Part shown: piece by piece, positions 1 to 64,000 of the stretch
How positions within the stretch are numbered: the first letter of the stretch is position 1
Layout of the letters: every line of letters begins with the position of its first letter
DNA from: Salinisphaeraceae bacterium
Lineage (GTDB): Bacteria; Pseudomonadota; Gammaproteobacteria; Nevskiales; Salinisphaeraceae
Direction of reading: 5' to 3'
DNA: 64,000 bases
Assembly: GCA_002683405.1 (NCBI GenBank)
Contig: NYTH01000057.1
Span: forward strand, 1 to 64,000
Program-made: the position numbers and the translations under genes
Notes under the pieces: model-generated
The model's database searches: none
What the model was told of the DNA's origin: nothing
The model's input: the letters and a program-made list of their open reading frames with translations, nothing else

Positions 1-913
1 CGCGCGCTTCGCCCACCAGCACGGCGACGGAATTGGCCATGCAGCGCTGGCCGGCGGCGCCGACCGCCGAGCCGACGAGGTTGTCGATGGTCTGCTGCTT
101 GGGCGCGTCGGGCATGACCACCATGTGGTTCTTGGCGCCGGCAAAGGCCTGACAGCGCTTGAGGTTCTGCGTGGCGGTGCGGTAGATGTAGTGAGCGACC
201 GGCACGGAGCCGACGAAGGACACGGCCTTCACGTCTTCGTGCGCCAGCAGCACGTCCACCTGTTCCTTGCCGCCGTGGACGACCTGCAGTACGTCCGGCG
301 GGAAGCCGGCCTCCAGAAACAGCTCGGCCAGCCGGTTGGGCGTCATCGGGTCCTGCTCGGACGGCTTGAGCACAAAGGTGTTGCCGCAGGCAATGGCCAA
401 GGGGAAGAACCACAGCGGAATCATGGCCGGGAAGTTGAACGGCGTGATGGCCGTGCACACGCCCAGCGGCTCGGTGATGGTGCGGGTATCGATGCCGTTG
501 GCAATCTGCTCGGCGGCTTCACCCATCATGGAGGTGGAGATGTTGCAGGCCTGTTCGACCACTTCAATGCCACGCCACACATCGCCCTTGGCGTCGGCAA
601 AGGTCTTGCCGGTTTCCTTCGCGAGAATCTCGCCCAGCTCGTCGTGATGTTCCTTCAGCAGCGCCTGGTAGCGGAGCATCATGCGGGCGCGCTCGGGTGT
701 GGGCACGTCTTTCCACGTCTTGAAGGCGGCCTTGGCCGACGCGATGGCCTGCTCCATCTCGTCCGGCGTGGTGTTGGGGGCCTGACACAGAACGTCCTGA
801 GTGGCGGGATCGGTCACGTCGATCCAGCTGTCGCAGGATGACTGACGCCACTCGCCGGCGATCAGGTGGGGAATACGCTTGCCTTCCGGGCGGGTTGCGG
901 GATTCGTCGCCAT
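1..913 (-). CDS. mmsA: CoA-acylating methylmalonate-semialdehyde dehydrogenase, 3' part outside window
   Basis: Aldehyde dehydrogenase superfamily enzyme that oxidises (methyl)malonate semialdehyde to propionyl-CoA or acetyl-CoA in valine and beta-alanine breakdown. About 304 N-terminal residues are present; the rest lies left of base 1. Seen: the MmsA-type N-terminus ([10 protein letters not shown]), the [19 protein letters not shown] stretch (residues 157-175), the GSVPVA cofactor loop (235-240) and the catalytic Cys291 in GQRCMA. The ATG at 913 precedes the only N-terminus that matches the family. It fits with the propionate genes acuI-like and prpC further along. Function is by family resemblance. 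Confidence 0.93.
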
Positions 914-1003
914 GGGATTCGCCTAGTCTGAGTGAATCGGAATTGGCGGACGATTATAAAGAAGAGCGCCCGCCGGATCAGACCGCCGAAGATAGCAAAT
1001 ATT

Positions 1004-1023
1004 AATTAGCTAGCATACTAATT
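1004..1023. promoter_or_regulatory. AT-rich inverted repeat upstream of mmsA
   Basis: AATTAG, an 8-base spacer, then CTAATT form a perfect inverted repeat in the short AT-rich stretch between mmsA (start 913) and the end of phaC (1113). It lies about 90 bases upstream of the mmsA start. Position and symmetry suggest an operator for mmsA; the binding protein is unknown. Confidence 0.4.
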
Positions 1024-1112
1024 CAGCGGGTGGCGGCTGCCGCGCGCGGTCGGCCGCGGCACCGCCGCAGCAACAATGCGCTGCGGCGGTTGGTCCGTCG
1101 ATACGCGGGGCG

Positions 1113-2801
1113 TCAGATTTTCGGCTCTTCGAACACGTAGGTGCCGGGCGCCGGGTCGAGTGCCGGATATTTCTTGTTGCCCAGCTTTCGGGGGGCGTTC
1201 TTCTGCTCCCCGCTACGCGGCTGGATCCACTCCAGCCAGTATTCCCACCAGGAGCCCTGTTCCTCACGGGCCTGTTCGAGCCACTTGTCCGGATCGGCCG
1301 GTGGATTGTCCGTGTCGTAGCGGAAGTAGCTGGCCTTCGGGTTGCCGGGCGGGTTGACCAGGCTGGCCACATGACCGGCGTTGCTGAGCAGGAAGCGGCT
1401 GTCGCCGCCCAGCAGCTGCGTGGTGCGGTAGCAGGCCTTCCAGGGCGTGAGGTGATCGGTGATGGCGCCGGTAACGAACGCGTCCATCTTCAAACGGCCC
1501 AGATCTACCGGAGATCCCATGACCTTCAGCCGGCCGGGGTTGGGGAAGGGGTTGTCCGAAAACATGTTCAGAAAGTCGTTGTGCAGACCCGCGGGCAGGT
1601 TGGTGCTGTCGTTGTTCCAGGACAGGATGTCGAACTTGGGCGGCGCGTTACCCATGAGGTAGTTGTTGACCCAGAACCCCCACACCAGATCATTCGGCCG
1701 GAACCAGGCGAACAGGCTCTTCAGGTCCTTGCCCTCCAGCACGCCTTTCTTGCGGGAATTCTTTTTGCTTTGTTCGAGCACATGCTCGCTGTTGAGCGCG
1801 CCCACCATGGTGGGCACGTCGAAATCCAGGAGGGTCACCGCATAGCAGATGGCGTTGACGCGATTGTCGCCCTGATCGGCCATGTAGCCGAGCATGGCGG
1901 ACATGGTAATGCCGCCCGCGCAGAAGCCCATCGTGTTCAGGTCGCGCGAGTTGGTGATGTCGCACACCGCGTCCACCGCTTCGAGCAGTGCCGCCACATA
2001 GGTATCGAAATTCCAGTGCGCATGCTGCTTGCCGGGATTGCGCCAGCTGACCACGAAGACCTGCACACCATGCTTGGACGCGTACTCGACGAAACTCTTG
2101 CCGGGCGCCAGGTCCATGAAATAGAACTTGTTGATCTGCGGCGACATGACCAGGATCGGCCGCTTGTAGACCTTCTTGCACTGCGGCTTGTACTGGATGA
2201 TTTCCAGCACCTCGTTTCGAAAGACCACGGCGCCGGGCGATATGCCCAGGTCCTTGCCCACCACGAAGGCATCCCGGTCGACGTGGCGCGGCATGCCGCC
2301 GTTGTGTCGCACATCCTCGACGAAATTCTTCAGGCCGATCAGCACGCTCTTGCCGCGCGTCTCGCGAGCCCGGCGCAGGGCCGTGGGGTTGGTGAAAAGC
2401 AGGTTGGTGGGTGACAGCGTCGAGGTGATCAGATCGCTGAGAATCTCGGCGCGCTCGTGATCCCGCCAGTTCTTTTCCGTGTGAATGCTGTGCTCGACGG
2501 CCTCGCACAGCGCGAAGTAGGCCTGGCCGAGCCGCCTGAAGAACGGATTCTCGCGCCAGGCAGGGTCCTGGAAGCGTTTGTCCTTCGGGTCGATCGTGAT
2601 GTCGGAATTGCCGCGCAAAATGTCGATCAGGTCACGCGCGAGCTCGCGGCTTTCCTCCCTGGCGGCGCTGGCGTCGAACAGCTCATAGGCCGCGGCGAGA
2701 GCGTCTCGGGCGCGCGTCACGGGGCCGGCGCCGGCGGCGCCGATACGGCCGGCGCCAAGCTGGTTCTGCTGCTTGATGGTATTCGTCGTGAAGTTACGCA
2801 T
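1113..2801 (-). CDS. phaC: Polyhydroxyalkanoate synthase
   Basis: Polymerises (R)-3-hydroxyacyl-CoA into polyhydroxyalkanoate storage granules. The 562-residue protein has the PhaC lipase-like box MGFCAGG with nucleophile Cys294, and the partners Asp449 (GAITDHLTPW) and His477 (SNAGHVAS). Length is close to class II enzymes (about 560) and a little short for class I, so the substrate class is left open. A GGAAGGAG sequence lies 13 or so bases ahead of the ATG, rather far. phaA, phaB and phasin genes are not adjacent. It is divergent from a GntP-type permease whose family includes hydroxybutyrate carriers. Confidence 0.94.
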   Translation of the reverse strand: MRNFTTNTIKQQNQLGAGRIGAAGAGPVTRARDALAAAYELFDASAAREESRELARDLIDILRGNSDITIDPKDKRFQDPAWRENPFFRRLGQAYFALCEAVEHSIHTEKNWRDHERAEILSDLITSTLSPTNLLFTNPTALRRARETRGKSVLIGLKNFVEDVRHNGGMPRHVDRDAFVVGKDLGISPGAVVFRNEVLEIIQYKPQCKKVYKRPILVMSPQINKFYFMDLAPGKSFVEYASKHGVQVFVVSWRNPGKQHAHWNFDTYVAALLEAVDAVCDITNSRDLNTMGFCAGGITMSAMLGYMADQGDNRVNAICYAVTLLDFDVPTMVGALNSEHVLEQSKKNSRKKGVLEGKDLKSLFAWFRPNDLVWGFWVNNYLMGNAPPKFDILSWNNDSTNLPAGLHNDFLNMFSDNPFPNPGRLKVMGSPVDLGRLKMDAFVTGAITDHLTPWKACYRTTQLLGGDSRFLLSNAGHVASLVNPPGNPKASYFRYDTDNPPADPDKWLEQAREEQGSWWEYWLEWIQPRSGEQKNAPRKLGNKKYPALDPAPGTYVFEEPKI

Positions 2802-2942
2802 CGTGTCGTGTGTCTCCTTCCGTCGTATGTGGCGGTCGGGCCGCCATCGGTCTGGTTATATTCTGCTTGTTAAGATCGGTCCCCTTGATTACAAATCCTG
2901 CCTCGCTGTGCTCAAGTTGCAAGTGTCCTGCATGCATGAAGA

Positions 2943-4406
2943 ATGCCGGACGGGACAATACGGTCAACGTGGCAAGACCGGTCTGACGGCTGGCCACCCT
3001 GCAGGATATTCGGGGGAAGAGTCATTCTTGGTGTCATCGGAATTGTAGTTTCGCTGCTGCTGCTCATGTGGCTGGCCTACCGCGGTGTGTCCGTCATTAT
3101 TCTGGCGCCGGTGCTCGCGCTGCTGGCCTGTCTGTTTCAGGCCGACAGTCCGCCCCTGCTGGCCACCTATACGCAGGTGTTCATGCAGGCCATGGGCGGC
3201 TTCGCGATCAAGTTCTTCCCCATATTTCTCCTCGGTGCGGTGTTTGGCAAGCTCATGCAGGATTCGGGCTGCGCCCGCGCCATCGCCCTGAGCTTCCGTG
3301 ACTGGCTTGGCGCGCGCCACGCCATCCTCGCCATCGTGCTGGCCTGCGGGCTGCTGGAGTACGGCGGCGTGTCGGCGTTCGTGGTCGCCTTCTCCGTCTA
3401 TCCGCTGGCGGCCGCGCTGTTCCGGGAACTGGATATTCCCAAGCGGCTGCTGGGCGGCACGCTGGCTCTGGGCGCCTTTACCTTCGCCATGACCTGCCTG
3501 CCCGGTACGGCGCAGATTCACAATCTGATTCCGATGTCATATTTCGGCACCACGGCCTTTGCTGCGCCAATCCTGGGCCTTGTAGGGGGTGCCGCCATGG
3601 TGACCGGCGGGGTGACGTGGCTGAACTTCCGGCTGCGCAAGGCCCGCGCGGCGGGCGAGGGCTATGGGGAAGGGCATACGCAGGAACCGGGCAGCCTGGC
3701 AGGCGAGACGCCCCATGTGCTGCTGGCGCTGCTGCCTATTGCCCTCGTGATCGGCGTGAACTACGCCATGGTCGAATACTGGATACCGGGGTGGGACACG
3801 GACTATCTCGCCGGCGAACAGTACGGCGAAACCAGCATCGAAGCGCTGCGGGGTTTCTGGGGCATGATCACCGCGCTGCTGGCCGCCAATATTGCCGTGG
3901 CGGCGATCCATTTCCGCAGCATCGAAACGCTCAACAAGACACTCGGGGCGGGGGCCATGGGCGCGTTGTTACCCACATTCAACACCGCCTCCGAGGTAGG
4001 GTACGGGGCAACAATCGCGTCGCTGGCGGCGTTTGCCGTCGTGCGCGACGCCGTGCTGAACCTGTCGCCCGGCAATCCGCTCATTTCCGAGATGGCGGCG
4101 GTCAACGTGCTGGCGGGCATTACCGGGTCGGCGTCCGGCGGGCTCGGAATAGCGCTCGGGGCGCTGGGCGAAACCTATCTGCAGATGGCGCAGGCCGCCG
4201 GCATCGATCCGGAGATCATGCATCGCATCGCGTCGATGTCTTCCGGCGGGTTCGATTCGCTGCCGCACAACGGCGCCATCATCACGCTGCTGACCATCTG
4301 CGGTCTGACGCATCGCCAGGCCTACGGCGATATTGCGGTGGTTTCCGTGCTGATCCCCTTTCTGGTCACGGCGAGCTGCGTGGTGACCCTGAGCATGGTC
4401 TATTGA
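2943..4406 (+). CDS. GntP-family permease (gluconate or 3-hydroxybutyrate type)
   Basis: Predicted proton-coupled organic-acid importer of the GntP family, which includes gluconate and D-3-hydroxybutyrate permeases. About a dozen hydrophobic segments are visible; typical stretches are MWLAYRGVSVIILAPVLAL near the start and SSGGFDSLPHNGAIITLL near the end. The first ATG (2943) gives 487 residues, but its first 27 are charged and unlike the family. A GGGGGAAG sequence at 3012-3019 sits just before an ATT codon at 3024, which would begin the protein exactly where relatives do; ATG 3066 is the other choice. Being divergent from phaC suggests hydroxybutyrate, which is inference only. Confidence 0.85.
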   Translation: MPDGTIRSTWQDRSDGWPPCRIFGGRVILGVIGIVVSLLLLMWLAYRGVSVIILAPVLALLACLFQADSPPLLATYTQVFMQAMGGFAIKFFPIFLLGAVFGKLMQDSGCARAIALSFRDWLGARHAILAIVLACGLLEYGGVSAFVVAFSVYPLAAALFRELDIPKRLLGGTLALGAFTFAMTCLPGTAQIHNLIPMSYFGTTAFAAPILGLVGGAAMVTGGVTWLNFRLRKARAAGEGYGEGHTQEPGSLAGETPHVLLALLPIALVIGVNYAMVEYWIPGWDTDYLAGEQYGETSIEALRGFWGMITALLAANIAVAAIHFRSIETLNKTLGAGAMGALLPTFNTASEVGYGATIASLAAFAVVRDAVLNLSPGNPLISEMAAVNVLAGITGSASGGLGIALGALGETYLQMAQAAGIDPEIMHRIASMSSGGFDSLPHNGAIITLLTICGLTHRQAYGDIAVVSVLIPFLVTASCVVTLSMVY

Positions 4407-4545
4407 GCCCGTGGCCGCGTGGTTTCCGATGTTTAGTTGCGCCGCGCACTATGTTAGCTTTCGGTGCCTTGCGGCGGTGCACCACTGACACCGTTTCGCA
4501 GACGCTCGCCTTACCCGGCGAATTCGAATGTCGAACAGGAGAAAC

Positions 4546-4845
4546 ATGTTTATGACAGGCAAGCTGATCAAGACCCTGGCCGTCGCATCGCTGGTTATCG
4601 GTGCTGCGGGTTGTTCCAACGACGAAGAAATGCGTGCCCAGATTCAGGAAGCCATGAGCGCTGCCGAATCGGCTCAGAGCACGGCCAACAGCGCGATGAC
4701 CACCGCCAAGGCCGCTGATCAGAAGGCGACGTCCGCGCAGCAGACGGCCGACCAGGCTATCCAGGGCGTGCAGCAGGCCAAGGAATGCTGCCGCGCCAAC
4801 TCGCAGCGGATCGAGAGGGCTTTCGAGCGCTCCAACTACAAGTAA
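4546..4845 (+). CDS. Lpp/OprI-like alanine-zipper outer-membrane lipoprotein
   Basis: Small lipoprotein expected to be lipidated and anchored in the outer membrane. It has a short signal peptide ending in IGAAGC (Cys is the lipid site; Ala replaces the usual Leu at -3), then a long Ala-rich heptad region with STANSA and QKATSAQQTA-type repeats, ending in ERSNYK. The terminal Lys is like that by which Lpp is attached to peptidoglycan. AGGAGA at 4537-4542 favours ATG 4546 or ATG 4552 over ATG 4528. A strong terminator follows directly, so it is probably a single-gene, highly expressed unit. Confidence 0.85.
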   Translation: MFMTGKLIKTLAVASLVIGAAGCSNDEEMRAQIQEAMSAAESAQSTANSAMTTAKAADQKATSAQQTADQAIQGVQQAKECCRANSQRIERAFERSNYK

Positions 4846-4870
4846 GCGCTCGCTCGAAGCGACTCAGAAA

Positions 4871-4896
4871 AACCCCGCTCCGGCGGGGTTTTTTTT
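4871..4896 (+). terminator. Rho-independent terminator after the lipoprotein gene
   Basis: Stem AACCCCGC/GCGGGGTT with a TCCG tetraloop followed by a run of eight T. It lies 25 bases past the lipoprotein stop codon. Confidence 0.93.
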
Positions 4897-4980
4897 GTCC
4901 GTACTGGGTGCGACGTCGGATGCTCGGTTTCCCCGCATCGGCTCCGCCCAGGTTTTCCTGGCGGGCCGCTGTCGTGCGCC

Positions 4981-6024
4981 TTAGTCCCGCCCGAACAAGC
5001 GGCCAAAAAAGCCCGCGCGGGGCTGCTCACGCGTCTGTTCGTCCCCCTTTTCGTCGGTACCGCGGTCCGACGAGGGGCTCTGCGCGGCGTCGTTCGGCGC
5101 GTCGGTTTTCGGCATTTGCCCGACCCGCACCGGCAACCCTGACTGGTTGGCCATGATCTGCTCGGCCTCGTCCCAGTCGATGGGAAAGTCTGGGTGATCG
5201 CGGGTGGCCGCGACGAGCAATTCCACCATGGGCGTGAAGCTCACCACGGCGTCCCGGCCGTCGCCGTCTGGCGGGTGGGCTTCCACGTATAGCGCGCCAT
5301 CCTGCCAGCCCGCCTTGTAGGGCGCCTCGATGATTCGCACGGGCGTGCCGGCGTCGACCAGGTCGAACAGTTGCTCGATGTCTTCGGGAAACAGCCGGAT
5401 ACAGCCGTGCGACACCTTCAGGCCAATGCCGTCGGGCTTGTTGGTGCCGTGCAGCAGATAGGCCGGCAGGCCCAGATAGATGGCGTGGTTGCCCAGCGGA
5501 TTATCGGGGCCGGGCTGCACCACGCGCGGCAGCGGGTCGCCTTTTTCGGCGTGTTCACGACGGATCGATGCGGGCGGGGTCCACGTCGGATTCGCCTTTT
5601 TTCCGGTCACGCGGGTATTGGCTACCGGCGTGCTCCAGCCCTCGCGTCCCACACCCAGCGGGAAGGTCAGCACAACGCCGGTCTGCGCGCTGTCTTCCGG
5701 CGGGTAGTAGTACAGCCGCATCTCGGTGAGGTTGATGACGATCCCCCGGCGCGGGCCCGGCGGCAGCACGAACTGCATGGGGATGACGATGTCGCTGCCC
5801 ACCTCGGGGATGAAGGGGTCAAGCTGCGGATTGGCCAGCGCAATCTCTCGATAGCCCAGATTATGCCGCCGGGCGATGACCGGGAAGGTGTCGCCTTCAC
5901 GCACTTTTGCGATGGCGACGCGGCCGATCAGGTCCTCTCCGGGCGGGGGCAGATCGAAGGTCGCGGCCTGCGCCGATACGCAGCTGGCCAGGATGACCAG
6001 GCACAGCGGAAATCGAATGATCAT
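4981..6024 (-). CDS. L,D-transpeptidase (YkuD) with LysM domain
   Basis: Periplasmic enzyme that makes 3-3 peptidoglycan cross-links or attaches lipoprotein to peptidoglycan. The 347-residue protein has a signal peptide (ending near SAQAA), a LysM-like region (about 37-85, VREGDTFPVIARRHNLGYRE), and a YkuD domain with His192, then SHGCIRL containing Cys208. The C-terminus is polar and low in complexity. The ATG at 6024 is chosen because a signal peptide starts there and because it overlaps the stop codon of the upstream panE-like gene by four bases (ATGA), indicating translational coupling. Confidence 0.92.
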   Translation of the reverse strand: MIIRFPLCLVILASCVSAQAATFDLPPPGEDLIGRVAIAKVREGDTFPVIARRHNLGYREIALANPQLDPFIPEVGSDIVIPMQFVLPPGPRRGIVINLTEMRLYYYPPEDSAQTGVVLTFPLGVGREGWSTPVANTRVTGKKANPTWTPPASIRREHAEKGDPLPRVVQPGPDNPLGNHAIYLGLPAYLLHGTNKPDGIGLKVSHGCIRLFPEDIEQLFDLVDAGTPVRIIEAPYKAGWQDGALYVEAHPPDGDGRDAVVSFTPMVELLVAATRDHPDFPIDWDEAEQIMANQSGLPVRVGQMPKTDAPNDAAQSPSSDRGTDEKGDEQTREQPRAGFFGRLFGRD

Positions 6025-7007
6025 GCGGCTTGCAGTTCCTCGAGCAGTGCGGCGGGGTCCAAGGGCGTCGGAGCGGTCTGGCCGTGACGGGCCTCCACGA
6101 GTTCGACCACGCGCTGATTGACCGGGGCCCGTCGATCCAGCCTGGCTGCCAGATCCACCACGGCGCCGTTGAGAAAGCCTACCTCGGTGACGCGTCCCGC
6201 CTCGAGATCGACGCACATGGACGGATAGGCTTCGTCCGACAGGCCGTTTTTCCGGCGGGCCACCCAGAGCGGCAGAGCCGGCACACGCGCCAGCAGCCAG
6301 CGATACACGCCGTAGGAGACGGGGGCCGGCATGGTATACGGCTGTCCCGCCGCTTCGAGTGTCGCCACCGCCTCATCCAGGCAGAGCAGGTAGGCCTGGC
6401 GCAATTGCGGGTGCGCGAACATGTCGGTGAATCCCGACTGGCACAGAGCACCGATGGCGTTGTTGAGATTGATCAGCAGCTTGCCCCAGCCGCTGCCCGG
6501 CGCGGCGGCGCGCGCCTTGAGGCCTGTCCCGCGAAACAGCTTGAGAGCGTCCCGACCCGTCGTCTCCACGATCAGCTCGGCCGCCGTATTGAGCTGAATA
6601 TGCAGCGGCGCAACCACGCGCATGTTCGACATGACATACACCGGCGCGCAGGGCTGCCCGGGCAGCGCCTGGGCAATGACCTGTTCCGCGCCGACGCCGT
6701 TGACGCAAGGCAGCACCAGGCAGTTATCGGGCAGCTGTCCCGCCAGCGAGGCCGCCACGTCCGGCAGCTGGGCGCGTTTGGTGCAGATGAACACGCGGCT
6801 GGCATCAGCGTACGCCGGGCGGCTGGTGATTCGCGGCGACGGTAGCCGCATCGTGGCACCGGCGCCCGGCCGGTCGATACGCAGGCGGTCGCTGTCGTAG
6901 TTCGAGCGGCGCTGCGGGCGCACTACCAGCGTCGGCTGATGTCCGGCGGCGGTGAGGTAGCCGGCGATGAAAGTACCGACGGCGCCGGCGCCAATAACGT
7001 AGTTCAT
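6021..7007 (-). CDS. panE: Ketopantoate reductase-family (ApbA/PanE) protein
   Basis: Predicted NADPH-dependent 2-dehydropantoate 2-reductase, a pantothenate/CoA pathway step. It has an N-terminal Rossmann motif GAGAVGTFIAG (residues 6-16) and a C-terminal ApbA helical domain including KLLINLNNAIGAL with the family's conserved Lys and Asn pattern. The family also contains paralogues of unknown substrate, and no other pantothenate gene is close, so the exact reaction is not certain. It is first in a two-gene unit with the L,D-transpeptidase (ATGA overlap). Confidence 0.8.
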   Translation of the reverse strand: MNYVIGAGAVGTFIAGYLTAAGHQPTLVVRPQRRSNYDSDRLRIDRPGAGATMRLPSPRITSRPAYADASRVFICTKRAQLPDVAASLAGQLPDNCLVLPCVNGVGAEQVIAQALPGQPCAPVYVMSNMRVVAPLHIQLNTAAELIVETTGRDALKLFRGTGLKARAAAPGSGWGKLLINLNNAIGALCQSGFTDMFAHPQLRQAYLLCLDEAVATLEAAGQPYTMPAPVSYGVYRWLLARVPALPLWVARRKNGLSDEAYPSMCVDLEAGRVTEVGFLNGAVVDLAARLDRRAPVNQRVVELVEARHGQTAPTPLDPAALLEELQAA

Positions 7008-7034
7008 GGAGAATCAGCCGGGCCCGGCCGCAAT

Positions 7035-7703
7035 CTAGGGAGCCAGCCGGGTGGTCGACCAGCCGTCGTCGGTGCGCTGGAAGACGATGCGATCATGCAG
7101 GCGGCTTTCACGGCCCTGCCAGAACTCCACCTCATCCGGCACGACACGGTAGCCGCCCCACTGGTCGGGTCGGGGAATATCGCCGTCGCCGAAGCGGGCT
7201 TCGATCGCCTTGACGCGGGCTTCCAGCGCTTCGCGCGATTCTATGGGTCGGCTCTGCGGCGACGCGTGCGCGCCAATTCGGCTACCGCGGGGCCGGCTGT
7301 CGTAGTACTCGGTCGAGGCCTGGGGGTCCAGCTTCTCGACCGTCCCGCGAATCCTGACCTGCCGCTCCAGCCGGTCCCACCAGAACACCAGCGCCGCGTG
7401 GGCGTTGTCCGCCAGTTCGCGGCCTTTGCGGCTTTCGTAATTGGTGAAAAAGCGGAAGCCGCTGGCGTCGAAGCCCTTCAGCAGGACGACCCGCGCCGAT
7501 GGCTGACCGTCAGGCGTGGCGGTGGCCAGCGTCATGGCCGTGGGCTCGAGCAATCCGGCATCAAGGGCCTGGTCGAACCAGTTGGAGAACAGTTGGATAG
7601 GGTCGCGCGGGAGGCGGTCGGCCTCGAGGTCCCTGCGGTCCAGGCGGGTGATCCAGCCCGGGATGGGCTGGCTATCGGGAGAGTCGGTTTTGCGTTGAGT
7701 CAT
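7035..7703 (-). CDS. pdxH: Pyridoxamine 5'-phosphate oxidase
   Basis: FMN-dependent oxidase converting pyridoxine or pyridoxamine 5'-phosphate to pyridoxal phosphate. The 222-residue length is normal. Family blocks seen: [20 protein letters not shown] (FMN site), [18 protein letters not shown], the [16 protein letters not shown] loop, and the C-terminal [20 protein letters not shown] block. Twenty-seven bases separate it from the panE-like gene on the same strand, so it may be cotranscribed. Confidence 0.96.
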
Positions 7704-7796
7704 GACCGCGCCAGTTTAACGCGGCGGAGGGGTGGTCTTCATCAGGTCGGCCCGGCGTTCATGGCGAACACCGGGCCGACGGTGTCGGGCGGGTGG

Positions 7797-8012
7797 CTAT
7801 TCGTCGCCATCCATGTGGAAGCCGACCTTGACGCTCACCTGCCAGTGGGCAATCTTGCCGTCCTCGAGGTGGCCGCGGGTTTCGGTCACCTTGAACCAGC
7901 GCAATTTGCGCAGGCGCTTGCTCGCCTCCGCAATCGCCTTGGCCACGGCGTCGTCACTGCTTTCCGAGGATGATCCGACGACTTCTACAACCTTGTAGAT
8001 ATTGTCACTCAC
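7797..8012 (-). CDS. Dodecin (flavin-storage protein)
   Basis: Small protein forming hollow dodecamers that bind flavin. All 71 residues match the family: start DNIYKVVEVVGSSSES, middle AIAEASKRLRKLRWFKVTE containing the flavin-contacting Trp, and end GHLEDGKIAHWQVSVKVGF. It sits next to the FMN enzyme pdxH on the same strand, which fits flavin handling. Confidence 0.95.
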   Translation of the reverse strand: MSDNIYKVVEVVGSSSESSDDAVAKAIAEASKRLRKLRWFKVTETRGHLEDGKIAHWQVSVKVGFHMDGDE

Positions 8013-8171
8013 TGCCTGTGTTCCTTTTCCGTGGAATGAACCGGCGACACTAAGTGCCGGTCGAGGTGCTGCTCAATACGTAGCTTCACTCAGGCTGTTT
8101 TTTCGCCCGGGGCACACTGCCTGAACAGGACAGTCGTGCTAGCCTTCCGGCCACTTCGAAAGGGATGAAGC

Positions 8172-9164
8172 ATGCAGGCTCTACGCATCTACAAGACTGA
8201 CGACGGCACGCAGGCGCGGCTCGAGCAGATGGACCAGAACGATCTGTCCGAGGGCAACGTGCTGATTCGCGTGCGCTACTCCAGCGTCAACTACAAGGAC
8301 GCGCTGGCCGTGACAGGCAAGGGCAAGATTCTCTGGCGCCACCCCCTGAACGGCGGTATCGACGCCGCCGGCGCAGTGGAACAATCGGAGGATGACCGCT
8401 TCGCGCCGGGCGATGAAGTCGTCGTGACCGGCTACCACCTGAGCGAGAACCGCGATGGCGGCTACGCCGAGTACCTGCGCGTGCCGGCCGAGTGCGTCGT
8501 GCCGCTGCCGGCGGGTCTGAGCCTGTACGAGAGTATGGCGATCGGTACGGCCGGCTTTACGGCGGGGTTTGCCCTGCGCCGGCTCGGCGACAATCACCTG
8601 CGGCCCGACATGGGGCCGATCGCGGTGACCGGTGCGACCGGCGGCGTGGGCTCCTACGCGATCGACATGCTCAGCAAGGCCGGCTTCGACGTCACGGCCG
8701 TGACACGCAAGGCCGACCGCGCCGGCGATTATCTGAAGTCGCTGGGGGCGTCGCGGGTCATCGACCCGGAGGAGATCCTGGAGGGCGGACGCAAACCGCT
8801 GGGCACCATTCATTATGGCGGGGGCGTGGACAGCGTCGGCGGGCCATTATTGGCGGCGCTGGCGCCGCAGGTGCGGCAATACGGAAGTATTGCGGCCGTG
8901 GGGCTGGCCGGTGGATTCAAGCTGGAAACCACCGTGATGCCCTTTATACTGCGCGGTGTGAATCTGCTGGGCATTCATTCCGTGGAGTGCCCCATGCCCT
9001 GGCGCCAGCAGATCTGGGAAGATCTGGCCGGCCGGCACAAGCCGGATCACCTCGACAGCATTGCCACGCAGACGGTCGGCCTGAAGGATCTGCCGGATGT
9101 CTGCGAATCCATCGTGGCCGGCGACATCGTCGGCCGCACCGTGGTCGATATCGACAAGGCCTGA
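8172..9164 (+). CDS. acuI: AcuI/YhdH-type acrylyl-CoA reductase
   Basis: NADPH-dependent medium-chain dehydrogenase/reductase of the YhdH/AcuI group, whose members reduce acrylyl-CoA to propionyl-CoA. No zinc ligands are evident. Seen: SSVNYKDALAVTGKGKI near residues 36-52, YHLSENRDGGYAEY, and the nucleotide-binding TGATGGVGSYAIDML. The 330-residue length is typical. It lies 90 bases before prpC on the same strand, a natural pairing because 2-methylcitrate synthase consumes propionyl-CoA. The exact substrate is inferred from the subfamily. Confidence 0.82.
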   Translation: MQALRIYKTDDGTQARLEQMDQNDLSEGNVLIRVRYSSVNYKDALAVTGKGKILWRHPLNGGIDAAGAVEQSEDDRFAPGDEVVVTGYHLSENRDGGYAEYLRVPAECVVPLPAGLSLYESMAIGTAGFTAGFALRRLGDNHLRPDMGPIAVTGATGGVGSYAIDMLSKAGFDVTAVTRKADRAGDYLKSLGASRVIDPEEILEGGRKPLGTIHYGGGVDSVGGPLLAALAPQVRQYGSIAAVGLAGGFKLETTVMPFILRGVNLLGIHSVECPMPWRQQIWEDLAGRHKPDHLDSIATQTVGLKDLPDVCESIVAGDIVGRTVVDIDKA

Positions 9165-9254
9165 CACGGCAGGCCGAATCAGGGACCGTCAGGCTTGCGG
9201 CCAAGTCGAGCCTGGGGCTACAGCAATAAAACGCCAAAAGACAGGAGTTGAAGG

Positions 9255-10382
9255 ATGAGCAAACCGGAGAACACCAAGGGCCTCGCGGGGATTTCCGCTG
9301 GCGAAACAGCCATTTGTACTGTTGGCAAGCAGGGCGTGGGCCTGACCTACCGCGGTTACGACATCGAGGAGATGGCTGACCAGGCCGAGTTCGAGGAAAT
9401 TGCCTACCTTCTGCACTACAACAAGCTGCCCAGCCAGTCGGAACTGGACGCCTACAAGAAACGGCTGCAGGGCATGCGTGACCTGCCCGACGGCGTGAAA
9501 ACCGCGCTCGAGCAGCTGCCGAAGGATTCGCACCCGATGGACGTCATGCGCACCGGTTGCTCCGTGCTGGGCTGCATCGAGCAGGAAACCGACCCGAAGC
9601 AGCAGTACGACGTGGCGGATCGGCTGCTGGCCAGCTTCACGTCCATGCTCATGTACTGGTACCACTTCAGCCACAATGGCAAGCGCATCGACACCGTCAC
9701 CGATGATGACTCCGTCGGCGGGCATTTCCTGCATCTGCTGCACGGCGAGAAGCCGCGCGAGGACTTCGTGAAGGCCATGTCCTGCTCGCTGATCCTCTAT
9801 GCCGAGCACGAGTTCAACGCGTCCACCTTCACCAGCCGAGTGATCACCGCCACGCTGTCGGATTTCTACTCCGCCATCACCGGCGCCATCGGTGCACTGC
9901 GCGGCCCGCTGCATGGCGGCGCCAACGAAGCGGCCATGGAGCTGATTCAGACCTTCAAGGATGCCGACGACGCCGACCAGGGTCTGCGCGGCATGCTGGA
10001 GCGCAAGGAAAAGATCATGGGCTTCGGTCACCGCGTGTACAAGACGTCCGATCCGCGCAACGCCATCATCAAGGAATGGAGCCGCAAGTTCGCCGGTGAC
10101 GACGAATACAAGCGCAACATCTTCGACATTTCCGAGCGTATTGCCCAGATCATGTGGGACGAAAAGAAGCTCTTCCCCAACGCCGACTTCTTCCACGCTT
10201 CGGCCTATCACTTCATGGGCATTCCCACGAAGCTGTTCACGCCGATCTTCGTCATTTCGCGTCTGACCGGCTGGGCGGCCCACATTTTCGAGCAGCGTGC
10301 CGACAATCGCCTGATTCGCCCGAGCGCGGACTACATCGGCCCCGAGTTGCAGAAGTTCGTGCCGATCAGCGAACGCGGCTAA
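9255..10382 (+). CDS. prpC: 2-methylcitrate synthase
   Basis: Condenses propionyl-CoA with oxaloacetate in the methylcitrate cycle. The 375-residue protein has the citrate-synthase fold blocks GLTYRGYDIEEMA, RGPLHGGANEAAM (catalytic His), MGFGHRVYKTSDPR (second His) and HASAYHFMGIPTKLFTPIFV. These are PrpC-like rather than GltA-like, and the length is also that of PrpC. AGGAG lies ahead of the ATG. prpB and acnD are not adjacent. A terminator follows. Confidence 0.92.
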   Translation: MSKPENTKGLAGISAGETAICTVGKQGVGLTYRGYDIEEMADQAEFEEIAYLLHYNKLPSQSELDAYKKRLQGMRDLPDGVKTALEQLPKDSHPMDVMRTGCSVLGCIEQETDPKQQYDVADRLLASFTSMLMYWYHFSHNGKRIDTVTDDDSVGGHFLHLLHGEKPREDFVKAMSCSLILYAEHEFNASTFTSRVITATLSDFYSAITGAIGALRGPLHGGANEAAMELIQTFKDADDADQGLRGMLERKEKIMGFGHRVYKTSDPRNAIIKEWSRKFAGDDEYKRNIFDISERIAQIMWDEKKLFPNADFFHASAYHFMGIPTKLFTPIFVISRLTGWAAHIFEQRADNRLIRPSADYIGPELQKFVPISERG

Positions 10383-10406
10383 GGCCTTCGCGCCATCGCC
10401 GATACG

Positions 10407-10441
10407 ACCGGGTGCCGTCTGCCGGCGCACCCGGTTTTTTT
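10407..10441 (+). terminator. Rho-independent terminator after prpC
   Basis: Nine-base stem ACCGGGTGC/GCACCCGGT with an 11-base loop and seven T, 24 bases beyond the prpC stop. Confidence 0.92.
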
Positions 10442-10819
10442 GGTCTGGTCGTCAGCCCGTCGAGCGGTCTAGGTGCTGGCCGCCCGGCTCATGCAGAATG
10501 TCTGCGTGATCAGGCAGCCTGCGGCCGCTTGGGCGGCGGTGTGGGCTAACCCGGATATTTCACGAGGGCAATTGGCGCTGACGTGTAAACGATTGATACG
10601 CATGAAAAAAAGCCAGGCTTAGCGGTATTGTAGTCCGTACAGTTTGGATTCCGCGCCAATTTATCGCGGTGCCTTGCGTTTCTCGCGGCGTATCGCTTGT
10701 CTTTCACGCAAACCCTAGCTACGGCTAGGATTTGCGCTCCAAGACCGCGCGCTACTTGCTGCGAATTCGCAAATCACTCGCGATACCTCATGAAATATAC
10801 GGGCTAAACAGGAAGCAGC
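10442..10819. other. Intergenic region upstream of the acyl-CoA dehydrogenase operon
   Basis: No gene is seen here. The stretch is more AT-rich than its surroundings. It holds the inverted repeat CCTAGC-N4-GCTAGG at 10714-10729, about 90 bases before the next start codon, and an AGGAAG ribosome site at 10810-10815. It presumably carries the promoter and control site of the following operon; no clear -35/-10 pair was picked. Confidence 0.5.
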
Positions 10820-11965
10820 ATGAATCTCGAATTCGACGAACAGGACGAGGCCTTCCGTAGCGAGGTCCGCGATTGGCTGGCGACACACGCACCGCGTGAC
10901 TGGTCCGACTGGATGTCCGCCAGTCGCGAACAGGTCATGGCCTGGGAGCAGACGCTGGCGCAGAAGGGCTGGCTGGCGCCGGGCTGGCCGACGGAGTACG
11001 GCGGCCCGGGATGGACCACCACGCAGCGCTACATCTGGGATGAGGAATGCGCCCGCATCAACGCTCCGCGGCCGTCCATCTTCGGACACGTCATGTGCGG
11101 GCCGGTCATCATGGCGTTCGGCACTGATCAGCAGAAGGCCGAGCACCTGCCCCCGATCGCCAACGGTACGCGAATCTGGTGTCAGGGCTACTCCGAGCCG
11201 GGCGCCGGGTCCGACCTGGCATCGCTGAAAACGCGTGCGGATCGCGACGGCGACGACTACGTGGTCAATGGCCAGAAAATCTGGACCACCTGGGCCCACA
11301 AGGCCGACTGGATATTCTGCCTGGTACGCACCAGCCGGGAGGGGCGGCCGCAGGAGGGCGTGTCCTTCCTGTTGATCGACCTGAACACGTCGGGAATCGA
11401 GATACGGCCGATTCACACGATCGACGGCGAGCATCATCTCAACGAAGTGTTCTTTCGCGACGTGCGCGTGCCGATGGCCAACCGCGTTGGTGAGGAAGGG
11501 CAGGGCTGGACCATCGCCAAGTTCCTGCTGAATCACGAGCGCTCCAGCGTAGGCGGCTCGAGCGGCAGCAAGGTGGCGCTGGCCCAGCTGAAGGGTCTGA
11601 TCGATTCGGACCCCGCGCTGCGCGACAACCCGGCCTGGGGCAAACGTCTGGCCGATCTGGAGATCGACCTGCTGGCGCTGGAGTACACCAACCTTCGGGC
11701 GCTTGAAAAAGCCCGCTCGGGCGAGTCGCCTGGCAGCATGCCTTCGGTGCTGAAGCTGCAGGGCACGGAAATCCAGCAGGCGCTGTCGGAACTGCGTGTG
11801 GAAATGGGCGGCTACGCCAGTCTGCCCTGGAAGGCCGATCCGGTGGGCGAGCCTGCCTTCGCCACCGCGACGCAGATCTACAACTTCGGCCGCGCCTTCA
11901 CCATCTACGGCGGGAGTTCCGAGGTGCAGAAGAACATCATGGCCAAGTTCGCCCTGGGCCTGTAG
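10820..11965 (+). CDS. Acyl-CoA dehydrogenase, catalytic subunit of a two-subunit type
   Basis: FAD-dependent acyl-CoA dehydrogenase introducing the alpha,beta double bond in a CoA thioester. The 381 residues include the substrate/FAD block WCQGYSEPGAGSDLASLKT and NGQKIWTTWAHKADWIF. The C-terminal site that holds the catalytic Glu in MCAD reads YGGSSEV (Gly instead of Glu). LNHERSSVGG carries Glu240 where isovaleryl-CoA dehydrogenase has its catalytic base on helix G. It is followed 9 bases later by a second, divergent dehydrogenase, the arrangement of FadE26/27- and PimC/D-like heteromers. Confidence 0.88.
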   Translation: MNLEFDEQDEAFRSEVRDWLATHAPRDWSDWMSASREQVMAWEQTLAQKGWLAPGWPTEYGGPGWTTTQRYIWDEECARINAPRPSIFGHVMCGPVIMAFGTDQQKAEHLPPIANGTRIWCQGYSEPGAGSDLASLKTRADRDGDDYVVNGQKIWTTWAHKADWIFCLVRTSREGRPQEGVSFLLIDLNTSGIEIRPIHTIDGEHHLNEVFFRDVRVPMANRVGEEGQGWTIAKFLLNHERSSVGGSSGSKVALAQLKGLIDSDPALRDNPAWGKRLADLEIDLLALEYTNLRALEKARSGESPGSMPSVLKLQGTEIQQALSELRVEMGGYASLPWKADPVGEPAFATATQIYNFGRAFTIYGGSSEVQKNIMAKFALGL

Positions 11966-11974
11966 GAGGCACGC

Positions 11975-13147
11975 ATGGATCTATCGTATTCCGAAGAGCA
12001 GGTCATGCTGCAGGACAGCGTGCGCCGCTTTCTGGGTGACCACTACGGCTTCGAAACCTGTCGCCGGATTCTCCAGAGCGGTCCCGGGTACTCGCCGGAG
12101 ATCTGGGAGCAGTTTGCGCAAATGCAGTGGCTGGCGCTGCCGTTCGAGGAGAACGACGGCGGGTTGGGATACGGCGTCACCGAGTTATGTCTGCTCATGG
12201 AAGAAATGGGGCGGGCGCTCTGTGTCGAACCGGTTCTGGCCAACGTCGTGCTGGCCGGCCAGTTGCTGGCCATGCTGGGCACAGCCGAACAGAAGCAGCG
12301 CTGGTTGACGCCGCTGATCGAGGGCCGGCAACAGATCAGCCTCGCCCACGCCGAGTTGCCGGGCCGATTCGACCTGGCCCATTGCCGCCTGCAGGCCGAG
12401 AGGCTGGAGGGTGGTTTTTGCCTGTCCGGGCACAAGTCGGTGGTGCTCAATGGCCCCAATGCCGATGGTTTCGTGGTGCTTGCCCGCAGCGGAGGTGGCG
12501 CCCGCGATGCGTCCGGGCTGAGTCTGTTTCTGGTGCCGGCGGACGCGCCCGGCGTCATCCGCCGCGACTACGCGATTCACGGCGGCGGCACCGGCTGCGA
12601 GCTGACGCTCGACCAGGTTCGGCTGGGCGCCGATGCGCTGCTCGGAGCGGAGGGCGGCGCATTCGAGACGCTTGAGGCTGTGCTGGATCTGGCCACGGTG
12701 GCCAGCTGCGCGGAGGCCTTCGGTGCCATGCAGGCGCTGCTGGACAAGACGCTCGAATATCTGAAAACGCGCAAGCAGTTCGGTGTGCCGCTGGCGTCGC
12801 TGCAGGTGCTGCAGCACCGGCTGGTCGACATGTATGTCGATATCGAGCAGAGCCGCTCGATGGTGCTCATGGCCACGCTGCGGCTGGAGGGAGAGGACGC
12901 GGCCGAGCGCCGGAGGGCAGCGTCGGCCTGCAAGGCGTTTGTCCACAAGACCAGCAAGCGGCTCGCTCAGCAGGCCGTGCAGCTGCACGGCGGTATCGGC
13001 GTGACCGAAGAGCTGGATATCGGGCACTACTTCCGGCGTCTGACCGCGTTCGGTAGTCTGTTCGGCGATCGCGAACATCATCTCGAGCGATACCTGGGTC
13101 TTTGGCAGGGCCGGCAGAAGGATGAGCTGCTGCGCCAGGCCGTCTGA
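11975..13147 (+). CDS. Acyl-CoA dehydrogenase, probable non-catalytic partner subunit
   Basis: A 390-residue acyl-CoA dehydrogenase homologue. It keeps the C-terminal FAD/dimer blocks KTRKQFGVPLASLQVLQHRL and QLHGGIGVTEELDIGHYFRR. It lacks a catalytic Glu at both usual places: the helix G region reads LDLATVASC and no YEGTS motif is present. Together with the preceding gene this suggests an alpha/beta dehydrogenase in which only one chain carries the base. The substrate is unknown; known heteromers handle bulky or dicarboxylic acyl-CoAs such as steroid side chains. Confidence 0.85.
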   Translation: MDLSYSEEQVMLQDSVRRFLGDHYGFETCRRILQSGPGYSPEIWEQFAQMQWLALPFEENDGGLGYGVTELCLLMEEMGRALCVEPVLANVVLAGQLLAMLGTAEQKQRWLTPLIEGRQQISLAHAELPGRFDLAHCRLQAERLEGGFCLSGHKSVVLNGPNADGFVVLARSGGGARDASGLSLFLVPADAPGVIRRDYAIHGGGTGCELTLDQVRLGADALLGAEGGAFETLEAVLDLATVASCAEAFGAMQALLDKTLEYLKTRKQFGVPLASLQVLQHRLVDMYVDIEQSRSMVLMATLRLEGEDAAERRRAASACKAFVHKTSKRLAQQAVQLHGGIGVTEELDIGHYFRRLTAFGSLFGDREHHLERYLGLWQGRQKDELLRQAV

Positions 13148-13192
13148 GGCCGCCGATCAATCTCAATCGCCCACCACGCAAGGGGGAATGCT

Positions 13193-13600
13193 ATGACCGG
13201 CTTTGAAATGACGATCGCACTCTGGTGCGTGCTGATCGCCGCCTACATGCCGCTGCTCTGGACCGCAGCCGCCAAGTTCGGTGGCCCGGAAAAGCTCGGG
13301 CCGGCACAGAACAAGAACCCGCGGGCCTTTCTGGCGACCCTCACCGGGGCGCAGGCCCGCGCCAACGCGGCCCAGCAGAATGCCTTCGAGGCGTTTCCGC
13401 CGTTTGCCGCGGCGGTCATCATTGCGGAAATGGCGGGCGCCGCGCAGGGCTGGGTCAACACGCTGGCAATGGCGTTCATTGCGTTCCGGCTGGTCTACGG
13501 CGGCCTGTACATTGCCGATCTGGGTATTCCGCGGTCGCTGGCCTGGTCGGGCGGCGTAGTCTGCGTGGTCCTGCTGTTCGTTGCCGCCGCAGGCGCCTGA
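13193..13600 (+). CDS. MAPEG-family integral membrane protein
   Basis: Member of the family that includes microsomal glutathione transferases and leukotriene synthases. The 135 residues show four hydrophobic segments and the family signature NPRAFLATLTGAQARANAAQ followed by QNAFEAFPPFAAAV. It lies 45 bases after the dehydrogenase pair, and its stop codon directly touches the GTG of the nitrilase-like gene, so all four genes are likely one operon. Whether it conjugates glutathione is not shown by the sequence. Confidence 0.85.
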   Translation: MTGFEMTIALWCVLIAAYMPLLWTAAAKFGGPEKLGPAQNKNPRAFLATLTGAQARANAAQQNAFEAFPPFAAAVIIAEMAGAAQGWVNTLAMAFIAFRLVYGGLYIADLGIPRSLAWSGGVVCVVLLFVAAAGA

Positions 13601-14611
13601 GTGCAGACCTCCGCCGGGGTGATCGAGTGCGCCGCGGTGCAGATCGCGGCAGAGCCCGGCCGACTGCAGGCCAACCTGCAGCAGGTCGAGCAGCTGGCTC
13701 GCGAGGCCTTTCAGACCGGCGCCAGGCTGGTCGCGCTGCCTGAGTTCTTCACTTCATCGCTTATTACCGGCGCGCCGACGGCCGAAGCGGTGCTGCCGGC
13801 CGGCGACAACGACGCGCTCGATCTGCTGACGGCGCTGGCGCGCGAGTACCAGGGCGTGATCGGCGGCTCGTTCCTGGTGGCGGAGCAGGGCGAGATCTAC
13901 AACCGTTACCACCTTGTGGAAGCCGACGGCAGCGTGCACACGCACGACAAGGACCTGCCCACCATGTGGGAAAACGCCTTCTACACCGGCGGGCAGGACG
14001 ACGGCGTGTTCGATACCGGCCTGGGCGGTATCGGTGCGGCAGTCTGCTGGGAACTGATTCGCTATCAGACGGTGGCGCGCATGCGAGGCCGGGTGGCCCT
14101 CGCCATGACCGGCACCCACTGGTGGACGATGCCCGCGAACTGGCCCGTGATCCGGGACCTGCTGGGGCCGCTGTCGCAGTACAATCGCTATCTGTCCGAG
14201 CAGGCGCCCGTGGAATTCGCCCGTCTGCTGGGTGCGCCGGTGCTACAGGCCAGCCACTGCGGCGAGATTCAAGGCGCCTTCCATCTGTTGCCCCGCCCGA
14301 ATGTCCGCCTGCGGTACGCCACCCATTTCGTGGGTGCCACCCAGATCGTCGATGCGGCCGGTCATGTTCTGGCCAGCCGGAGTACGGCGGATGGACCGGG
14401 AATCGTGCGAGCAGCGATCACCCCGCAATCCAGATCGCCGGTCCGCCCGGCGGAGTCGGGCCGCTTCTGGATTCCGCGCCTGCCGGCCTTTCTGCAGGCC
14501 TACTGGCATCACCAGAACTGGGTGGGTCGAGGGCTGTACGCCCGCCACGGACGTGAGGCCGGACTGCGAGCGGCGGCCGACCACGCCGCCGAAAGACAGC
14601 CGGCCCGATAG
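13601..14611 (+). CDS. Carbon-nitrogen hydrolase (nitrilase superfamily)
   Basis: Amidase/nitrilase-fold enzyme. The catalytic Glu-Lys-Cys triad is visible as Glu48 (LVALPEFF), Lys117 (HTHDKDLPTMWE) and Cys149 (GAAVCWELIRYQ). It starts with GTG immediately after the MAPEG stop codon, so translation is coupled. The 336-residue length suits aliphatic amidases, carbamoylputrescine-type hydrolases or nitrilases; the substrate cannot be assigned. It is the last gene of the dehydrogenase/MAPEG unit and converges on the LysR gene at 14664. Confidence 0.85.
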   Translation: MQTSAGVIECAAVQIAAEPGRLQANLQQVEQLAREAFQTGARLVALPEFFTSSLITGAPTAEAVLPAGDNDALDLLTALAREYQGVIGGSFLVAEQGEIYNRYHLVEADGSVHTHDKDLPTMWENAFYTGGQDDGVFDTGLGGIGAAVCWELIRYQTVARMRGRVALAMTGTHWWTMPANWPVIRDLLGPLSQYNRYLSEQAPVEFARLLGAPVLQASHCGEIQGAFHLLPRPNVRLRYATHFVGATQIVDAAGHVLASRSTADGPGIVRAAITPQSRSPVRPAESGRFWIPRLPAFLQAYWHHQNWVGRGLYARHGREAGLRAAADHAAERQPAR

Positions 14612-14663
14612 GCTCTTCCTTGATTCTGAGGTGGTCCGGGCCGCGCGGTTCGCAGCGCGGTCG

Positions 14664-15569
14664 CTATTCGTGCCGGGCGCAATCGCGCGCCACCGTCTGC
14701 CGCAGCAGTTCACCCAGCCGTTTCACGCCGGGCCCGGCGTATTCCCGGTCGGCGTAAATCAGAAACAGCTGGGCGCTGCGTTCGCGACCCTCGCGTAGCG
14801 GCAGCGGTTTGAGCTTGCCAGCCGCCAGCAGGTCGGCAATCTTGAGTTCGGGCAGCCAGGCAAAGCCGTTACCCGCCGCAATGGCGCGAATGGAGGTGCT
14901 CATCTGACTGACGGTCCAGCGCTGCTCCGCACCCAGCCAGCCCGAATCCGTTGCGCGCAGGCTGCCGCTGTCGCGTACCACGATCTGGCGGTGTCGCTGC
15001 AGGTCCTCGAATTCCAGCGTGCGGCCCAGACGGTGCAGCGCATGCTCGGGATGGGCGACCGCGATAAATCGCAGGTTCAGCAGCGGGTCCGCCAGAAAGC
15101 CCTGTGGCAGCTTGCCGCTGATGGCCAGATCGGCTTCGCCCTGCAGCAGCGCCTCGCTGGCGCCGCTGAGTACCGACTCGCGCAGCTCGATTCGCGTATG
15201 GGGCTGCTCGTCGGAAAACCGGGCCAGGCTGTCGAAGAGCGTATCCATGGGAAATATCTGGTCAACCGCCAGTCGAATCTCTGCCTCCCAACCTGCCGCG
15301 ACGTTGCGGGCCGCCTTTTCCAGCTCACCCGCTTCCTCCACCAGCAGCCGGGCCCGGCGGTAGAGCAGCTGCCCCGCCTCGGTGAGTACGGCCCGGCGCC
15401 CCTCCAGCCGAAAGACCTTGACGTCGAGCAGCGACTCCAGTCGGCCCACGGCATAGCTCACGGTCGACTGTCCCTTGTTCAGCGCCTCCGCGGCCTGCGC
15501 GTAGCCGCCGTGGTCCACAACCGCCAGGAAGGTCTGCCACTGGGCGAGGCTGATGCGTGCAGCAGGCAT
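14664..15569 (-). CDS. LysR-family transcriptional regulator
   Basis: N-terminal winged helix-turn-helix (residues about 6-65, AQAAEALNKGQSTVSYAVGR is the recognition region) and a C-terminal periplasmic-binding-like effector domain; 301 residues, normal length. It is divergent from the azoreductase/DoxX/pirin operon with a 17-base inverted repeat between them, so it most likely controls that operon and itself. Confidence 0.92.
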   Translation of the reverse strand: MPAARISLAQWQTFLAVVDHGGYAQAAEALNKGQSTVSYAVGRLESLLDVKVFRLEGRRAVLTEAGQLLYRRARLLVEEAGELEKAARNVAAGWEAEIRLAVDQIFPMDTLFDSLARFSDEQPHTRIELRESVLSGASEALLQGEADLAISGKLPQGFLADPLLNLRFIAVAHPEHALHRLGRTLEFEDLQRHRQIVVRDSGSLRATDSGWLGAEQRWTVSQMSTSIRAIAAGNGFAWLPELKIADLLAAGKLKPLPLREGRERSAQLFLIYADREYAGPGVKRLGELLRQTVARDCARHE

Positions 15570-15577
15570 ATCTGATT

Positions 15578-15594
15578 TATCTAAATAATAGATA
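15578..15594. promoter_or_regulatory. LysR-type operator between regulator and azoR operon
   Basis: Perfect inverted repeat TATCTA-N5-TAGATA a few bases upstream of the LysR gene. A further half-site (TTTATCTATTCC) follows near 15617-15629 towards azoR. The surrounding 100 bases are AT-rich. Confidence 0.6.
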
Positions 15595-15674
15595 GGTCAT
15601 GTCGAAATATTGCCATGTTTTATCTATTCCGTCTGCTCAATAATTCGACCATCGTTCACAGACAGGAGAATTCG

Positions 15675-16277
15675 ATGAGCCGCCTGCTTCAGATTCACAG
15701 CAGTATTTTCGAGCACGAAGGTCAGTCCAGCCGGTTGGCGCGCGAGTATGTTCAGCGCTGGCGCGCGGCACATCCGGACGGCGAAATCCGCCTGCGTGAT
15801 CTCGCCGCAGACCCGCTGCCGCATCTTGACGCCAAACGCTTTGCGGCGTTTCTGGCCGGTCCGGGCGATCGGGACTCGCAGCAGCAGGCCATCGTGGCCG
15901 AGTCCGATGCGCTGATCGACGAGCTACGCTGGGCCGACGAAATTGTCATCGGTTTGCCCATGTACAACCTGGGCGTGCCGAGCCAGCTCAAGGCCTGGTT
16001 CGATCACATTGCCCGCGCCGGCACCACGTTTCGCTACACGCCAGACGGGCCGCAGGGGCTGCTGGAAGACAAGCCGGTGCGGCTGTTTGCCAGTCGCGGC
16101 GGCCAGTACGTGGGTACCGCCCACGATTCGCAGACGCAGCACGTGAAGGATTTCCTCGGCTTGCTGGGCTTCACGCAATTGCACTTCGTCTACGCGGAAC
16201 AGCTCGCCATGGGTGAGTCAGAGCAGACTGCGGCCCTGGCGCAGGCGCACGCCGAGATTCAGCGGCTGGTGGCCTGA
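15675..16277 (+). CDS. azoR: FMN-dependent NADH-azoreductase / quinone reductase
   Basis: Flavodoxin-fold enzyme of the AzoR family that reduces quinones and azo compounds by two-electron transfer. 200 residues from the ATG at 15675, which has AGGAGA at 15664-15669. Seen: the phosphate-binding start LLQIHSSIFEHEGQSSRLA, IVIGLPMYNLGVPSQLKAWF (FMN contact) and LFASRGGQYVG. It is the first gene of a unit with DoxX and pirin, a familiar electrophile/quinone-stress grouping. Confidence 0.9.
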   Translation: MSRLLQIHSSIFEHEGQSSRLAREYVQRWRAAHPDGEIRLRDLAADPLPHLDAKRFAAFLAGPGDRDSQQQAIVAESDALIDELRWADEIVIGLPMYNLGVPSQLKAWFDHIARAGTTFRYTPDGPQGLLEDKPVRLFASRGGQYVGTAHDSQTQHVKDFLGLLGFTQLHFVYAEQLAMGESEQTAALAQAHAEIQRLVA

Positions 16278-16323
16278 GCGCCTTGGCGCTGCCTGGCCCG
16301 ATCACGCAAGGAAACAGACATTC

Positions 16324-16737
16324 ATGAATACGCTCGATAAAGCCACGGTCACCATCGCCCGATTGCTGTTGGCAACGCTTTTTATTCCGGCGGGTTTCAA
16401 CAAGATCGTCGGCTATGCCGGTACTCAGGCCTTCATGGAGTCGGCCGGCGTGCCCGGCGTGCTGCTGCCGCTGGTGATCCTGCTGGAACTGGGCGGCGGA
16501 TTGGCGCTGGCGGCCGGTATGCTGACGCGGCTCACCGCGGCGGCATTGGCCTTCTTCTCGCTGAGTGCGGCGCTGATCTTCCACGCCGACTTTTCCATGG
16601 CGGGTGAAATGAACGCCTTTCTCAAGAACCTCGCCATCGCCGGTGGCCTTATGCTGCTGGTTCGCGCGTCCAGTCTCGGCTGGGGTGTGGACGAGTGGTA
16701 CGGACAGTTTCGCAAGGCCCGCAGCCAGGGAGCATGA
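16324..16737 (+). CDS. DoxX-family membrane protein
   Basis: Inner-membrane protein of 137 residues with four hydrophobic segments. Family motifs are FIPAGFNKIVGY near the first segment, VILLELGGGLALAAGMLTRL and the HADFSMAGEMNAFLKNLAIAG region. The ATG at 16324 follows an AAGGAAAC ribosome site and removes an unrelated N-terminal extension. Its stop codon overlaps the start of the pirin gene (ATGA at 16734-16737). Biochemical role of DoxX proteins is poorly defined; in this setting redox stress is likely. Confidence 0.88.
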   Translation: MNTLDKATVTIARLLLATLFIPAGFNKIVGYAGTQAFMESAGVPGVLLPLVILLELGGGLALAAGMLTRLTAAALAFFSLSAALIFHADFSMAGEMNAFLKNLAIAGGLMLLVRASSLGWGVDEWYGQFRKARSQGA

Positions 16738-17597
16738 GCATGACCATACGCCAGATATCACGAGTGATCGATTCGGTTGCCACGTCCGACGGCGCCGGCG
16801 TCAAGCTGCGCCGCAGTCTGGGCAGCAGCGCCACGGCTCGGGTGGACCCGTTCCTGATGCTCGACGAGTTCTATTCCGATAACCCGGACGACTATCTCGC
16901 CGGCTTTCCGGCCCACCCTCACCGAGGTTTCGAGACCGTCACCTATATTCTCGACGGACACATGCTGCACGAAGACAACTTTGGCAACCGCGGTGAATTG
17001 CAGGCCGGTGGCGTGCAGTGGATGACAGCGGGTCGCGGCATCGTGCATTCCGAAATGCCGCAGCAAAGCGAAGGCCGCATGCGGGGTTTTCAGCTCTGGC
17101 TCAATTTGCCGGCGCAGGACAAGATGCAGCCGGCCACCTACCGCGACATTCCCGCCGAGCAGATCCCGCGGCGCGCGTTTTCCGGTGGCCATATTCGGCT
17201 CATCGCGGGTGAGCTGTCGGTCGATGGCCAGTCCGTGACCGGGCCGGCCGCGTCGCCCGTCACGCAGCCCATTTATGCGGACGTCATGCTGGAATCCGAT
17301 GCGCGCATTGATCAGCCTTTGCCCGAGTCGCACGCGGCGCTGATCTACGTCTACGAAGGCAGCCTGTCGGATGGGCAGACGCCGGTCGCCGTCAATCAGG
17401 CTGCCGTGCTGGGCGCCGGCGACGCAGTTGCGCTGCAGGCCGGCGGACAGGGCGCGCGTTTCCTGCTGCTGGCCGCGGTGCCGCTCAACGAACCCGTGGT
17501 TCAGTACGGCCCGTTTGTCATGAACAGCCGCGCCGAAATCGAGCAGGCCATGCGGGATTATCAGGCCGGCCATTTTGGCCACGCGGCAGCGGGTTGA
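16734..17597 (+). CDS. Pirin-family cupin protein
   Basis: Bicupin iron protein; some pirins act as quercetinases or redox sensors. The metal ligands known from human pirin are all present as His61, His63 (AHPHRGFETVTYIL), His105 and Glu107 (GRGIVHSEMP). 287 residues, normal length. It overlaps the DoxX stop codon by four bases and ends the azoR operon. A REP-like element follows 26 bases later. Confidence 0.93.
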   Translation: MSMTIRQISRVIDSVATSDGAGVKLRRSLGSSATARVDPFLMLDEFYSDNPDDYLAGFPAHPHRGFETVTYILDGHMLHEDNFGNRGELQAGGVQWMTAGRGIVHSEMPQQSEGRMRGFQLWLNLPAQDKMQPATYRDIPAEQIPRRAFSGGHIRLIAGELSVDGQSVTGPAASPVTQPIYADVMLESDARIDQPLPESHAALIYVYEGSLSDGQTPVAVNQAAVLGAGDAVALQAGGQGARFLLLAAVPLNEPVVQYGPFVMNSRAEIEQAMRDYQAGHFGHAAAG

Positions 17598-17623
17598 TCC
17601 CGGCGAATCGATCGAGCGCATTC

Positions 17624-17702
17624 GCCGGATTGCGCTGCGCTCCATCCGGCCTACGCTAACTCAAACAGTTGGCCGGATGCAGGGCCAAGCCCGTAATCCG
17701 GC
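17624..17702. repeat. REP-like hairpin element, copy 1
   Basis: 79-base palindromic element with ends GCCGGATT and AATCCGGC and the internal block GCGCTGCGCTCCATCCGGCC. It belongs to the same family as the copies at 25327-25411 and 25471-25554. It lies between the convergent pirin and DUF4332 genes. Confidence 0.8.
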
Positions 17703-17730
17703 GCGCGTAGGGACAAAATCGACGCCCAAG

Positions 17731-17752
17731 AAAAAGCCCGCCGGAGCGGGCT
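17731..17752 (-). terminator. Rho-independent terminator for the DUF4332 gene
   Basis: On the minus strand: stem AGCCCGC/GCGGGCT with a TCCG loop followed by five T, 26 bases beyond the DUF4332 stop codon. Confidence 0.85.
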
Positions 17753-17777
17753 CTATGCTTTAAAAGCGTTGCGGTCT

Positions 17778-18182
17778 TTAGTGGCTGACCGCGCGCTCCA
17801 GCGTCTTGGAGTTATCAATCCAGCCCTCGACCTTCTTGAGCGTCGGCAATGTACGCACCAGCTTCTTGGCCTCGTTGACCTCGGTCATCTTGGTGTGAAG
17901 GTTGTTGGCATTGCGCCGGGCCAGGGCCGGCACCGAATCCACGCCGGAAAATTCGAGCAGGTCGGCGTATTCCTCGCCGATGCCCTTTACGCGGGCCAGA
18001 TCAGCCCGGTTGACCCATTTCAGGATCAGCTTCTCGCTGATGCCGGATTCCTTGGCCAGCTTGACCCGGCCGGACTTCTTGCCGCCCGCCTCGAGAAGCT
18101 GTTTCTGATTCTTGATGCCGATGCCCGCCAGCTTTTCAGCCTGCTTGGCGCCAATTCCCTCAATACTCTCCAGTTTGGCCAT
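17778..18182 (-). CDS. DUF4332 helix-hairpin-helix-like protein
   Basis: 134-residue soluble protein with two helix-hairpin-helix-like motifs, IEGIGAKQAEKLAGIGI (residues 7-23) and ARVKGIGEEYADLLEFSGVD (about 63-82). These are typical of DUF4332 proteins and resemble non-specific nucleic-acid binding modules. No catalytic residues are recognisable and the function is unknown. It is a single gene with its own terminator. Confidence 0.8.
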   Translation of the reverse strand: MAKLESIEGIGAKQAEKLAGIGIKNQKQLLEAGGKKSGRVKLAKESGISEKLILKWVNRADLARVKGIGEEYADLLEFSGVDSVPALARRNANNLHTKMTEVNEAKKLVRTLPTLKKVEGWIDNSKTLERAVSH

Positions 18183-18368
18183 TTTGACTGTTTCCCCTCA
18201 GTTGTTTGGACCGCAGAAGCTGGACAATTGGTATGCGTTGAAACTTGCCCCGCGCACATGGTTTAGCAGAAAAAATCCGGGGGCGCACCTTGTCAATTTC
18301 GTGACACCCCTTCACCGGGTCGTTCAAGCCAGCTCATAGGTGGGGGCTGGTGCACAGGATGTGCCTAT

Positions 18369-18384
18369 CTGAAACGGGTTTCAG
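18369..18384. promoter_or_regulatory. 16-base palindrome upstream of DUF4332 gene
   Basis: CTGAAAC-GG-GTTTCAG, a perfect inverted repeat in the 244-base gap between the CARDB and DUF4332 genes. GAAAC-N2-GTTTC falls within the published consensus of the fatty-acid regulator PsrA of Pseudomonas, but no psrA is seen here, and a weak stem-loop terminator for the CARDB gene is the alternative. Confidence 0.35.
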
Positions 18385-18426
18385 CGGCCGTGGAGGCGTT
18401 CGCTCAACGGGCCATGGACAGCTGCG

Positions 18427-18900
18427 TCAGGGGCTGGGGTCGTTCAGCCACACGCGAGTCATCTGCGAGCGGGCGACGTTGTTGTCTTCATCCGATTCGT
18501 CGATCTGCTCATCGGCGTCGGCCACCACCTTGAACCGATAGGCCTGCTCCTCGTTCAGCGATAACTGCTTCCAGTAGGGCACCGCCACCGATCGAGTTGC
18601 CCCGGCCTTGATGGCGGGCAGCGCGATTGTGATGACGTCGGTGGTTTCGCGGTCGGCGTGGCGGCTCAGCTCGCCTCGAACGGTGCAGTCGCGGTCGCCC
18701 GCGGCAACGCCCACCGCGACCCGCGAGCAGCCGATCGCGAGCGTGCTCGGTCCGGCGTCGGCGCTGCCCTGGTTGGTCACGCGAATGGTCTGGGTCATTG
18801 GCGTGTGGAGTTCAACCACCAGGTCGGGACGGCTGGATTCGGCCGCCACCGCGGCGCCGGTCGTCATCAGCATCGGTACGAGTAGAGCGAGCAGACGCAT
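18427..18900 (-). CDS. Secreted CARDB-like Ig-fold protein
   Basis: 157 residues with a signal peptide (MRLLALLVPMLMTTGAAVAA) and one domain resembling CARDB modules: PDLVVELHTPMTQTIRVTNQ at the start and EQIDESDEDNNVARS near the end, the usual closing motif of this fold. Two Cys (in GCSRV and DCTVR) could form a disulfide. Function unknown, presumably periplasmic or surface binding. Confidence 0.7.
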   Translation of the reverse strand: MRLLALLVPMLMTTGAAVAAESSRPDLVVELHTPMTQTIRVTNQGSADAGPSTLAIGCSRVAVGVAAGDRDCTVRGELSRHADRETTDVITIALPAIKAGATRSVAVPYWKQLSLNEEQAYRFKVVADADEQIDESDEDNNVARSQMTRVWLNDPSP

Positions 18901-19003
18901 GGAGGCTCCGTGGGCATCGGGGATGTTGATGGATACGCAGTGCCCACCGCCGTGGATTCGTTTGGACTTTGACGCCGGATTTTTCGCGCGGCGATTGGGC
19001 CGA

Positions 19004-19675
19004 CTAGCCGCCGAGTATGGCGTAGGGTCCGCCGCGCTCCAGCGCGCGTTGATAGCCAGGCAGCGCCTGGAAGCGATCCACGTAGGCGATCAGCCGGGGA
19101 AACTGCGCCAGCCCGCCGCGGGCTTTCGATGCCTCCAGCGGGAAACTCAGCATGATGTCGGCGCCGGTCAGCCGATTCTCGACGAACCAGTCGGCATCGC
19201 CCAATTGGGCATCCAGGTACTCGAGATTCTGCCGGATGCGCGGGTCGATGAACTGCTTCTGCATGCCCAGACCGACCAGGCCGCCCATGGGCCGGAACAG
19301 CAGCGGCGTGGGTTTCTTGCCAAGCACGCTGGTGATCAGCTTCATGACCAGCAGGGGCATGAGCGAGCCTTCGGCGTAGTGCAGAAAGTGATTGTAGCGG
19401 CGCCAGGCCGGGGTGCCGCGCTCGGGTGAGAGCGCGCCGTCGGATTTATCCTCGATCAGATAGTCGATGATCGCGCCGGTCTCGGCAATGACTTCGTCGC
19501 CGTCGGTGATCACGGGTGAGCGGCCCAGCGAATGGACCTTCTTGAGTGACGCCGGCGCGAGCATGGTTTTCGGGTCGCGCTCGTAGCGTTCGACCGCGTA
19601 GTCCAGCCCGATTTCCTCCAGCAGCCAGAGGATGCGCTGCGAGCGCGAGTTTTCCAGGTGATGCACGGTCAGCAT
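19004..19675 (-). CDS. Glutathione S-transferase family protein
   Basis: 223-residue GST with an N-terminal thioredoxin-like domain (LENSRSQRILWLLEEIGLDY; Ser in the usual catalytic area, and GRSPVITDGDEVIAETGAI for glutathione binding) and a helical C-terminal domain (ENRLTGADIMLSFPLEA). The ATG at 19675 lies four bases after the BVMO-like gene's stop codon, so the two are cotranscribed. Role likely detoxification or isomerisation in the same degradation route; substrate unknown. Confidence 0.9.
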   Translation of the reverse strand: MLTVHHLENSRSQRILWLLEEIGLDYAVERYERDPKTMLAPASLKKVHSLGRSPVITDGDEVIAETGAIIDYLIEDKSDGALSPERGTPAWRRYNHFLHYAEGSLMPLLVMKLITSVLGKKPTPLLFRPMGGLVGLGMQKQFIDPRIRQNLEYLDAQLGDADWFVENRLTGADIMLSFPLEASKARGGLAQFPRLIAYVDRFQALPGYQRALERGGPYAILGG

Positions 19676-19679
19676 GAGG

Positions 19680-21158
19680 TCAGGCTCCCACTTCGTAGTT
19701 CGACAGGTCGAGCTCGCTGGTTTCGCGCTTGTAGCGGATGTTGGTGCCCGGCCAGTTATTGGTAATCCGGCCGTCGGCCGTGTGATACCAGCTGCTGCAG
19801 CCCCAGTTCCACACCGTGCCTTCCAGCTCGTGCTGCAACTTGCGGTTGTAGTCGGCAACCACTTCCGGCTTGACCGCGAGCGATTCGCGACCCGGCTGGG
19901 ACAGCGCCTTCACCGCTTCCAGAATGTAGTGCGTCTGGCATTCGATCATGTAGATGATGGAATTGCCGCCCAGATTCGTGTTGGGCCCGTAGCACATGAA
20001 CAGGTTGGGAAAGCCGTCCACGGTAATACCCTTGAAGGCTTCCGCGCCGTGCTGCCAGCGATCGGCCAGCAGGCGGCCGCCCAGCCCGTAGATGTCCATG
20101 GGCGCAAGGAATTCCGTGGCCTTGAAGCCGGTGCCGTAGATCAGCGTATCGGCCGCGTGCTCGCGGCCGTCCTCGGTAACGACGCCGTCGGCCGTGATGC
20201 GCTCGATGGGGCTGGTCACCAGCTCGACGTTCTCGCGCGTGAGCGCCGGATAGTAGTTGCTGGAGAACAGGATGCGCTTGCAACCGATGACGTAATCCGG
20301 CGTCAGCTTCTCGCGCAGCGCCGGGTCCTTGACCTGGCGGTTGCGGTGCCAGCGCGTCACCCATTGAAAGACCTTCGATAGCCGGCTCTGGGCGTTGAAG
20401 GCCGGCACGCTGGCGTCACCGACCCAGCGCAGCAGGAACCGGAAAATGTCGCGGTAGCCGGGGAAGGTCTTGAACAGCCAGCGGTTGATCGGGCCGTACT
20501 GCCGCTGAAAGCGCGGCAGCAGATAGGGGGCGCTGCGCTGGAACACGGTGAGATGTCGCGCCTGCTTCGCCACTTCCGGCACGAACTGGATGGCGCTGGC
20601 GCCGGTGCCGATCACCAAGACGCGGCGGCCGTTCAGATCGTGATCGTGATCCCATTCGGCGGAGTGGAAGCTGTGGCCTTCGAAGTCTTCCTCGCCGGGG
20701 ATTTTCGGCCAGCCTGGCCGGCTGAGCTGACCGACTGCCGTAACGAGCACATCGAACGACTCTTCCGCGCCGTTGACGTTGACCTGCCACTGATGACGCT
20801 GCTCGTCATAGTGCGCGCCGGCCACAAAGCTGTCGAAGCGGATGTGCGGATACAGCGCGAAGTGCTCCGCGCAGCGTTTCTGGTAGGCCTGGATTTCCGG
20901 CTGCTCGGGATAGGGGCAGCTGAAGCCGCCAAGATTGGCGAACGAGAAGGAATACAGATGCCAGGGCACGTCGCAGGCAGCGCCCGGGTAGGTGTTTTCC
21001 CGCCAGACCCCGCCGACCTCGTCGCCCTTCTCGAGCAGGACGAAATCCTCGAAGCCGGCCTGCTTCAGCCGGATGGCCATGCACAGGCCGGAGAATCCCG
21101 AGCCCACGATGGCTACCCGCGGTTGCGCGTCGGTCGGCTGCGTCTTCGGCTCGGTCAT
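19680..21158 (-). CDS. Flavin-containing Baeyer-Villiger-type monooxygenase
   Basis: 492-residue FAD/NADPH monooxygenase, predicted to insert oxygen next to a ketone. Seen: first dinucleotide motif VGSGFSG (18-24), the BVMO fingerprint FEGHSFHSAEWD with Phe159, Gly161, His165 and Trp169, and the second Rossmann motif VIGTGASA. YGTGFKATEF near the C-terminus is also typical. Fingerprint and length suit the BVMO/CHMO-like group better than N-hydroxylases. It forms a two-gene unit with the GST. Confidence 0.88.
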   Translation of the reverse strand: MTEPKTQPTDAQPRVAIVGSGFSGLCMAIRLKQAGFEDFVLLEKGDEVGGVWRENTYPGAACDVPWHLYSFSFANLGGFSCPYPEQPEIQAYQKRCAEHFALYPHIRFDSFVAGAHYDEQRHQWQVNVNGAEESFDVLVTAVGQLSRPGWPKIPGEEDFEGHSFHSAEWDHDHDLNGRRVLVIGTGASAIQFVPEVAKQARHLTVFQRSAPYLLPRFQRQYGPINRWLFKTFPGYRDIFRFLLRWVGDASVPAFNAQSRLSKVFQWVTRWHRNRQVKDPALREKLTPDYVIGCKRILFSSNYYPALTRENVELVTSPIERITADGVVTEDGREHAADTLIYGTGFKATEFLAPMDIYGLGGRLLADRWQHGAEAFKGITVDGFPNLFMCYGPNTNLGGNSIIYMIECQTHYILEAVKALSQPGRESLAVKPEVVADYNRKLQHELEGTVWNWGCSSWYHTADGRITNNWPGTNIRYKRETSELDLSNYEVGA

Positions 21159-21269
21159 GCGGCTACTCCGTTCAGATTTCAGTCATCCATGGTGACGCGA
21201 TGTGTTCGGCCTGGCCACAACCCGAACGGGCAGGTCCTGTTAGCGGGCGGTGTGCAGTGGGAGGGCGGA

Positions 21270-21614
21270 CTATTCCTGGTCGCCGACGGACAGGTTGTTT
21301 TCCGGTGAGCCGACGCGCGCGCCGTCGCCGTCGGCCTTGATCCCGCGCTCGTCGCTGCCCACGCGCAGCCCGTCCTGATCTACCTTCACCCCTTTTTCGC
21401 GCGTGCCCAGACGCACGCCTTCGCCGCCGCCGATTTTCACCCCGGCGTCGTCTGTACCGATCTGCAGGCCCTTGCCGCCGCCGATGATGATCCCCTTGCC
21501 GGGTGGCCCGATGTGGATGCCGTCGTTATCTTCGGCGTGGATGGCCGGCGTGGCCGCCAGGCCCAGCAGGGCCAGTGCGGCGGCGCCGGCAAGCTTTTTT
21601 TTCAGCGTGGACAT
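21270..21614 (-). CDS. Small secreted glycine-rich tandem-repeat protein
   Basis: 114 residues, not recognised as a known family. A signal peptide ends near ATPAIHA. The mature part is about 87 residues made of four to five tandem repeats of 16-17 residues such as TREKGVKVDQDGLRVG and SDERGIKADGDGARVG. Each repeat contains two short x-G-hydrophobic-x-hydrophobic-G strands separated by charged turns. This spacing suggests a narrow beta-solenoid or an intrinsically flexible chain. The ATG at 21614 starts the signal peptide. It lies 72 bases downstream of the lipoprotein hydrolase gene on the same strand. Confidence 0.7.
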   Translation of the reverse strand: MSTLKKKLAGAAALALLGLAATPAIHAEDNDGIHIGPPGKGIIIGGGKGLQIGTDDAGVKIGGGEGVRLGTREKGVKVDQDGLRVGSDERGIKADGDGARVGSPENNLSVGDQE

Positions 21615-21686
21615 GGGCGTTTTCCTGTTCGGTTGCGGGCGTCGAGCATCGACGCGCCATGCTTGCTGGCGGCTGAACAAGCGCGG

Positions 21687-23411
21687 CTAGGGGCTGACCT
21701 CGACCGGCCCGAGAATCGGCAGTTTCACCTGGCCGGATACGTCCACCAGCGGATTGGTGAGGTCGCGGCTGACGATGCCCGGAAACTGCGGCAGCGACGC
21801 GCCCGACAGCACCAGCTGGATGGCGTCGCCGGCGCGCAGCTCCTCGGCGATGCCGGCCAGCTCCAGGTTGAACGTGCCCAGCCCGCGAATCGGGATGATC
21901 TGGTCGTCAATGGGCTCCAGATTACCGGGCAGTCCGGCGCGGCTGCGCGCCAGCGTCGCATAGACAATGGCGTCGCCGTCCGGGTTGCCGGTGTCCAGCG
22001 ACGGACTCACCGTGATCTGCGCCGTGGGGATGCCGGCCACGACCACGCCGTCCGTCTCGGCGGTGTAAAGCGTAATGGGCACGCCCGTGGGCAGGGCCGC
22101 TGCGCCCTGCGTGACGGTGGCCTCGAATGCCGGCGTGTCGGTCCCGCCGATCGTGAGGCTGTCCAGCTTGACGCCCCGGCCGGTCACGGCGGTCACCAGG
22201 CAGTGCTCCGGCAGGCTGTTCACGAACTCGATGGCCTCGGGATCCTGTTTGAGCTTGGCGTCGAACCAGTTGATCGACAGCTCGAACTCGTCCAGATCGC
22301 CGCAGCGCAACAGGTTGGGGTCGGGCTGTGTGGGCAGCGTGCTGGAGATGGACACGCCCGACGGCAGCACGTGCCCCAGGCCGTAGGTGAACAGGCGGAC
22401 ATCACCGCCGGCGGCTTCCATGCACTGGTAGTTGTCGACGGCTTCGTTCAGGTTGAACAGCACGTCGAATGACCCCTGCAGGAACAGCGCGTCGACCGGC
22501 GGCGGCGCGTTGGCCGCGACCGCCCGGCCGGGCTGGTCCATGCCTTCACAGAAGTAGCGATTGCTGTGATAGGTGAGTTCGGCGCGCAGCTCATCGCTGA
22601 GGCGATTGTCGGCCAGTCCGTTGACCAGCCCCGTCACGAATTGCTGATCCAGAAAGCTGCCGCCGGTGGCCGACAGCAGGCTCAGCGCCGAGGCGTAGGC
22701 CGATTTCGGCGTGTTGTTCGGCCCCAGGCTGTAGGCCAGGTCGTACCAGGTAATCTGCGGAATGATCGCGTCCAGGCGCTGGCGCGGATCGATGTTGTTG
22801 ATCAGCAGCTGGTAGCCGCCGCCATAGGAGCCGCCGCGCGCGCCCAGCAGCAGGTTGTTGTCGCGGTAGGCCAGCCAGTCGAGGTTGGCCTCGGCCCAAT
22901 CGAGAATCTGGATGAGGTAGCGGCCTTCCACTTCCGGGTCCAGCACCCGCACGCTGCCGGTTGACTGGCCAAAGCCGCGCTGGTCAATGGAGATTTCGCC
23001 GTAACCCGCCTGCAGATAGGCCAGCGGGAAACCCACGATCGACGCCCCGGCCGCGTTCGACCCCGGCGCGTTGCGGGCCAGGGCCGGCTGGCGAAAGGCG
23101 CCGAAGCCGTGCCCGAACAGCAGCAGCGGATAGGTCTGGCCGCCCACCAGCGTTTCCGGCTCGTGTACGGTAAAGGCGATGCGTTCGCCGTCGAAGCCGG
23201 TGAGCGTGACGTCGTAACTGATGCCGGCGCGCTGCTCGCCCACCACCGGCCCGGGCATGCCCTGGCCGTCCGGCGGCGGCAGGCTGTCCGGATTCTGACC
23301 GCCGCTGCCTGCGCTGCTGCTCCCGCCACCACCGCAGGCAGACAGCAGGGCCAGGCAAAGCAGCGGGCCGAGCAGGGCGGCGAAGCGGCAGGTACGGTTG
23401 GCGTGTTTCAT
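21687..23411 (-). CDS. Exported lipoprotein alpha/beta hydrolase, S15/CocE-like
   Basis: 574-residue lipoprotein: signal peptide and lipobox LLSAC (Cys26), a Gly/Ser linker, then an alpha/beta hydrolase domain. The nucleophile is Ser195 in GGSYGGG and a His candidate is in GLGHVLPSG. The order and the DQRGFGQSTGSVR strand resemble S15/CocE peptidase-esterases. The C-terminal 150 residues look like a jelly-roll domain, also usual in that group. Probably outer-membrane attached and acting on an ester or peptide outside the cell; substrate unknown. The start gives a good lipoprotein signal. Confidence 0.8.
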   Translation of the reverse strand: MKHANRTCRFAALLGPLLCLALLSACGGGGSSSAGSGGQNPDSLPPPDGQGMPGPVVGEQRAGISYDVTLTGFDGERIAFTVHEPETLVGGQTYPLLLFGHGFGAFRQPALARNAPGSNAAGASIVGFPLAYLQAGYGEISIDQRGFGQSTGSVRVLDPEVEGRYLIQILDWAEANLDWLAYRDNNLLLGARGGSYGGGYQLLINNIDPRQRLDAIIPQITWYDLAYSLGPNNTPKSAYASALSLLSATGGSFLDQQFVTGLVNGLADNRLSDELRAELTYHSNRYFCEGMDQPGRAVAANAPPPVDALFLQGSFDVLFNLNEAVDNYQCMEAAGGDVRLFTYGLGHVLPSGVSISSTLPTQPDPNLLRCGDLDEFELSINWFDAKLKQDPEAIEFVNSLPEHCLVTAVTGRGVKLDSLTIGGTDTPAFEATVTQGAAALPTGVPITLYTAETDGVVVAGIPTAQITVSPSLDTGNPDGDAIVYATLARSRAGLPGNLEPIDDQIIPIRGLGTFNLELAGIAEELRAGDAIQLVLSGASLPQFPGIVSRDLTNPLVDVSGQVKLPILGPVEVSP

Positions 23412-23575
23412 GGGCGGACCAGAGGCGGACGGTGATCAGGCAGGCCGGGTCGTGGTGGGGCAACGGCCACGACCCGTGCTGCCTGATTGTGCAAGAAAGC
23501 TTTCCGGATGGTCCAGACGGCCTGCGTACTCGCCGCAGTCAGGGCCGAGTGGTCGAGCCCGTTCCGCTCGCTCTA

Positions 23576-23581
23576 TATAAT
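23576..23581 (+). promoter_or_regulatory. Probable -10 element for glnS
   Basis: A perfect TATAAT lies 40 bases ahead of the glnS start. The region 16-18 bases upstream has no good -35 match, so strength depends on other contacts. Confidence 0.5.
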
Positions 23582-23621
23582 GCCGCCGCTATTCACTTGA
23601 ACCGGTTCGATTCGGCCCAGT

Positions 23622-25307
23622 ATGTCCACGCAAAGCGCCCCTTCAGGCGGCAACAATTTTCTGCGCAATCTGATTCGCGAGCAGATCGACAGCGGCGAAC
23701 ATCAAGGCGAAGTTGTAACGCGCTTCCCGCCCGAGCCCAATGGCTATCTGCACATCGGGCACGCCAAGTCCATCTGCCTGAATTTCGGCCTGGCGGAGCA
23801 CTTCGGCGGCCGCTGCCGGCTGCGTTTTGACGACACCAACCCCGAAAAGGAAAACCAGGAATACATCGACTCCATCCAGTCCGACGTGACCTGGCTGGGT
23901 TTCGAGTGGGATGGCCCGGTGCGCTACGCATCGGATTATTTTGACGACCTGTACGCGCTGGCGCAGCAGCTCATCGAGACCGGCCTGGCCTATGTCGACG
24001 AGCAGTCCAGCGAGCAGGCGCGTGAGAACCGCGGCGACTGGAACACGCCGGGCACCGACAGTCCGTTTCGCGACCGGCCACCAGCGGAAAGCCTGGACCT
24101 GCTGGCGCGCATGAAGGCCGGCGAATTCGACGAGGGCAGCTGCTCGTTGAGGGCAAAGATCGACATGCGTGCAGGCAACATGAATCTGCGCGATCCGGTC
24201 ATGTACCGCATCCGCAAGGCCGCGCATCATCAGACGGGCGACAAGTGGTGCATCTATCCGTCCTACGACTTCGCGCACGGTCAGTCGGACGCGCTGGAAG
24301 GGGTGACGCACTCCATCTGCACGCTCGAGTTCGAGGATCACCGGCCGCTTTACGAGTGGTTCGTGGCGAACCTGACGCTGCCGGCATCGCCGCGCCAGTA
24401 CGAGTTCGGGCGGCTGAACCTCAACTACACGGTCACCAGCAAGCGCAAGCTCAAGCTATTGGTCGACGAGGGCCATGTAGACGGCTGGGACGATCCGCGC
24501 ATGCCCACGCTGGCCGGTATTCGCCGGCGCGGCTATACGCCGGCGGCCATCCGGAATTTCTGCGACACGATTGGCGTGAGCCGGTCGGACGGCGTGATCG
24601 ATGCCGGGCTGCTGGAAAACGCGGTGCGCGACGATCTCAACGAGCACGCCCCGCGGGCCATGTGCGTGCTGGATCCGCTCAAGCTGGTCATCACTAACTA
24701 CCCGGAGGACGGCGTCGAATGGCTGGCCGCGCCCGGACATCCGAACAGCGACGCATTCGAGTCGCGGCAGCTGCCCTTTACCCGGGAGTTGTGGATCGAG
24801 GCCGAGGATTTCCGCGAAGAGGCCAACAAGAAGTACAAGCGACTTGTGCTGGGCAAGCGCGTGCGTCTGCGAAACGCCTACGTCATCGAGGCCGAGGATG
24901 TGGTCAGGGACGAAGCGGGCGAGATTGTGGCCGTCCACTGCCGCTACGACCCGGACACGCTGGGCGATAACCCGGCCGACGGCATCAAGCCCAAGGGGGT
25001 GATCCACTGGGTTTCCGCCACGCATGGACGCACGGCCACCGTCCGCCTGTACGACCGCCTCTTTGCCGACGAGAATCCCGGTCGCGGCGACGTCGGCGAG
25101 ATGCTGGCTGGCCTGAACCCGGCCTCGCTGGACGTGCGGGAGAACTGCCCCATCGAGCCGGGGCTGGCATCAGCGCGGCCCGAAGACCGCTTTCAGTTCG
25201 AGCGCATCGGCTATTTCGTGGCTGATCGCTACGATCACGGCCCTAATCATCCGGTGTTTAACCGCACGGTGGCGCTGCGCGATACCTGGGGCAAGTCCGG
25301 CGACTGA
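23622..25307 (+). CDS. glnS: Glutaminyl-tRNA synthetase
   Basis: Class I synthetase charging tRNA-Gln in the cytoplasm. 561 residues, normal for the gammaproteobacterial enzyme. Seen: [17 protein letters not shown] with HIGH at 44-47, [16 protein letters not shown], and the second signature as VTSKRK (272-277, Thr where E. coli has Met), then the C-terminal anticodon-binding barrels. Having GlnRS fits a beta/gammaproteobacterium rather than the GatCAB route. It appears to be a single gene. Confidence 0.97.
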
Positions 25308-25326
25308 GGCGGTTCGTCCCGGCCAC

Positions 25327-25411
25327 GCCGGATTCCGCTGCGCTGCATCCGGCCTACGGGGGCGAAGCCGTGGCCGTAGGCCGTATGGAGGTCGCAAGAC
25401 CGTAATCCGGC
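25327..25411. repeat. REP-like hairpin element, copy 2
   Basis: 85 bases with perfect terminal inverted repeats GCCGGATT/AATCCGGC and an inner pair GGCCTACGG/CCGTAGGCC, so the whole unit can fold into one long stem. It shares the block CGCTGCGCTGCATCCGGCC and the tail GGTCGCAAGACCGTAATCCG with copy 3. Confidence 0.88.
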
Positions 25412-25470
25412 AGGCTGTTCGATACGCATTGTCTCGTGCAGGCGGCTGCGCGTTGGGTCGGGGCGGTTGC

Positions 25471-25554
25471 GCCGGGTTCCGCTGCGCTGCATCCGGCCTA
25501 CGGGGTGCGGTGGTGGCCGTAGGCTGTATGAAGGTCGCAAGACCGTAATCCGGC
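25471..25554. repeat. REP-like hairpin element, copy 3
   Basis: 84 bases in the same orientation as copy 2 and 59 bases after it. The left end is GCCGGGTT (one change) and the right end AATCCGGC. The inner blocks are nearly identical to copy 2. Confidence 0.88.
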
Positions 25555-25651
25555 GCTTTCTTCGATGCGCGCTGGGCGCGGCGCGTCGGCTACAATGCGG
25601 CGCCGAAACCGTCTGCTCCGGTGCTGTCCGGAGCGCTCTCTGGAGATTGAG

Positions 25652-26323
25652 TTGAATACCCGATCCCGGCGCAACCTCGGTCCGGTGGACTGGGATGCCT
25701 GCCTGAAGACCCTGACCGACGGTATGCGTACGCTGCAGCTGCGCGCGGCGCCGTCCGTTCGCGAGGCGCTGATCGAGTATCTCAAACACCTGGAATCCTG
25801 GAACGGCAGCTACAACCTGACCGCAGTGCGGCAGCCGCCGGACATGGTGGTGCGCCATCTGCTGGACAGCCTGGCCGTGGCGCGGTTTCTGGACGGCGCC
25901 GGAGTAGCCGATATTGGCACCGGTCCGGGATTGCCGGGCATTCCGCTGGCGCTGTTGCGGCCGGCCAAGCGCTTCACGCTGGTCGAATCCAACGGCAAGA
26001 AGGCGGCGTTTCTGCGCCACGTGGTGCGTACCCTCAAGCTGCCCAACGTGGCGGTGGAGCAGGCGCGTTGCGAGGCCTTCAAGCCCGATCAGCGCTTCAA
26101 TACCGTGATCTGCCGGGCGCTGGGTACGGCCGCCGAAGTCGTGCGTCTGGCGGGGCATCTGTGCGCGCCCCGCGGGCGGATCGTGCTGATGAAGGGTCGC
26201 AGCCCGGAAGCCGAGCTCACCGAATTGCCGCCCGGATTCATGGTGGTGGAGTCCGTACCGGTGCTGGTCCCGGGGCTGGACGCCGAGCGGCATGTGGCCG
26301 TGCTTACGCCGGGATTGTTGTAG
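25652..26323 (+). CDS. rsmG: 16S rRNA m7G527 methyltransferase
   Basis: SAM-dependent methyltransferase (GidB/RsmG) modifying G527 of 16S rRNA. Seen: SWNGSYNLTAVR, the SAM-binding VADIGTGPGLPGIPLA, and FTLVESNGKKAAFLR. The start is taken as TTG at 25652, because TGGAG at 25641-25645 is well spaced to it and the protein then has the family length (223 residues). It opens the rsmG-parA-parB-atp order common in gammaproteobacteria, but mnmG, the usual upstream neighbour, is not here. Confidence 0.93.
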   Translation: MNTRSRRNLGPVDWDACLKTLTDGMRTLQLRAAPSVREALIEYLKHLESWNGSYNLTAVRQPPDMVVRHLLDSLAVARFLDGAGVADIGTGPGLPGIPLALLRPAKRFTLVESNGKKAAFLRHVVRTLKLPNVAVEQARCEAFKPDQRFNTVICRALGTAAEVVRLAGHLCAPRGRIVLMKGRSPEAELTELPPGFMVVESVPVLVPGLDAERHVAVLTPGLL

Positions 26324-26380
26324 GTCCGCGTGGTCCGGGGCGGCATTCGGGTCGCGTCATCCAGTAAACTCTCACGCCTT

Positions 26381-27220
26381 ATGTCCGAGACCATAGCGAT
26401 AGCCAATCAGAAAGGGGGCGTGGGCAAGACCACGACCAGCGTCAACCTGGCCGCTGCCCTGGCGGAAGCCGAGCAGCGCGTGCTGCTGGTGGATATGGAC
26501 GCCCAGGGCAACGCCACCATGGGCGTAGGCGTGGACAAGAAGGCGCTGCCCGCCACCGTCTGCGACTTTCTGCTGGGCGAAAAAGGCGTGTCCGATGCGC
26601 TGCAGGTCGTGCAGGACGGCGATTTTTTCCTGCTTGGCGCCAACGCCGACATGACGGCCGCCGAAGTTGGCCTGCGCGAGCGCAAGGCCGGCCGGCTGGC
26701 CCTGCGCGCGGCGCTCAAGGAAATCGAGCACAGCTTCGATTACATCATCATCGACTGCCCGCCGACGCTGTCCATGCTGACCATCAATGCGCTGTCGGCG
26801 GCGCGTGGCGTCATCATTCCCATGCAGTGCGAATACTACGCCCTGGAAGGTCTGAGCGACCTGCTGCAGACCATCGAGAGCGTGCACGACGTGGTGAATC
26901 GGAATCTGCATGTCGAGGGCGTGCTGCGGACCATGCATGACCCCCGCAACCGGCTCAGCGGCGAGGTGTCCAACCAGCTCATCGAGCATTTCGGTGATGC
27001 CGTGTACAAGACGATCATCCCGCGCAACGTGCGGCTGGCCGAAGCGCCCAGTCACGGCCTGCCGATTACCAAATACGACTCCGGCGCCGCCGGCGCCGTG
27101 GCCTACCGCGCGCTGGCGCGCGAGATTCTGGGGCGTGACGACAACGAAATTCTGGATTCCGAAGGCGACGGCGCGCGCCGCGCGGTCTCCTCCATATTCA
27201 AGCGGCGCGCCCGGGCGTAG
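26381..27220 (+). CDS. parA: Chromosome partitioning ATPase ParA
   Basis: Deviant Walker-A ATPase (Soj/ParA) acting with ParB in origin segregation. The protein begins MSETIAIANQKGGVGKTTTS with the KGGVGKTT nucleotide motif at residues 11-18; VDMDAQGNAT and IIIDCPPTLSMLT are the Walker A' and B regions. 279 residues from the ATG at 26381, which has little ribosome-site homology. parB follows after 32 bases. Confidence 0.96.
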   Translation: MSETIAIANQKGGVGKTTTSVNLAAALAEAEQRVLLVDMDAQGNATMGVGVDKKALPATVCDFLLGEKGVSDALQVVQDGDFFLLGANADMTAAEVGLRERKAGRLALRAALKEIEHSFDYIIIDCPPTLSMLTINALSAARGVIIPMQCEYYALEGLSDLLQTIESVHDVVNRNLHVEGVLRTMHDPRNRLSGEVSNQLIEHFGDAVYKTIIPRNVRLAEAPSHGLPITKYDSGAAGAVAYRALAREILGRDDNEILDSEGDGARRAVSSIFKRRARA

Positions 27221-27252
27221 GCGGCGTCCCGGCCAATCAGAGGTTTTCGCGC

Positions 27253-28107
27253 ATGGCACAGAAAAAACGCGGGCTCGGGCGCGGTCTGGACTCCCTGCTC
27301 AGCAAGGACCTGGAAGACACGCCGCAGGCGGTGCTTGAGGCCGGCCTGCAGGAAATGGCGCTGGACGACCTGCGGCCGGGGCGCTACCAGCCGCGCCAGG
27401 ACATGGATGACGAGGCGCTCGAGTCGCTGGCGCAATCCATCCGCAGTCGCGGGGTGGTGCAGCCGCTGCTGGTACGCGAAATCACCGACGGCTACGAAAT
27501 TGTCGCGGGTGAGCGGCGCTGGCGCGCGGCGCGCCGGGCCGGCCTGTCCGTCGTGCCGGTGGTGGTTCGCGAAATGGACGACACCGCGGCCATGGCGGTG
27601 GCGCTCATCGAGAACATCCAGCGCGAGGACCTCAACCCGCTGGAAGAGGCCGCGGCGCTGCGCCGGCTGATTACCGAATGCGAAATGACGCATCAGGAAT
27701 GTGCGGACGCGGTGGGCCGCTCGCGCGCAGCCGTGTCCAATCTGCTGCGTCTGGCCGACCTGGATGACGAGATTCAGGCCATGCTGCGCAAGGGCGAAAT
27801 CGAGATGGGCCACGCCAGAGCGCTCCTGGGCGCGGATGCCGCCGAGCGCGTGGATCTGGCGCGGAAGGTCATTGCTCGCGGGTTGTCGGTGCGTCAGACC
27901 GAGCAACTGGTCAAGCAGGGGCAGACCGGCGGATCGCGGGACCGCGCCGGTGCCCCGAAGAGTCCGCGCATTGCGGAGCTCGAAAAGGACCTGGCGCAGG
28001 CGCTGGGGGCGCCCGTCGCCATCAAGCCCGGCCGGCGCGGCGGACGCGTCGAAATTCGCTACCGGGATGCGGGCGAGCTCGACCGCTTGCTCAATCGCTT
28101 CGGCTGA
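27253..28107 (+). CDS. parB: Chromosome partitioning protein ParB
   Basis: CTP-dependent clamp protein that loads at parS. 284 residues. The N-terminal RGLGRGLDSLLS start is typical. ERRWRAARRAG carries the arginine patch of the CTP-binding box and IENIQREDLNPLEEA follows. The helix-turn-helix lies around MTHQECADAVGRSRAAVSNL and a C-terminal dimer domain ends the protein. No parS was recognised in this window by eye. Confidence 0.96.
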   Translation: MAQKKRGLGRGLDSLLSKDLEDTPQAVLEAGLQEMALDDLRPGRYQPRQDMDDEALESLAQSIRSRGVVQPLLVREITDGYEIVAGERRWRAARRAGLSVVPVVVREMDDTAAMAVALIENIQREDLNPLEEAAALRRLITECEMTHQECADAVGRSRAAVSNLLRLADLDDEIQAMLRKGEIEMGHARALLGADAAERVDLARKVIARGLSVRQTEQLVKQGQTGGSRDRAGAPKSPRIAELEKDLAQALGAPVAIKPGRRGGRVEIRYRDAGELDRLLNRFG

Positions 28108-28286
28108 CCGTCTCGACGCGGCGAGAATCCGCGTCAACGCCTGGCCGTGACTGCCTGACGCGCTTTGTATTTAGTGCCGATGGCGAATGTTGGTCCGCTG
28201 CGGGCGCGACGTCGCGTCGCCGGACGCTGCCGGGCTAACGGGGCCATTTCGTTGCGTATTTTCATGCTTCACTGCAACATTTTGCG

Positions 28287-28315
28287 TTGACCCGACCCCC
28301 GCTTTTCTTTATAGT
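28287..28315 (+). promoter_or_regulatory. Sigma70-type promoter of the atp operon
   Basis: TTGACC at 28287-28292 and TATAGT at 28310-28315 with a 17-base spacer, 75 bases before atpI. This is the best canonical promoter seen in the window and fits a strong housekeeping operon. Confidence 0.8.
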
Positions 28316-28390
28316 CTCGCCGCCGTAGTCAAGGGGGCAAGCGCTGCTGCGCATGCTGATCATCCTGGTACAACGTCGCGGGAGGTTTTC

Positions 28391-29999
<1,609 letters not shown>

Positions 30000-30065
30000 G
30001 AACGGGGCGTCTACGGTTCTTGATCCGGTGCTGACCGATTTGCCACCCATTAAAGGAAGTGCGGC

Positions 30066-30539
30066 ATGAGTATTAATGCCACTCTGCTGGGCCAGATGAT
30101 TGTCTTCGGGATTTTCGTCTGGTTCACCATGAAGTACATCTGGCCGCCGTTGACCACGGCGATGCGTGAACGTCAAAAACGCATTGAAGGGGGGCTCGCG
30201 GCAGCTGAACGCGGCAAGCGGGAGCTTTCCGAAGCCAAGGACAAGGCCGACAAGCTGCTCAAGGAAGCCCGCGATCAGTCGCAGGAAATCCTGTCGAATG
30301 CGCAGCGCCAGGCGAACGAGAATATCGATCGCTCGCGTGAGGAAGCCCGGTCCGAAGGCGAGCGCATCGTGGCGGCAGCCCGCGACGAGGTGAAGCAGTC
30401 CGTGGCCAACGCCAAGGAAGAGCTTCGCCGGGAAGTCGGCCACCTCGCGGTGGCCGGCGCCGAGCGCATCCTGCGTCGGGAAATCAACGCGGAAGCGCAT
30501 AACGACATCATCGACGATCTCGTCGCCGAGATTCGTTGA
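30066..30539 (+). CDS. atpF: ATP synthase Fo subunit b
   Basis: Peripheral stalk subunit of 157 residues: one N-terminal membrane helix ([20 protein letters not shown]) followed by a long charged coiled coil. Length is as usual for the gammaproteobacterial protein. Between atpE and atpH. Confidence 0.96.
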
Positions 30540-30565
30540 TCGCCAGGGCTTTAGAGGCATAGCAC

Positions 30566-31102
30566 ATGGCAGAAGAGCGCACACTGGCACGGCCGTACGC
30601 CCAGGCGACGTTCGAGCTGGCATCCGAGGCAGGCGATCTTGCCGGCTGGCACGAGACGCTGGAGCGGCTGTCCGCCATTGTCACCAACGAGGACGTCTCC
30701 CGCCTGCTGGGCAACCCGCTGGTGGATGACAGTCAGATGGCCAACGCCATCATCGATGTGGCGGGCGAGGGCGTCGTGCCGCAGACCGGCAGCCTGGTAA
30801 AGGTGCTGGCCGACAACGGCCGGCTGCGGCTGCTGCCGGCGATCTGCGAGCAGTTTGCCGTGCTGCGGGCGGCCGCGGAAAACCGCATCGATGTGGAAAT
30901 CTCGGCTGCGTCCGAAATTGCCGAAGCGCAGCAGGAGGCGCTGGCCAAGGCGCTGAAGAAGCGGTTCAACCGCGAGATCAGCCTGAGCGTGAGCGTCGAC
31001 CCCGAATTGATCGGCGGCGCAATCGTGCGGGCGGGCGACATGGTCATCGACAACAGCGTTCGGGCCCAGCTCGAGCGGCTGGATCATTCGGTTACGCATT
31101 AG
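30566..31102 (+). CDS. atpH: ATP synthase F1 subunit delta
   Basis: Stalk subunit joining F1 to subunit b. 178 residues; typical N-terminus LARPYAQATFELASEAG and C-terminal VDPELIGGAIVRAGDMVID. It lies 26 bases after atpF. Confidence 0.96.
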   Translation: MAEERTLARPYAQATFELASEAGDLAGWHETLERLSAIVTNEDVSRLLGNPLVDDSQMANAIIDVAGEGVVPQTGSLVKVLADNGRLRLLPAICEQFAVLRAAAENRIDVEISAASEIAEAQQEALAKALKKRFNREISLSVSVDPELIGGAIVRAGDMVIDNSVRAQLERLDHSVTH

Positions 31103-31151
31103 TTCGAAGGCCGCTGGGTACGCAAGTAGCCAAGGGCTTAATCAATAATCC

Positions 31152-31190
31152 GGGGCGAAGGCGCCCCATCCGGTGTCCGAAATAGCGGAC
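31152..31190. other. Two small hairpins in the atpH-atpA spacer
   Basis: GGGGCG-AAGG-CGCCCC (31152-31167) and GTCCG-N6-CGGAC (31175-31190) lie in the 117-base spacer before atpA. No T run follows, so these are not classical terminators. They could affect mRNA stability or the high translation of the alpha subunit. Confidence 0.4.
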
Positions 31191-31219
31191 GACCGGCCGA
31201 GGACAACGAGGAATCCGGT

Positions 31220-32761
31220 ATGCAACTCAATCCGTCCGAAATTTCCGATCTGATCAAGAAGCGGATCGCCGATTTCGAGTCCGTTACCGAAGCGCGTAAC
31301 GCGGGTACGGTCGTCAGCCTGGCTGACGGTATTGCTCGTATCCACGGGCTGGCCGACTGTCTGTCGGGTGAGATGCTCGAATTCCCGGGCGGCACCTTCG
31401 GCCTGGCGCTGAACCTCGAGCGTGACTCGGTTGGCGCCGTGCTCATGGGTGACTACAAGCACATCTCCGAGGGCGACCAGGTCAAGACGACCGGGCGCAT
31501 TCTGGAAGTGCCGGTGGGCGAGGAGCTGCTGGGCCGCGTGGTCGATCCGCTGGGTCAGCCGATCGATGGCAAGGGCGACCTGAACACCTCGCAGACCTCG
31601 CCGATCGAGAAGGTCGCGCCGGGCGTGATCGAGCGCCAGTCGGTAGACCAGCCGGTGCAGACCGGCCTGAAGTCGGTCGACGCCATGATCCCCATCGGCC
31701 GCGGCCAGCGTGAGCTGATCATTGGTGACCGTCAGACGGGCAAGACCGCTATCGCCATCGACGCGATCATCAACCAGAAAGACACGGGCATCAAATGCAT
31801 CTACGTGGCGATCGGGCAGAAGAACTCGTCGATTGCCTCGGTGGTGCGCAAGCTCGAAGAAGAAGGCGCCATGGACCACACCATCGTGGTGGCCGCGGGT
31901 GCTTCCATCTCGCCGGCGCTGCAGTACATCGCGCCGTACGCGGGCTGCTCCATGGGCGAGTACTTCCGCGACAAGGGCGAAGATGCCCTGATCATCTACG
32001 ACGATCTCTCCAAGCAGGCCGTGGCCTATCGTCAGGTCTCCCTGCTGCTGCGTCGTCCGCCGGGCCGTGAAGCCTATCCGGGTGACGTGTTCTACCTGCA
32101 TTCACGTCTGCTGGAGCGCGCCGCGCGCATCAATGCCGACTATGTGGAAGAGATCACCGGCGGCAAGGTCAAGGGCCAGACCGGCTCGCTCACCGCCCTG
32201 CCGATCATTGAAACCCAGGCGGGTGACGTGTCGGCCTTCGTGCCGACCAACGTGATTTCCATTACCGACGGCCAGATCTACCTGGAGTCGGACATGTTCA
32301 ACTCCGGCATCCGCCCGGCCGTGAACGCCGGTCTGTCGGTGTCGCGTGTGGGTGGTTCGGCCCAGACCAAGATCATCAAGAAGCTGGGCGGCGGTATTCG
32401 CCTGGCGCTGGCCCAGTACCGCGAGCTGGCGGCATTTGCGCAGTTCGCGTCCGATCTGGACGAGGCCACGCGCAAGCAGCTGGAGCACGGCGAGCGCGTG
32501 ACCGAGCTGATGAAGCAGCGCCAGTACGCGCCGCTGTCCGTCGCGCTGACCGCCGTGTCGCTGTTCTCGGCCGAGGAAGGTTTTCTCGACGACGTGGAAA
32601 CCGAGAAGGTCGTGGACTTCGAAGCCGCGCTGCATCAGTACATGGAGTCGGACCAGAAGGCGCTCATGGACAAGATCAACAAGTCCGGCGACTACTCCGA
32701 CGAGATCAAGTCCGAGCTGACCGCCGCACTCAAAGAGTTCAAGGAAACGCACACGTGGTGA
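31220..32761 (+). CDS. atpA: ATP synthase F1 subunit alpha
   Basis: Non-catalytic nucleotide-binding subunit, 513 residues. Walker [10 protein letters not shown] near residue 170, the [20 protein letters not shown] block, and [12 protein letters not shown] after it. Complete and of normal length. Confidence 0.98.
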
Positions 32762-32805
32762 TGAAGGACGTCACTCCTTACTCCTCACTCCCAACGGTCT
32801 AAGCT

Positions 32806-33666
32806 ATGTCAGGCGCGAAGGAAGTCAAAGGCAAGATCAGAAGCGTTGAAAATACGCAGAAGATCACGAAGGCCATGGAAATGGTGGCCGCCTCGAAGAT
32901 GCGCAAGGCGCAGGAGCGCGTGGAAGCCGCTCGACCCTACGCCGAGAAGATTCGCCGCACGATCGGCCATTTGTCGCAGGCGAACCCGTTTTCCAAGCAT
33001 CCGTTCCTCGAGGAACGCGAGATCAAGCGGGTCGGGCTGATCATCATCTCGACCGATCGCGGCCTGTGCGGCGGCCTGAACATCAACCTGTTCCGCAGCG
33101 CCGTGCAGCAGATGCGCGAATACGAGAAGCAGGGTATCGGCGTGGATGTTTCGGTGGTGGGGCGCAAGGCGATTGCCTTCTTCCGGCGGCTGACCGACAT
33201 CAAGGCCGAGGTTTCGGACCTGGGCGACAACCCGCACTTGGATGATCTGATTGGCTCGATCAAGGTCATGCTCGACGCCTACAGTGACGGCGGCGTGGAC
33301 AAGGTCGTGCTCATGGGCAACGAGTTCGTGAACACCATGACGCAGCGTCCCGAAGCGCGGCAGCTGTTGCCGCTGGAGCCGGTCGAAGCGCCGGAACTGC
33401 CGGAGCACTGGGACTATCTGTACGAGCCCGACCCGGACGAACTGCTCGGCTTCATCCTCACGCGTTACGTGGAGTCGCAGGTCTACCGCGGTGTCGTGGA
33501 GAACGTGGCCTGCGAAATGGCGGCGCGAATGGTCGCCATGAAGTCGGCATCGGATAACGCCGGCACCATCATCGAAGAACTGGAATTGCAGTACAACAAG
33601 GCCCGCCAGGCAGCGATTACGCAAGAGCTGTCGGAAATCGTGGCGGGCGCATCCGCAGTCAGTTAA
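32806..33666 (+). CDS. atpG: ATP synthase F1 subunit gamma
   Basis: Central rotor shaft, 286 residues, with the conserved N-terminal [20 protein letters not shown] and C-terminal [20 protein letters not shown] helices that form the coiled coil. The 44-base spacer from atpA is pyrimidine-rich and lacks a clear ribosome site. Confidence 0.97.
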
Positions 33667-33677
33667 GAAGAGTTTTA

Positions 33678-35180
<1,503 letters not shown>

Positions 35181-35222
35181 GCAGCGGCCTTCACTGACAT
35201 TCGCCTTTAGAAGCCTATAACC

Positions 35223-35654
35223 GTGGCCGAGTCTATGAAGCTATATATCGACATTGTGAGTGCCGAGGGGCAAATCCACTCGGGCGCAGCGCGTATGGTC
35301 TATGCGCCGGCGATGATGGGCGAGGTCGGCATTGCCCCGCGTCACGCGCCGCTGCTCACGCAGCTCAAGCCGGGGCAGGTTCGTGTTGAGGACCTGGACG
35401 GCGAGCAGCTGAGCTTCTTTGTCGGCGGCGGTATTCTGGAAGTGCAGCCGCATCTGGTAACGGTGCTGTCGGATACGGCCGAACGCACTGCGGATATCGA
35501 CGAGGCGGCCGCGCAGGAAGCGCAGAAGCGCGCCGAGGAAGCGCTGGCTAATGCCGACGACAAGGTGGACCTGGAAAAAGCCCAGGCCCAGCTTGCCGAA
35601 GCCGCCGCGCGCCTGCACGCCGTGAAGCAGCTCAAGGGCACCACGGGGAACTGA
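35223..35654 (+). CDS. atpC: ATP synthase F1 subunit epsilon
   Basis: Rotor/inhibitory subunit, 143 residues: an N-terminal beta sandwich (LYIDIVSAEGQIHSG) and a C-terminal two-helix hairpin rich in Ala/Glu. It begins either with GTG 35223 or with ATG 35235; neither has a clear ribosome site. It is the last atp gene and a terminator follows. Confidence 0.95.
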   Translation: MAESMKLYIDIVSAEGQIHSGAARMVYAPAMMGEVGIAPRHAPLLTQLKPGQVRVEDLDGEQLSFFVGGGILEVQPHLVTVLSDTAERTADIDEAAAQEAQKRAEEALANADDKVDLEKAQAQLAEAAARLHAVKQLKGTTGN

Positions 35655-35680
35655 TGCCCGTCGGGTCGGATAAGCATTCA

Positions 35681-35706
35681 AACGCCGCCACCGCGCGGCG
35701 TTTTTT
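35681..35706 (+). terminator. Rho-independent terminator of the atp operon
   Basis: Stem AACGCCGC/GCGGCGTT with a six-base loop and six T, 26 bases beyond atpC. Confidence 0.92.
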
Positions 35707-35822
35707 GTATGTGGCGCCGGTTTCCTGTGGCTCGGCGCGCCGCAGGTCGATAACCTGCGCAGACCCCCGTTTTTTGCAACAATGAGCCGCTTTTTTCAGG
35801 TTCCAATTCTGGAGTTCTTGCC

Positions 35823-37199
35823 GTGAGTAAAAGCCTGCACGTCATCGTGTTGGCCGCGGGGCAGGGCACGCGCATGCGTTCCTCGCTACCCAAGGTCCTG
35901 CAGCCCCTGGGTGGGCGCCCCCTGCTGACGCACGTGGTCGAAGCCGCCGAAGCACTCGAGCCGGCGCGTATTCATGTGGTCTACGGGCACGGCGCGTCGC
36001 AGGTTCAGTCGGCCCTGGGCTATCTGGACGTGAACTGGGTCCTGCAGGAGCAGCAGCTGGGCACCGGTCACGCCGTTGACCAGGCCATGGCCGACGTGCC
36101 CGACGACGGCGAAGTGCTGGTGCTCTACGGTGATGTGCCGCTGATCAAGAGTCACAGCCTCAAGGATCTGCTGACGGCCGGCAGCGACGAGGCACTGGCC
36201 TTGTTGACGCTGGTGGTAGACGAGCCGGGGTCTTACGGCCGAATCCTGCGTGACGATGACAACCGCGTAGTGGGTATCGTGGAAGCCAAGGACGCCACGC
36301 GCGACCAGCTGTTCATCAACGAAATCAATACCGGCATCATGTGCGCGCCAGCGAAGCAGCTGCGCAGCTGGCTGGCCCAGCTGAACAACGATAATGCCCA
36401 GGGCGAGTATTACCTGACCGATGTCGTCGCGCTGGCGGCGCAAGCGGGCACGCGCGTGGTGGCCGGTCAGGCGGGCTCGCCCGATGAGGTACAGGGCATC
36501 AACAACAAGGCCGATCTGGCCGTTGCCGAACGCGTGCTGCAACGCCAGCACGCCGAGGCCCTGCTGGAGGCCGGCGTGACGCTTCGCGATCCGGCACGCT
36601 TTGATCAACGCGGAACGGTTACCGCCGGCGCCGATGTCAGCATCGACGTGAACGTGGTGCTGGAAGGCGAAGTGATTCTGGGCGACGGCGTAACGATTGG
36701 TCCGAATTGCGTGCTCCGAAACTGCCGTATCGGCAACCGCACGAACATTCTGCCCAGCAGCGTTATCGAGCATGCGGTCATTGGCGACAACTGCCAGGTG
36801 GGGCCGTTTGCCCGTCTGCGGCCCGGCACGGTCATGGAAGCACGCAGCAAGGTCGGCAATTTCGTCGAAACCAAGAAGTCCCGCCTCGGCGTGAACAGCA
36901 AGGTGGGCCATCTTGCCTATGTCGGCGATGCGACCGTGGGCGCCGATGTGAACATTGGTGCGGGCGTCATCACCTGTAACTACGACGGCGCCAACAAGCA
37001 CGAAACGATCGTGGGCGACGGCGCATTCGTGGGATCGAACAGCTCGCTGGTGGCCCCGGTGGAAATCGGCAGCCACGCCACCATTGGTGCCGGCTCTGTC
37101 ATCACCAAGAACGCGCCGCCCAACACGCTGACCGTGTCGCGCAATCGCCAGTCGAGTATTGACGGCTGGAGCCGGCCCAGGAAGAAACTCAGTCAGTAG
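35823..37199 (+). CDS. glmU: Bifunctional UDP-GlcNAc pyrophosphorylase / GlcN-1-P acetyltransferase
   Basis: Makes UDP-N-acetylglucosamine for peptidoglycan and LPS. 458 residues: N-terminal nucleotidyltransferase (LAAGQGTRMRSSLPKVLQPL) and C-terminal left-handed beta-helix acetyltransferase (hexapeptide repeats through GDGVTIGPNCVLRNC, with the ITCNYDGANKH active-site loop). GTG start with CTGGAG ahead. glmS follows after 18 bases. Confidence 0.97.
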   Translation: MSKSLHVIVLAAGQGTRMRSSLPKVLQPLGGRPLLTHVVEAAEALEPARIHVVYGHGASQVQSALGYLDVNWVLQEQQLGTGHAVDQAMADVPDDGEVLVLYGDVPLIKSHSLKDLLTAGSDEALALLTLVVDEPGSYGRILRDDDNRVVGIVEAKDATRDQLFINEINTGIMCAPAKQLRSWLAQLNNDNAQGEYYLTDVVALAAQAGTRVVAGQAGSPDEVQGINNKADLAVAERVLQRQHAEALLEAGVTLRDPARFDQRGTVTAGADVSIDVNVVLEGEVILGDGVTIGPNCVLRNCRIGNRTNILPSSVIEHAVIGDNCQVGPFARLRPGTVMEARSKVGNFVETKKSRLGVNSKVGHLAYVGDATVGADVNIGAGVITCNYDGANKHETIVGDGAFVGSNSSLVAPVEIGSHATIGAGSVITKNAPPNTLTVSRNRQSSIDGWSRPRKKLSQ

Positions 37200-37217
37200 C
37201 CGGGGATAGATCGACTC

Positions 37218-39053
37218 ATGTGTGGCATTGTTGGCGCGGTCGCCCAGCGCGACGTGGTTCCCATCCTGCTGGAGGGGCTGCGGCGGCTTGAATACCGGGG
37301 CTATGACTCGGCCGGCATTGCCGCGGTGGACGAGGACGCATCGCTGCGCTCGGCGCGGTCGGTTGGCAAGGTGGCCGATCTGGAATCGCGCCTGCAGACC
37401 ACGCCGGTGGCCGGCCATGCAGGTATTGCGCACACCCGCTGGGCCACGCACGGCGGCGTCTCCGAAAGCAACGCCCATCCGCATCTGTCCGGTAACCGAT
37501 TGGCCGTGGTCCACAACGGCATCATCGAGAATTACGAGACGCTGCGCACCGAGCTGGAAGGGCTGGGGTACAGCTTCCTGTCTCAGACCGATACCGAGGT
37601 CATTGCGCATCTGATAGACCATTGCCGCAAGACCGTGCCGGACCTGTTCGACGCCATGCAGGCCGCGCTTGCCCGGCTGGAAGGCGCCTACGCGGTGGCC
37701 ATTCTGGCGCCCGACGAGCCGGGCCGCGTGGTCGCTGCCCGCAGCGGCTCGCCACTGGTGCTCGGCGTGGGTATTGGTGAGCATTTCATTGCATCCGATG
37801 CCGCCGCGCTGCTGCCGGTCACCCGGAATTTCGTGTTCCTGGAGGAAGGCGACCGGCTGGACGTGCGTGAAGATGCATTCCATATCTTTGATCCCGACGG
37901 CGATGCCGTGGAGCGCAAGGTCCAGGAATCCAGCCTGTCGGCCGACGCTGCCGACAAGGGTGGCTACCGTCACTACATGCTCAAGGAAATCTACGAGCAG
38001 CCGGCCGCGCTGGGCAACACGCTGTCGGAACGGCTGTTTCGCGGGCATGCGCTGGAAGCCTGTCTGGGCTCGAAGGCGGCCGATCTGCTGCCCCGCGTAC
38101 GACAGGTGCATATCGTGGCCTGCGGTACGAGTTATCACGCGGGTCTGGTGGCGCGCTATTACCTGGAGCAGGGCGGCGGTGTGCCAACCACCGTGGAAGT
38201 GGCCAGCGAATACCGCTACCGCAACCCGGTGGTGCCGCCCGGCACGCTGTTCGTGGCTATTTCGCAATCCGGCGAAACGGCCGACACGCTGGCCGCGCTG
38301 CGCTACGCACAGCAAAACGGCTATCTGGCAAGCGCCGCCATCTGCAACGTGCCCGAGTCCTCGCTGGTGCGCGAATCCGACATGGCGCTGATGACCCGCG
38401 CCGGCCCGGAAATTGGCGTGGCGTCCACCAAGGCCTTTACCACTCAACTCGCCGCGCTTTGCCTGCTGGGCATGGTCATCTCGCGCCACCACCGGCTGGA
38501 TGCCCGCATGGAGCGCATCTACGGCCGCCAGCTTTCACAGACGCCCCGCCTGGTCGAAAAGGCGCTGGCGCTGGACGCAGCGATGGCGCACTGGGCGGAA
38601 GCCTTCGCCGACAAGCATCACGCCCTGTTTCTGGGACGCGGCCCGAGCTATCCGGTGGCGCTGGAAGGCGCGCTCAAGCTCAAGGAAATTTCCTACATCC
38701 ACGCCGAGGCCTACGCGGCCGGCGAGCTCAAGCACGGCCCGCTGGCACTGGTGGATGCCGATATGCCCGTCGTCGCCGTGGCGCCCAACGACCTGCTTAT
38801 CGAAAAGCTCAAGTCCAACCTTCAGGAAGTCCGCGCCCGCGGCGGCCAGCTTTACGTGCTGGCCGACCCGAACACACGCATCGAGCCGGAGGAGGGCCTG
38901 AACGTGGTCACCATGCCCGAACACATCGAAGCGCTGCAGGCGCCGCTGGTCTACACGGTGCCGCTGCAGCTTCTGGCCTACCACGTGGCCGTCGCCCGGG
39001 GCACGGATGTGGACCAGCCGCGCAACCTGGCCAAGTCCGTCACCGTCGAATAA
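37218..39053 (+). CDS. glmS: Glucosamine-6-phosphate synthase (isomerizing)
   Basis: Converts fructose-6-P and glutamine to glucosamine-6-P. 611 residues: class II amidotransferase domain with Cys2 nucleophile (MCGIVGAV) and two SIS isomerase domains (ISQSGETADTLAALR). It ends in the conserved LAKSVTVE. No glmS ribozyme is seen upstream, as expected for a proteobacterium. Confidence 0.97.
   Translation: MCGIVGAVAQRDVVPILLEGLRRLEYRGYDSAGIAAVDEDASLRSARSVGKVADLESRLQTTPVAGHAGIAHTRWATHGGVSESNAHPHLSGNRLAVVHNGIIENYETLRTELEGLGYSFLSQTDTEVIAHLIDHCRKTVPDLFDAMQAALARLEGAYAVAILAPDEPGRVVAARSGSPLVLGVGIGEHFIASDAAALLPVTRNFVFLEEGDRLDVREDAFHIFDPDGDAVERKVQESSLSADAADKGGYRHYMLKEIYEQPAALGNTLSERLFRGHALEACLGSKAADLLPRVRQVHIVACGTSYHAGLVARYYLEQGGGVPTTVEVASEYRYRNPVVPPGTLFVAISQSGETADTLAALRYAQQNGYLASAAICNVPESSLVRESDMALMTRAGPEIGVASTKAFTTQLAALCLLGMVISRHHRLDARMERIYGRQLSQTPRLVEKALALDAAMAHWAEAFADKHHALFLGRGPSYPVALEGALKLKEISYIHAEAYAAGELKHGPLALVDADMPVVAVAPNDLLIEKLKSNLQEVRARGGQLYVLADPNTRIEPEEGLNVVTMPEHIEALQAPLVYTVPLQLLAYHVAVARGTDVDQPRNLAKSVTVE
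39017..39053 (+). other. Potential attTn7 recognition segment (end of glmS)
   Basis: The last codons of glmS encode the conserved RNLAKSVTVE segment, which TnsD-type proteins recognise to insert Tn7-like elements just downstream. No Tn7 end or tns gene is present here, so the site appears unoccupied, although the next gene is a rearranged remnant. Confidence 0.5.
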
Positions 39054-39078
39054 AGCCGCGCCGGGTCTGCGCGGTTTA
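39054..39078 (+). terminator. Probable terminator after glmS
   Basis: Stem built on CCGCGC/GCGCGG, extendable through a G-T and an A-T pair, seven-base loop, followed by TTTATT. It begins right at the glmS stop codon. Confidence 0.7.
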
Positions 39079-39085
39079 TTACGGA

Positions 39086-39161
39086 CAATAAAGTTTATTG
39101 ATCGAGAATAAGGTCTGTCGTGTTGAGCACCATAATTTCGGTGTAAAAACACCGTTCTCGA
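39086..39161. other. Palindrome cluster between glmS and the synthetase/integrase remnant
   Basis: CAATAAA-G-TTTATTG (39086-39100), then an outer pair TCGAGAA/TTCTCGA (39102-39108 and 39155-39161) that encloses CGGTGT-AAAA-ACACCG (39139-39154). AT-rich compared with its neighbours. Possibly a folded recombination-site remnant or a terminator region; the integron attC core rule is not met. Confidence 0.5.
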
Positions 39162-39197
39162 CCAGAAATTGCCTAAGTCTATCGAGGACTTTCAACG

Positions 39198-40067
39198 CTA
39201 CCCGAGGGGCGATCTCACGCCGGCAAAGCGATTACCCAGCACATGCGTATAGATCTGCGTGGTCCGAATATCAGGATGGTCGAAGGTCAGCTGAATCATG
39301 GCGGGAACCAGCGTGAGATTGGTGGCGGCGTGCCTGCCACAGTCGGCAATGACGCGCTTGGGGTCGAAGCTCTCGTGGATGACCGTGCGGGCGCCGCTCA
39401 TGACCGACAGCGTCATGGAAGTGAAGCCGGCGATGTGAAACAGGGGCGCGGCGAGCAACTGCACGCCGTCGGCAGGCACATGAATATGCTCGCGACAGGC
39501 CATGGCATTCAGATACAGCGCCGAGTGACGCAGCATGACGCCCTTGGGCAACCCGGTGGTCCCCCCGGTGTACATGATGCCCAGCAGCGATTGATCCGCG
39601 GTGAGTTCCTCGTTGAACGGCTCGGCGGCCTGCATGAGCGATTCGATGGATGTGGCCCAGTCCGGGCATTGCGCGGGGTCGCCAATGAACAGGTAATGCT
39701 CGACCGGGACGTCGGCGTCTCGCAGCGCCTCGACACCCGCCTGCATGCCTTCGTCGAAGAGCAGGGCCCTGCTGTCGGAGTTGGTCAGCAGGTACTGCCA
39801 CTCGGGCACGGCCAGGCGAATGTTCAGCGGGACGATGCGCAGGCCTGCGAGCGGCAGACCGAACCATGATTCGCAATAGACCGTGTTATTGAGGCTGAGC
39901 ACGGCGACCGCGTCATTGGTCTGCAGCCCCAACCCCCGTGTGGCCGCCGCCAGGCGTCGCACCCGCCCCGCGGTTTCACGCCAGCTCCACCGCCGGTCGT
40001 GGAAGTCGAATGCGGGCTGGTCACCGTACAGCGCCTCATTGCGGAAAATCATTTGGGCCAGATGCAT
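39198..40067 (-). pseudogene. Truncated acyl-CoA synthetase fused to integron-integrase C-terminus
   Basis: 289 residues against about 510-550 for intact relatives. Residues 1 to about 263 are the N-terminal part of an AMP-forming acyl-CoA synthetase, with the P-loop YTGGTTGLPKGVMLRHSAL and PLFHIAGFTSMTLSVMSG. The adenylation subdomain hinge and the whole C-terminal domain are missing. After FDHPD the frame continues IRTTQIYTHVLGNRFAGV then RSPLG-stop. This matches the end of tyrosine recombinases, including the nucleophile Tyr, and most resembles integron integrases (IYTHVL...GVRSP). The synthetase activity should be lost. The fused end lies next to glmS, a known insertion hotspot. Confidence 0.8.
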
Positions 40068-40201
40068 GCGTACTCCTGCTTCTTATCTGCACTGCCGCGG
40101 TGGATCGAGTTCGGGCGCGGCTGTTCTTGTTTATCGAAAACGCCAAGCCTAGAACGCCAGTGGGGGACAAGAGCCCATCATCCGGTGGGGTATGCCGAAT
40201 A

Positions 40202-40215
40202 GGCGACGTATCGCC
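40202..40215. promoter_or_regulatory. Inverted repeat upstream of the beta-propeller gene
   Basis: GGCGA-CGTA-TCGCC, perfect, in the 280-base gap between the divergent synthetase remnant and the beta-propeller gene. Candidate operator; no known regulator consensus recognised. Confidence 0.3.
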
Positions 40216-40347
40216 ATGTGCCGCGCCCGAAGCGGGCATGATCGACAGGCCAGGGTGGCCACATCACAATGAAGCGGATGACCCGGGAGGCTCCGCCTGG
40301 TCCGCGGACATCCGACCGACCCGCGATTCAAACAACCCGGGGGCGCC

Positions 40348-41637
40348 ATGCGCATCTTCAAGTATCTGCTTATTCTGTTGCTGGTCGGCGTGGCCGGTCT
40401 GCTCGTCTGGATGGCCCGCCCGCTGGCGCCGGTGGCCACCGCGCCGGGGCCGAACCCGGTGCTGCCCGACGGTATGGCCACCCTGCGCGATGCGGTTGTA
40501 GTGGGGAGCAACTGGGACGGCACCGCCGAGGTGTTCGACCCGGAATCGTTCGAGATACTGGCAACCTACAATCTGGTGCCCGACCTCGAGGCGCGCTTCG
40601 CCGAAATCAACGACAGCTACTATCGGCGCATCGCGGCCCGCTTCATTCGCCACGTGATCGGCGAGGGCAACGACCAGCTTGTCGACGATCTGTTTCCTTC
40701 GAAGGACGGTCGCTATCTTTATGTGTCGCGCCCCAGCTTTGCCGACGCCATCGCCCTGGACGTGGTCACCGGCCGGATCGCCTGGCGCACGCCGGTAAAA
40801 GGCGTGCGGTCCGACCACGCCGCGCTGTCGCCTGATGGCGAGACGTTTCTGATTTCCGCATCCACCGGCGGCGTGGTGCACGCCATCGACACGGCCACCG
40901 GCAAGATTGTCGACAACTTCTATCCGGGTGATCAGCCGCACGAGAGCAATTATTCGAAGGACGGCGAGCGTATCTACCACGCCACCATTGGTCGCGTGTT
41001 CATTCCCACCACGGCGGACTGGCTGGATTGGCTGAAGGGCGAGCGGCGCTTTGTGGTCGCGGATGCCGACAGCTACGAGATCATCAAGAGCGTCGACATG
41101 GGCGAGAAGCTCGAGGAGTACGGGCTGGACTGGGTGGATTCCGCCGTGCGGCCCATGGCGATCATGCCGGATGAAAGCTATGCCTACCTGCAGGTGTCGT
41201 TCTTCCATGGCTTTTTCGAGTACGACCTGGACGAACACCGCATTACCCGCCACGTCGATTTGCCCGTGCCGGAGGCGATTCAGCGGCTGCCGCGCCGTCA
41301 GTACCAGCTGAATTCGGCGCATCACGGGCTGGCGCTGAACCACGCGGGTACCCGGCTGTGCGTGGCCGCCACCATGTCCGGTTACGCGGCCATTGTTGAT
41401 CGCGAGACCTTCGAGTACGACATCGTTACGCTCTCTGAAGACCCGCTTGGCGCGAAGCCCTACTGGGCTACGGAAAGCCGGGACGGCAAGCACTGCTATG
41501 TGTCCGTCAGCGAGCAGGATCGGGTGTCGGTTATCGATTTCGACACGGCGGAGGAGGTGGCCAGCGTGCCGGTCGGCAATCATCCGCAGCGGATTCGCAC
41601 GGGGCGGCTGCTGGTGCCGGGTGCGGAATCCCGCTGA
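40348..41637 (+). CDS. Membrane-anchored YVTN/YncE-like beta-propeller protein
   Basis: 429 residues: an N-terminal membrane helix (residues about 5-22, [18 protein letters not shown]), then repeated four-stranded blades with typical motifs such as [30 protein letters not shown] and [20 protein letters not shown]. Probably periplasmic and scaffold-like. It precedes DUF1302 and DUF1329 genes on the same strand after a 383-base gap; propeller proteins often accompany this pair in hydrocarbon and steroid degraders. No enzyme activity is implied. Confidence 0.8.
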
Positions 41638-42020
41638 GTCACTGCCGCGATTGCTGACGCTGATCGGGGCGCTGCGAGTTCGGTAAACGGGCCGGTGCAG
41701 CGAACTGCCGAAGGATGCGCGGCCGTCGTCGGACTTGCGTCGGCGCTTTTCTCGTCAGGTTTTTCAAGCCGCCAGTGATGCCTGCGGCAGCGGCTGCTTG
41801 CGGACTGGGTTACATCATCGTAAATTACGGTGACGTAACTGATAGTTGCGACGACATAATCGAATTAAAGCGGGTAGAGGCTGCCGGTTGGCGGTCGCCG
41901 GGGAATGTTTTTTCTCTTGACGAACAGGCAGCGTGGCTGCATGGCCGCGACTTGTTCGTCCGCGAGAAAATCCGCCAGCGCCGGCCCCGTCCCGGAATGG
42001 ACAAGAATAGGGAGACACTG
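41638..42020. other. Intergenic region ahead of the DUF1302 gene
   Basis: 383 bases taken as non-coding. The reading frame is open further upstream, but the true start is judged to be 42021. It contains the 31-base palindrome at 41809-41839 in an AT-rich patch, which marks the likely promoter and operator, and a GGGAG ribosome site at 42009-42013. Confidence 0.55.
41809..41839. promoter_or_regulatory. 31-base imperfect palindrome upstream of DUF1302/DUF1329
   Basis: Left arm GTTACATCATCGTAA and right arm TTACGGTGACGTAAC around a single A; 13 of 15 positions are complementary. It lies in the only AT-rich part of this gap, about 180 bases ahead of the gene. Size and symmetry suit a TetR-family operator. 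A TetR gene lies at 45755. Confidence 0.55.
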
Positions 42021-44198
42021 ATGACGGGGGCTCGAAACAGGAAACATGGGGCCGGGGCGGGCCTGGCTGGCGCCGGTTTGTGGTTGATGACCACGGGCGT
42101 TGCGGGGGCGTATGTCTTTGAATACGGCGACGTGCGCGGCACCCTCACCAACAGTCTTTCCGTGGGCGCCGCCGTGCGCATGGAAAGTCGCGACGACGAG
42201 CTTGTCGGCAAGAGCAACCTGAATCCGGGGCTGTGCGTGGGGCGCGACGACGCCGGGAATCTGCAGGGCAATACCTGTAATTCCACGACAGACCCTGCGC
42301 CCAATCAGGCTTTCGTGGACGCGCCGGGGGCCTATTCGGTCAACGGTGATGACGGCAACTTGAACTACGACAAGTACGATCTCGTATCGGCTGCCGCTAA
42401 GCTGACGTCCGAGCTGAGCCTGAGCTGGAACGGCTTCAACTTTTTCGCGCGTGGCCTGGGCTTCATCGACGAGGTCAATCGCGATTTCCAGGAAACCCAC
42501 CCCGACACCACGTTCCAGCCGGGTCGCACCGAGCGGGCCGATTCGGTGGTCGACGTGGCCGCAACCGACCTTGCTCTGCTGGATTATTACGTCTCCGGCT
42601 CGCTGCCGGTGGGCGACAACGATCTGTTCTTCCGTATCGGCGATCAGGTCGTCAACTGGGGCGAGAGCACCTTCCTGCTGCTGAACAGCCTCAACACCAT
42701 CGCGCCGCCCGACGCCGCGCGGCTGCGCTTGCCGGGATCGGATATCGCCGAGGTCTTCAAGCCCGTCGGTATCGCGTTCTTTCAGTATCCGCTGTCTCTG
42801 AACCTCACCCTGGAAACCTTCTACAACTACGACTGGGAGCCGGTGACGCCGGACCCGGTGGGCACCTATCTGTCCAGCTCCGACGTGGCGGGCGCCACCG
42901 ATCAGCGCTACGCCATGCTGTCGTTCGGCAAGGCGCCGGAAGATCCCATGGGGATTTATGACCCGGCCGAGAATCCGGATGATCCGACCGGACTGATCTC
43001 CAGTTCCAGCCGCACCGTCTTTTTCAATCAGGTCGAAGAACCCGACGATCACGGTCAGTTCGGCGTGTCGCTGCGCTACTTTGCCGAGTGGCTGAACAAC
43101 GGCACCGAGCTGGGTTTCTATTTCCTGAATTACCATTCGCGGTTTCCGCTCGCCAGCGCAATCGCGGCCGACGCCACCTGTATCAGCGGCACTACCGGCA
43201 CCGTGGCCGACCTGGCCGCCTGCGGTCCCGGGCTGGGCGACAATGGCCAGTTGAATTTCCTGGGCGAGCCGCTCCCGGTGGATACCATGCGGCTGTTCTT
43301 CGAGCATCCGGAGGACATCAGGCTCTACGGCGTCAGCTGGAATACGCCGGTGGGCGAGTGGTCGTTCCAGGGCGAGCTGGCCTACCGGCCCAACCTGCCG
43401 CTGCAGATTCTGACCAGCGATATCGTGTTCGCCGCCCTGCAGCCGGCGTTTCCGGAGGCCAACACCGGCATTGCGCCGCCGGGCGGAGGCGCCGGCGTGA
43501 TTGTTCCCAACCGCCGCGCCGCGGTACCCGATTTCGTGCAGACCCTCTATCGCAACGACCCGGTTCAGCCCAACCAGTACATTCGCGGCTACGAGCGCAT
43601 GAAAGTGGCTCAGCTCGATTTCGCATTCACCCGCACCATCGGCGGAACCAACTGGCTGGCCGCCGACCAGATCGTGCTGCTGTTCGAGTTCGGCGTGAAC
43701 CATGTGCTCGATTTTCCCGATCACAGCGAGCTGCAGTTCGCCGCACCCGGTGCCGACACCCACGGCAGCGCCGGCGCCGACGGCACCGCGGCCGGCGCCG
43801 GCTTCGATTCGGCCACGCTGAACCCCGCCGGTACGCTGCCCATTGCCATGTGCACCGACGCCTGCCGGCAGAACCCCACCACGCAGCGCGGCGGCTTTGC
43901 CGACGATCTGTCCATGGGCTACCGGTTCATCATGCTGCCCCGCTATCAGAGCGCATTCATGGGTATCAACGTTGATCCACTGCTGGCGGTGTTCCACGAC
44001 TTCGAAGGCACTACGCCGGGGCCGGGTGGCCTATTCGTGGAAGATCGGGTGCAGCTGATCACTGGTCTGCGTTTCGACTACCTGAACAAGTGGTCTGGCG
44101 AAATTCGCTATACCACCTTTACCAAGCTAGGCGATGACCGCTTCCACACCGAGCGTGACCGCGACTTCCTGAGCCTGTTCGCCGCCTACGCATTCTGA
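42021..44198 (+). CDS. DUF1302 outer-membrane protein
   Basis: 725 residues from ATG 42021 (GGGAG seven bases upstream), with a signal peptide ending near GVAGA-YVFEYGD. The mature chain has alternating polar/hydrophobic strands and ends in an aromatic residue (LSLFAAYAF), as outer-membrane beta-barrels do. DUF1302 proteins match in the GTLTNSLSVGAAVRME start, the DYYVSGSLPVGDNDLFFRIG region and the VVNWGESTFLLLNSLNTIAP block. It is paired with DUF1329 downstream, a conserved partnership thought to move hydrophobic compounds; the cargo is unknown. Confidence 0.88.
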   Translation: MTGARNRKHGAGAGLAGAGLWLMTTGVAGAYVFEYGDVRGTLTNSLSVGAAVRMESRDDELVGKSNLNPGLCVGRDDAGNLQGNTCNSTTDPAPNQAFVDAPGAYSVNGDDGNLNYDKYDLVSAAAKLTSELSLSWNGFNFFARGLGFIDEVNRDFQETHPDTTFQPGRTERADSVVDVAATDLALLDYYVSGSLPVGDNDLFFRIGDQVVNWGESTFLLLNSLNTIAPPDAARLRLPGSDIAEVFKPVGIAFFQYPLSLNLTLETFYNYDWEPVTPDPVGTYLSSSDVAGATDQRYAMLSFGKAPEDPMGIYDPAENPDDPTGLISSSSRTVFFNQVEEPDDHGQFGVSLRYFAEWLNNGTELGFYFLNYHSRFPLASAIAADATCISGTTGTVADLAACGPGLGDNGQLNFLGEPLPVDTMRLFFEHPEDIRLYGVSWNTPVGEWSFQGELAYRPNLPLQILTSDIVFAALQPAFPEANTGIAPPGGGAGVIVPNRRAAVPDFVQTLYRNDPVQPNQYIRGYERMKVAQLDFAFTRTIGGTNWLAADQIVLLFEFGVNHVLDFPDHSELQFAAPGADTHGSAGADGTAAGAGFDSATLNPAGTLPIAMCTDACRQNPTTQRGGFADDLSMGYRFIMLPRYQSAFMGINVDPLLAVFHDFEGTTPGPGGLFVEDRVQLITGLRFDYLNKWSGEIRYTTFTKLGDDRFHTERDRDFLSLFAAYAF

Positions 44199-44227
44199 CG
44201 CCTGTCCCAGTGAGGAGTTGAAAGAAC

Positions 44228-45634
44228 ATGAAAATGCAATTCTTGCCCCGCGTGGCGCTTGCCGCGGCGCTGCTGCCCCTGACATTCACCGGCCATGCCG
44301 CCGTATCCGCGGAGGAGGCCGGCAAGCTCGGCCAGTCGCTCACGCCGCTGGGGGCGGAAAAGGCCGGCAATGCCGACGGCAGCATTCCGGCCTGGGACGG
44401 CGGGCTGACGGCGATTCCCGAGGCCGCGAAATCGGCCGGCTACAAGGGCGACAAGGGCGATCGCTTTGTCGACCCGTTCCCTGAGGACAAGCCCGAATTC
44501 ACTATCACCAACAGCAATCTCGACCAGCACAAGGACAAGCTGACACCGGGACAGCTCGGCCTGTTCGCCACTTTCGACGCCTACAAGATGCCCGTGTACA
44601 AGACGCGGCGCACGGCAGCCAATGACGCGTTCATCTACAAGGCCACGGCTGAAAACGCCACCCGGGCCGAACTGGTGGCCGATGGCGAGGGTATTGCCGG
44701 CGCGGCCGTGGGCATTCCCTTCCCCATTCCGAAGAACGGGCGGGAAGTCATCTGGAACCACAAGGTACGCTACCGCGGCGTTTCCATCCGCCGATGGAAC
44801 AACCAGTTCCCCGTGACCACGGGCGGTGCCTTCAACGCGGTCAAGCTGCGGGAAGACGTGTACTTCCCCTACAGCGACCCCGACACCACGCCCGCGGAAG
44901 TGGAAGAGAACAACGTCATTTCCTACTTCCTCCAGATTATCCGCGCGCCGGAGCGGCTGGCCGGCCAGATCCTGCTGGTGCACGACACCGCCAACCAGGT
45001 GAAGCAGTCGCGACTGGCCTGGCAGTACAACCCGGGGCAGCGCCGCGTGCGCCGGGCGCCGAACGTGGCCTATGACAACCCGGGGACGGCGTCGGACGGT
45101 CTGCGCACCAATGATCAGCTCGACATGTTCAACGGCGCCATGGACCGCTACACCTGGAAGCTGCAGGGCAAGCAGGAAATCTACGTGCCCTACAACTCGT
45201 ATCGCCTGCACAGCGGCGAGCTGTCCTACGACGATATATTCAAGGCGGGCCACCTGAACCAGGACCTCACCCGTTACGAGCTGCACCGGGTCTGGGTGGT
45301 CGATGCCTACGTCAAGGAGGGCACCAGCCACATCTACAAGCGGCGCACCTTCTACGTTGACGAGGACTCCTGGCAGATTCTGCTGGTGGACTGCTACGAC
45401 CAGCGCGATGAACTGTGGCGCGTGCAGGAGGCCCATCCGATCATGGCCTACGATCCGAATATCTACGTCACCCAGTTCTCGGCCGGTGAAACCGTCTACG
45501 ATCTGCAGAGTCGGCGTTATCTGGGTATGGCGTTCAACAACGACGGCGACGAGATCTACTCGATCGACGACGAGATGGACAACCCGAGCCGCTACTTCAA
45601 CCCGCGGAATATTCAGACTTTCGCCTTCAAGTAG
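44228..45634 (+). CDS. DUF1329 periplasmic LolA-like protein
   Basis: 468 residues with a signal peptide (cleavage near HAAVSA). Family blocks: GNADGSIPAWDGGLTAIP, DGLRTNDQLDMFNGAMDRYT and YVPYNSYRLHSGELSYDDI, then HRVWVVDAYVKEGTSHIYKR. The C-terminal half resembles the LolA/LppX lipid-binding half-barrel. It lies 29 bases after DUF1302, so it is cotranscribed; a terminator follows. Likely ferries a hydrophobic ligand across the periplasm. Confidence 0.9.
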   Translation: MKMQFLPRVALAAALLPLTFTGHAAVSAEEAGKLGQSLTPLGAEKAGNADGSIPAWDGGLTAIPEAAKSAGYKGDKGDRFVDPFPEDKPEFTITNSNLDQHKDKLTPGQLGLFATFDAYKMPVYKTRRTAANDAFIYKATAENATRAELVADGEGIAGAAVGIPFPIPKNGREVIWNHKVRYRGVSIRRWNNQFPVTTGGAFNAVKLREDVYFPYSDPDTTPAEVEENNVISYFLQIIRAPERLAGQILLVHDTANQVKQSRLAWQYNPGQRRVRRAPNVAYDNPGTASDGLRTNDQLDMFNGAMDRYTWKLQGKQEIYVPYNSYRLHSGELSYDDIFKAGHLNQDLTRYELHRVWVVDAYVKEGTSHIYKRRTFYVDEDSWQILLVDCYDQRDELWRVQEAHPIMAYDPNIYVTQFSAGETVYDLQSRRYLGMAFNNDGDEIYSIDDEMDNPSRYFNPRNIQTFAFK

Positions 45635-45652
45635 CAGGCAGGACAATGCGCG

Positions 45653-45686
45653 AAAAACCCGGTGAATGGAATCGCCGGGTTTTTTC
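45653..45686 (+). terminator. Rho-independent terminator after DUF1329
   Basis: Stem AAAACCCGG/CCGGGTTTT, extendable inward by three pairs, followed by T residues, 20 bases past the stop codon. It separates the envelope genes from the TetR gene. Confidence 0.88.
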
Positions 45687-45754
45687 GTTTTCGGGCCGAT
45701 GGGCAGGGGGTGCGGCGGGTCGTGCCTCCGGGGCAAGCACAGCAGGGACCGTCA

Positions 45755-46420
45755 ATGGATTCGACTGAACAGATGAGCCTGGAAGGGCATCGCCACGGGC
45801 GGGTGCCTCGGGAAATCCGCAAGCGTCAGCTGCTCGATGTGGCCGACCGTATATTTGGCGAGCTGGGTTACCAGGGCGCGTCCATCGAAGCGGTGGCCGA
45901 AGCGGCCGGCGTGACCCGGCCGATGGTCTACAACTATTTCGGTTCGAAGAAAAAGCTCTATCTGCAGTGCGTGCAGCGAGCCCGTCAGCAGCTTGAGGCG
46001 GATATGGAAACGGCGGCCGCGTCGGCTCAGGATCTGCGCGAGCGGATGGCGCGGGTCGCGGACGCCTACTTTCAGTTCGTGGAAAAACACGCCCAAGCCT
46101 GGGACGTGCTGTTTGACAGCGACGATGGTACCGCCGGTCCCGCGGCACAAGAGGCCAGGGACATGCGCTTCGGAACCGTGTCGCGGATTGCCGCCATGCT
46201 CCGGGCCGAAACCGGGCCGGTGCTGACCGATCGCGATCTGGAAGCTTTTGCCCACGCCATGTCGGGCTGCGGCGAGCAGCTGGCCAAATGGTGGCGCACG
46301 CAACCGGACGTGTCCCGCGCGCAGATTGTGGAATATCAGGTAGCCCTGTGCTGGGACGGCTTCAGACATTTGCGTGAGCGCACCGGTCCGAACCCGCCCG
46401 CCCGGTCGGGCCTCGCCTAG
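45755..46420 (+). CDS. TetR-family transcriptional regulator
   Basis: 221 residues from ATG 45755. The N-terminal helix-turn-helix spans FGELGYQGASIEAVAEAAGV then TRPMVYNYFGSKKKLY; the C-terminal ligand domain is all-helical. It converges on the crotonase gene and follows the DUF1329 terminator. Targets could include the DUF1302 palindrome, by proximity only. Confidence 0.9.
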   Translation: MDSTEQMSLEGHRHGRVPREIRKRQLLDVADRIFGELGYQGASIEAVAEAAGVTRPMVYNYFGSKKKLYLQCVQRARQQLEADMETAAASAQDLRERMARVADAYFQFVEKHAQAWDVLFDSDDGTAGPAAQEARDMRFGTVSRIAAMLRAETGPVLTDRDLEAFAHAMSGCGEQLAKWWRTQPDVSRAQIVEYQVALCWDGFRHLRERTGPNPPARSGLA

Positions 46421-46432
46421 CGGCGCACTACA

Positions 46433-47239
46433 CTAGATGCGTTCGAAATCCCCGTGCCGCCCTGCGCCGGCGCTGAAACGCCCCGCGCCCGCCGTGCCCT
46501 CATTGGCCACGGCATCGATCCCGTTGGCCCATTCCAGGCGCAGGGCTTCGCGCACCGGCAGGCCCCGGGTTTCGATGATGGACCGACGGTCAGCCCGCAC
46601 GGCCTCCTGTGGAAAGCGCGCAATTTCTTGCGCCATGGCTTCGGCGGCCGCGCGCGTGCCGCCGGGTTCGACCACCTGTTCGCACAGTCCGATTCTATAG
46701 CACTCCTCGGCGGGTACCTGGCGGCCGGTCATGGCGATTTCCAGCGCCTTGCCCTGGCCGACGAGCCGCGGCAGTCGCACGGTGCCTCCGTCCAGTAGCG
46801 GAATACCCCAGCGCCGGCAGTACACGCCCAGATAGGCGTCTTCGGCCATGATGCGGATGTCGCACCAGAGCGCCAGCTCCATGCCGCCAGCCACCGCCGG
46901 GCCTTCGATGGCGCCGATCACCGGCTTGGACAACTCCAGCCTCGAAGGGCCCAGCGGGCCACGGGTGGCGGGGGCCGAACCGATGGGGAAGTTCAGGTAC
47001 TCGAATTCCTTCTTGCGCTTTTCCGGGTCGGCCAGCGACGCGGCAAACTTCAGGTCCCAGCCCGCGCAGAAGCTGCCGCCCGCGCCCCAGAACACGGCGG
47101 CGCTGGCGTCGCTGGCCTGGAACTCCCGGAAAGCCGCGGTAAGGGCTTCCGCGGCTTCCGGGTCGACGGCGTTACGCGCTTCGGGGCGGTTGTGGATAAT
47201 GGTCCACACGGCACCCTGTTTTTCGATTTCGACGGCCAT
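46433..47239 (-). CDS. Crotonase-family protein (enoyl-CoA hydratase/isomerase-like)
   Basis: 268 residues with the crotonase fold: oxyanion-hole strands WGAGGSFCAGWDLK and EGPAVAGGMELALWCD. Glu121 matches the first catalytic Glu of enoyl-CoA hydratase (Glu144 in rat). The second (Glu164) is replaced: the block reads LGVYCRRWGIPLLDGGTVRL with Cys141 at that place. It is therefore probably not a normal hydratase; an isomerase, hydrolase or other crotonase reaction is more likely. It converges on the TetR gene. Confidence 0.88.
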   Translation of the reverse strand: MAVEIEKQGAVWTIIHNRPEARNAVDPEAAEALTAAFREFQASDASAAVFWGAGGSFCAGWDLKFAASLADPEKRKKEFEYLNFPIGSAPATRGPLGPSRLELSKPVIGAIEGPAVAGGMELALWCDIRIMAEDAYLGVYCRRWGIPLLDGGTVRLPRLVGQGKALEIAMTGRQVPAEECYRIGLCEQVVEPGGTRAAAEAMAQEIARFPQEAVRADRRSIIETRGLPVREALRLEWANGIDAVANEGTAGAGRFSAGAGRHGDFERI

Positions 47240-47275
47240 ATCGGCGTTCCTCTGCGGTTTGTGTCACATGGTTGT

Positions 47276-47408
47276 GTAGGTCGGGTAGAGGTGCACCCGA
47301 AACGCCACATATCCGAATACCTGATTGGACCGTACCGGCTGATTTTCTGCTCGGTCCGGCGACGGCAGATGGGCCATGTCGGATTTCGCTTTGCTCTATC
47401 CGACTTAC
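47276..47408. repeat. Element with 15-base inverted ends next to the broken Rieske gene
   Basis: Left end GTAGGTCGGGTAGAG (47276-47290) and right end CTCTATCCGACTTAC (47394-47408) are complementary at 13 of 15 positions. The right end contains CGGATTTCGCTTTGCTCTAT, resembling the core of the REP-like family elsewhere in the window. The element fills the crotonase-Rieske gap and touches the Rieske stop codon. Confidence 0.55.
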
Positions 47409-48532
47409 TAGATGCGTTGTCTGACCTGTTCGTTGAAGCGGGCGAGCGCGCCTTCAAAACGGCCGAAGTTCAGCACCGTGTTGGCGCCGGAGTCCAGCCC
47501 GGACTGAATGCTCTGGGCAATTTCGAAATCCTCGGTCAGGGTTTTCACGGTAAATGCGTGGTTCTTCTGCCAGTACGTGTCCGGCCGCGCGGATTCGCGC
47601 GGCACCAGTGTGGCCACGCGAATGCGGGTCTGGCCGGCAGACAGGGGTTCGTTGCGAATCCAGACCACGTGGTCGGACTGCACCAGCAGAGAATTGCTCG
47701 GAAAAATCGTGTACAGCAGGTTGCTGCACTCGCGGATATCCCACTCATCCTCCGGCTTGTCCTGGAGTTGCAGCAGGCCGGCGCGCGGCAGGATGGAGCG
47801 GAAGTTGGGACCGAAGCACTGGTAGCTGGACAGGTTGTCGTTGAACAGCCGGGCGATGGTGTCGCGATGGGTCACGCGAAAGTGATAGGCCTCCAGCCCG
47901 CCTTCGACCAGCAGTTTCCAATTGGCCTGCCAGAGTTGTTCTTCGGCGGCGAATAGCCGCAGGCCCCGTGTGCCGACCCACGCCAAATCCGGCGCCAGCC
48001 CGGCAAGATACGCATCGATGTCCGTGCTGCCATGCTCCGGCAGCAGCCAGATGAAGCCGTGGCGCTCGACGCAGGGCAGGGGCTTCAGGCCCAGGCTGTC
48101 CGCTTCCAGGCCGGGAAAACCGGCCTCGAAATGCGGTGCGCCGACAAACTCGCCGCGACTGTTCCAGGTCTAGGCGTGGTAGGGGCAGGAAAAGCGCCTC
48201 TGGCAGCCGGCGTCGGCATCCACCAGCCGTGTGCCGCGATGGCGGCATACATTGAGAAACACGCGGGCCTGGCCGTCGTCCCCGCGCAGCAACAGCATGG
48301 GCCGGCCGTGCAGATTGCTGCGCAGAAAACTGTTGGGGCCGTCGAGTTCGCTGCCGTGCGCCAGCATGACCGGATGGGCGGCGAAGATGCCGGCCCGCTC
48401 ACTCTCGAAACGGGTCTCGCTTATGTAGTCTCCCACCAGATTGGTTGTCGTGTGCTCGTCGAGGAACAGGGCCTTGCGCTCCTTGAGGCCCAGCAATTCC
48501 TGCAGCAAGCCGATTTCTTCCGCGCGTTCCAT
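47408..48532 (-). pseudogene. Rieske ring-hydroxylating oxygenase alpha subunit with in-frame amber stop
   Basis: The frame from 48532 to 47408 would give a 374-residue oxygenase but is broken by TAG at 48170-48172 (codon 121). Before it: a Rieske cluster with Cys96/His98 (CRHRG) and Cys116/His119 (CPYHA). After it in the same frame: TWNSRGEFVGAPHFEAGFPG and the iron-site helix EGGLEAYHFRVTHRD. In relatives the residue after CPYHA is Trp (TGG), so one base change made the stop. ATG 48532 is preferred over 48538 because TAGGA then sits seven bases upstream. Inactive unless read through, or a sequencing error. Confidence 0.85.
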
Positions 48533-48540
48533 GAGCATGT

Positions 48541-48556
48541 CCTACCAAGTGGTAGG
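48541..48556. promoter_or_regulatory. TetR-type operator 1, overlapping the Rieske ribosome site
   Basis: CCTACCA-AG-TGGTAGG, perfect arms. Immediately upstream of the Rieske start; its last bases also form the ribosome site. Its centre is 26 bases from that of operator 2. Confidence 0.7.
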
Positions 48557-48566
48557 TATACTTTTG

Positions 48567-48582
48567 CTTACCAACTGGTAAG
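48567..48582. promoter_or_regulatory. TetR-type operator 2
   Basis: CTTACCA-AC-TGGTAAG, perfect arms, same core as operator 1 (YTACCA-N2-TGGTAR). It lies 29 bases before the divergent TetR gene, which very probably binds both sites. Confidence 0.72.
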
Positions 48583-48611
48583 CTGTCAAGGCTTAATCAG
48601 CGGAACAAGGC

Positions 48612-49211
48612 ATGGAGACTGCCATCGACACCCGCCAGAAATTCATCGAAGCCGCGCTGCGCCTGTTTGCGGACAAGGGTTTTTACGGCGCCAGCATGGA
48701 TCAAATCGCGGGCGAGCTGGACATGACCAAGCAGGCGCTCATCCATCATTTCGGTACCAAGGAAAAGCTGTACCGCGCCGTACTGGCGCAGATTTCCGAG
48801 CGGCTGCTGAAGCAGGTCAATAACCAGCAGGCCGACAGCGGCGCATCGGGCAAGAACGCCTTTGCCGACGCCATCCAGCGCCTGTTTGAGCACACGCTGA
48901 CCTATGCCGACGACACCCAGCTGTTGATGCGAGAATTGTTGGACAACAAGCGCCGCGCCGCGCAAGCCGAGGTCTGGTATTTGCGGCCCTTTCTCGAAGA
49001 GCTGCGCAGACTGTTGATGCAGACGCCGGCCTGGGCGCAGGCCGATGAAGCCCAGGCGGCGGCACAGGTATACAACCTGCTGGGGGCCATCAACTACTTC
49101 GCGGTATCGACCACCACGCTGGAGCAGATGTATTCCGCCCGGCACGTCGCGGCGTTGCGGGCCGAGTTCCCGCAACGGCTGCACAGACTTGCGCAAACGC
49201 CGCCGGACTGA
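48612..49211 (+). CDS. TetR-family regulator divergent from the Rieske gene
   Basis: 199 residues: helix-turn-helix LFADKGFYGASMDQIAGELD then MTKQALIHHFGTKEKLYRAV. The C-terminal ligand domain resembles CerR/YbiH-type (TetR_C) regulators. It faces the Rieske pseudogene across 79 bases that hold two matching palindromes, so autoregulation and control of the oxygenase are likely. It converges on fadA. Confidence 0.9.
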   Translation: METAIDTRQKFIEAALRLFADKGFYGASMDQIAGELDMTKQALIHHFGTKEKLYRAVLAQISERLLKQVNNQQADSGASGKNAFADAIQRLFEHTLTYADDTQLLMRELLDNKRRAAQAEVWYLRPFLEELRRLLMQTPAWAQADEAQAAAQVYNLLGAINYFAVSTTTLEQMYSARHVAALRAEFPQRLHRLAQTPPD

Positions 49212-49229
49212 CGGCGTTCGCGCAAGGGA

Positions 49230-50432
<1,203 letters not shown>

Positions 50433-50453
50433 CTATCGGGCTTTTCGCTTCGT

Positions 50454-52598
50454 TCAGCCGTGATACTTTTCGCCGGCCTCGGCCATGGCGCGCATTTTCT
50501 CGGTGGGCTCGTAGAGTTTGCCCAGGTGCTGGTAGCGGTCGGCTTTTTCGCAGACCGCGGCCAGGCCCAGGCTATCGGCATACTTGAAGGGGCCGCCGCG
50601 GAAGGGCGGAAAGCCGGTGCCCATGATCATGCCCATGTCGACTTCCACCGGCGTGTCCACAATGCCCTGCTCCAGGCAGCGGGCGGATTCGATGATCATC
50701 GGCAGCATCATGCGGTCGATGATCTCTTCGGCGTCGAAATCCTTCTGGCCATTTTCCTGCACCTTGGCCACCAGGGCGTAGGCGTCCTCGTCCGCAGTCT
50801 TGCGGGGCTTGCCTTTGCGGTCCTTTTCGTACTTGTAGTAACCGCTGCCGGATTTCTGTCCCAGCCGGCCGGCGTCGACCATCAGGTCCAGCGACGAGGT
50901 GCCCTCGGGCGCCATGCGGTCGGGATAGCCCTCGGCCAGCACTTCGCCCACGTGGTGCGAAGTGTCCATGCCGACCACGTCGGACAGATAGGCCGGACCC
51001 ATGGGCCAGCCGAACTTTTCCATCACCTTGTCGATCTTCGCGAAATCGGCGCCGTCGCTGACCAGCGCCTGGAAGCCGAAGAAATAGGGGAAGAGAATCC
51101 GGTTAACCAGAAAGCCCGGACAGTTGTTGACCACGATGGGCGTTTTGCCCAGGCGGCTGGCGTAGGCCACGATCGTGGCGATCGCCTCTTCGGAGGTTTT
51201 GTCGCCGCGGATGACTTCCACCAGCGGCATGGCGTGCACCGGGTTGAAAAAGTGCATGCCCAGGAAATTGCCGGGCCGTTGCACCGCGCCGGCCAGCTCG
51301 TCGATGGAAATGGACGAGGTGTTGGACGCGATGATGGTGTGCTCGCCGCAGGCCTGTTCGGTTTCGGCCAGCACGCTTTTCTTGATCTTCGGGTTTTCGG
51401 TGACGGCTTCCACCACCACGTCCACCTCGGCGAAGTCGCCGTAGGTCAGGGTGGGGCGGATGTTGCCCATGCCGGTGGCCATGGCGCGGGCATCCATCTT
51501 GCCGCGCGACAGCCGCTTCTCGAAATGCTTGGCGGCCTCGTCCATCCCCTGGCCGATGGCCTCGTCGTTGATGTCCTTCATGAGGATGGGCACGCCGCGC
51601 AGGGCGGACTGGTAGGCGATGCCGCCACCCATGATGCCGGCGCCGAGTACGGCCGCGGTCTTCACTTCGCGGGCCTGCTTTGACCAGCCCTTGCTGGTCT
51701 TCTTGATGTACTGGTCGTTGAGGAACAGGCCGATCAGCGCGTCGGCCTCGCTGGTCTTGGCCAGCTTGGCGAAGCTGGCGTGCTCGATCTTGAGCGCGCC
51801 GGCGCGGTCCTCGTGGGCGCCCGCGGCGATGCAGTCGACCGCTTCGACCGGCGCCGGATACTGCCCCTTGGACTGCTGCATGACCATCCCGCGAGCGGAT
51901 TCGATGGCCATGGTCAACTCCATCTTGTTCAGCTTGACCGGGCCGGTCTTGATGGCGCGGTCAGCCTGCCAGTCGAACTCGCCGTCGATGGCTTTCTGCA
52001 GCAGGTCGCGACCGGCCTGTTCCAGCAGGTCGGGCTCGACCACCGCCTGGACGGCGCCCATTTTCAGCGCCTTGGCCGGCTTCTGCTGGCCGGCAGCGGC
52101 AATCCACTCGATGGCGTTGTCGATGCCGATCAGGCGCGCCAGGCGAACCGTTCCGCCGAACCCGGGGATCAGGCCGAGTTTCGTCTCCGGCAGGCCGACC
52201 ACCGCCTGGCTGGACATGACGCGATAGTCGGTGGACATGCACATCTCGAAACCACCGCCCAGAGCGACACCGTTAATGGCGGTGACGGTGGGGACAGGCA
52301 GGTCCTCGATGGCGTTGAAGACCTTGTTGGCCTCCGCGACCCAGTTGACGATCTCGTCGGTTGGCTTCTTGAACTGCGCCCCGAATTCGGTGATATCGGC
52401 GCCGACAATGAAGACCGATTTGCCGCTGGTGACCAGCAGGCCCTTGATCGAGGCGTCTTTCAGCGCCTGCGCAGCCTCACCCAATTGCTGGACCGTGTCC
52501 TGGTCGAACTTGTTGACCGAGCCGTCGCGGGCGTCGAATTTGAGTACGGCGATATCGCCATCCACGTTCACGGTGAGCTTTGTTCCGTCAAACAACAT
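50454..52598 (-). CDS. fadB: Fatty-acid oxidation complex alpha subunit
   Basis: Multifunctional enoyl-CoA hydratase / 3-hydroxyacyl-CoA dehydrogenase. 714 residues from ATG 52598, which has GGAG upstream and gives the family N-terminus MLFDGTKLTVNV. N-terminal crotonase domain (NGVALGGGFEMCMSTDYRV and GLPETKLGLIPGFGGTVRLA, both Glu present), then a NAD-binding motif AVLGAGIMGGGIAYQ near residue 320, and GMHFFNPVHAMPLVEVI of the dehydrogenase. Partner of fadA. Confidence 0.96.
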   Translation of the reverse strand: MLFDGTKLTVNVDGDIAVLKFDARDGSVNKFDQDTVQQLGEAAQALKDASIKGLLVTSGKSVFIVGADITEFGAQFKKPTDEIVNWVAEANKVFNAIEDLPVPTVTAINGVALGGGFEMCMSTDYRVMSSQAVVGLPETKLGLIPGFGGTVRLARLIGIDNAIEWIAAAGQQKPAKALKMGAVQAVVEPDLLEQAGRDLLQKAIDGEFDWQADRAIKTGPVKLNKMELTMAIESARGMVMQQSKGQYPAPVEAVDCIAAGAHEDRAGALKIEHASFAKLAKTSEADALIGLFLNDQYIKKTSKGWSKQAREVKTAAVLGAGIMGGGIAYQSALRGVPILMKDINDEAIGQGMDEAAKHFEKRLSRGKMDARAMATGMGNIRPTLTYGDFAEVDVVVEAVTENPKIKKSVLAETEQACGEHTIIASNTSSISIDELAGAVQRPGNFLGMHFFNPVHAMPLVEVIRGDKTSEEAIATIVAYASRLGKTPIVVNNCPGFLVNRILFPYFFGFQALVSDGADFAKIDKVMEKFGWPMGPAYLSDVVGMDTSHHVGEVLAEGYPDRMAPEGTSSLDLMVDAGRLGQKSGSGYYKYEKDRKGKPRKTADEDAYALVAKVQENGQKDFDAEEIIDRMMLPMIIESARCLEQGIVDTPVEVDMGMIMGTGFPPFRGGPFKYADSLGLAAVCEKADRYQHLGKLYEPTEKMRAMAEAGEKYHG

Positions 52599-52907
52599 GT
52601 CTATCTCCACAGGGGGCATCCGGCTGTGCCGATTGTGCCGCGTCATGGTGTAAATCAAACTGGTGTCGGCCGAAGGCGGCCCGGGGCGGGTGTTCCGGCC
52701 AGCGGTCCGCAAAAAGCGGGCCTGCGGTCCGGCGCCGAATCATCGAAACGCCGCGATCATACGGGTAAGAAATCTTACCCGAAGAGGCGGCGCGGGTCAG
52801 TGTCTGTTATCGCCGCACGCGCGCCTGCGCCGCCGGGTGAGGGCGGCTATCCACTTGGCCGCCGGCAGGCGCTAAGCTGTCGCGGTGGCTCGAAAAGGAG
52901 GAGACGC
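52599..52907. other. Intergenic region between fadB and ridA-like gene
   Basis: 309 bases without a gene, holding the divergent promoters. It contains the 20-base perfect palindrome listed next, about 165 bases upstream of fadB, and AGGAGGAG directly before the RidA start. Confidence 0.6.
52762..52781. promoter_or_regulatory. 20-base perfect palindrome upstream of fadBA
   Basis: CGGGTAAGA, AA, TCTTACCCG: nine-base arms with a two-base spacer. It does not match FadR or PsrA consensus sequences. Candidate operator for fadBA and/or the divergent ridA gene. Confidence 0.65.
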
Positions 52908-53303
52908 ATGCAAAAGCGACCGATCAACCCGCAGACCTGGCTGGGCGGGTTTCACATGAACCAGGCCATCGAGGTAAGCGGCGGTGACCGAACCCTCTAT
53001 ATTTCTGGACAGACGTCCAACGACGCCGAGGGCAATGCCCTGCACGCCGGCGATATTGTGGCGCAGACCCGCCAGGCCTGGGACAACATCATTGAGGTGC
53101 TCGACGAGGCCGGCATGACCGCCGACAACATCGTGCGGATGAGCATCTACACCACGGATGTGGATGCCTTCATGACCCACGCGGAGCAGATCGTGCCCGT
53201 CTGGGCCGGTGCCGGCTGCAAGCCGGTCAGCACGCTGCTGGGGGTGGAAAAGCTCTTTCATCCCGACATCATGGTGGAACTCGAGGTCACGGCGGTCGGC
53301 TGA
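52908..53303 (+). CDS. RidA-family (YjgF/YER057c/UK114) protein
   Basis: 131-residue trimeric enamine/imine deaminase family member. Seen: RTLYISGQTSNDAEGNALHA, ARQ-type segment QTRQAWDNIIEVLDEAGMTA, and LGVEKLFHPDIMVELEVTAV. The Arg that binds the carboxylate in true RidA (R105, usually in a xxRxxV context) is not evident: that region reads KPVSTLLGVEKL, so it may belong to a divergent Rid subgroup. AGGAGGAG precedes ATG 52908. Next to fadBA and an FAD protein. Confidence 0.85.
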   Translation: MQKRPINPQTWLGGFHMNQAIEVSGGDRTLYISGQTSNDAEGNALHAGDIVAQTRQAWDNIIEVLDEAGMTADNIVRMSIYTTDVDAFMTHAEQIVPVWAGAGCKPVSTLLGVEKLFHPDIMVELEVTAVG

Positions 53304-53374
53304 GCGCAGCCGGTCCGCAGGGGGCGCTGCCGCGCCGGCTCAGGCCTGAGCCGCATAAAACTAAGGAGGGGGAG

Positions 53375-54718
53375 ATGGAGCCGATCAAGCCGGGCGAGGG
53401 GACGCCCAGAACGCTGGAAACCGACTATCTGATCATCGGCGCCGGGGCCATGGGCATGGCCTTTGCGGACGTGGTCTTTCACGAGCAGCCATCGGCCGAG
53501 ATAATCCTCGTGGACCGTCGGGCGCGTCCGGGCGGCCACTGGAACGACGCCTACCCGTACGTGGCGCTGCATCAGCCGGCGGCATTCTACGGTCTGAATT
53601 CCGCCCGCCTGGGTACCGGCGGGCGTGATCTGGCTTCCGGTCCGGAGATCGTGGGTTACTACCACCGGGCGTTGCAGCGCATGCTTGCCAGCGGCCGGGT
53701 CCGGTTCATGGCCCAGTACGAGCACCACGGTGACGGGCGGCTGGAATCCCTGCTCGACGCCGGGGGCGCCTGTCAGGTGGCAATTCGCGAGCGGCTGGTC
53801 GACGCCGGTCACATGACCGTGAAAGTGCCGGCCACGCACCGCCCCAGGTACGCCGTAGCGGACGGCATGACGATCGTCCCGCCCAACCGGCTGGCGCAGC
53901 TCAAAACGCCCTGGGAACGCTATACCGTCATCGGCGCGGGCAAGACGGGTATGGACGCCATTCTGTTTCTGCTGGCGCAGGGCGTGTCGGCCCGCCGCAT
54001 CTGCTGGATCGTGCCCAACGAGGCCTGGCTGTGGAATCGTGACTTCATCCAGCCGGGGCTGGCGCTGGACATGTTTCTGGGTCAGCTGCAGGCGGTGGCG
54101 GATCATCGCGGCGATCCGGACCGCATATTCCCGGCGCTTGAGGCGCAGGGCAGCATTCTTCGCATCGACCAGACCGTGCAGCCGGTCAAATGGCGCTGTG
54201 CCACGGTCGATCCCGCGGAAGTTGCCGCGCTGCGCACGGTGGAGAACGTCATTCGGCTGGGCCGCGTGCATCGCATCACCGAATCCGAACTGCAGCTCGA
54301 GCAGGGCAGCGTGCCCACGGATGCCGCCACGCTGCACGTGGATTGCACGGCGGATGGGCTGGCGAAGCTGCCGCCGCGACCGCTGTTCGAGCCGGGGCGC
54401 ATTACCCTGCAGTCGCTGTTCATGTGTCAGCAGGTGCTCAGCGCCGCCATCATCGGCCGCATGTCGCAGCTCAAGCTGGATGACGATGCGCTCAATGCCC
54501 TGGTGCAGGTCATCCCGCATCCGGAGTTCAAGGAAGATCTCGTGCCGGCGCTGCTGACCAGCGTGGACAACCTGCTGCAGCTGACGCCCAAGATGCCCTT
54601 CTGGCTACGCGGTGCCCGCCTGAATTTCATGCACCACGAGTCCGTCTGGCGCTATCTGGCGGGCGCGGTGAAGGCGCGCAGCCGGTTGAATCAGGCGCGA
54701 AGGTCGATGGCGAGCTGA
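53375..54718 (+). CDS. FAD/NAD(P)-dependent oxidoreductase of unknown substrate
   Basis: 447 residues. N-terminal FAD motif LIIGAGAMGMAFADVV (about 19-34), then DRRARPGGHWNDAYPYVALH, resembling flavin monooxygenases. A second dinucleotide motif YTVIGAGKTGMDAILFLL lies near 188-205. No BVMO or FMO fingerprint is seen, so the reaction is open. It is 71 bases after the RidA gene and converges on the Rieske oxygenase gene, with 16 bases between the stops; it might be cotranscribed with ridA. Confidence 0.75.
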   Translation: MEPIKPGEGTPRTLETDYLIIGAGAMGMAFADVVFHEQPSAEIILVDRRARPGGHWNDAYPYVALHQPAAFYGLNSARLGTGGRDLASGPEIVGYYHRALQRMLASGRVRFMAQYEHHGDGRLESLLDAGGACQVAIRERLVDAGHMTVKVPATHRPRYAVADGMTIVPPNRLAQLKTPWERYTVIGAGKTGMDAILFLLAQGVSARRICWIVPNEAWLWNRDFIQPGLALDMFLGQLQAVADHRGDPDRIFPALEAQGSILRIDQTVQPVKWRCATVDPAEVAALRTVENVIRLGRVHRITESELQLEQGSVPTDAATLHVDCTADGLAKLPPRPLFEPGRITLQSLFMCQQVLSAAIIGRMSQLKLDDDALNALVQVIPHPEFKEDLVPALLTSVDNLLQLTPKMPFWLRGARLNFMHHESVWRYLAGAVKARSRLNQARRSMAS

Positions 54719-54734
54719 CCGCGCGCGACCGCCT

Positions 54735-56003
54735 TCAGTCCAGATCGAGCGCTTCGCGCGCCGAGCCGGACTCGACCCATTTGCGAATCACCGCGTTGGA
54801 GTGGCGAATAAGCATTTCCCCATCCTGCAGGTGCATATGCGTCTTGGCGCCCGACTCCATGGCTCTCTGTTGGGCCTGCGTATTGGTCACGTCCTCGAGC
54901 ATGACTTCGGCGAAGCGGCAGGCTAAGTGTTCCTGCATGATGCGCTCGCGCACGCTGGTGGCTTCGGGGACGTGCACGCGCAGTATCCAGCGGGTCGAGT
55001 TGACGGACGTTGGCCAGAATTCGTGGGTCCAGAAGCCGCCCGGCCCGTAGTCGATATTGAAGTTGGGGAATATCCAGCTGACATCCGCGCCCCAGTTGGG
55101 CCGCTTCGTCGGGTTGGCTGCCGGATGATTGGCCAGGTCCTGCAGTTTTTTCGAATCCGAGCCGCCCAGCACGTTGCCGGTGTCCATGCCGCTGTAGGCG
55201 AGCCGCTCGACGTGGGCGTCCTCCGGGGGCACGTAGTCCGGGTTGCCGAAGGTGCACATCACCCGGTGCGCGCCGTAAGCGTGCCCCGAAAGCGGTCGGC
55301 CGAAGGGGTTCAGGCTCTTGCTGGCAAACGTGTTGCCGATGGTCGCCGGATGAATGGCGGCCACGTGATAGGACTCGGCAAAGGCGTCGGCGATCTGCTT
55401 CCAGTTGACGTTCAGGTTGGATTCGATGACGTATGCGTTGTCGGCGAACGGATAGGGAAAGCCCTCATAAGCCTCGGCATAGGGGCCCAGGAATTCCCTG
55501 AGCGTCACTTCGGGCTCGGCCTGCAGGTTGATGAAGATGAAGCCTTGCCACACGTCGCAGTGAATTGGCGTGAGGCCGCACTGCTTCTTGTCGACACCGA
55601 AAAAGTTCTTGATGTCCGGAATGCCCGTGCAGTCACCGTTATTGCGGTAGGTCCAGTTGTGATAGCGGCAGTTGAAGATGCTGCGCTTGCCGCTGGATTC
55701 GGTGACCAGCATGTTGAGCCGGTGGGAGCAGACGTTGTGAAACGCGCGGATGTTGTCGTCCTTGTCCCGCGTGATGAGCACCAGCGCCTTGCAGATTTCC
55801 ACCTCGCGGGTAATGAAACTGTTGGGCTCGGGCAGTTGTTCCACGCGGCCCATGCACAGCCAGGCGCGGCCAAACACCCGCTCGCGCTCGAGTTCGAACC
55901 AGTCCGGCGAGATATACGGCGCGCAGGGGACGGGACCGGTGTCGAGGTCGGCGGGTGTCATGCGGGCGAAATCGGGTCTTGCGGTTTCCGTGTCGTAGGC
56001 CAT
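54735..56003 (-). CDS. Rieske non-haem iron oxygenase alpha subunit
   Basis: Ring-hydroxylating oxygenase large subunit, 422 residues. Rieske cluster ligands Cys92/His94 (VCSHRLNM) and Cys112/His115 (NCRYHNWTY). Catalytic iron site in NWKQIADAFAESYHVAAIHP (two His; the carboxylate comes from a later Asp). Last gene of a leftward unit after a tautomerase and a 122-residue protein. No ferredoxin or reductase gene is adjacent, so electrons come from elsewhere. Substrate probably aromatic or polycyclic. Confidence 0.92.
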   Translation of the reverse strand: MAYDTETARPDFARMTPADLDTGPVPCAPYISPDWFELERERVFGRAWLCMGRVEQLPEPNSFITREVEICKALVLITRDKDDNIRAFHNVCSHRLNMLVTESSGKRSIFNCRYHNWTYRNNGDCTGIPDIKNFFGVDKKQCGLTPIHCDVWQGFIFINLQAEPEVTLREFLGPYAEAYEGFPYPFADNAYVIESNLNVNWKQIADAFAESYHVAAIHPATIGNTFASKSLNPFGRPLSGHAYGAHRVMCTFGNPDYVPPEDAHVERLAYSGMDTGNVLGGSDSKKLQDLANHPAANPTKRPNWGADVSWIFPNFNIDYGPGGFWTHEFWPTSVNSTRWILRVHVPEATSVRERIMQEHLACRFAEVMLEDVTNTQAQQRAMESGAKTHMHLQDGEMLIRHSNAVIRKWVESGSAREALDLD

Positions 56004-56078
56004 GGGTGCTCCTCCGAGCTGCGTCTCGGTGGTTTATCTTGTTTCGAGGCGGCGTGTCATTGTTGAAAACGCGCGGTA

Positions 56079-56447
56079 TCAGGCGCTCTGGCCCATGCCC
56101 CCGCCGTGCGGCCAGGGGCCCCGCGTGACGTGCAGGCCGTGCGGGAAGGGCGAGTCGATGGCGCGGGGCTGCTCATGCAGTTCCACGGCGATGGACGCGT
56201 GCACCAGCGACAGCGTCAGGCAGAACAGACGCTCTTCCGCCGGCGGCATATCGCCCAGCGGAAACTTTTCCAGGTGCTGGATGGCGTCTTCGGCGCGGGC
56301 CAGCATGGCGTCGTAGAAGGCCTGAATGTCGGGCATGGATGCTCGCGAGCGGCGGTCCCAGCGGATGTCGTTGGTCTCGCCGGCCCAGTATTCGACGAAG
56401 GGCTCGAGTGATTCAAAGCCTGCCGGCAGGATGTTCTTGTCTGTCAT
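56079..56447 (-). CDS. 122-residue protein of unknown function in the Rieske operon
   Basis: Not recognised as a known family. It starts at ATG 56447, with AGGAGG about seven bases upstream, and ends 75 bases before the Rieske gene. The sequence is mostly helical: PAGFESLEPFVEYWAGETND, MPDIQAFYDAMLARAEDAIQ, EERLFCLTLSLVHASIAVEL. The tail is rich in His/Gly/Pro (RGPWPHGGGMGQSA). It does not look like the NTF2-fold beta subunit of ring-hydroxylating dioxygenases (usually 160-180 residues), but it may act as a small accessory subunit. Confidence 0.7.
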   Translation of the reverse strand: MTDKNILPAGFESLEPFVEYWAGETNDIRWDRRSRASMPDIQAFYDAMLARAEDAIQHLEKFPLGDMPPAEERLFCLTLSLVHASIAVELHEQPRAIDSPFPHGLHVTRGPWPHGGGMGQSA

Positions 56448-56505
56448 GGCCTGTCCTCCTGAGCGACTGCCGAGCGGTTGCGCCTGAAATCGGCTGGGTG
56501 GGCAC

Positions 56506-56772
56506 TCAGCCCCGGCCTGAGCTCTCGACTGGATGCATTGGCTCTGCGAGGCCGCCGCCCTGTAATTGGGCCGCGCGGTCTGCCAGCGGTTGTTCCGCGG
56601 CTGTGACGCCGCCAACGGCATAGTGATCCGGCTGCAGTTCTTGAATGACGATGCGCACCGATTCCGGCGGCGCGTTCAGCGAGTTCGACAGCGCGTGGGT
56701 GACGGCAGCCACCATACGTCGCTTGGTCTCGGTGCTGCGCCTTTCCATCATCTCGATATGCACGATCGGCAT
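56506..56772 (-). CDS. 4-oxalocrotonate tautomerase-family protein
   Basis: 88 residues with the catalytic amino-terminal Pro after Met removal (MPIVHIEMMERRSTETKRR) and the usual beta-alpha-beta pattern. It is about 20 residues longer than classical 4-OT, with the extra part at the C-terminus. Such tautomerases act late in aromatic meta-cleavage or dehalogenation. First gene of the tautomerase/unknown/Rieske unit and divergent from a LysR gene. Confidence 0.85.
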   Translation of the reverse strand: MPIVHIEMMERRSTETKRRMVAAVTHALSNSLNAPPESVRIVIQELQPDHYAVGGVTAAEQPLADRAAQLQGGGLAEPMHPVESSGRG

Positions 56773-56861
56773 GCCTGCCTGCCTGTCCCGGCGTTGAATA
56801 ACCCGGACGAATGTAAGAGCCGCATGGCGGCACGGTCCAATACCTTCCCGAAGCCGAGGTG

Positions 56862-56876
56862 ATACATTAGCTGTAT
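56862..56876. promoter_or_regulatory. LysR box between tautomerase operon and LysR gene
   Basis: Perfect inverted repeat ATACA-N5-TGTAT containing the T-N11-A signature of LysR-type regulators, 31 bases before the LysR gene and 89 bases from the tautomerase start. Confidence 0.72.
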
Positions 56877-56907
56877 AGCAAACGGCCGGAAGATAGCGTT
56901 TCTATTC

Positions 56908-57837
56908 ATGTCGGATCGGCGATCTATCGGGTTTATGGAACTGCGGCGGCTGCGTTATTTCGTGGCAGTGGTGGAGCAGGGCAGCTTCCGAAACGCCGCG
57001 CTGACTCTGCATATGTCGCAGCCGCCGTTGACCCGGCAAATTCATTTGCTTGAGGAATCGCTGGAAACCCGTTTGCTCACCCGGGGTCCCGCGGGCACCG
57101 AGCCCACCAGTGCCGGCCTCATGTTCTACGAGGAGGCTCGCAACCTTCTTGCGCTGGCCCGCAAGGCGGCCGAGCGGGTGCGGCTGGCGGGCCAGGGGCA
57201 GATGGGCCGGCTGGATGTCGGGATCTTCGGATCGGCCGTGCTGGGGCCGGTGCCCCGCGTGGTGCGCGAGTTCCGCGAGCGCTATCCCGACGTGGAGATT
57301 GTCCTGCACAGCCTGGATCGCGGGGCCCAGATCAAGGCGCTGCGCGAGCGCCGCATAGACGTCGGGCTGAACCGGTTCTTCGATCCGGAGCCTGATCTGG
57401 AATGGGAAGTCATCCTGACCGAGCCCATGCACGCTGTGGTGCCGGCGGATCATGCGCTGGCCACTCGGCCGCAGCTCGATCTCGAGGCGCTCGCGGCGCA
57501 GACGCTGATCCTCTACCCCCGAGCGCCCCGGCCGGGTTTCATCGATCATCTTCTGCGGCTGTTCGCCGATCGCGACCTGCAGCCGGACCGCGTGATCGAG
57601 GTTGACGACGTGCTGACCGCGAGCGGGCTGGTGTCGGCCGGGCTCGGGCTGACGCTGATCACCGACTCGGGTCGGGGCCTGAGTCTGCCCGGCATCACGC
57701 ATGTGCCGTTGACGCCGGCCAATGTGGCCACCGTCAATCTCTGCGTGATTCGACGCGCCGGTGATGAATCGCCGCTGGTTGAGGCCCTTCTGGCCGTGGC
57801 CCGCTCGCTGGCGGACACCCCGGCCGTGTCAGGATGA
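56908..57837 (+). CDS. LysR-family regulator of the tautomerase/Rieske operon
   Basis: 309 residues from ATG 56908 or 300 from ATG 56935; the latter begins MELRRLRYFVAVVEQGSF as most LysR proteins do, but neither has a good ribosome site. Helix-turn-helix RNAALTLHMSQPPLTRQIHL, effector domain after residue 95. Together with the LysR box it most likely activates the divergent operon in response to an aromatic intermediate. Its last nine bases overlap the end of the TetR gene. Confidence 0.9.
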   Translation: MSDRRSIGFMELRRLRYFVAVVEQGSFRNAALTLHMSQPPLTRQIHLLEESLETRLLTRGPAGTEPTSAGLMFYEEARNLLALARKAAERVRLAGQGQMGRLDVGIFGSAVLGPVPRVVREFRERYPDVEIVLHSLDRGAQIKALRERRIDVGLNRFFDPEPDLEWEVILTEPMHAVVPADHALATRPQLDLEALAAQTLILYPRAPRPGFIDHLLRLFADRDLQPDRVIEVDDVLTASGLVSAGLGLTLITDSGRGLSLPGITHVPLTPANVATVNLCVIRRAGDESPLVEALLAVARSLADTPAVSG

Positions 57838-58518
57838 GGCCGCGGCCGGGTCCTGGAAAATGGACCGTCCCGCCACGTGGACGAACAGATCGATAAGGCG
57901 GGCAATTTCGGCGTCGTCGTGGTCGGCAATGAAGCGCGCGCAGTACAGGGCGATGAACCAGGTCAGCAGATCGGCCAGCCGGTCCGGGTCGACCCCCGTG
58001 CCGCGCCCGCTGTGGTCCACCTGACGGACGGCCTGCCGGCTGAGCTGGCAGAGGCGATCCATCATGGCCCGATAGGCCGTCTCGATCTGCGGATCGGTGG
58101 CGGCGGTATCCGACGCCGCTGCGAGGATGCCCTGATGCCGTCTGAAGGTGCCGACGATGCCGTGCAATGCCCGTCGAAGCGTCTGATGATCGACCTCGCC
58201 GGCGTCGCGGAACCAGTCGCCGGCGCTCACTTCCACCTCGCGGGTGAGCTGCTGCATGAGGTGGGTGATCAGTTCGCCCTTGTTCCTGAAATACAGATAG
58301 AAGGTGGCGCGGCCGATGCCGGCCTCCCGCGCCAGTTCCTCAACGGACAGGGCGCCGAAGCGGCGACCGTCCCGCAGCAGCCGCTCGATGGCGCTCAACA
58401 GCCCCGTTTCGACATGGGCGGACGGCGGCTCGCCACGCCGTCGCAGGTGATCGGGCGGCACTTGTTTTGCGCGGGATTTGTTCGCCGGCATGGCTCTTTG
58501 GCGCTTGGTTTTGGTCAT
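57829..58518 (-). CDS. TetR-family regulator divergent from phosphotransferase
   Basis: 229 residues from ATG 58518. It has a basic N-terminal tail (KTKRQRAMPANKSRAKQ), the helix-turn-helix LSVEELAREAGIGRATFYLY then FRNKGELITHLMQQL, and a helical ligand domain. Divergent from the phosphotransferase with a 33-base nested palindrome in the 103-base gap, which it likely binds. Tail-to-tail overlap with the LysR gene. Confidence 0.9.
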   Translation of the reverse strand: MTKTKRQRAMPANKSRAKQVPPDHLRRRGEPPSAHVETGLLSAIERLLRDGRRFGALSVEELAREAGIGRATFYLYFRNKGELITHLMQQLTREVEVSAGDWFRDAGEVDHQTLRRALHGIVGTFRRHQGILAAASDTAATDPQIETAYRAMMDRLCQLSRQAVRQVDHSGRGTGVDPDRLADLLTWFIALYCARFIADHDDAEIARLIDLFVHVAGRSIFQDPAAASS

Positions 58519-58531
58519 GATACGGCCGCTA

Positions 58532-58564
58532 GACAGAGTGTCCAAGCGTGTTGGACAATCTGTC
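58532..58564. promoter_or_regulatory. 33-base nested palindrome, TetR operator
   Basis: Inner repeat TGTCCAA-N5-TTGGACA (58539-58557) and outer repeat GACAGA/TCTGTC (58532-58537, 58559-58564) share the same centre at 58548. It lies 14 bases from the TetR start. Confidence 0.78.
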
Positions 58565-58621
58565 CAGCGACAGCGGCGCCCATGAAGCGTCGGCAGCCAG
58601 ACCATCCGGAGGAGATTTGCG

Positions 58622-59746
58622 ATGACCCATTTTCCCGACCAGCCGCTGCGGCATGACCCGGCCGCCGGCCACCCGCTGATCCACGATGGCGACGGCCTGA
58701 CGCCCGAATGGCTGACCGCCGTCCTGCGCGCCGCCGGCGTGCTGAGTGATGGCGCCGTTACCGGCGTCACGCAGGAGCCGATCGGTCACGGCATGCTGGG
58801 TCTGAATCTTCGGCTGAAGCTGACTTACGACGGCGACGCGTCCGGTGCGCCCGAGCGGCTGGTGGCCAAGATGGCCGCGCTGGGCGAGGAGAGCCGCGAA
58901 TCCGGCGCTTCGCTGAATCTCTACATGCGCGAAACCCGCTTCTATCAGGAGCTGGCGCCGCGCATTCGTACCGGCCTGCCGCGGGCCTTCTTCGCGGACC
59001 ACAGCGACGACGGCCGGACGTTCTGCCTGCTGTTCGAAGACATGGCGCCGGCCCGCATGGGCGATCAGCTCGAGGGCTGCAGCGTCGCGGATGCCCGCGC
59101 GGCCATGAAAACGGCGGCGGCTCTGCATGCGCCGCTGTGGGAAGACCCGGCGCTGCCGAAGATGGAATGGATTGACCGGTCTACCGTGACCGCGCTGTAC
59201 CAGCAAACGCTGCCGAACTACCTGCCCGAGTTCGAAAAGCGCATGAAGCACCTGCTCGAGCCCGAGGCCATGAATGTGGCCAAGGGCTATGCCGCCTGCA
59301 TCGAGAAATACTTCACGCTGCATGCGGCCCCCTGGACGGTGTCCCACCAGGATTACCGGCTGGACAACATGATGTTCGACGCGCGCGGCGGTGCATTGCC
59401 GCTGGCGGTGCTGGACTGGCAGACCTTCGTGCCCGGCCCGGGCGCGCTGGACGTGTCGTACTTCAACGGGGCGGGTCTGCTGCCGGATGACCGGCGCCAG
59501 CACGAGGAGTCGCTGGCGAGGCTTTATCACGAAGCGCTCCAGGCGCAGGGCGTGAGCGACTACTCGTGGGCGCAGTGCTGGCACGACTACCGGCTGCACG
59601 CCGCCCATGGACTCAACATGTCGATTGTCGGCACGGCCATTACCACGCCGACCGAGCGCGGCGATCGGATGCTCAGCACCATGGTCAACCGGCACGCCCG
59701 GCAGATGATCGATCTGGGCACGCTGGCGCTGATCGAATCGGCCTGA
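58622..59746 (+). CDS. APH/choline-kinase-fold phosphotransferase
   Basis: 374 residues with the small-molecule kinase fold. Catalytic loop SHQDYRLDN (HxDxxxxN form with His242, Asp244 and Asn249), metal-binding Asp265 in AVLDWQ, and an ATP-binding start around LVAKMAALGEES. Relatives phosphorylate hydroxylated small molecules; some work beside acyl-CoA dehydrogenases on hydroxyacyl-CoAs, as in the ACAD10/11 and LvaA systems. Regulation by the adjacent TetR suggests an inducible catabolic or detoxifying kinase. Substrate unknown. Confidence 0.83.
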   Translation: MTHFPDQPLRHDPAAGHPLIHDGDGLTPEWLTAVLRAAGVLSDGAVTGVTQEPIGHGMLGLNLRLKLTYDGDASGAPERLVAKMAALGEESRESGASLNLYMRETRFYQELAPRIRTGLPRAFFADHSDDGRTFCLLFEDMAPARMGDQLEGCSVADARAAMKTAAALHAPLWEDPALPKMEWIDRSTVTALYQQTLPNYLPEFEKRMKHLLEPEAMNVAKGYAACIEKYFTLHAAPWTVSHQDYRLDNMMFDARGGALPLAVLDWQTFVPGPGALDVSYFNGAGLLPDDRRQHEESLARLYHEALQAQGVSDYSWAQCWHDYRLHAAHGLNMSIVGTAITTPTERGDRMLSTMVNRHARQMIDLGTLALIESA

Positions 59747-59761
59747 TGCCGGGCGCGAGGC

Positions 59762-61246
59762 TCAGGGCGCTTTGGCGGTGGCCGGGCGGTCTGCGCAATA
59801 GCCGAAGTGAACGGATTCGCGGGGCGCGATCTGCCGGTTGTGTGACCGGCCGCGGACCCTCAGGCCGCCTTCGACGGGCTCGTGGTCGGCGTTCCACACT
59901 TCGGTGGGCCGGCCGATGACGGGCATCCGGAAATCCCAGGTCAGCGGCCTGTCGGTCACGTTGTGCACCCGGACATCGGCGCAGTAGCGCTCCGGATTGG
60001 CGCTCAGCGGCGTGGATTCGTAGGCCAGCTCGATGTTGACATGTCTTGAATAAAGATGCGGTGGCGTGCCGTCGCGGGGCGACCAGATCTTTTGATCGGA
60101 ATCGCTGCGTTCGCTCGAAGGCAGCCCGGTGCCGTGCCAGAGATGCTCGAGCAGGGCGAGCTTGGTGGGCCAGCGGCGCGTCCAGTCGTCGCGCAGCAGG
60201 CCGTGCAGGTCGGCGCTGTTCGGGTTGAGCGCCCAGTAGAAGCTGCCGGCAATGGGAATGCTGCGCAGATAGTTCACCAGCGCGTTCTGCAGGTCGATGT
60301 CCCGGCTATCGCCGTGGTGGCCGTAGCGCCCGCCGAACTCTCCGATGACCACCGCGTGCCCTTCGTCCGCGAACCGTCCGAAATGCGCCTGCCAGATGGC
60401 GTGCATGTTGGCCGGGAAATCGTCGGCCTCGAAGGACTTCTGCGCGTAGACGTCCGGTCCGTAGACGTGGGGCGACAGCACCACCCGGTCGGGCGGTAGC
60501 TCCAGGGGATGACAGGCCAGGGCCGACAGGTTGCCGCCCCACCAGGCTTGCGGAACATCGGGCCGGCAATCGCCCGATCGCTCGATGCCCTCCACGAAAA
60601 TCAGCAGGTCGGGTGCTTCGGCCAGCACTGCCCGGCCGGCCCGCTCGGCGGCGCGGTTCCAGTCGGTGGCCGGATCGCCGGCGCCCCAGGTGGCCTCGCC
60701 GTGCGGCTCGTTTTTCAGGTCCAGCCCCATGAAGTGGTCAAGGTGGCGGTAGCGGCGGGCCATGAAGACCAGGTCCGCGATCCACTGCGACTCGGGATAG
60801 TCGTCGGTGTACCACAGCGCCGGAATCCGGCGACAGTCGGGCCGGTGGTGATCGAGCAGAACGTGAATCTGCCGGGCATTCAGCGCGGTCATCAGCCGGT
60901 CGAGCAGCTGTAGCGAATCCAGACCCAGCAGATCGGGATTCCGGTCGTAGTCGATGGCGCTGGGGGTGCGGCCGCGCAGCGTGGCGGGACACACGGGCAG
61001 CCGGACTGCGTTAAATCCGGCGTTTTCGATCTCGTCCAGTAATTCCTGCCATGAGCGTCGCCACAGGCCGTGCGGCGAAAGTGACGCGGTTTCAAAGCCG
61101 AACCAGTTGATTCCCCTCAGGTTTATTTCGGCCCCGTCATGCGTGATTCGACCGTCCGTCACGCGGTAGCCGGCAGAAGCGTGCGCGGCGCCGAATCCTG
61201 TTGCTATGATCAGGACAATCAGCAGGGGGAACAGGGATTGGAGCAT
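59762..61246 (-). CDS. Secreted GH5 glycoside hydrolase with CBM2-like domain
   Basis: 494 residues: signal peptide (ATGFGAAHASA), a GH5 catalytic barrel with acid/base Glu180 (LDLKNEPHG) and nucleophile Glu303 (VVIGEFGG), and a C-terminal carbohydrate-binding domain like CBM2 (VRVHNVTDRPLTWDFRMPVI, closed by a Cys in FGYCAD). Probably endoglucanase or mannanase. ATG 61246 has GGAAAGGAG upstream and starts the signal peptide. Divergent from the beta-helix surface protein, 49 bases apart. Confidence 0.9.
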   Translation of the reverse strand: MLQSLFPLLIVLIIATGFGAAHASAGYRVTDGRITHDGAEINLRGINWFGFETASLSPHGLWRRSWQELLDEIENAGFNAVRLPVCPATLRGRTPSAIDYDRNPDLLGLDSLQLLDRLMTALNARQIHVLLDHHRPDCRRIPALWYTDDYPESQWIADLVFMARRYRHLDHFMGLDLKNEPHGEATWGAGDPATDWNRAAERAGRAVLAEAPDLLIFVEGIERSGDCRPDVPQAWWGGNLSALACHPLELPPDRVVLSPHVYGPDVYAQKSFEADDFPANMHAIWQAHFGRFADEGHAVVIGEFGGRYGHHGDSRDIDLQNALVNYLRSIPIAGSFYWALNPNSADLHGLLRDDWTRRWPTKLALLEHLWHGTGLPSSERSDSDQKIWSPRDGTPPHLYSRHVNIELAYESTPLSANPERYCADVRVHNVTDRPLTWDFRMPVIGRPTEVWNADHEPVEGGLRVRGRSHNRQIAPRESVHFGYCADRPATAKAP

Positions 61247-61295
61247 CCTGGCTCCTTTCCCGCCCGGAACAGCAGACCGGTGGGGGAACAGGCAC

Positions 61296-64000
61296 ATGCG
61301 TATTCGTAATCTTCGGGCTGGCGTCGCGGCAGCACTCGCGCTGGCAGCGACGGCGGGGCAGGCTCAGCTGGTAGAAGTGGGCCCCAATATTATCGTCGAT
61401 TCGGCGGGCGACGACATTCTGTCGCAGCAGCCCAACGACAACTGCACGCTGCGCGAAGCCATCCAGGCCGCCAATACCAATACCGCGGTAGACGGATGCG
61501 CGGCCGGCACCGGCGACGATGTGATCGGCTTTGATCTCGAGCCCGGATCGGTCATCGAGCTGGATTCCATCACCTGCGAGCTGGGTCCGGAAGACAACAA
61601 CGTCTGCGGCGATCTGGACGTATTCAGCCCGGAAAGCCCCGAAGCCCTGGCCATTGTGGGTCCGGTCGAGGGCGATCCCGCCTCGATCATCATCGACGGC
61701 GGCAGCGTGCTGGCCGGTGGCGATGGCAGCCTGGTCGCGGTCGATTGTTCGGCTGCGGACCGGGTGCTCCATACCGGCGCCGGCACCACCGGGCTGGCGC
61801 TATCCAACCTGACCATTCGCAACGGTTGCCCGATGTTTTCATCTCAGCAGGGGCTCCGGGGCGGTGGCGTGCGGGCCGCCAACCCCGAGCTGGCCATCCT
61901 GCAGCTGCAGGACGTGGCGCTGATGGACAACGCCGTGGATGCCGGCAGCAGCGGTTTCATTCCGCTGAGCGGTGGCGGGCTATCAACAGAAGCACCCAAC
62001 GTCACGCTCACGCGCGTGTCGGCCACGGGCAATCTGCTGATCGGGCCGAATACCATTGACGTCCGCGGCGCCGGTGTCGACATCTTCGCGCCGGAGTCCC
62101 AGGCCCGAACGGTCAGCGTCAGCGACAGCGATTTCTCGAACAACCTGATCGACGTGGTTCCCGTGCAGCCCGACGAAGCGATCTCCGGTGCGGGCCTGTC
62201 GATCGCGGCCGGCGTGGAGACGGCGGCGCCGTTCGACATCGATATTTCGGAAAGCCGCTTCGAGGCCAATACGCTGCAGATATGCAGCCCCGACCGGGCC
62301 GATACCAGCGGCAGCAGCGGCACCGGCTGTTTCTCCTTTGGCAGCGGTGGCTTCGGCACCGTGTCCGGCGCGGGTCTGGATGTCGCCACGCCGGATTCCG
62401 TCACGAGTTTCCAGGGACAGGAGCTGACCCTGTCCGGCAACCGCATCATTACGCTGGAATCGCCTGAAACCGCGCTTGGCCTGATTGCCCGCGGCGCCGG
62501 CGCGAGCCTGACCGCCCGCGATCTGGACTTTGGTCTGGTCGGGGTCGAGGGAGGCAATACCGTCATCACCGGCAACAGCATCGAATCGTCGGATGCCGAC
62601 GTGCGCGGCGGCGGGGTAGGCGTTCAGTTCGGCAGCGGCAACGTCTTGCTTATCGACGTGCAGGCGATGGGCAACAGCGTCAGCAGTAATCTGAACGACG
62701 CCGGCGGCGGTGGCCTCTGGCTCGATGTGGTCGAGCTGTTCGACCAGCAGCCCACACCGCCCGGCAGCGTGACTGTCAGCGGCAGCGTGTTCAGCGGCAA
62801 CAGCGCGTCCGGCGCCAACCTGGCTGAAGCGGGCGGCCTGGGCTTGCGCCTGGACGGCCCCGAGGTTTCCGGCCCGCCGCTGACGCTCAGCATTGACGGC
62901 AACGACTTTTCCGGTAACGACGCGACCAGCGAAGGCGGATCGGCCCGGGCCGGCGCCCTGCTGATCGTCGCGGACAACCTCATCAGCCAAGGCCTCGGCG
63001 AGGGCGGCCTGTCGCTGACGGGCAATGACATCGAAGACAACGACGTCGTCGCGGGCAGCGGCGCAGACGGCGGCGGCGTGTTGCTGGACCTGCAGGCCGG
63101 CGGTCAGTTCGGCGGCTACCCGGTGTCGCTGGTCGATAACCGTTTCGCCGACAATACGCTCCAGGGCGGCACTGGCGTTGCATTTGGCGGTGGCCTGGCG
63201 CTGCGCAGCCGGTCGCTGTCGCAGCTTGATCTGACCGGCAATGATTTTCTTGGCAATAGCGTGGAATCGCTCGACGATGCCGCCGGCGGCGGTGCATCGC
63301 TGCAGCTGTCCACCGCTCAGCTCGGGCTGGCGTTCAATGCCGCCTTCAACCGCTTTTCGGACAATGAGCTGACCGGCGTTTCGAACGTCATCGGGGGCGG
63401 GCTATATCTGCAGGCAGACGGCGTGACCAGCGGCGCGATCATCGGCTCGCAGTTGGCAGGCAATACGGCCGCACAGGCGGAGGGGTTTGTCGCCGGCTCG
63501 GCGGACGGCGGCGGCGCTGCGGTGCTGCTTGCCTTCGGTAGCAGCGATGGCGCCCCGGTGTTCCGCATCGACAGCAGCGAGTTCGGCGAGAACAGCGTCT
63601 CCAACCCGGCAGAGAGCAATATCGAGATTGGCGCCCCCACGGGCCGTGGCGCCGGCCTGCTCCTGCAGGTGGCGGACGACCTGTCCGATTTCGACGGCGT
63701 GCCGACGGATTTCACGAGCGCCGGATGCCTGGATGTCGAAGTGCCCTGCGTGAGCGTGGTGAACTCGACCATCAGCAACAACGCATTGTCCGTACCCAAC
63801 GGCGTGGCCATCGGCGGGGGCATCGCCTTTGGCGCAGCCGTGAACGCCACGTTTAACAACGTCACTGTCGCCGACAACCAGGCCAGCGGCGGCGGCAACG
63901 ATAGCAACGGCGGCGGTATTGCGTTCGCGCCGAGCGCCACGGCGGTGCTGGCCAACAGCATCGTGGCGCTCAACAGCGCCACGGGCATTGCCGACGACTG
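61296..64000 (+). CDS. CSLREA-type right-handed beta-helix surface protein, 3' end outside window
   Basis: At least 901 residues, cut by the right edge. Signal peptide ending near ATAGQAQ, then the CSLREA motif NCTLREAIQAAN (residues 49-60), followed by many beta-helix turns with the pattern LSGN-x-SGN and GGG, e.g. SLTGNDIEDNDVVAGSGADG. Composition is rich in Gly, Ser, Asp and Asn. Likely exported and outer-surface; family members often end in an IPTL sorting motif or autotransporter domain, neither visible here. Partner or target unknown. Confidence 0.85.
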   Translation, partial: MRIRNLRAGVAAALALAATAGQAQLVEVGPNIIVDSAGDDILSQQPNDNCTLREAIQAANTNTAVDGCAAGTGDDVIGFDLEPGSVIELDSITCELGPEDNNVCGDLDVFSPESPEALAIVGPVEGDPASIIIDGGSVLAGGDGSLVAVDCSAADRVLHTGAGTTGLALSNLTIRNGCPMFSSQQGLRGGGVRAANPELAILQLQDVALMDNAVDAGSSGFIPLSGGGLSTEAPNVTLTRVSATGNLLIGPNTIDVRGAGVDIFAPESQARTVSVSDSDFSNNLIDVVPVQPDEAISGAGLSIAAGVETAAPFDIDISESRFEANTLQICSPDRADTSGSSGTGCFSFGSGGFGTVSGAGLDVATPDSVTSFQGQELTLSGNRIITLESPETALGLIARGAGASLTARDLDFGLVGVEGGNTVITGNSIESSDADVRGGGVGVQFGSGNVLLIDVQAMGNSVSSNLNDAGGGGLWLDVVELFDQQPTPPGSVTVSGSVFSGNSASGANLAEAGGLGLRLDGPEVSGPPLTLSIDGNDFSGNDATSEGGSARAGALLIVADNLISQGLGEGGLSLTGNDIEDNDVVAGSGADGGGVLLDLQAGGQFGGYPVSLVDNRFADNTLQGGTGVAFGGGLALRSRSLSQLDLTGNDFLGNSVESLDDAAGGGASLQLSTAQLGLAFNAAFNRFSDNELTGVSNVIGGGLYLQADGVTSGAIIGSQLAGNTAAQAEGFVAGSADGGGAAVLLAFGSSDGAPVFRIDSSEFGENSVSNPAESNIEIGAPTGRGAGLLLQVADDLSDFDGVPTDFTSAGCLDVEVPCVSVVNSTISNNALSVPNGVAIGGGIAFGAAVNATFNNVTVADNQASGGGNDSNGGGIAFAPSATAVLANSIVALNSATGIADD

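Follow-up and report, generated by a model that had tools for sequence, protein, structure and literature searches.

The reading frame downstream of glmS at this locus poses a simple question: how did a gene that begins as an acyl-CoA synthetase come to end as an integron integrase, and what did the site carry before that happened? An initial annotation, made from the letters alone, suggested that a lost integron or a cassette-driven rearrangement had left a fusion at a hotspot for mobile elements. We examined that suggestion across the window, by which we mean the whole 64,000-nucleotide stretch, and in the rest of the genome, its relatives and plasmid records.

An acyl-CoA ligase joined to an integrase tail

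Translation confirmed the frame as described, a minus-strand ORF of 289 amino acids at 39198-40067, open throughout and free of stops or frameshifts. Residues 11 to 270 match the Pfam AMP-binding family (PF00501, E=8.6e-49), and on this evidence residues 1 to about 264 are an AMP-binding acyl-CoA ligase. The match stops about two thirds of the way along the profile (positions 5-278 of 384), leaving neither a complete adenylation domain nor a C-terminal subdomain. The final 26 residues, HPDIRTTQIYTHVLGNRFAGVRSPLG, are assigned to integron integrases (TIGR02249, E=2.5e-7, profile 288-312 of 315) in preference to other tyrosine recombinases, the next models being Xer-type at 9e-4 or worse, and a genome-wide search with TIGR02249 independently picked the same site (E=1.5e-6). 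Pfam Phage_integrase gave a weak match at residues 256-277 (E=0.055). The ORF is thus, as proposed, a ligase N-terminus fused to the C-terminus of an IntI, and the tail resembles integron integrases rather than acyl-CoA ligases. Third-position GC content changes with the family, from 0.83 in the ligase part and 0.81 in glmS to 0.65 in the tail and 0.68 in a complete intI on contig C45 of the same genome, a shift at the junction that supports an origin of the tail in another, integrase gene. The features discussed here are as follows.

37218..39053, plus strand: glmS, glutamine--fructose-6-phosphate transaminase (TIGR01135, 833 bits)
39076..39121, no strand assigned: putative Tn7-type end remnant, TTATTACGGACAATAAAGTT, 22 bp past the glmS stop (paired motif, relatives, shuffles)
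39122..39197, no strand assigned: spacer from the end remnant to the intI stop (comparison with the C45 intI flank)
39198..39275, minus strand: last ~25 codons and stop of a lost intI, with the catalytic Tyr in IYTHV (TIGR02249, identity to C45 intI, GC3)
39265..39278, minus strand: probable deletion junction, codons H-P-D-I-(R) (comparison with native ligases C33:56136 and G121 and with C45 intI)
39276..40067, minus strand: N-terminal ~264 residues of the ligase, including YTGGTTGLPKG, the C-terminal part (about half the enzyme) being gone (PF00501)

Judged by what it retains, the tail is a remnant of intI and not an integrase. The full R-H-R-Y catalytic set and the IntI-specific extra domain are missing, only the last 26 residues with their Tyr being present, and the 64-kb window holds no further pieces of intI. 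The tail keeps a nucleophilic tyrosine without its partner residues, and the ligase keeps YTGGTTGLPKG without the rest of the adenylation domain. Because both parts are incomplete, the product should be inactive as a ligase and as a recombinase, and the 289-residue fusion is almost certainly a nonfunctional pseudogene. The strength of the two matches is far beyond chance, and the genomic scar is real.

No orthologue of the full chain was present in 40 relatives or in 274 genomes across the class, where only separate ligases occur, and plasmids yielded no second example. The intact, conserved full-length homologue that would have spoken for an ordinary protein was not found; native ligases continue differently after HPD or HPN. 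The ligase part is 41% identical to a full-length paralogue in its own genome (C33:56136) and 47% identical to a full-length protein of genome G121 (a 540-amino-acid frame), and a scan of the genome contigs turned up no close relatives of the ligase chain. Beside the ORF, positions 40348-41637 encode a 429-residue beta-propeller protein with a patchy distribution (14 of 99 other genomes searched, best identity 76%). We saw no linkage of this gene to ligases or glmS in relatives, so the neighbor gives no clue to the origin of the ligase.

The junction and the source of the tail

Searching the wider genome for intI and attC, as the initial annotation had proposed, revealed on C45 a full-length intI at 3141-4079 (TIGR02249 match 3144-4076, 393.6 bits, E=8.3e-118). 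The region C45:1-4079 (locus L047) carries an integron of chromosomal type that is intact. It has at least two canonical attC sites, at L047:2366-2461 and 683-761, whose arms read GCCTAAC...GTTGGG(G)C; each forms a hairpin on the strand predicted to undergo recombination (z-scores -1.7 and -4.4). One of its cassettes, L047:1448-2482 on the minus strand, encodes a TIR-domain protein resembling anti-phage TIR proteins. A tyrosine integrase at L047:5900-7973, near tRNA-Met and upstream of rimP/nusA-like genes, likely marks a genomic island beside this integron.

The C45 integrase ends in HTDIRTTQIYTHVLGNRFAGVRSPLG, identical to the window tail at 25 of 26 residues. At the DNA level the two are 84% identical over 93 bp (E=1.6e-21), with 11 differences in 81 bases (70 identical). 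From the D codon to the stop there are nine nucleotide differences in eight codons, all of them synonymous, and the sole amino acid difference is the junction codon, P in one and T in the other. Changes confined to synonymous positions suggest that the source intI diverged under selection as a working gene and was truncated later. By this comparison the tail is derived from a distinct, once-functional intI and is not a copy of the C45 gene.

Comparison of ligases, IntI and window also resolved the junction. Ten bases, CTGATATTCG, are common to the window and C45 intI, and the sequence ahead of them resembles the ligases. The window reads LVPAMIQLTFDHPDIRTTQIYTHV and IntI HTDIRTTQIYTHV, while the paralogue C33:56136 has LVPAMAQLVFDHPDFAADRLRSL (FDHPDFAAD) at the same place and the closest full-length relative found, that of G121, has LVPAMIQMMFDHPNFDAAKLANI (FDHPNFDAA), native ligases thus running FDHP(D/N)F. 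The switch therefore falls in the H-P-D codons at 39,265-39,278, inside two coding sequences and in frame. A change of family had been placed at about 39280; the change stands and its position is corrected by a few bases. The suggestion that the junction sits at an H-x-D shared by both families, with short DNA identity, is likewise supported, and the fusion probably arose by a deletion at short shared DNA in the H-P/T-D codons.

Of the two origins offered initially, the lost integron is supported, and nothing points to a cassette-driven (attC-mediated) rearrangement, given that the junction lies inside coding sequences and that no credible attC occurs in the window. Sites were sought with a covariance model built from the two C45 attC sites, which replaced a regular-expression scan that was too strict. 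This model scores 88 to 112 bits in C45 itself, its training set, and 20 to 23 bits in named integrons outside that set. In loci from Pseudomonas, Halomonas, Halopseudomonas and Aeromonas, its hits lie on the side of intI where attC belongs. Nothing in the window rose above noise (best 15.3 bits, E=0.57, at 17132-17229), and no attC accompanies the intI remnant as it would in a complete integron platform. Rfam gave no match within the window. Elsewhere in the genome, attC-like sites at C46:33963-34035 (L209:1501-1574) may bound a cassette with no integrase nearby; they adjoin an apparent IS91-like transposase gene and possibly represent a detached array. A single attC-like site lies at C54:102192-102266 (33.9 bits).

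A probable Tn7-type end beyond glmS

Only 144 bases separate the glmS stop (39053) from the intI stop (39198), and the initial annotation, which was right to expect a mobile-element site there, missed what lies between them. The 3' end of glmS, an essential gene, is bound by TnsD and is the attachment site of Tn7, and Tn7-type ends bear arrays of TnsB sites (PMC11406308). In the window, the unit TTATTACGGACAATAAAGTT is followed 8 bp later by a second unit, GAGAATAAGGTCTGTCG, at 39104-39120, which puts AATAAAGTC-like units at +33 and +53 from the glmS stop. This is the only place in the 3.72-Mb genome with the paired motif; its reversed control is absent, and none of 20000 spacer shuffles placed both units at these positions. 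The right end of Tn7 reads TGTGGGCGGACAATAAAGTC, as confirmed in plasmid records (62 at >=99%), and has CGGACAATAAAGT in common with the window end. The terminal TGT expected of a Tn7-type end is not preserved in the window, which has TTA, and is present at the appropriate distance in four relatives (G038, G028, G024 and G030). A blastn search of 39054-39200 against plasmids gave nothing useful, and the motif test was used instead. The spacer resembles the C45 intI flank only weakly, in about the first 16 bp beyond the intI stop.

Other traces of a transposon are scarce. Genes for TnsD and TnsA were not found in the genome; a Mu-transpos_C search of the genome also gave no match, with controls equally silent. 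No repeat cluster marking a far end was seen elsewhere in the window or in the 19 kb of sequence past it, a search that a divergent end would escape.

The proposed comparison of the region downstream of glmS in relatives was run on 30 loci of the order, scanning about 1.5 kb past each gene for AATAAAGTC with at most one mismatch. Candidate ends were found in six. Units stand at +33 and +53 in the window and G028, at +35 and +55 in G024 and G030, and at +32 in G038, with a weak one at +35 in G010; the other 24 loci have no unit near the glmS stop, and only four further sites occur elsewhere in the downstream regions of all 30 loci together. Thus the repeats lie at a fixed short distance past glmS and resemble TnsB sites. 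Taken with their uniqueness as a pair, their positions in relatives and what is known of TnsD and TnsB, they most likely mark a Tn7-type end at attTn7 that has eroded. Tn7-type elements do occur in the family to which the window belongs, as genome G013 shows: its glmS contig encodes TnsD and TnsA about 30 kb away from glmS.

One relative pairs such an end with its own integrase. In G038 a decayed intI (L201, G038:C1:535531-536961) is convergent with glmS, 389 bp past the glmS coding end and just inside that genome's own Tn7-type end. The gene has an internal TAG, is cut by an insertion labeled IS3-like from a reading of its translated sequence, and lies near a contig end; its product is 48% identical to C45 IntI, which makes this a different integron from that on C45. 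Of the 6 loci with an end, 2 accordingly have an integrase beside glmS, against 0 of the 24 that lack an end (Fisher p=0.034), an association that is a lead only, being post hoc, resting on two loci and drawn from genomes some of which are related. Among the IntI-bearing loci L081-L190, none had glmS beside intI within the locus sequences compared. Large genes of a defense-cargo type also lie downstream of glmS in this group, encoding a YobI-like P-loop NTPase in G013 (L227) and a Wadjet JetD-like protein in G009 (L229).

A proposed history of insertion and loss

We propose, with a probability of roughly 0.78, that an integron arrived as cargo of a Tn7-type element at attTn7 and that a deletion then joined the ligase gene to the intI tail. 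An integron platform would once have lain past glmS, its intI pointing toward glmS from a position just within the transposon's glmS-proximal end. A later, large single deletion, running from inside an acyl-CoA ligase gene on the same strand to about codon 287 of intI, would have eliminated attI, any cassettes, all other parts of intI and the C-terminal portion of the ligase. The ligase gene may have been either cargo of the element or a chromosomal gene past its far end. Both attI and the Pc promoter would have been in the deleted part, and the 289-codon ORF would survive because the frame was kept by chance. Cargo status, deletion mechanism and order of events are what we infer from the present arrangement; the former presence of an integron here is best accounted for by a Tn7-type end lying between glmS and the tail.

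The main competitor keeps the deletion scar but makes the integron an old chromosomal platform beside glmS, the repeats coming from a different, earlier or later insertion. Platforms of this kind exist in Xanthomonas, adjoining one housekeeping gene (ilvD) and mostly with inactivated intI (PMC12444791), and the genome has no TnsA or TnsD genes left. We consider this account a good deal less probable, since the repeats lie between glmS and the tail at the attTn7 distance, and in the order glmS has no intact intI as a fixed neighbor: of 29 other loci just 1 holds an intI, and that locus also has an end. It is a small concern that the tail might derive from a XerC/D-like or phage tyrosine recombinase. 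The IYTHV region is common to many tyrosine recombinases and Xer-type models do match weakly, yet the integron integrase model is best by more than three orders of magnitude, and the near identity to an attC-flanked intI and a best plasmid DNA match to intI2 leave that origin scarcely credible.

Two further accounts would strip the fusion of its history. In a genome of 58 contigs with a second intI, unrelated stretches might have been joined in assembly through the repeated intI 3' end, but the contig around the join spans 185 kb, the two tails have 11 mismatches in 81 bases and only about 32 identical in a row, too little to mislead normal assembly, and the tail falls just inside a biologically expected end; an artefact is very improbable. 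It is just as improbable that the chimera works and has been kept, for instance as a regulator that combines an inactive adenylation domain with a recombinase tail. Its 289 codons are open, but a recent deletion would be expected to leave an open frame as well, the ligase domain has lost its C-terminal part, and relatives, class-wide genomes and plasmids offer no parallel. Insertion of a transposon-borne integron followed by deletion remains our preferred history.

Its closest precedent is the class 2 integron in Tn7, whose intI2 is inactivated by a stop (PMC7500258). Both would place an integron in a Tn7-type element at attTn7, with an outward-facing, inactivated intI at a transposon end, and among plasmid sequences the tail DNA matches intI2 best (81.7% over 60 bp). 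We nevertheless rejected a class 2 origin: the similarity is due to the conserved C-terminus, and the full-length C45 IntI is only 47% identical to IntI2. The positions differ as well: the tail comes within 77 bp of the second repeat unit at the glmS-proximal end, but in Tn7 the intI2 gene is found on the glmS-distal side, finishing about 950 bp from the far end in R721. The window is also without tns genes, attI or cassettes. Xanthomonas platforms decay similarly at a single housekeeping locus, most intI being inactivated by deletions, stops or frameshifts (PMC12444791), but the locus is another one and cassette arrays often persist, whereas the window keeps only about 25 codons. The C45 integron shares the IntI C-terminus and a similar GC3, and differs in its locus, its complete gene, its 14% different tail DNA and its lack of a Tn7-type repeat pair. 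A full-text search of the literature for integron integrases at attTn7, at glmS or in Tn7-like elements found Enterobacterales only and none in this order, which is weak evidence. Tn7-borne integrons at glmS are already known, as is the decay of integrons through deletions; what is new here is a different intI and a tail by the glmS-proximal end.

More tentatively, the glmS site of this order may have been visited repeatedly by Tn7-type elements carrying non-class-2 integrons by their glmS-proximal end. Such elements could form an independent lineage of transposon-borne integrons, with the window and G038 as decayed examples, though we regard this reading as less likely than not. The locus itself is a readable fossil of integron loss: one deletion and one fusion, which can be compared with an intact integron elsewhere in the genome. 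Should the Tn7-type ends be confirmed, the locus would provide an environmental case of integrons as cargo at attTn7, a route known mainly from clinical class 2 integrons.

Follow-up and report, generated by a model that had tools for sequence, protein, structure and literature searches.

The 64,000-nt stretch of Salinisphaeraceae DNA analyzed here (hereafter, the window) contains a Rieske oxygenase alpha-subunit-type gene on its minus strand (47411–48538), which consists of 376 codons and is broken at codon 123 by a premature TAG (48170–48172, minus strand). This amber codon is the sole break in the frame, which is open from the ATG at 48538 to codon 122 and again from codon 124 to codon 376, and which is followed by its ordinary stop (47408–47410, minus strand), a TAG with a TAA behind it. 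An alternative start, the ATG at 48532, corresponds to residue 3, the position at which the alignment of most relatives begins. The initial annotation of this DNA had placed the stop at codon 121 of 374, which is the same codon counted from this second ATG, and it correctly described a frame that is intact on either side. The amber codon lies immediately 3′ of the last Rieske ligand (CPYHA-stop), and going from TGG to TAG at this site takes a single transition. No in-frame ATG lies 3′ of the premature stop, and a possible start is first reached 61 codons downstream, so the catalytic part does not resemble a gene of its own. A sigma-70 consensus scan of 47200–48700 gave no promoter-like site; a TTGACA hexamer 5′ of the oxygenase was noted by eye only. 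Elsewhere in the window there is a second Rieske-domain gene (55605–55862, minus strand, in an open frame of 432 aa), in which the Pfam search shows no internal stop. The tetranucleotide CTAG is strongly under-represented in the contig (C57, comprising the window and L150–L156), with 52 occurrences vs 153 expected, and the amber codon lies inside one of them.

Read through the stop, the predicted protein matches the Pfam domains Rieske (residues 56–138; 56.3 bits, above the cut-off) and Ring_hydroxyl_A (residues 203–375; 92.2 bits vs a cut-off of 24.9). The ligand motif of Rieske [2Fe-2S] clusters is CxH...CxxH, and all four ligands (C98, H100, C118, and H121) are present in the interrupted oxygenase; H100, C118, and H121 occur in 50/50 relatives and C98 in 49/50. 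Residues H219, H224, and D337, which we take to be the two histidine and one aspartate ligands of the mononuclear iron, are likewise kept, both here and in all 50 relatives. The cluster ligands thus precede the stop and the iron-site part follows it, as had been proposed at the outset. With both the ligands and the catalytic domain in place, the gene is, judging from its sequence, a Rieske non-haem iron oxygenase of the alpha-subunit type. Its catalytic (mononuclear-iron) domain is encoded solely 3′ of the premature stop.

Divergent from the oxygenase lies an intact TetR-family regulator gene (48612–49211, plus strand; 199 aa), whose product is 60% identical to the TetR beside the oxygenase of L010, the nearest relative. 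The gap between the two genes holds two operator-like perfect inverted repeats with the core TACCANNTGGTA, located 26 bp apart: CCTACCA-AG-TGGTAGG (48541–48556) and GCTTACCA-AC-TGGTAAGC (48566–48583). No other TACCANNTGGTA word occurs in the 185 kb contig, and such sites are also found upstream of relatives. A divergent TetR homolog is encoded within 500 bp in 41 of the 53 relatives that share 44% identity or more, and the exact core occurs within about 250 bp upstream in 26 of them, while for 45 more distant relatives these counts are one and zero, respectively. The initial annotation had called the regulator and its operators perfect, and both are indeed undamaged and conserved in many relatives. 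The TetR protein may well bind these candidate TACCANNTGGTA operators, and the TetR/Rieske cassette is, by these counts, widespread. Judged by titles and abstract openings, none of the papers listed by our literature searches describes the cassette or its operator.

At E 1e-20, 100 of the 106 loci align across the amber site, of which two are the queried gene itself; the six loci without such an alignment are other Rieske genes of the same genome. All 98 others have tryptophan (TGG) at this position, and none shares the stop, in agreement with the earlier expectation that TGG is the family codon and against the possibility, raised with it, that homologs would have a stop here. These 98 comprise 97 loci from other genomes and L002, a paralog of the same genome with 33.5% identity. 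The 97 combine 17 loci from one collection with the best 80 of 475 relatives from another (the collections were not de-duplicated). The 80-locus set leans towards tryptophan here, as this residue was part of one of its six search patterns; the 17-locus collection was found without such a pattern and also has tryptophan throughout. None of 16 other genomes of the family Salinisphaeraceae gives a match to the oxygenase at 1e-90, with a distant match (32% identity) in one of them, G009. The nearest kin are 58–60% identical and come from other families of the order.

Apart from its stop, the gene shows no sign of decay. Conservation was assessed against 50 relatives with undamaged, full-length frames and at least 44% identity, yielding 72 columns with a conservation of 95% or more. 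One of these is the amber codon, entered as W, leaving 71 informative columns, of which 23 precede and 48 follow the stop, and the interrupted oxygenase deviates at none of them. In a leave-one-out comparison over the same columns, 17 of the 50 other rows are also without deviations and the three nearest kin show 3, 1, and 3, so the interrupted gene looks like an intact copy, neither better nor worse. Its end branch (0.40) resembles those of the three nearest kin (0.38, 0.30, and 0.46), and the parts on the two sides of the stop are about equally identical to these kin (before/after: 61/60%, 57/58%, and 63/59%). Counting a new stop or an amino acid change at a conserved column as visible, and assuming a transition weight of 2, the neutral divergence accumulated since inactivation has a rough ceiling of ~1.7% (95%, substitutions only), or ~1.0% (95%) when 0.1 indels are assumed for every substitution; an error, whose age is zero, would lie under this ceiling just as well.

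We consider it probable that a real, very recent nonsense substitution inactivated this standalone, TetR-controlled Rieske oxygenase gene. The frame is disrupted where 98/98 aligned relatives have a sense codon, as in a nonsense pseudogene, and the base itself is presumably real in the organism. A single, very recent change from TGG to TAG would end translation after 122 residues, within the Rieske domain. The truncated product would keep the four [2Fe-2S] ligands and lose the rest of the Rieske domain as well as all of the catalytic domain with its mononuclear iron; it is presumably dead, and we expect no active enzyme. The conserved columns, the ordinary branch length, and the intact regulator and operators support recency, towards which the initial annotation had leaned. 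An error in base calling or assembly, which has zero age, would account for all of this evidence just as well.

That annotation had also offered readthrough as an option, in which the TAG would be decoded (by a suppressor tRNA, pyrrolysine machinery, or context-driven readthrough) and the full enzyme made. The part 3′ of the stop looks fully constrained, which would suit this explanation, and bacterial in-frame stops that show conservation across species and purifying selection have been reported (PMC7918605). The decoding machinery of the genome argues against it. A search for amber suppressor tRNAs, one of the checks that had been suggested, found no CTA anticodon among 43 tRNA genes (loci L107–L149; Rfam tRNA model, with ARAGORN on their loci). 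In bacterial genomes, tRNA-Ile(GAT) and tRNA-Ala(TGC) are usually located in rRNA operons; both are missing from this set and were probably lost with unassembled rRNA operons, and because the draft therefore lacks some stretches, the lack of a suppressor should not be taken as absolute. Release factor 1 (RF1) is intact (535.2 bits). Pyrrolysine was rejected as a candidate: PylS_Cterm gives matches of 29.1 and 21.6 bits only, against a cut-off of 178.15, and the same model gives matches in 13 of 14 control genomes, passing the cut-off in one. In a sample of 583 kb from three contigs, TAG terminates 118 of the 440 coding stretches, a count that includes the premature stop, and it also ends the oxygenase gene itself; its common use as a normal terminator in this sample speaks against genome-wide reassignment. 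Together with the lack of a stop at the amber site in any of the 98 relatives, these sequence data make readthrough unlikely, and we give decoding of the TAG into a full enzyme very little credence. A variant in which a near-cognate tRNA reads the amber codon at a useful rate, providing low, tunable amounts of full-length enzyme under TetR control, would still let selection act on the downstream part and so allow its undamaged state; we regard it as extremely improbable. Thus, among the options first put forward, recent mutation is supported, while readthrough is made unlikely by the tRNA set, the intact RF1, and the ordinary use of TAG.

It is possible, although on the whole we think it unlikely, that the stop reflects a fault in sequencing or assembly, or that the consensus took up a minority variant from a mixed population; the real gene would then be intact. 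An error would be expected to leave just this picture, one substitution with the rest of the gene and its regulation undamaged, and the assembly is a draft in 58 contigs. Three of the 53 relatives with 44% identity or more contain a stop or frameshift: L043, with an early TAA (633–635) in a Henriciella bin, and L076 and L103, which are frameshifted copies. In L039, a Henriciella copy, one Rieske cysteine is missing (C98 replaced by W), and one of 44 TetR homolog loci (L046) has a stop. All five records are titled MAG (metagenome-assembled genome), which tips the balance towards error for these five and suggests that assembly faults may be a common cause; recurrent loss and assembly error are both ordinary among relatives of this oxygenase. 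Against an error stand the completeness (99.11) and contamination (0.2) of the source genome, and the result of the suggested search for other in-frame stops, which found no second convincing interrupted frame among the 440 coding stretches in 583 kb; the sampled assembly is therefore not rich in such errors, although the search covers stop-type breaks and would miss those followed by a chance start. Of 55 same-frame neighboring pairs in this sample, 47 have an earlier start, and eight, those inspected singly, lack a start codon within 20 codons of the stop. Only two of these eight, the Rieske oxygenase and C8:29122–30981, show a clear coding signal immediately 3′ of the stop. In the latter, part two matches DUF815 from residue 76 and part one has no Pfam match at E 1e-6, and it reads as two neighboring genes. 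Within the window, the pair at 13148–14608 was also rejected as a break, since a GTG directly follows the stop and, by eye, these are two ordinary genes. If the mutation is real, it might have arisen at a methylation hotspot: the plus-strand sequence around 48170–48174 has a CCAGG-type context, the classic hotspot of Dcm-dependent deamination. The genome has no match to a cytosine-5 methylase (PF00145) or to Vsr (PF03852), whereas the same searches find these in 10/14 and 5/14 control genomes, respectively, and the contig is only slightly depleted in CCAGG and CCTGG (0.90 and 0.81 of expectation, respectively). This origin was therefore rejected and seems barely plausible to us, even allowing for a methylase that has been lost or is unassembled.

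Returning to a recent nonsense mutation as the preferred explanation, a real base would mean that one oxygenase activity has probably been lost by the strain only recently. In an annotation pipeline, the interrupted gene would end up split or dropped. The case is ordinary, being that of one disabled or mis-called catabolic gene, and the cassette may be a more useful by-product than the stop itself. The combination of this oxygenase subfamily, a divergent TetR, and TACCANNTGGTA operators, at loci titled Gamma- and Alphaproteobacteria, would provide a regulatory handle for finding the substrate.

Compared with characterized enzymes, the interrupted oxygenase has its best solved-structure match by sequence in the carnitine monooxygenase CntA (6y9c and 6y8j; 1.5e-26, residues 38–224). 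Its best NCBIfam match is the glycine betaine monooxygenase GbcA, at 97.4 bits, far under the equivalog cut-off of 670 bits and too low for an assignment to GbcA. The best matching stretches to these CntA/GbcA-type enzymes span only about half of the protein. With the readthrough-type stops of PMC7918605 it shares an in-frame TAG in a conserved gene; there, stops were accepted only if they occurred at the same site in at least two genomes, whereas the oxygenase TAG was seen in one genome only. As for recoded TAG codons in general, no amber-decoding tRNA was found, RF1 is present, and the stop is kept in 0/98 relatives. With bacterial nonsense pseudogenes, the gene has in common a lone in-frame stop, in a frame that is conserved elsewhere, and the fact that none of the other loci examined has a stop at that site. 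It differs from them in being without further decay, and would therefore be either a very young loss or an error.
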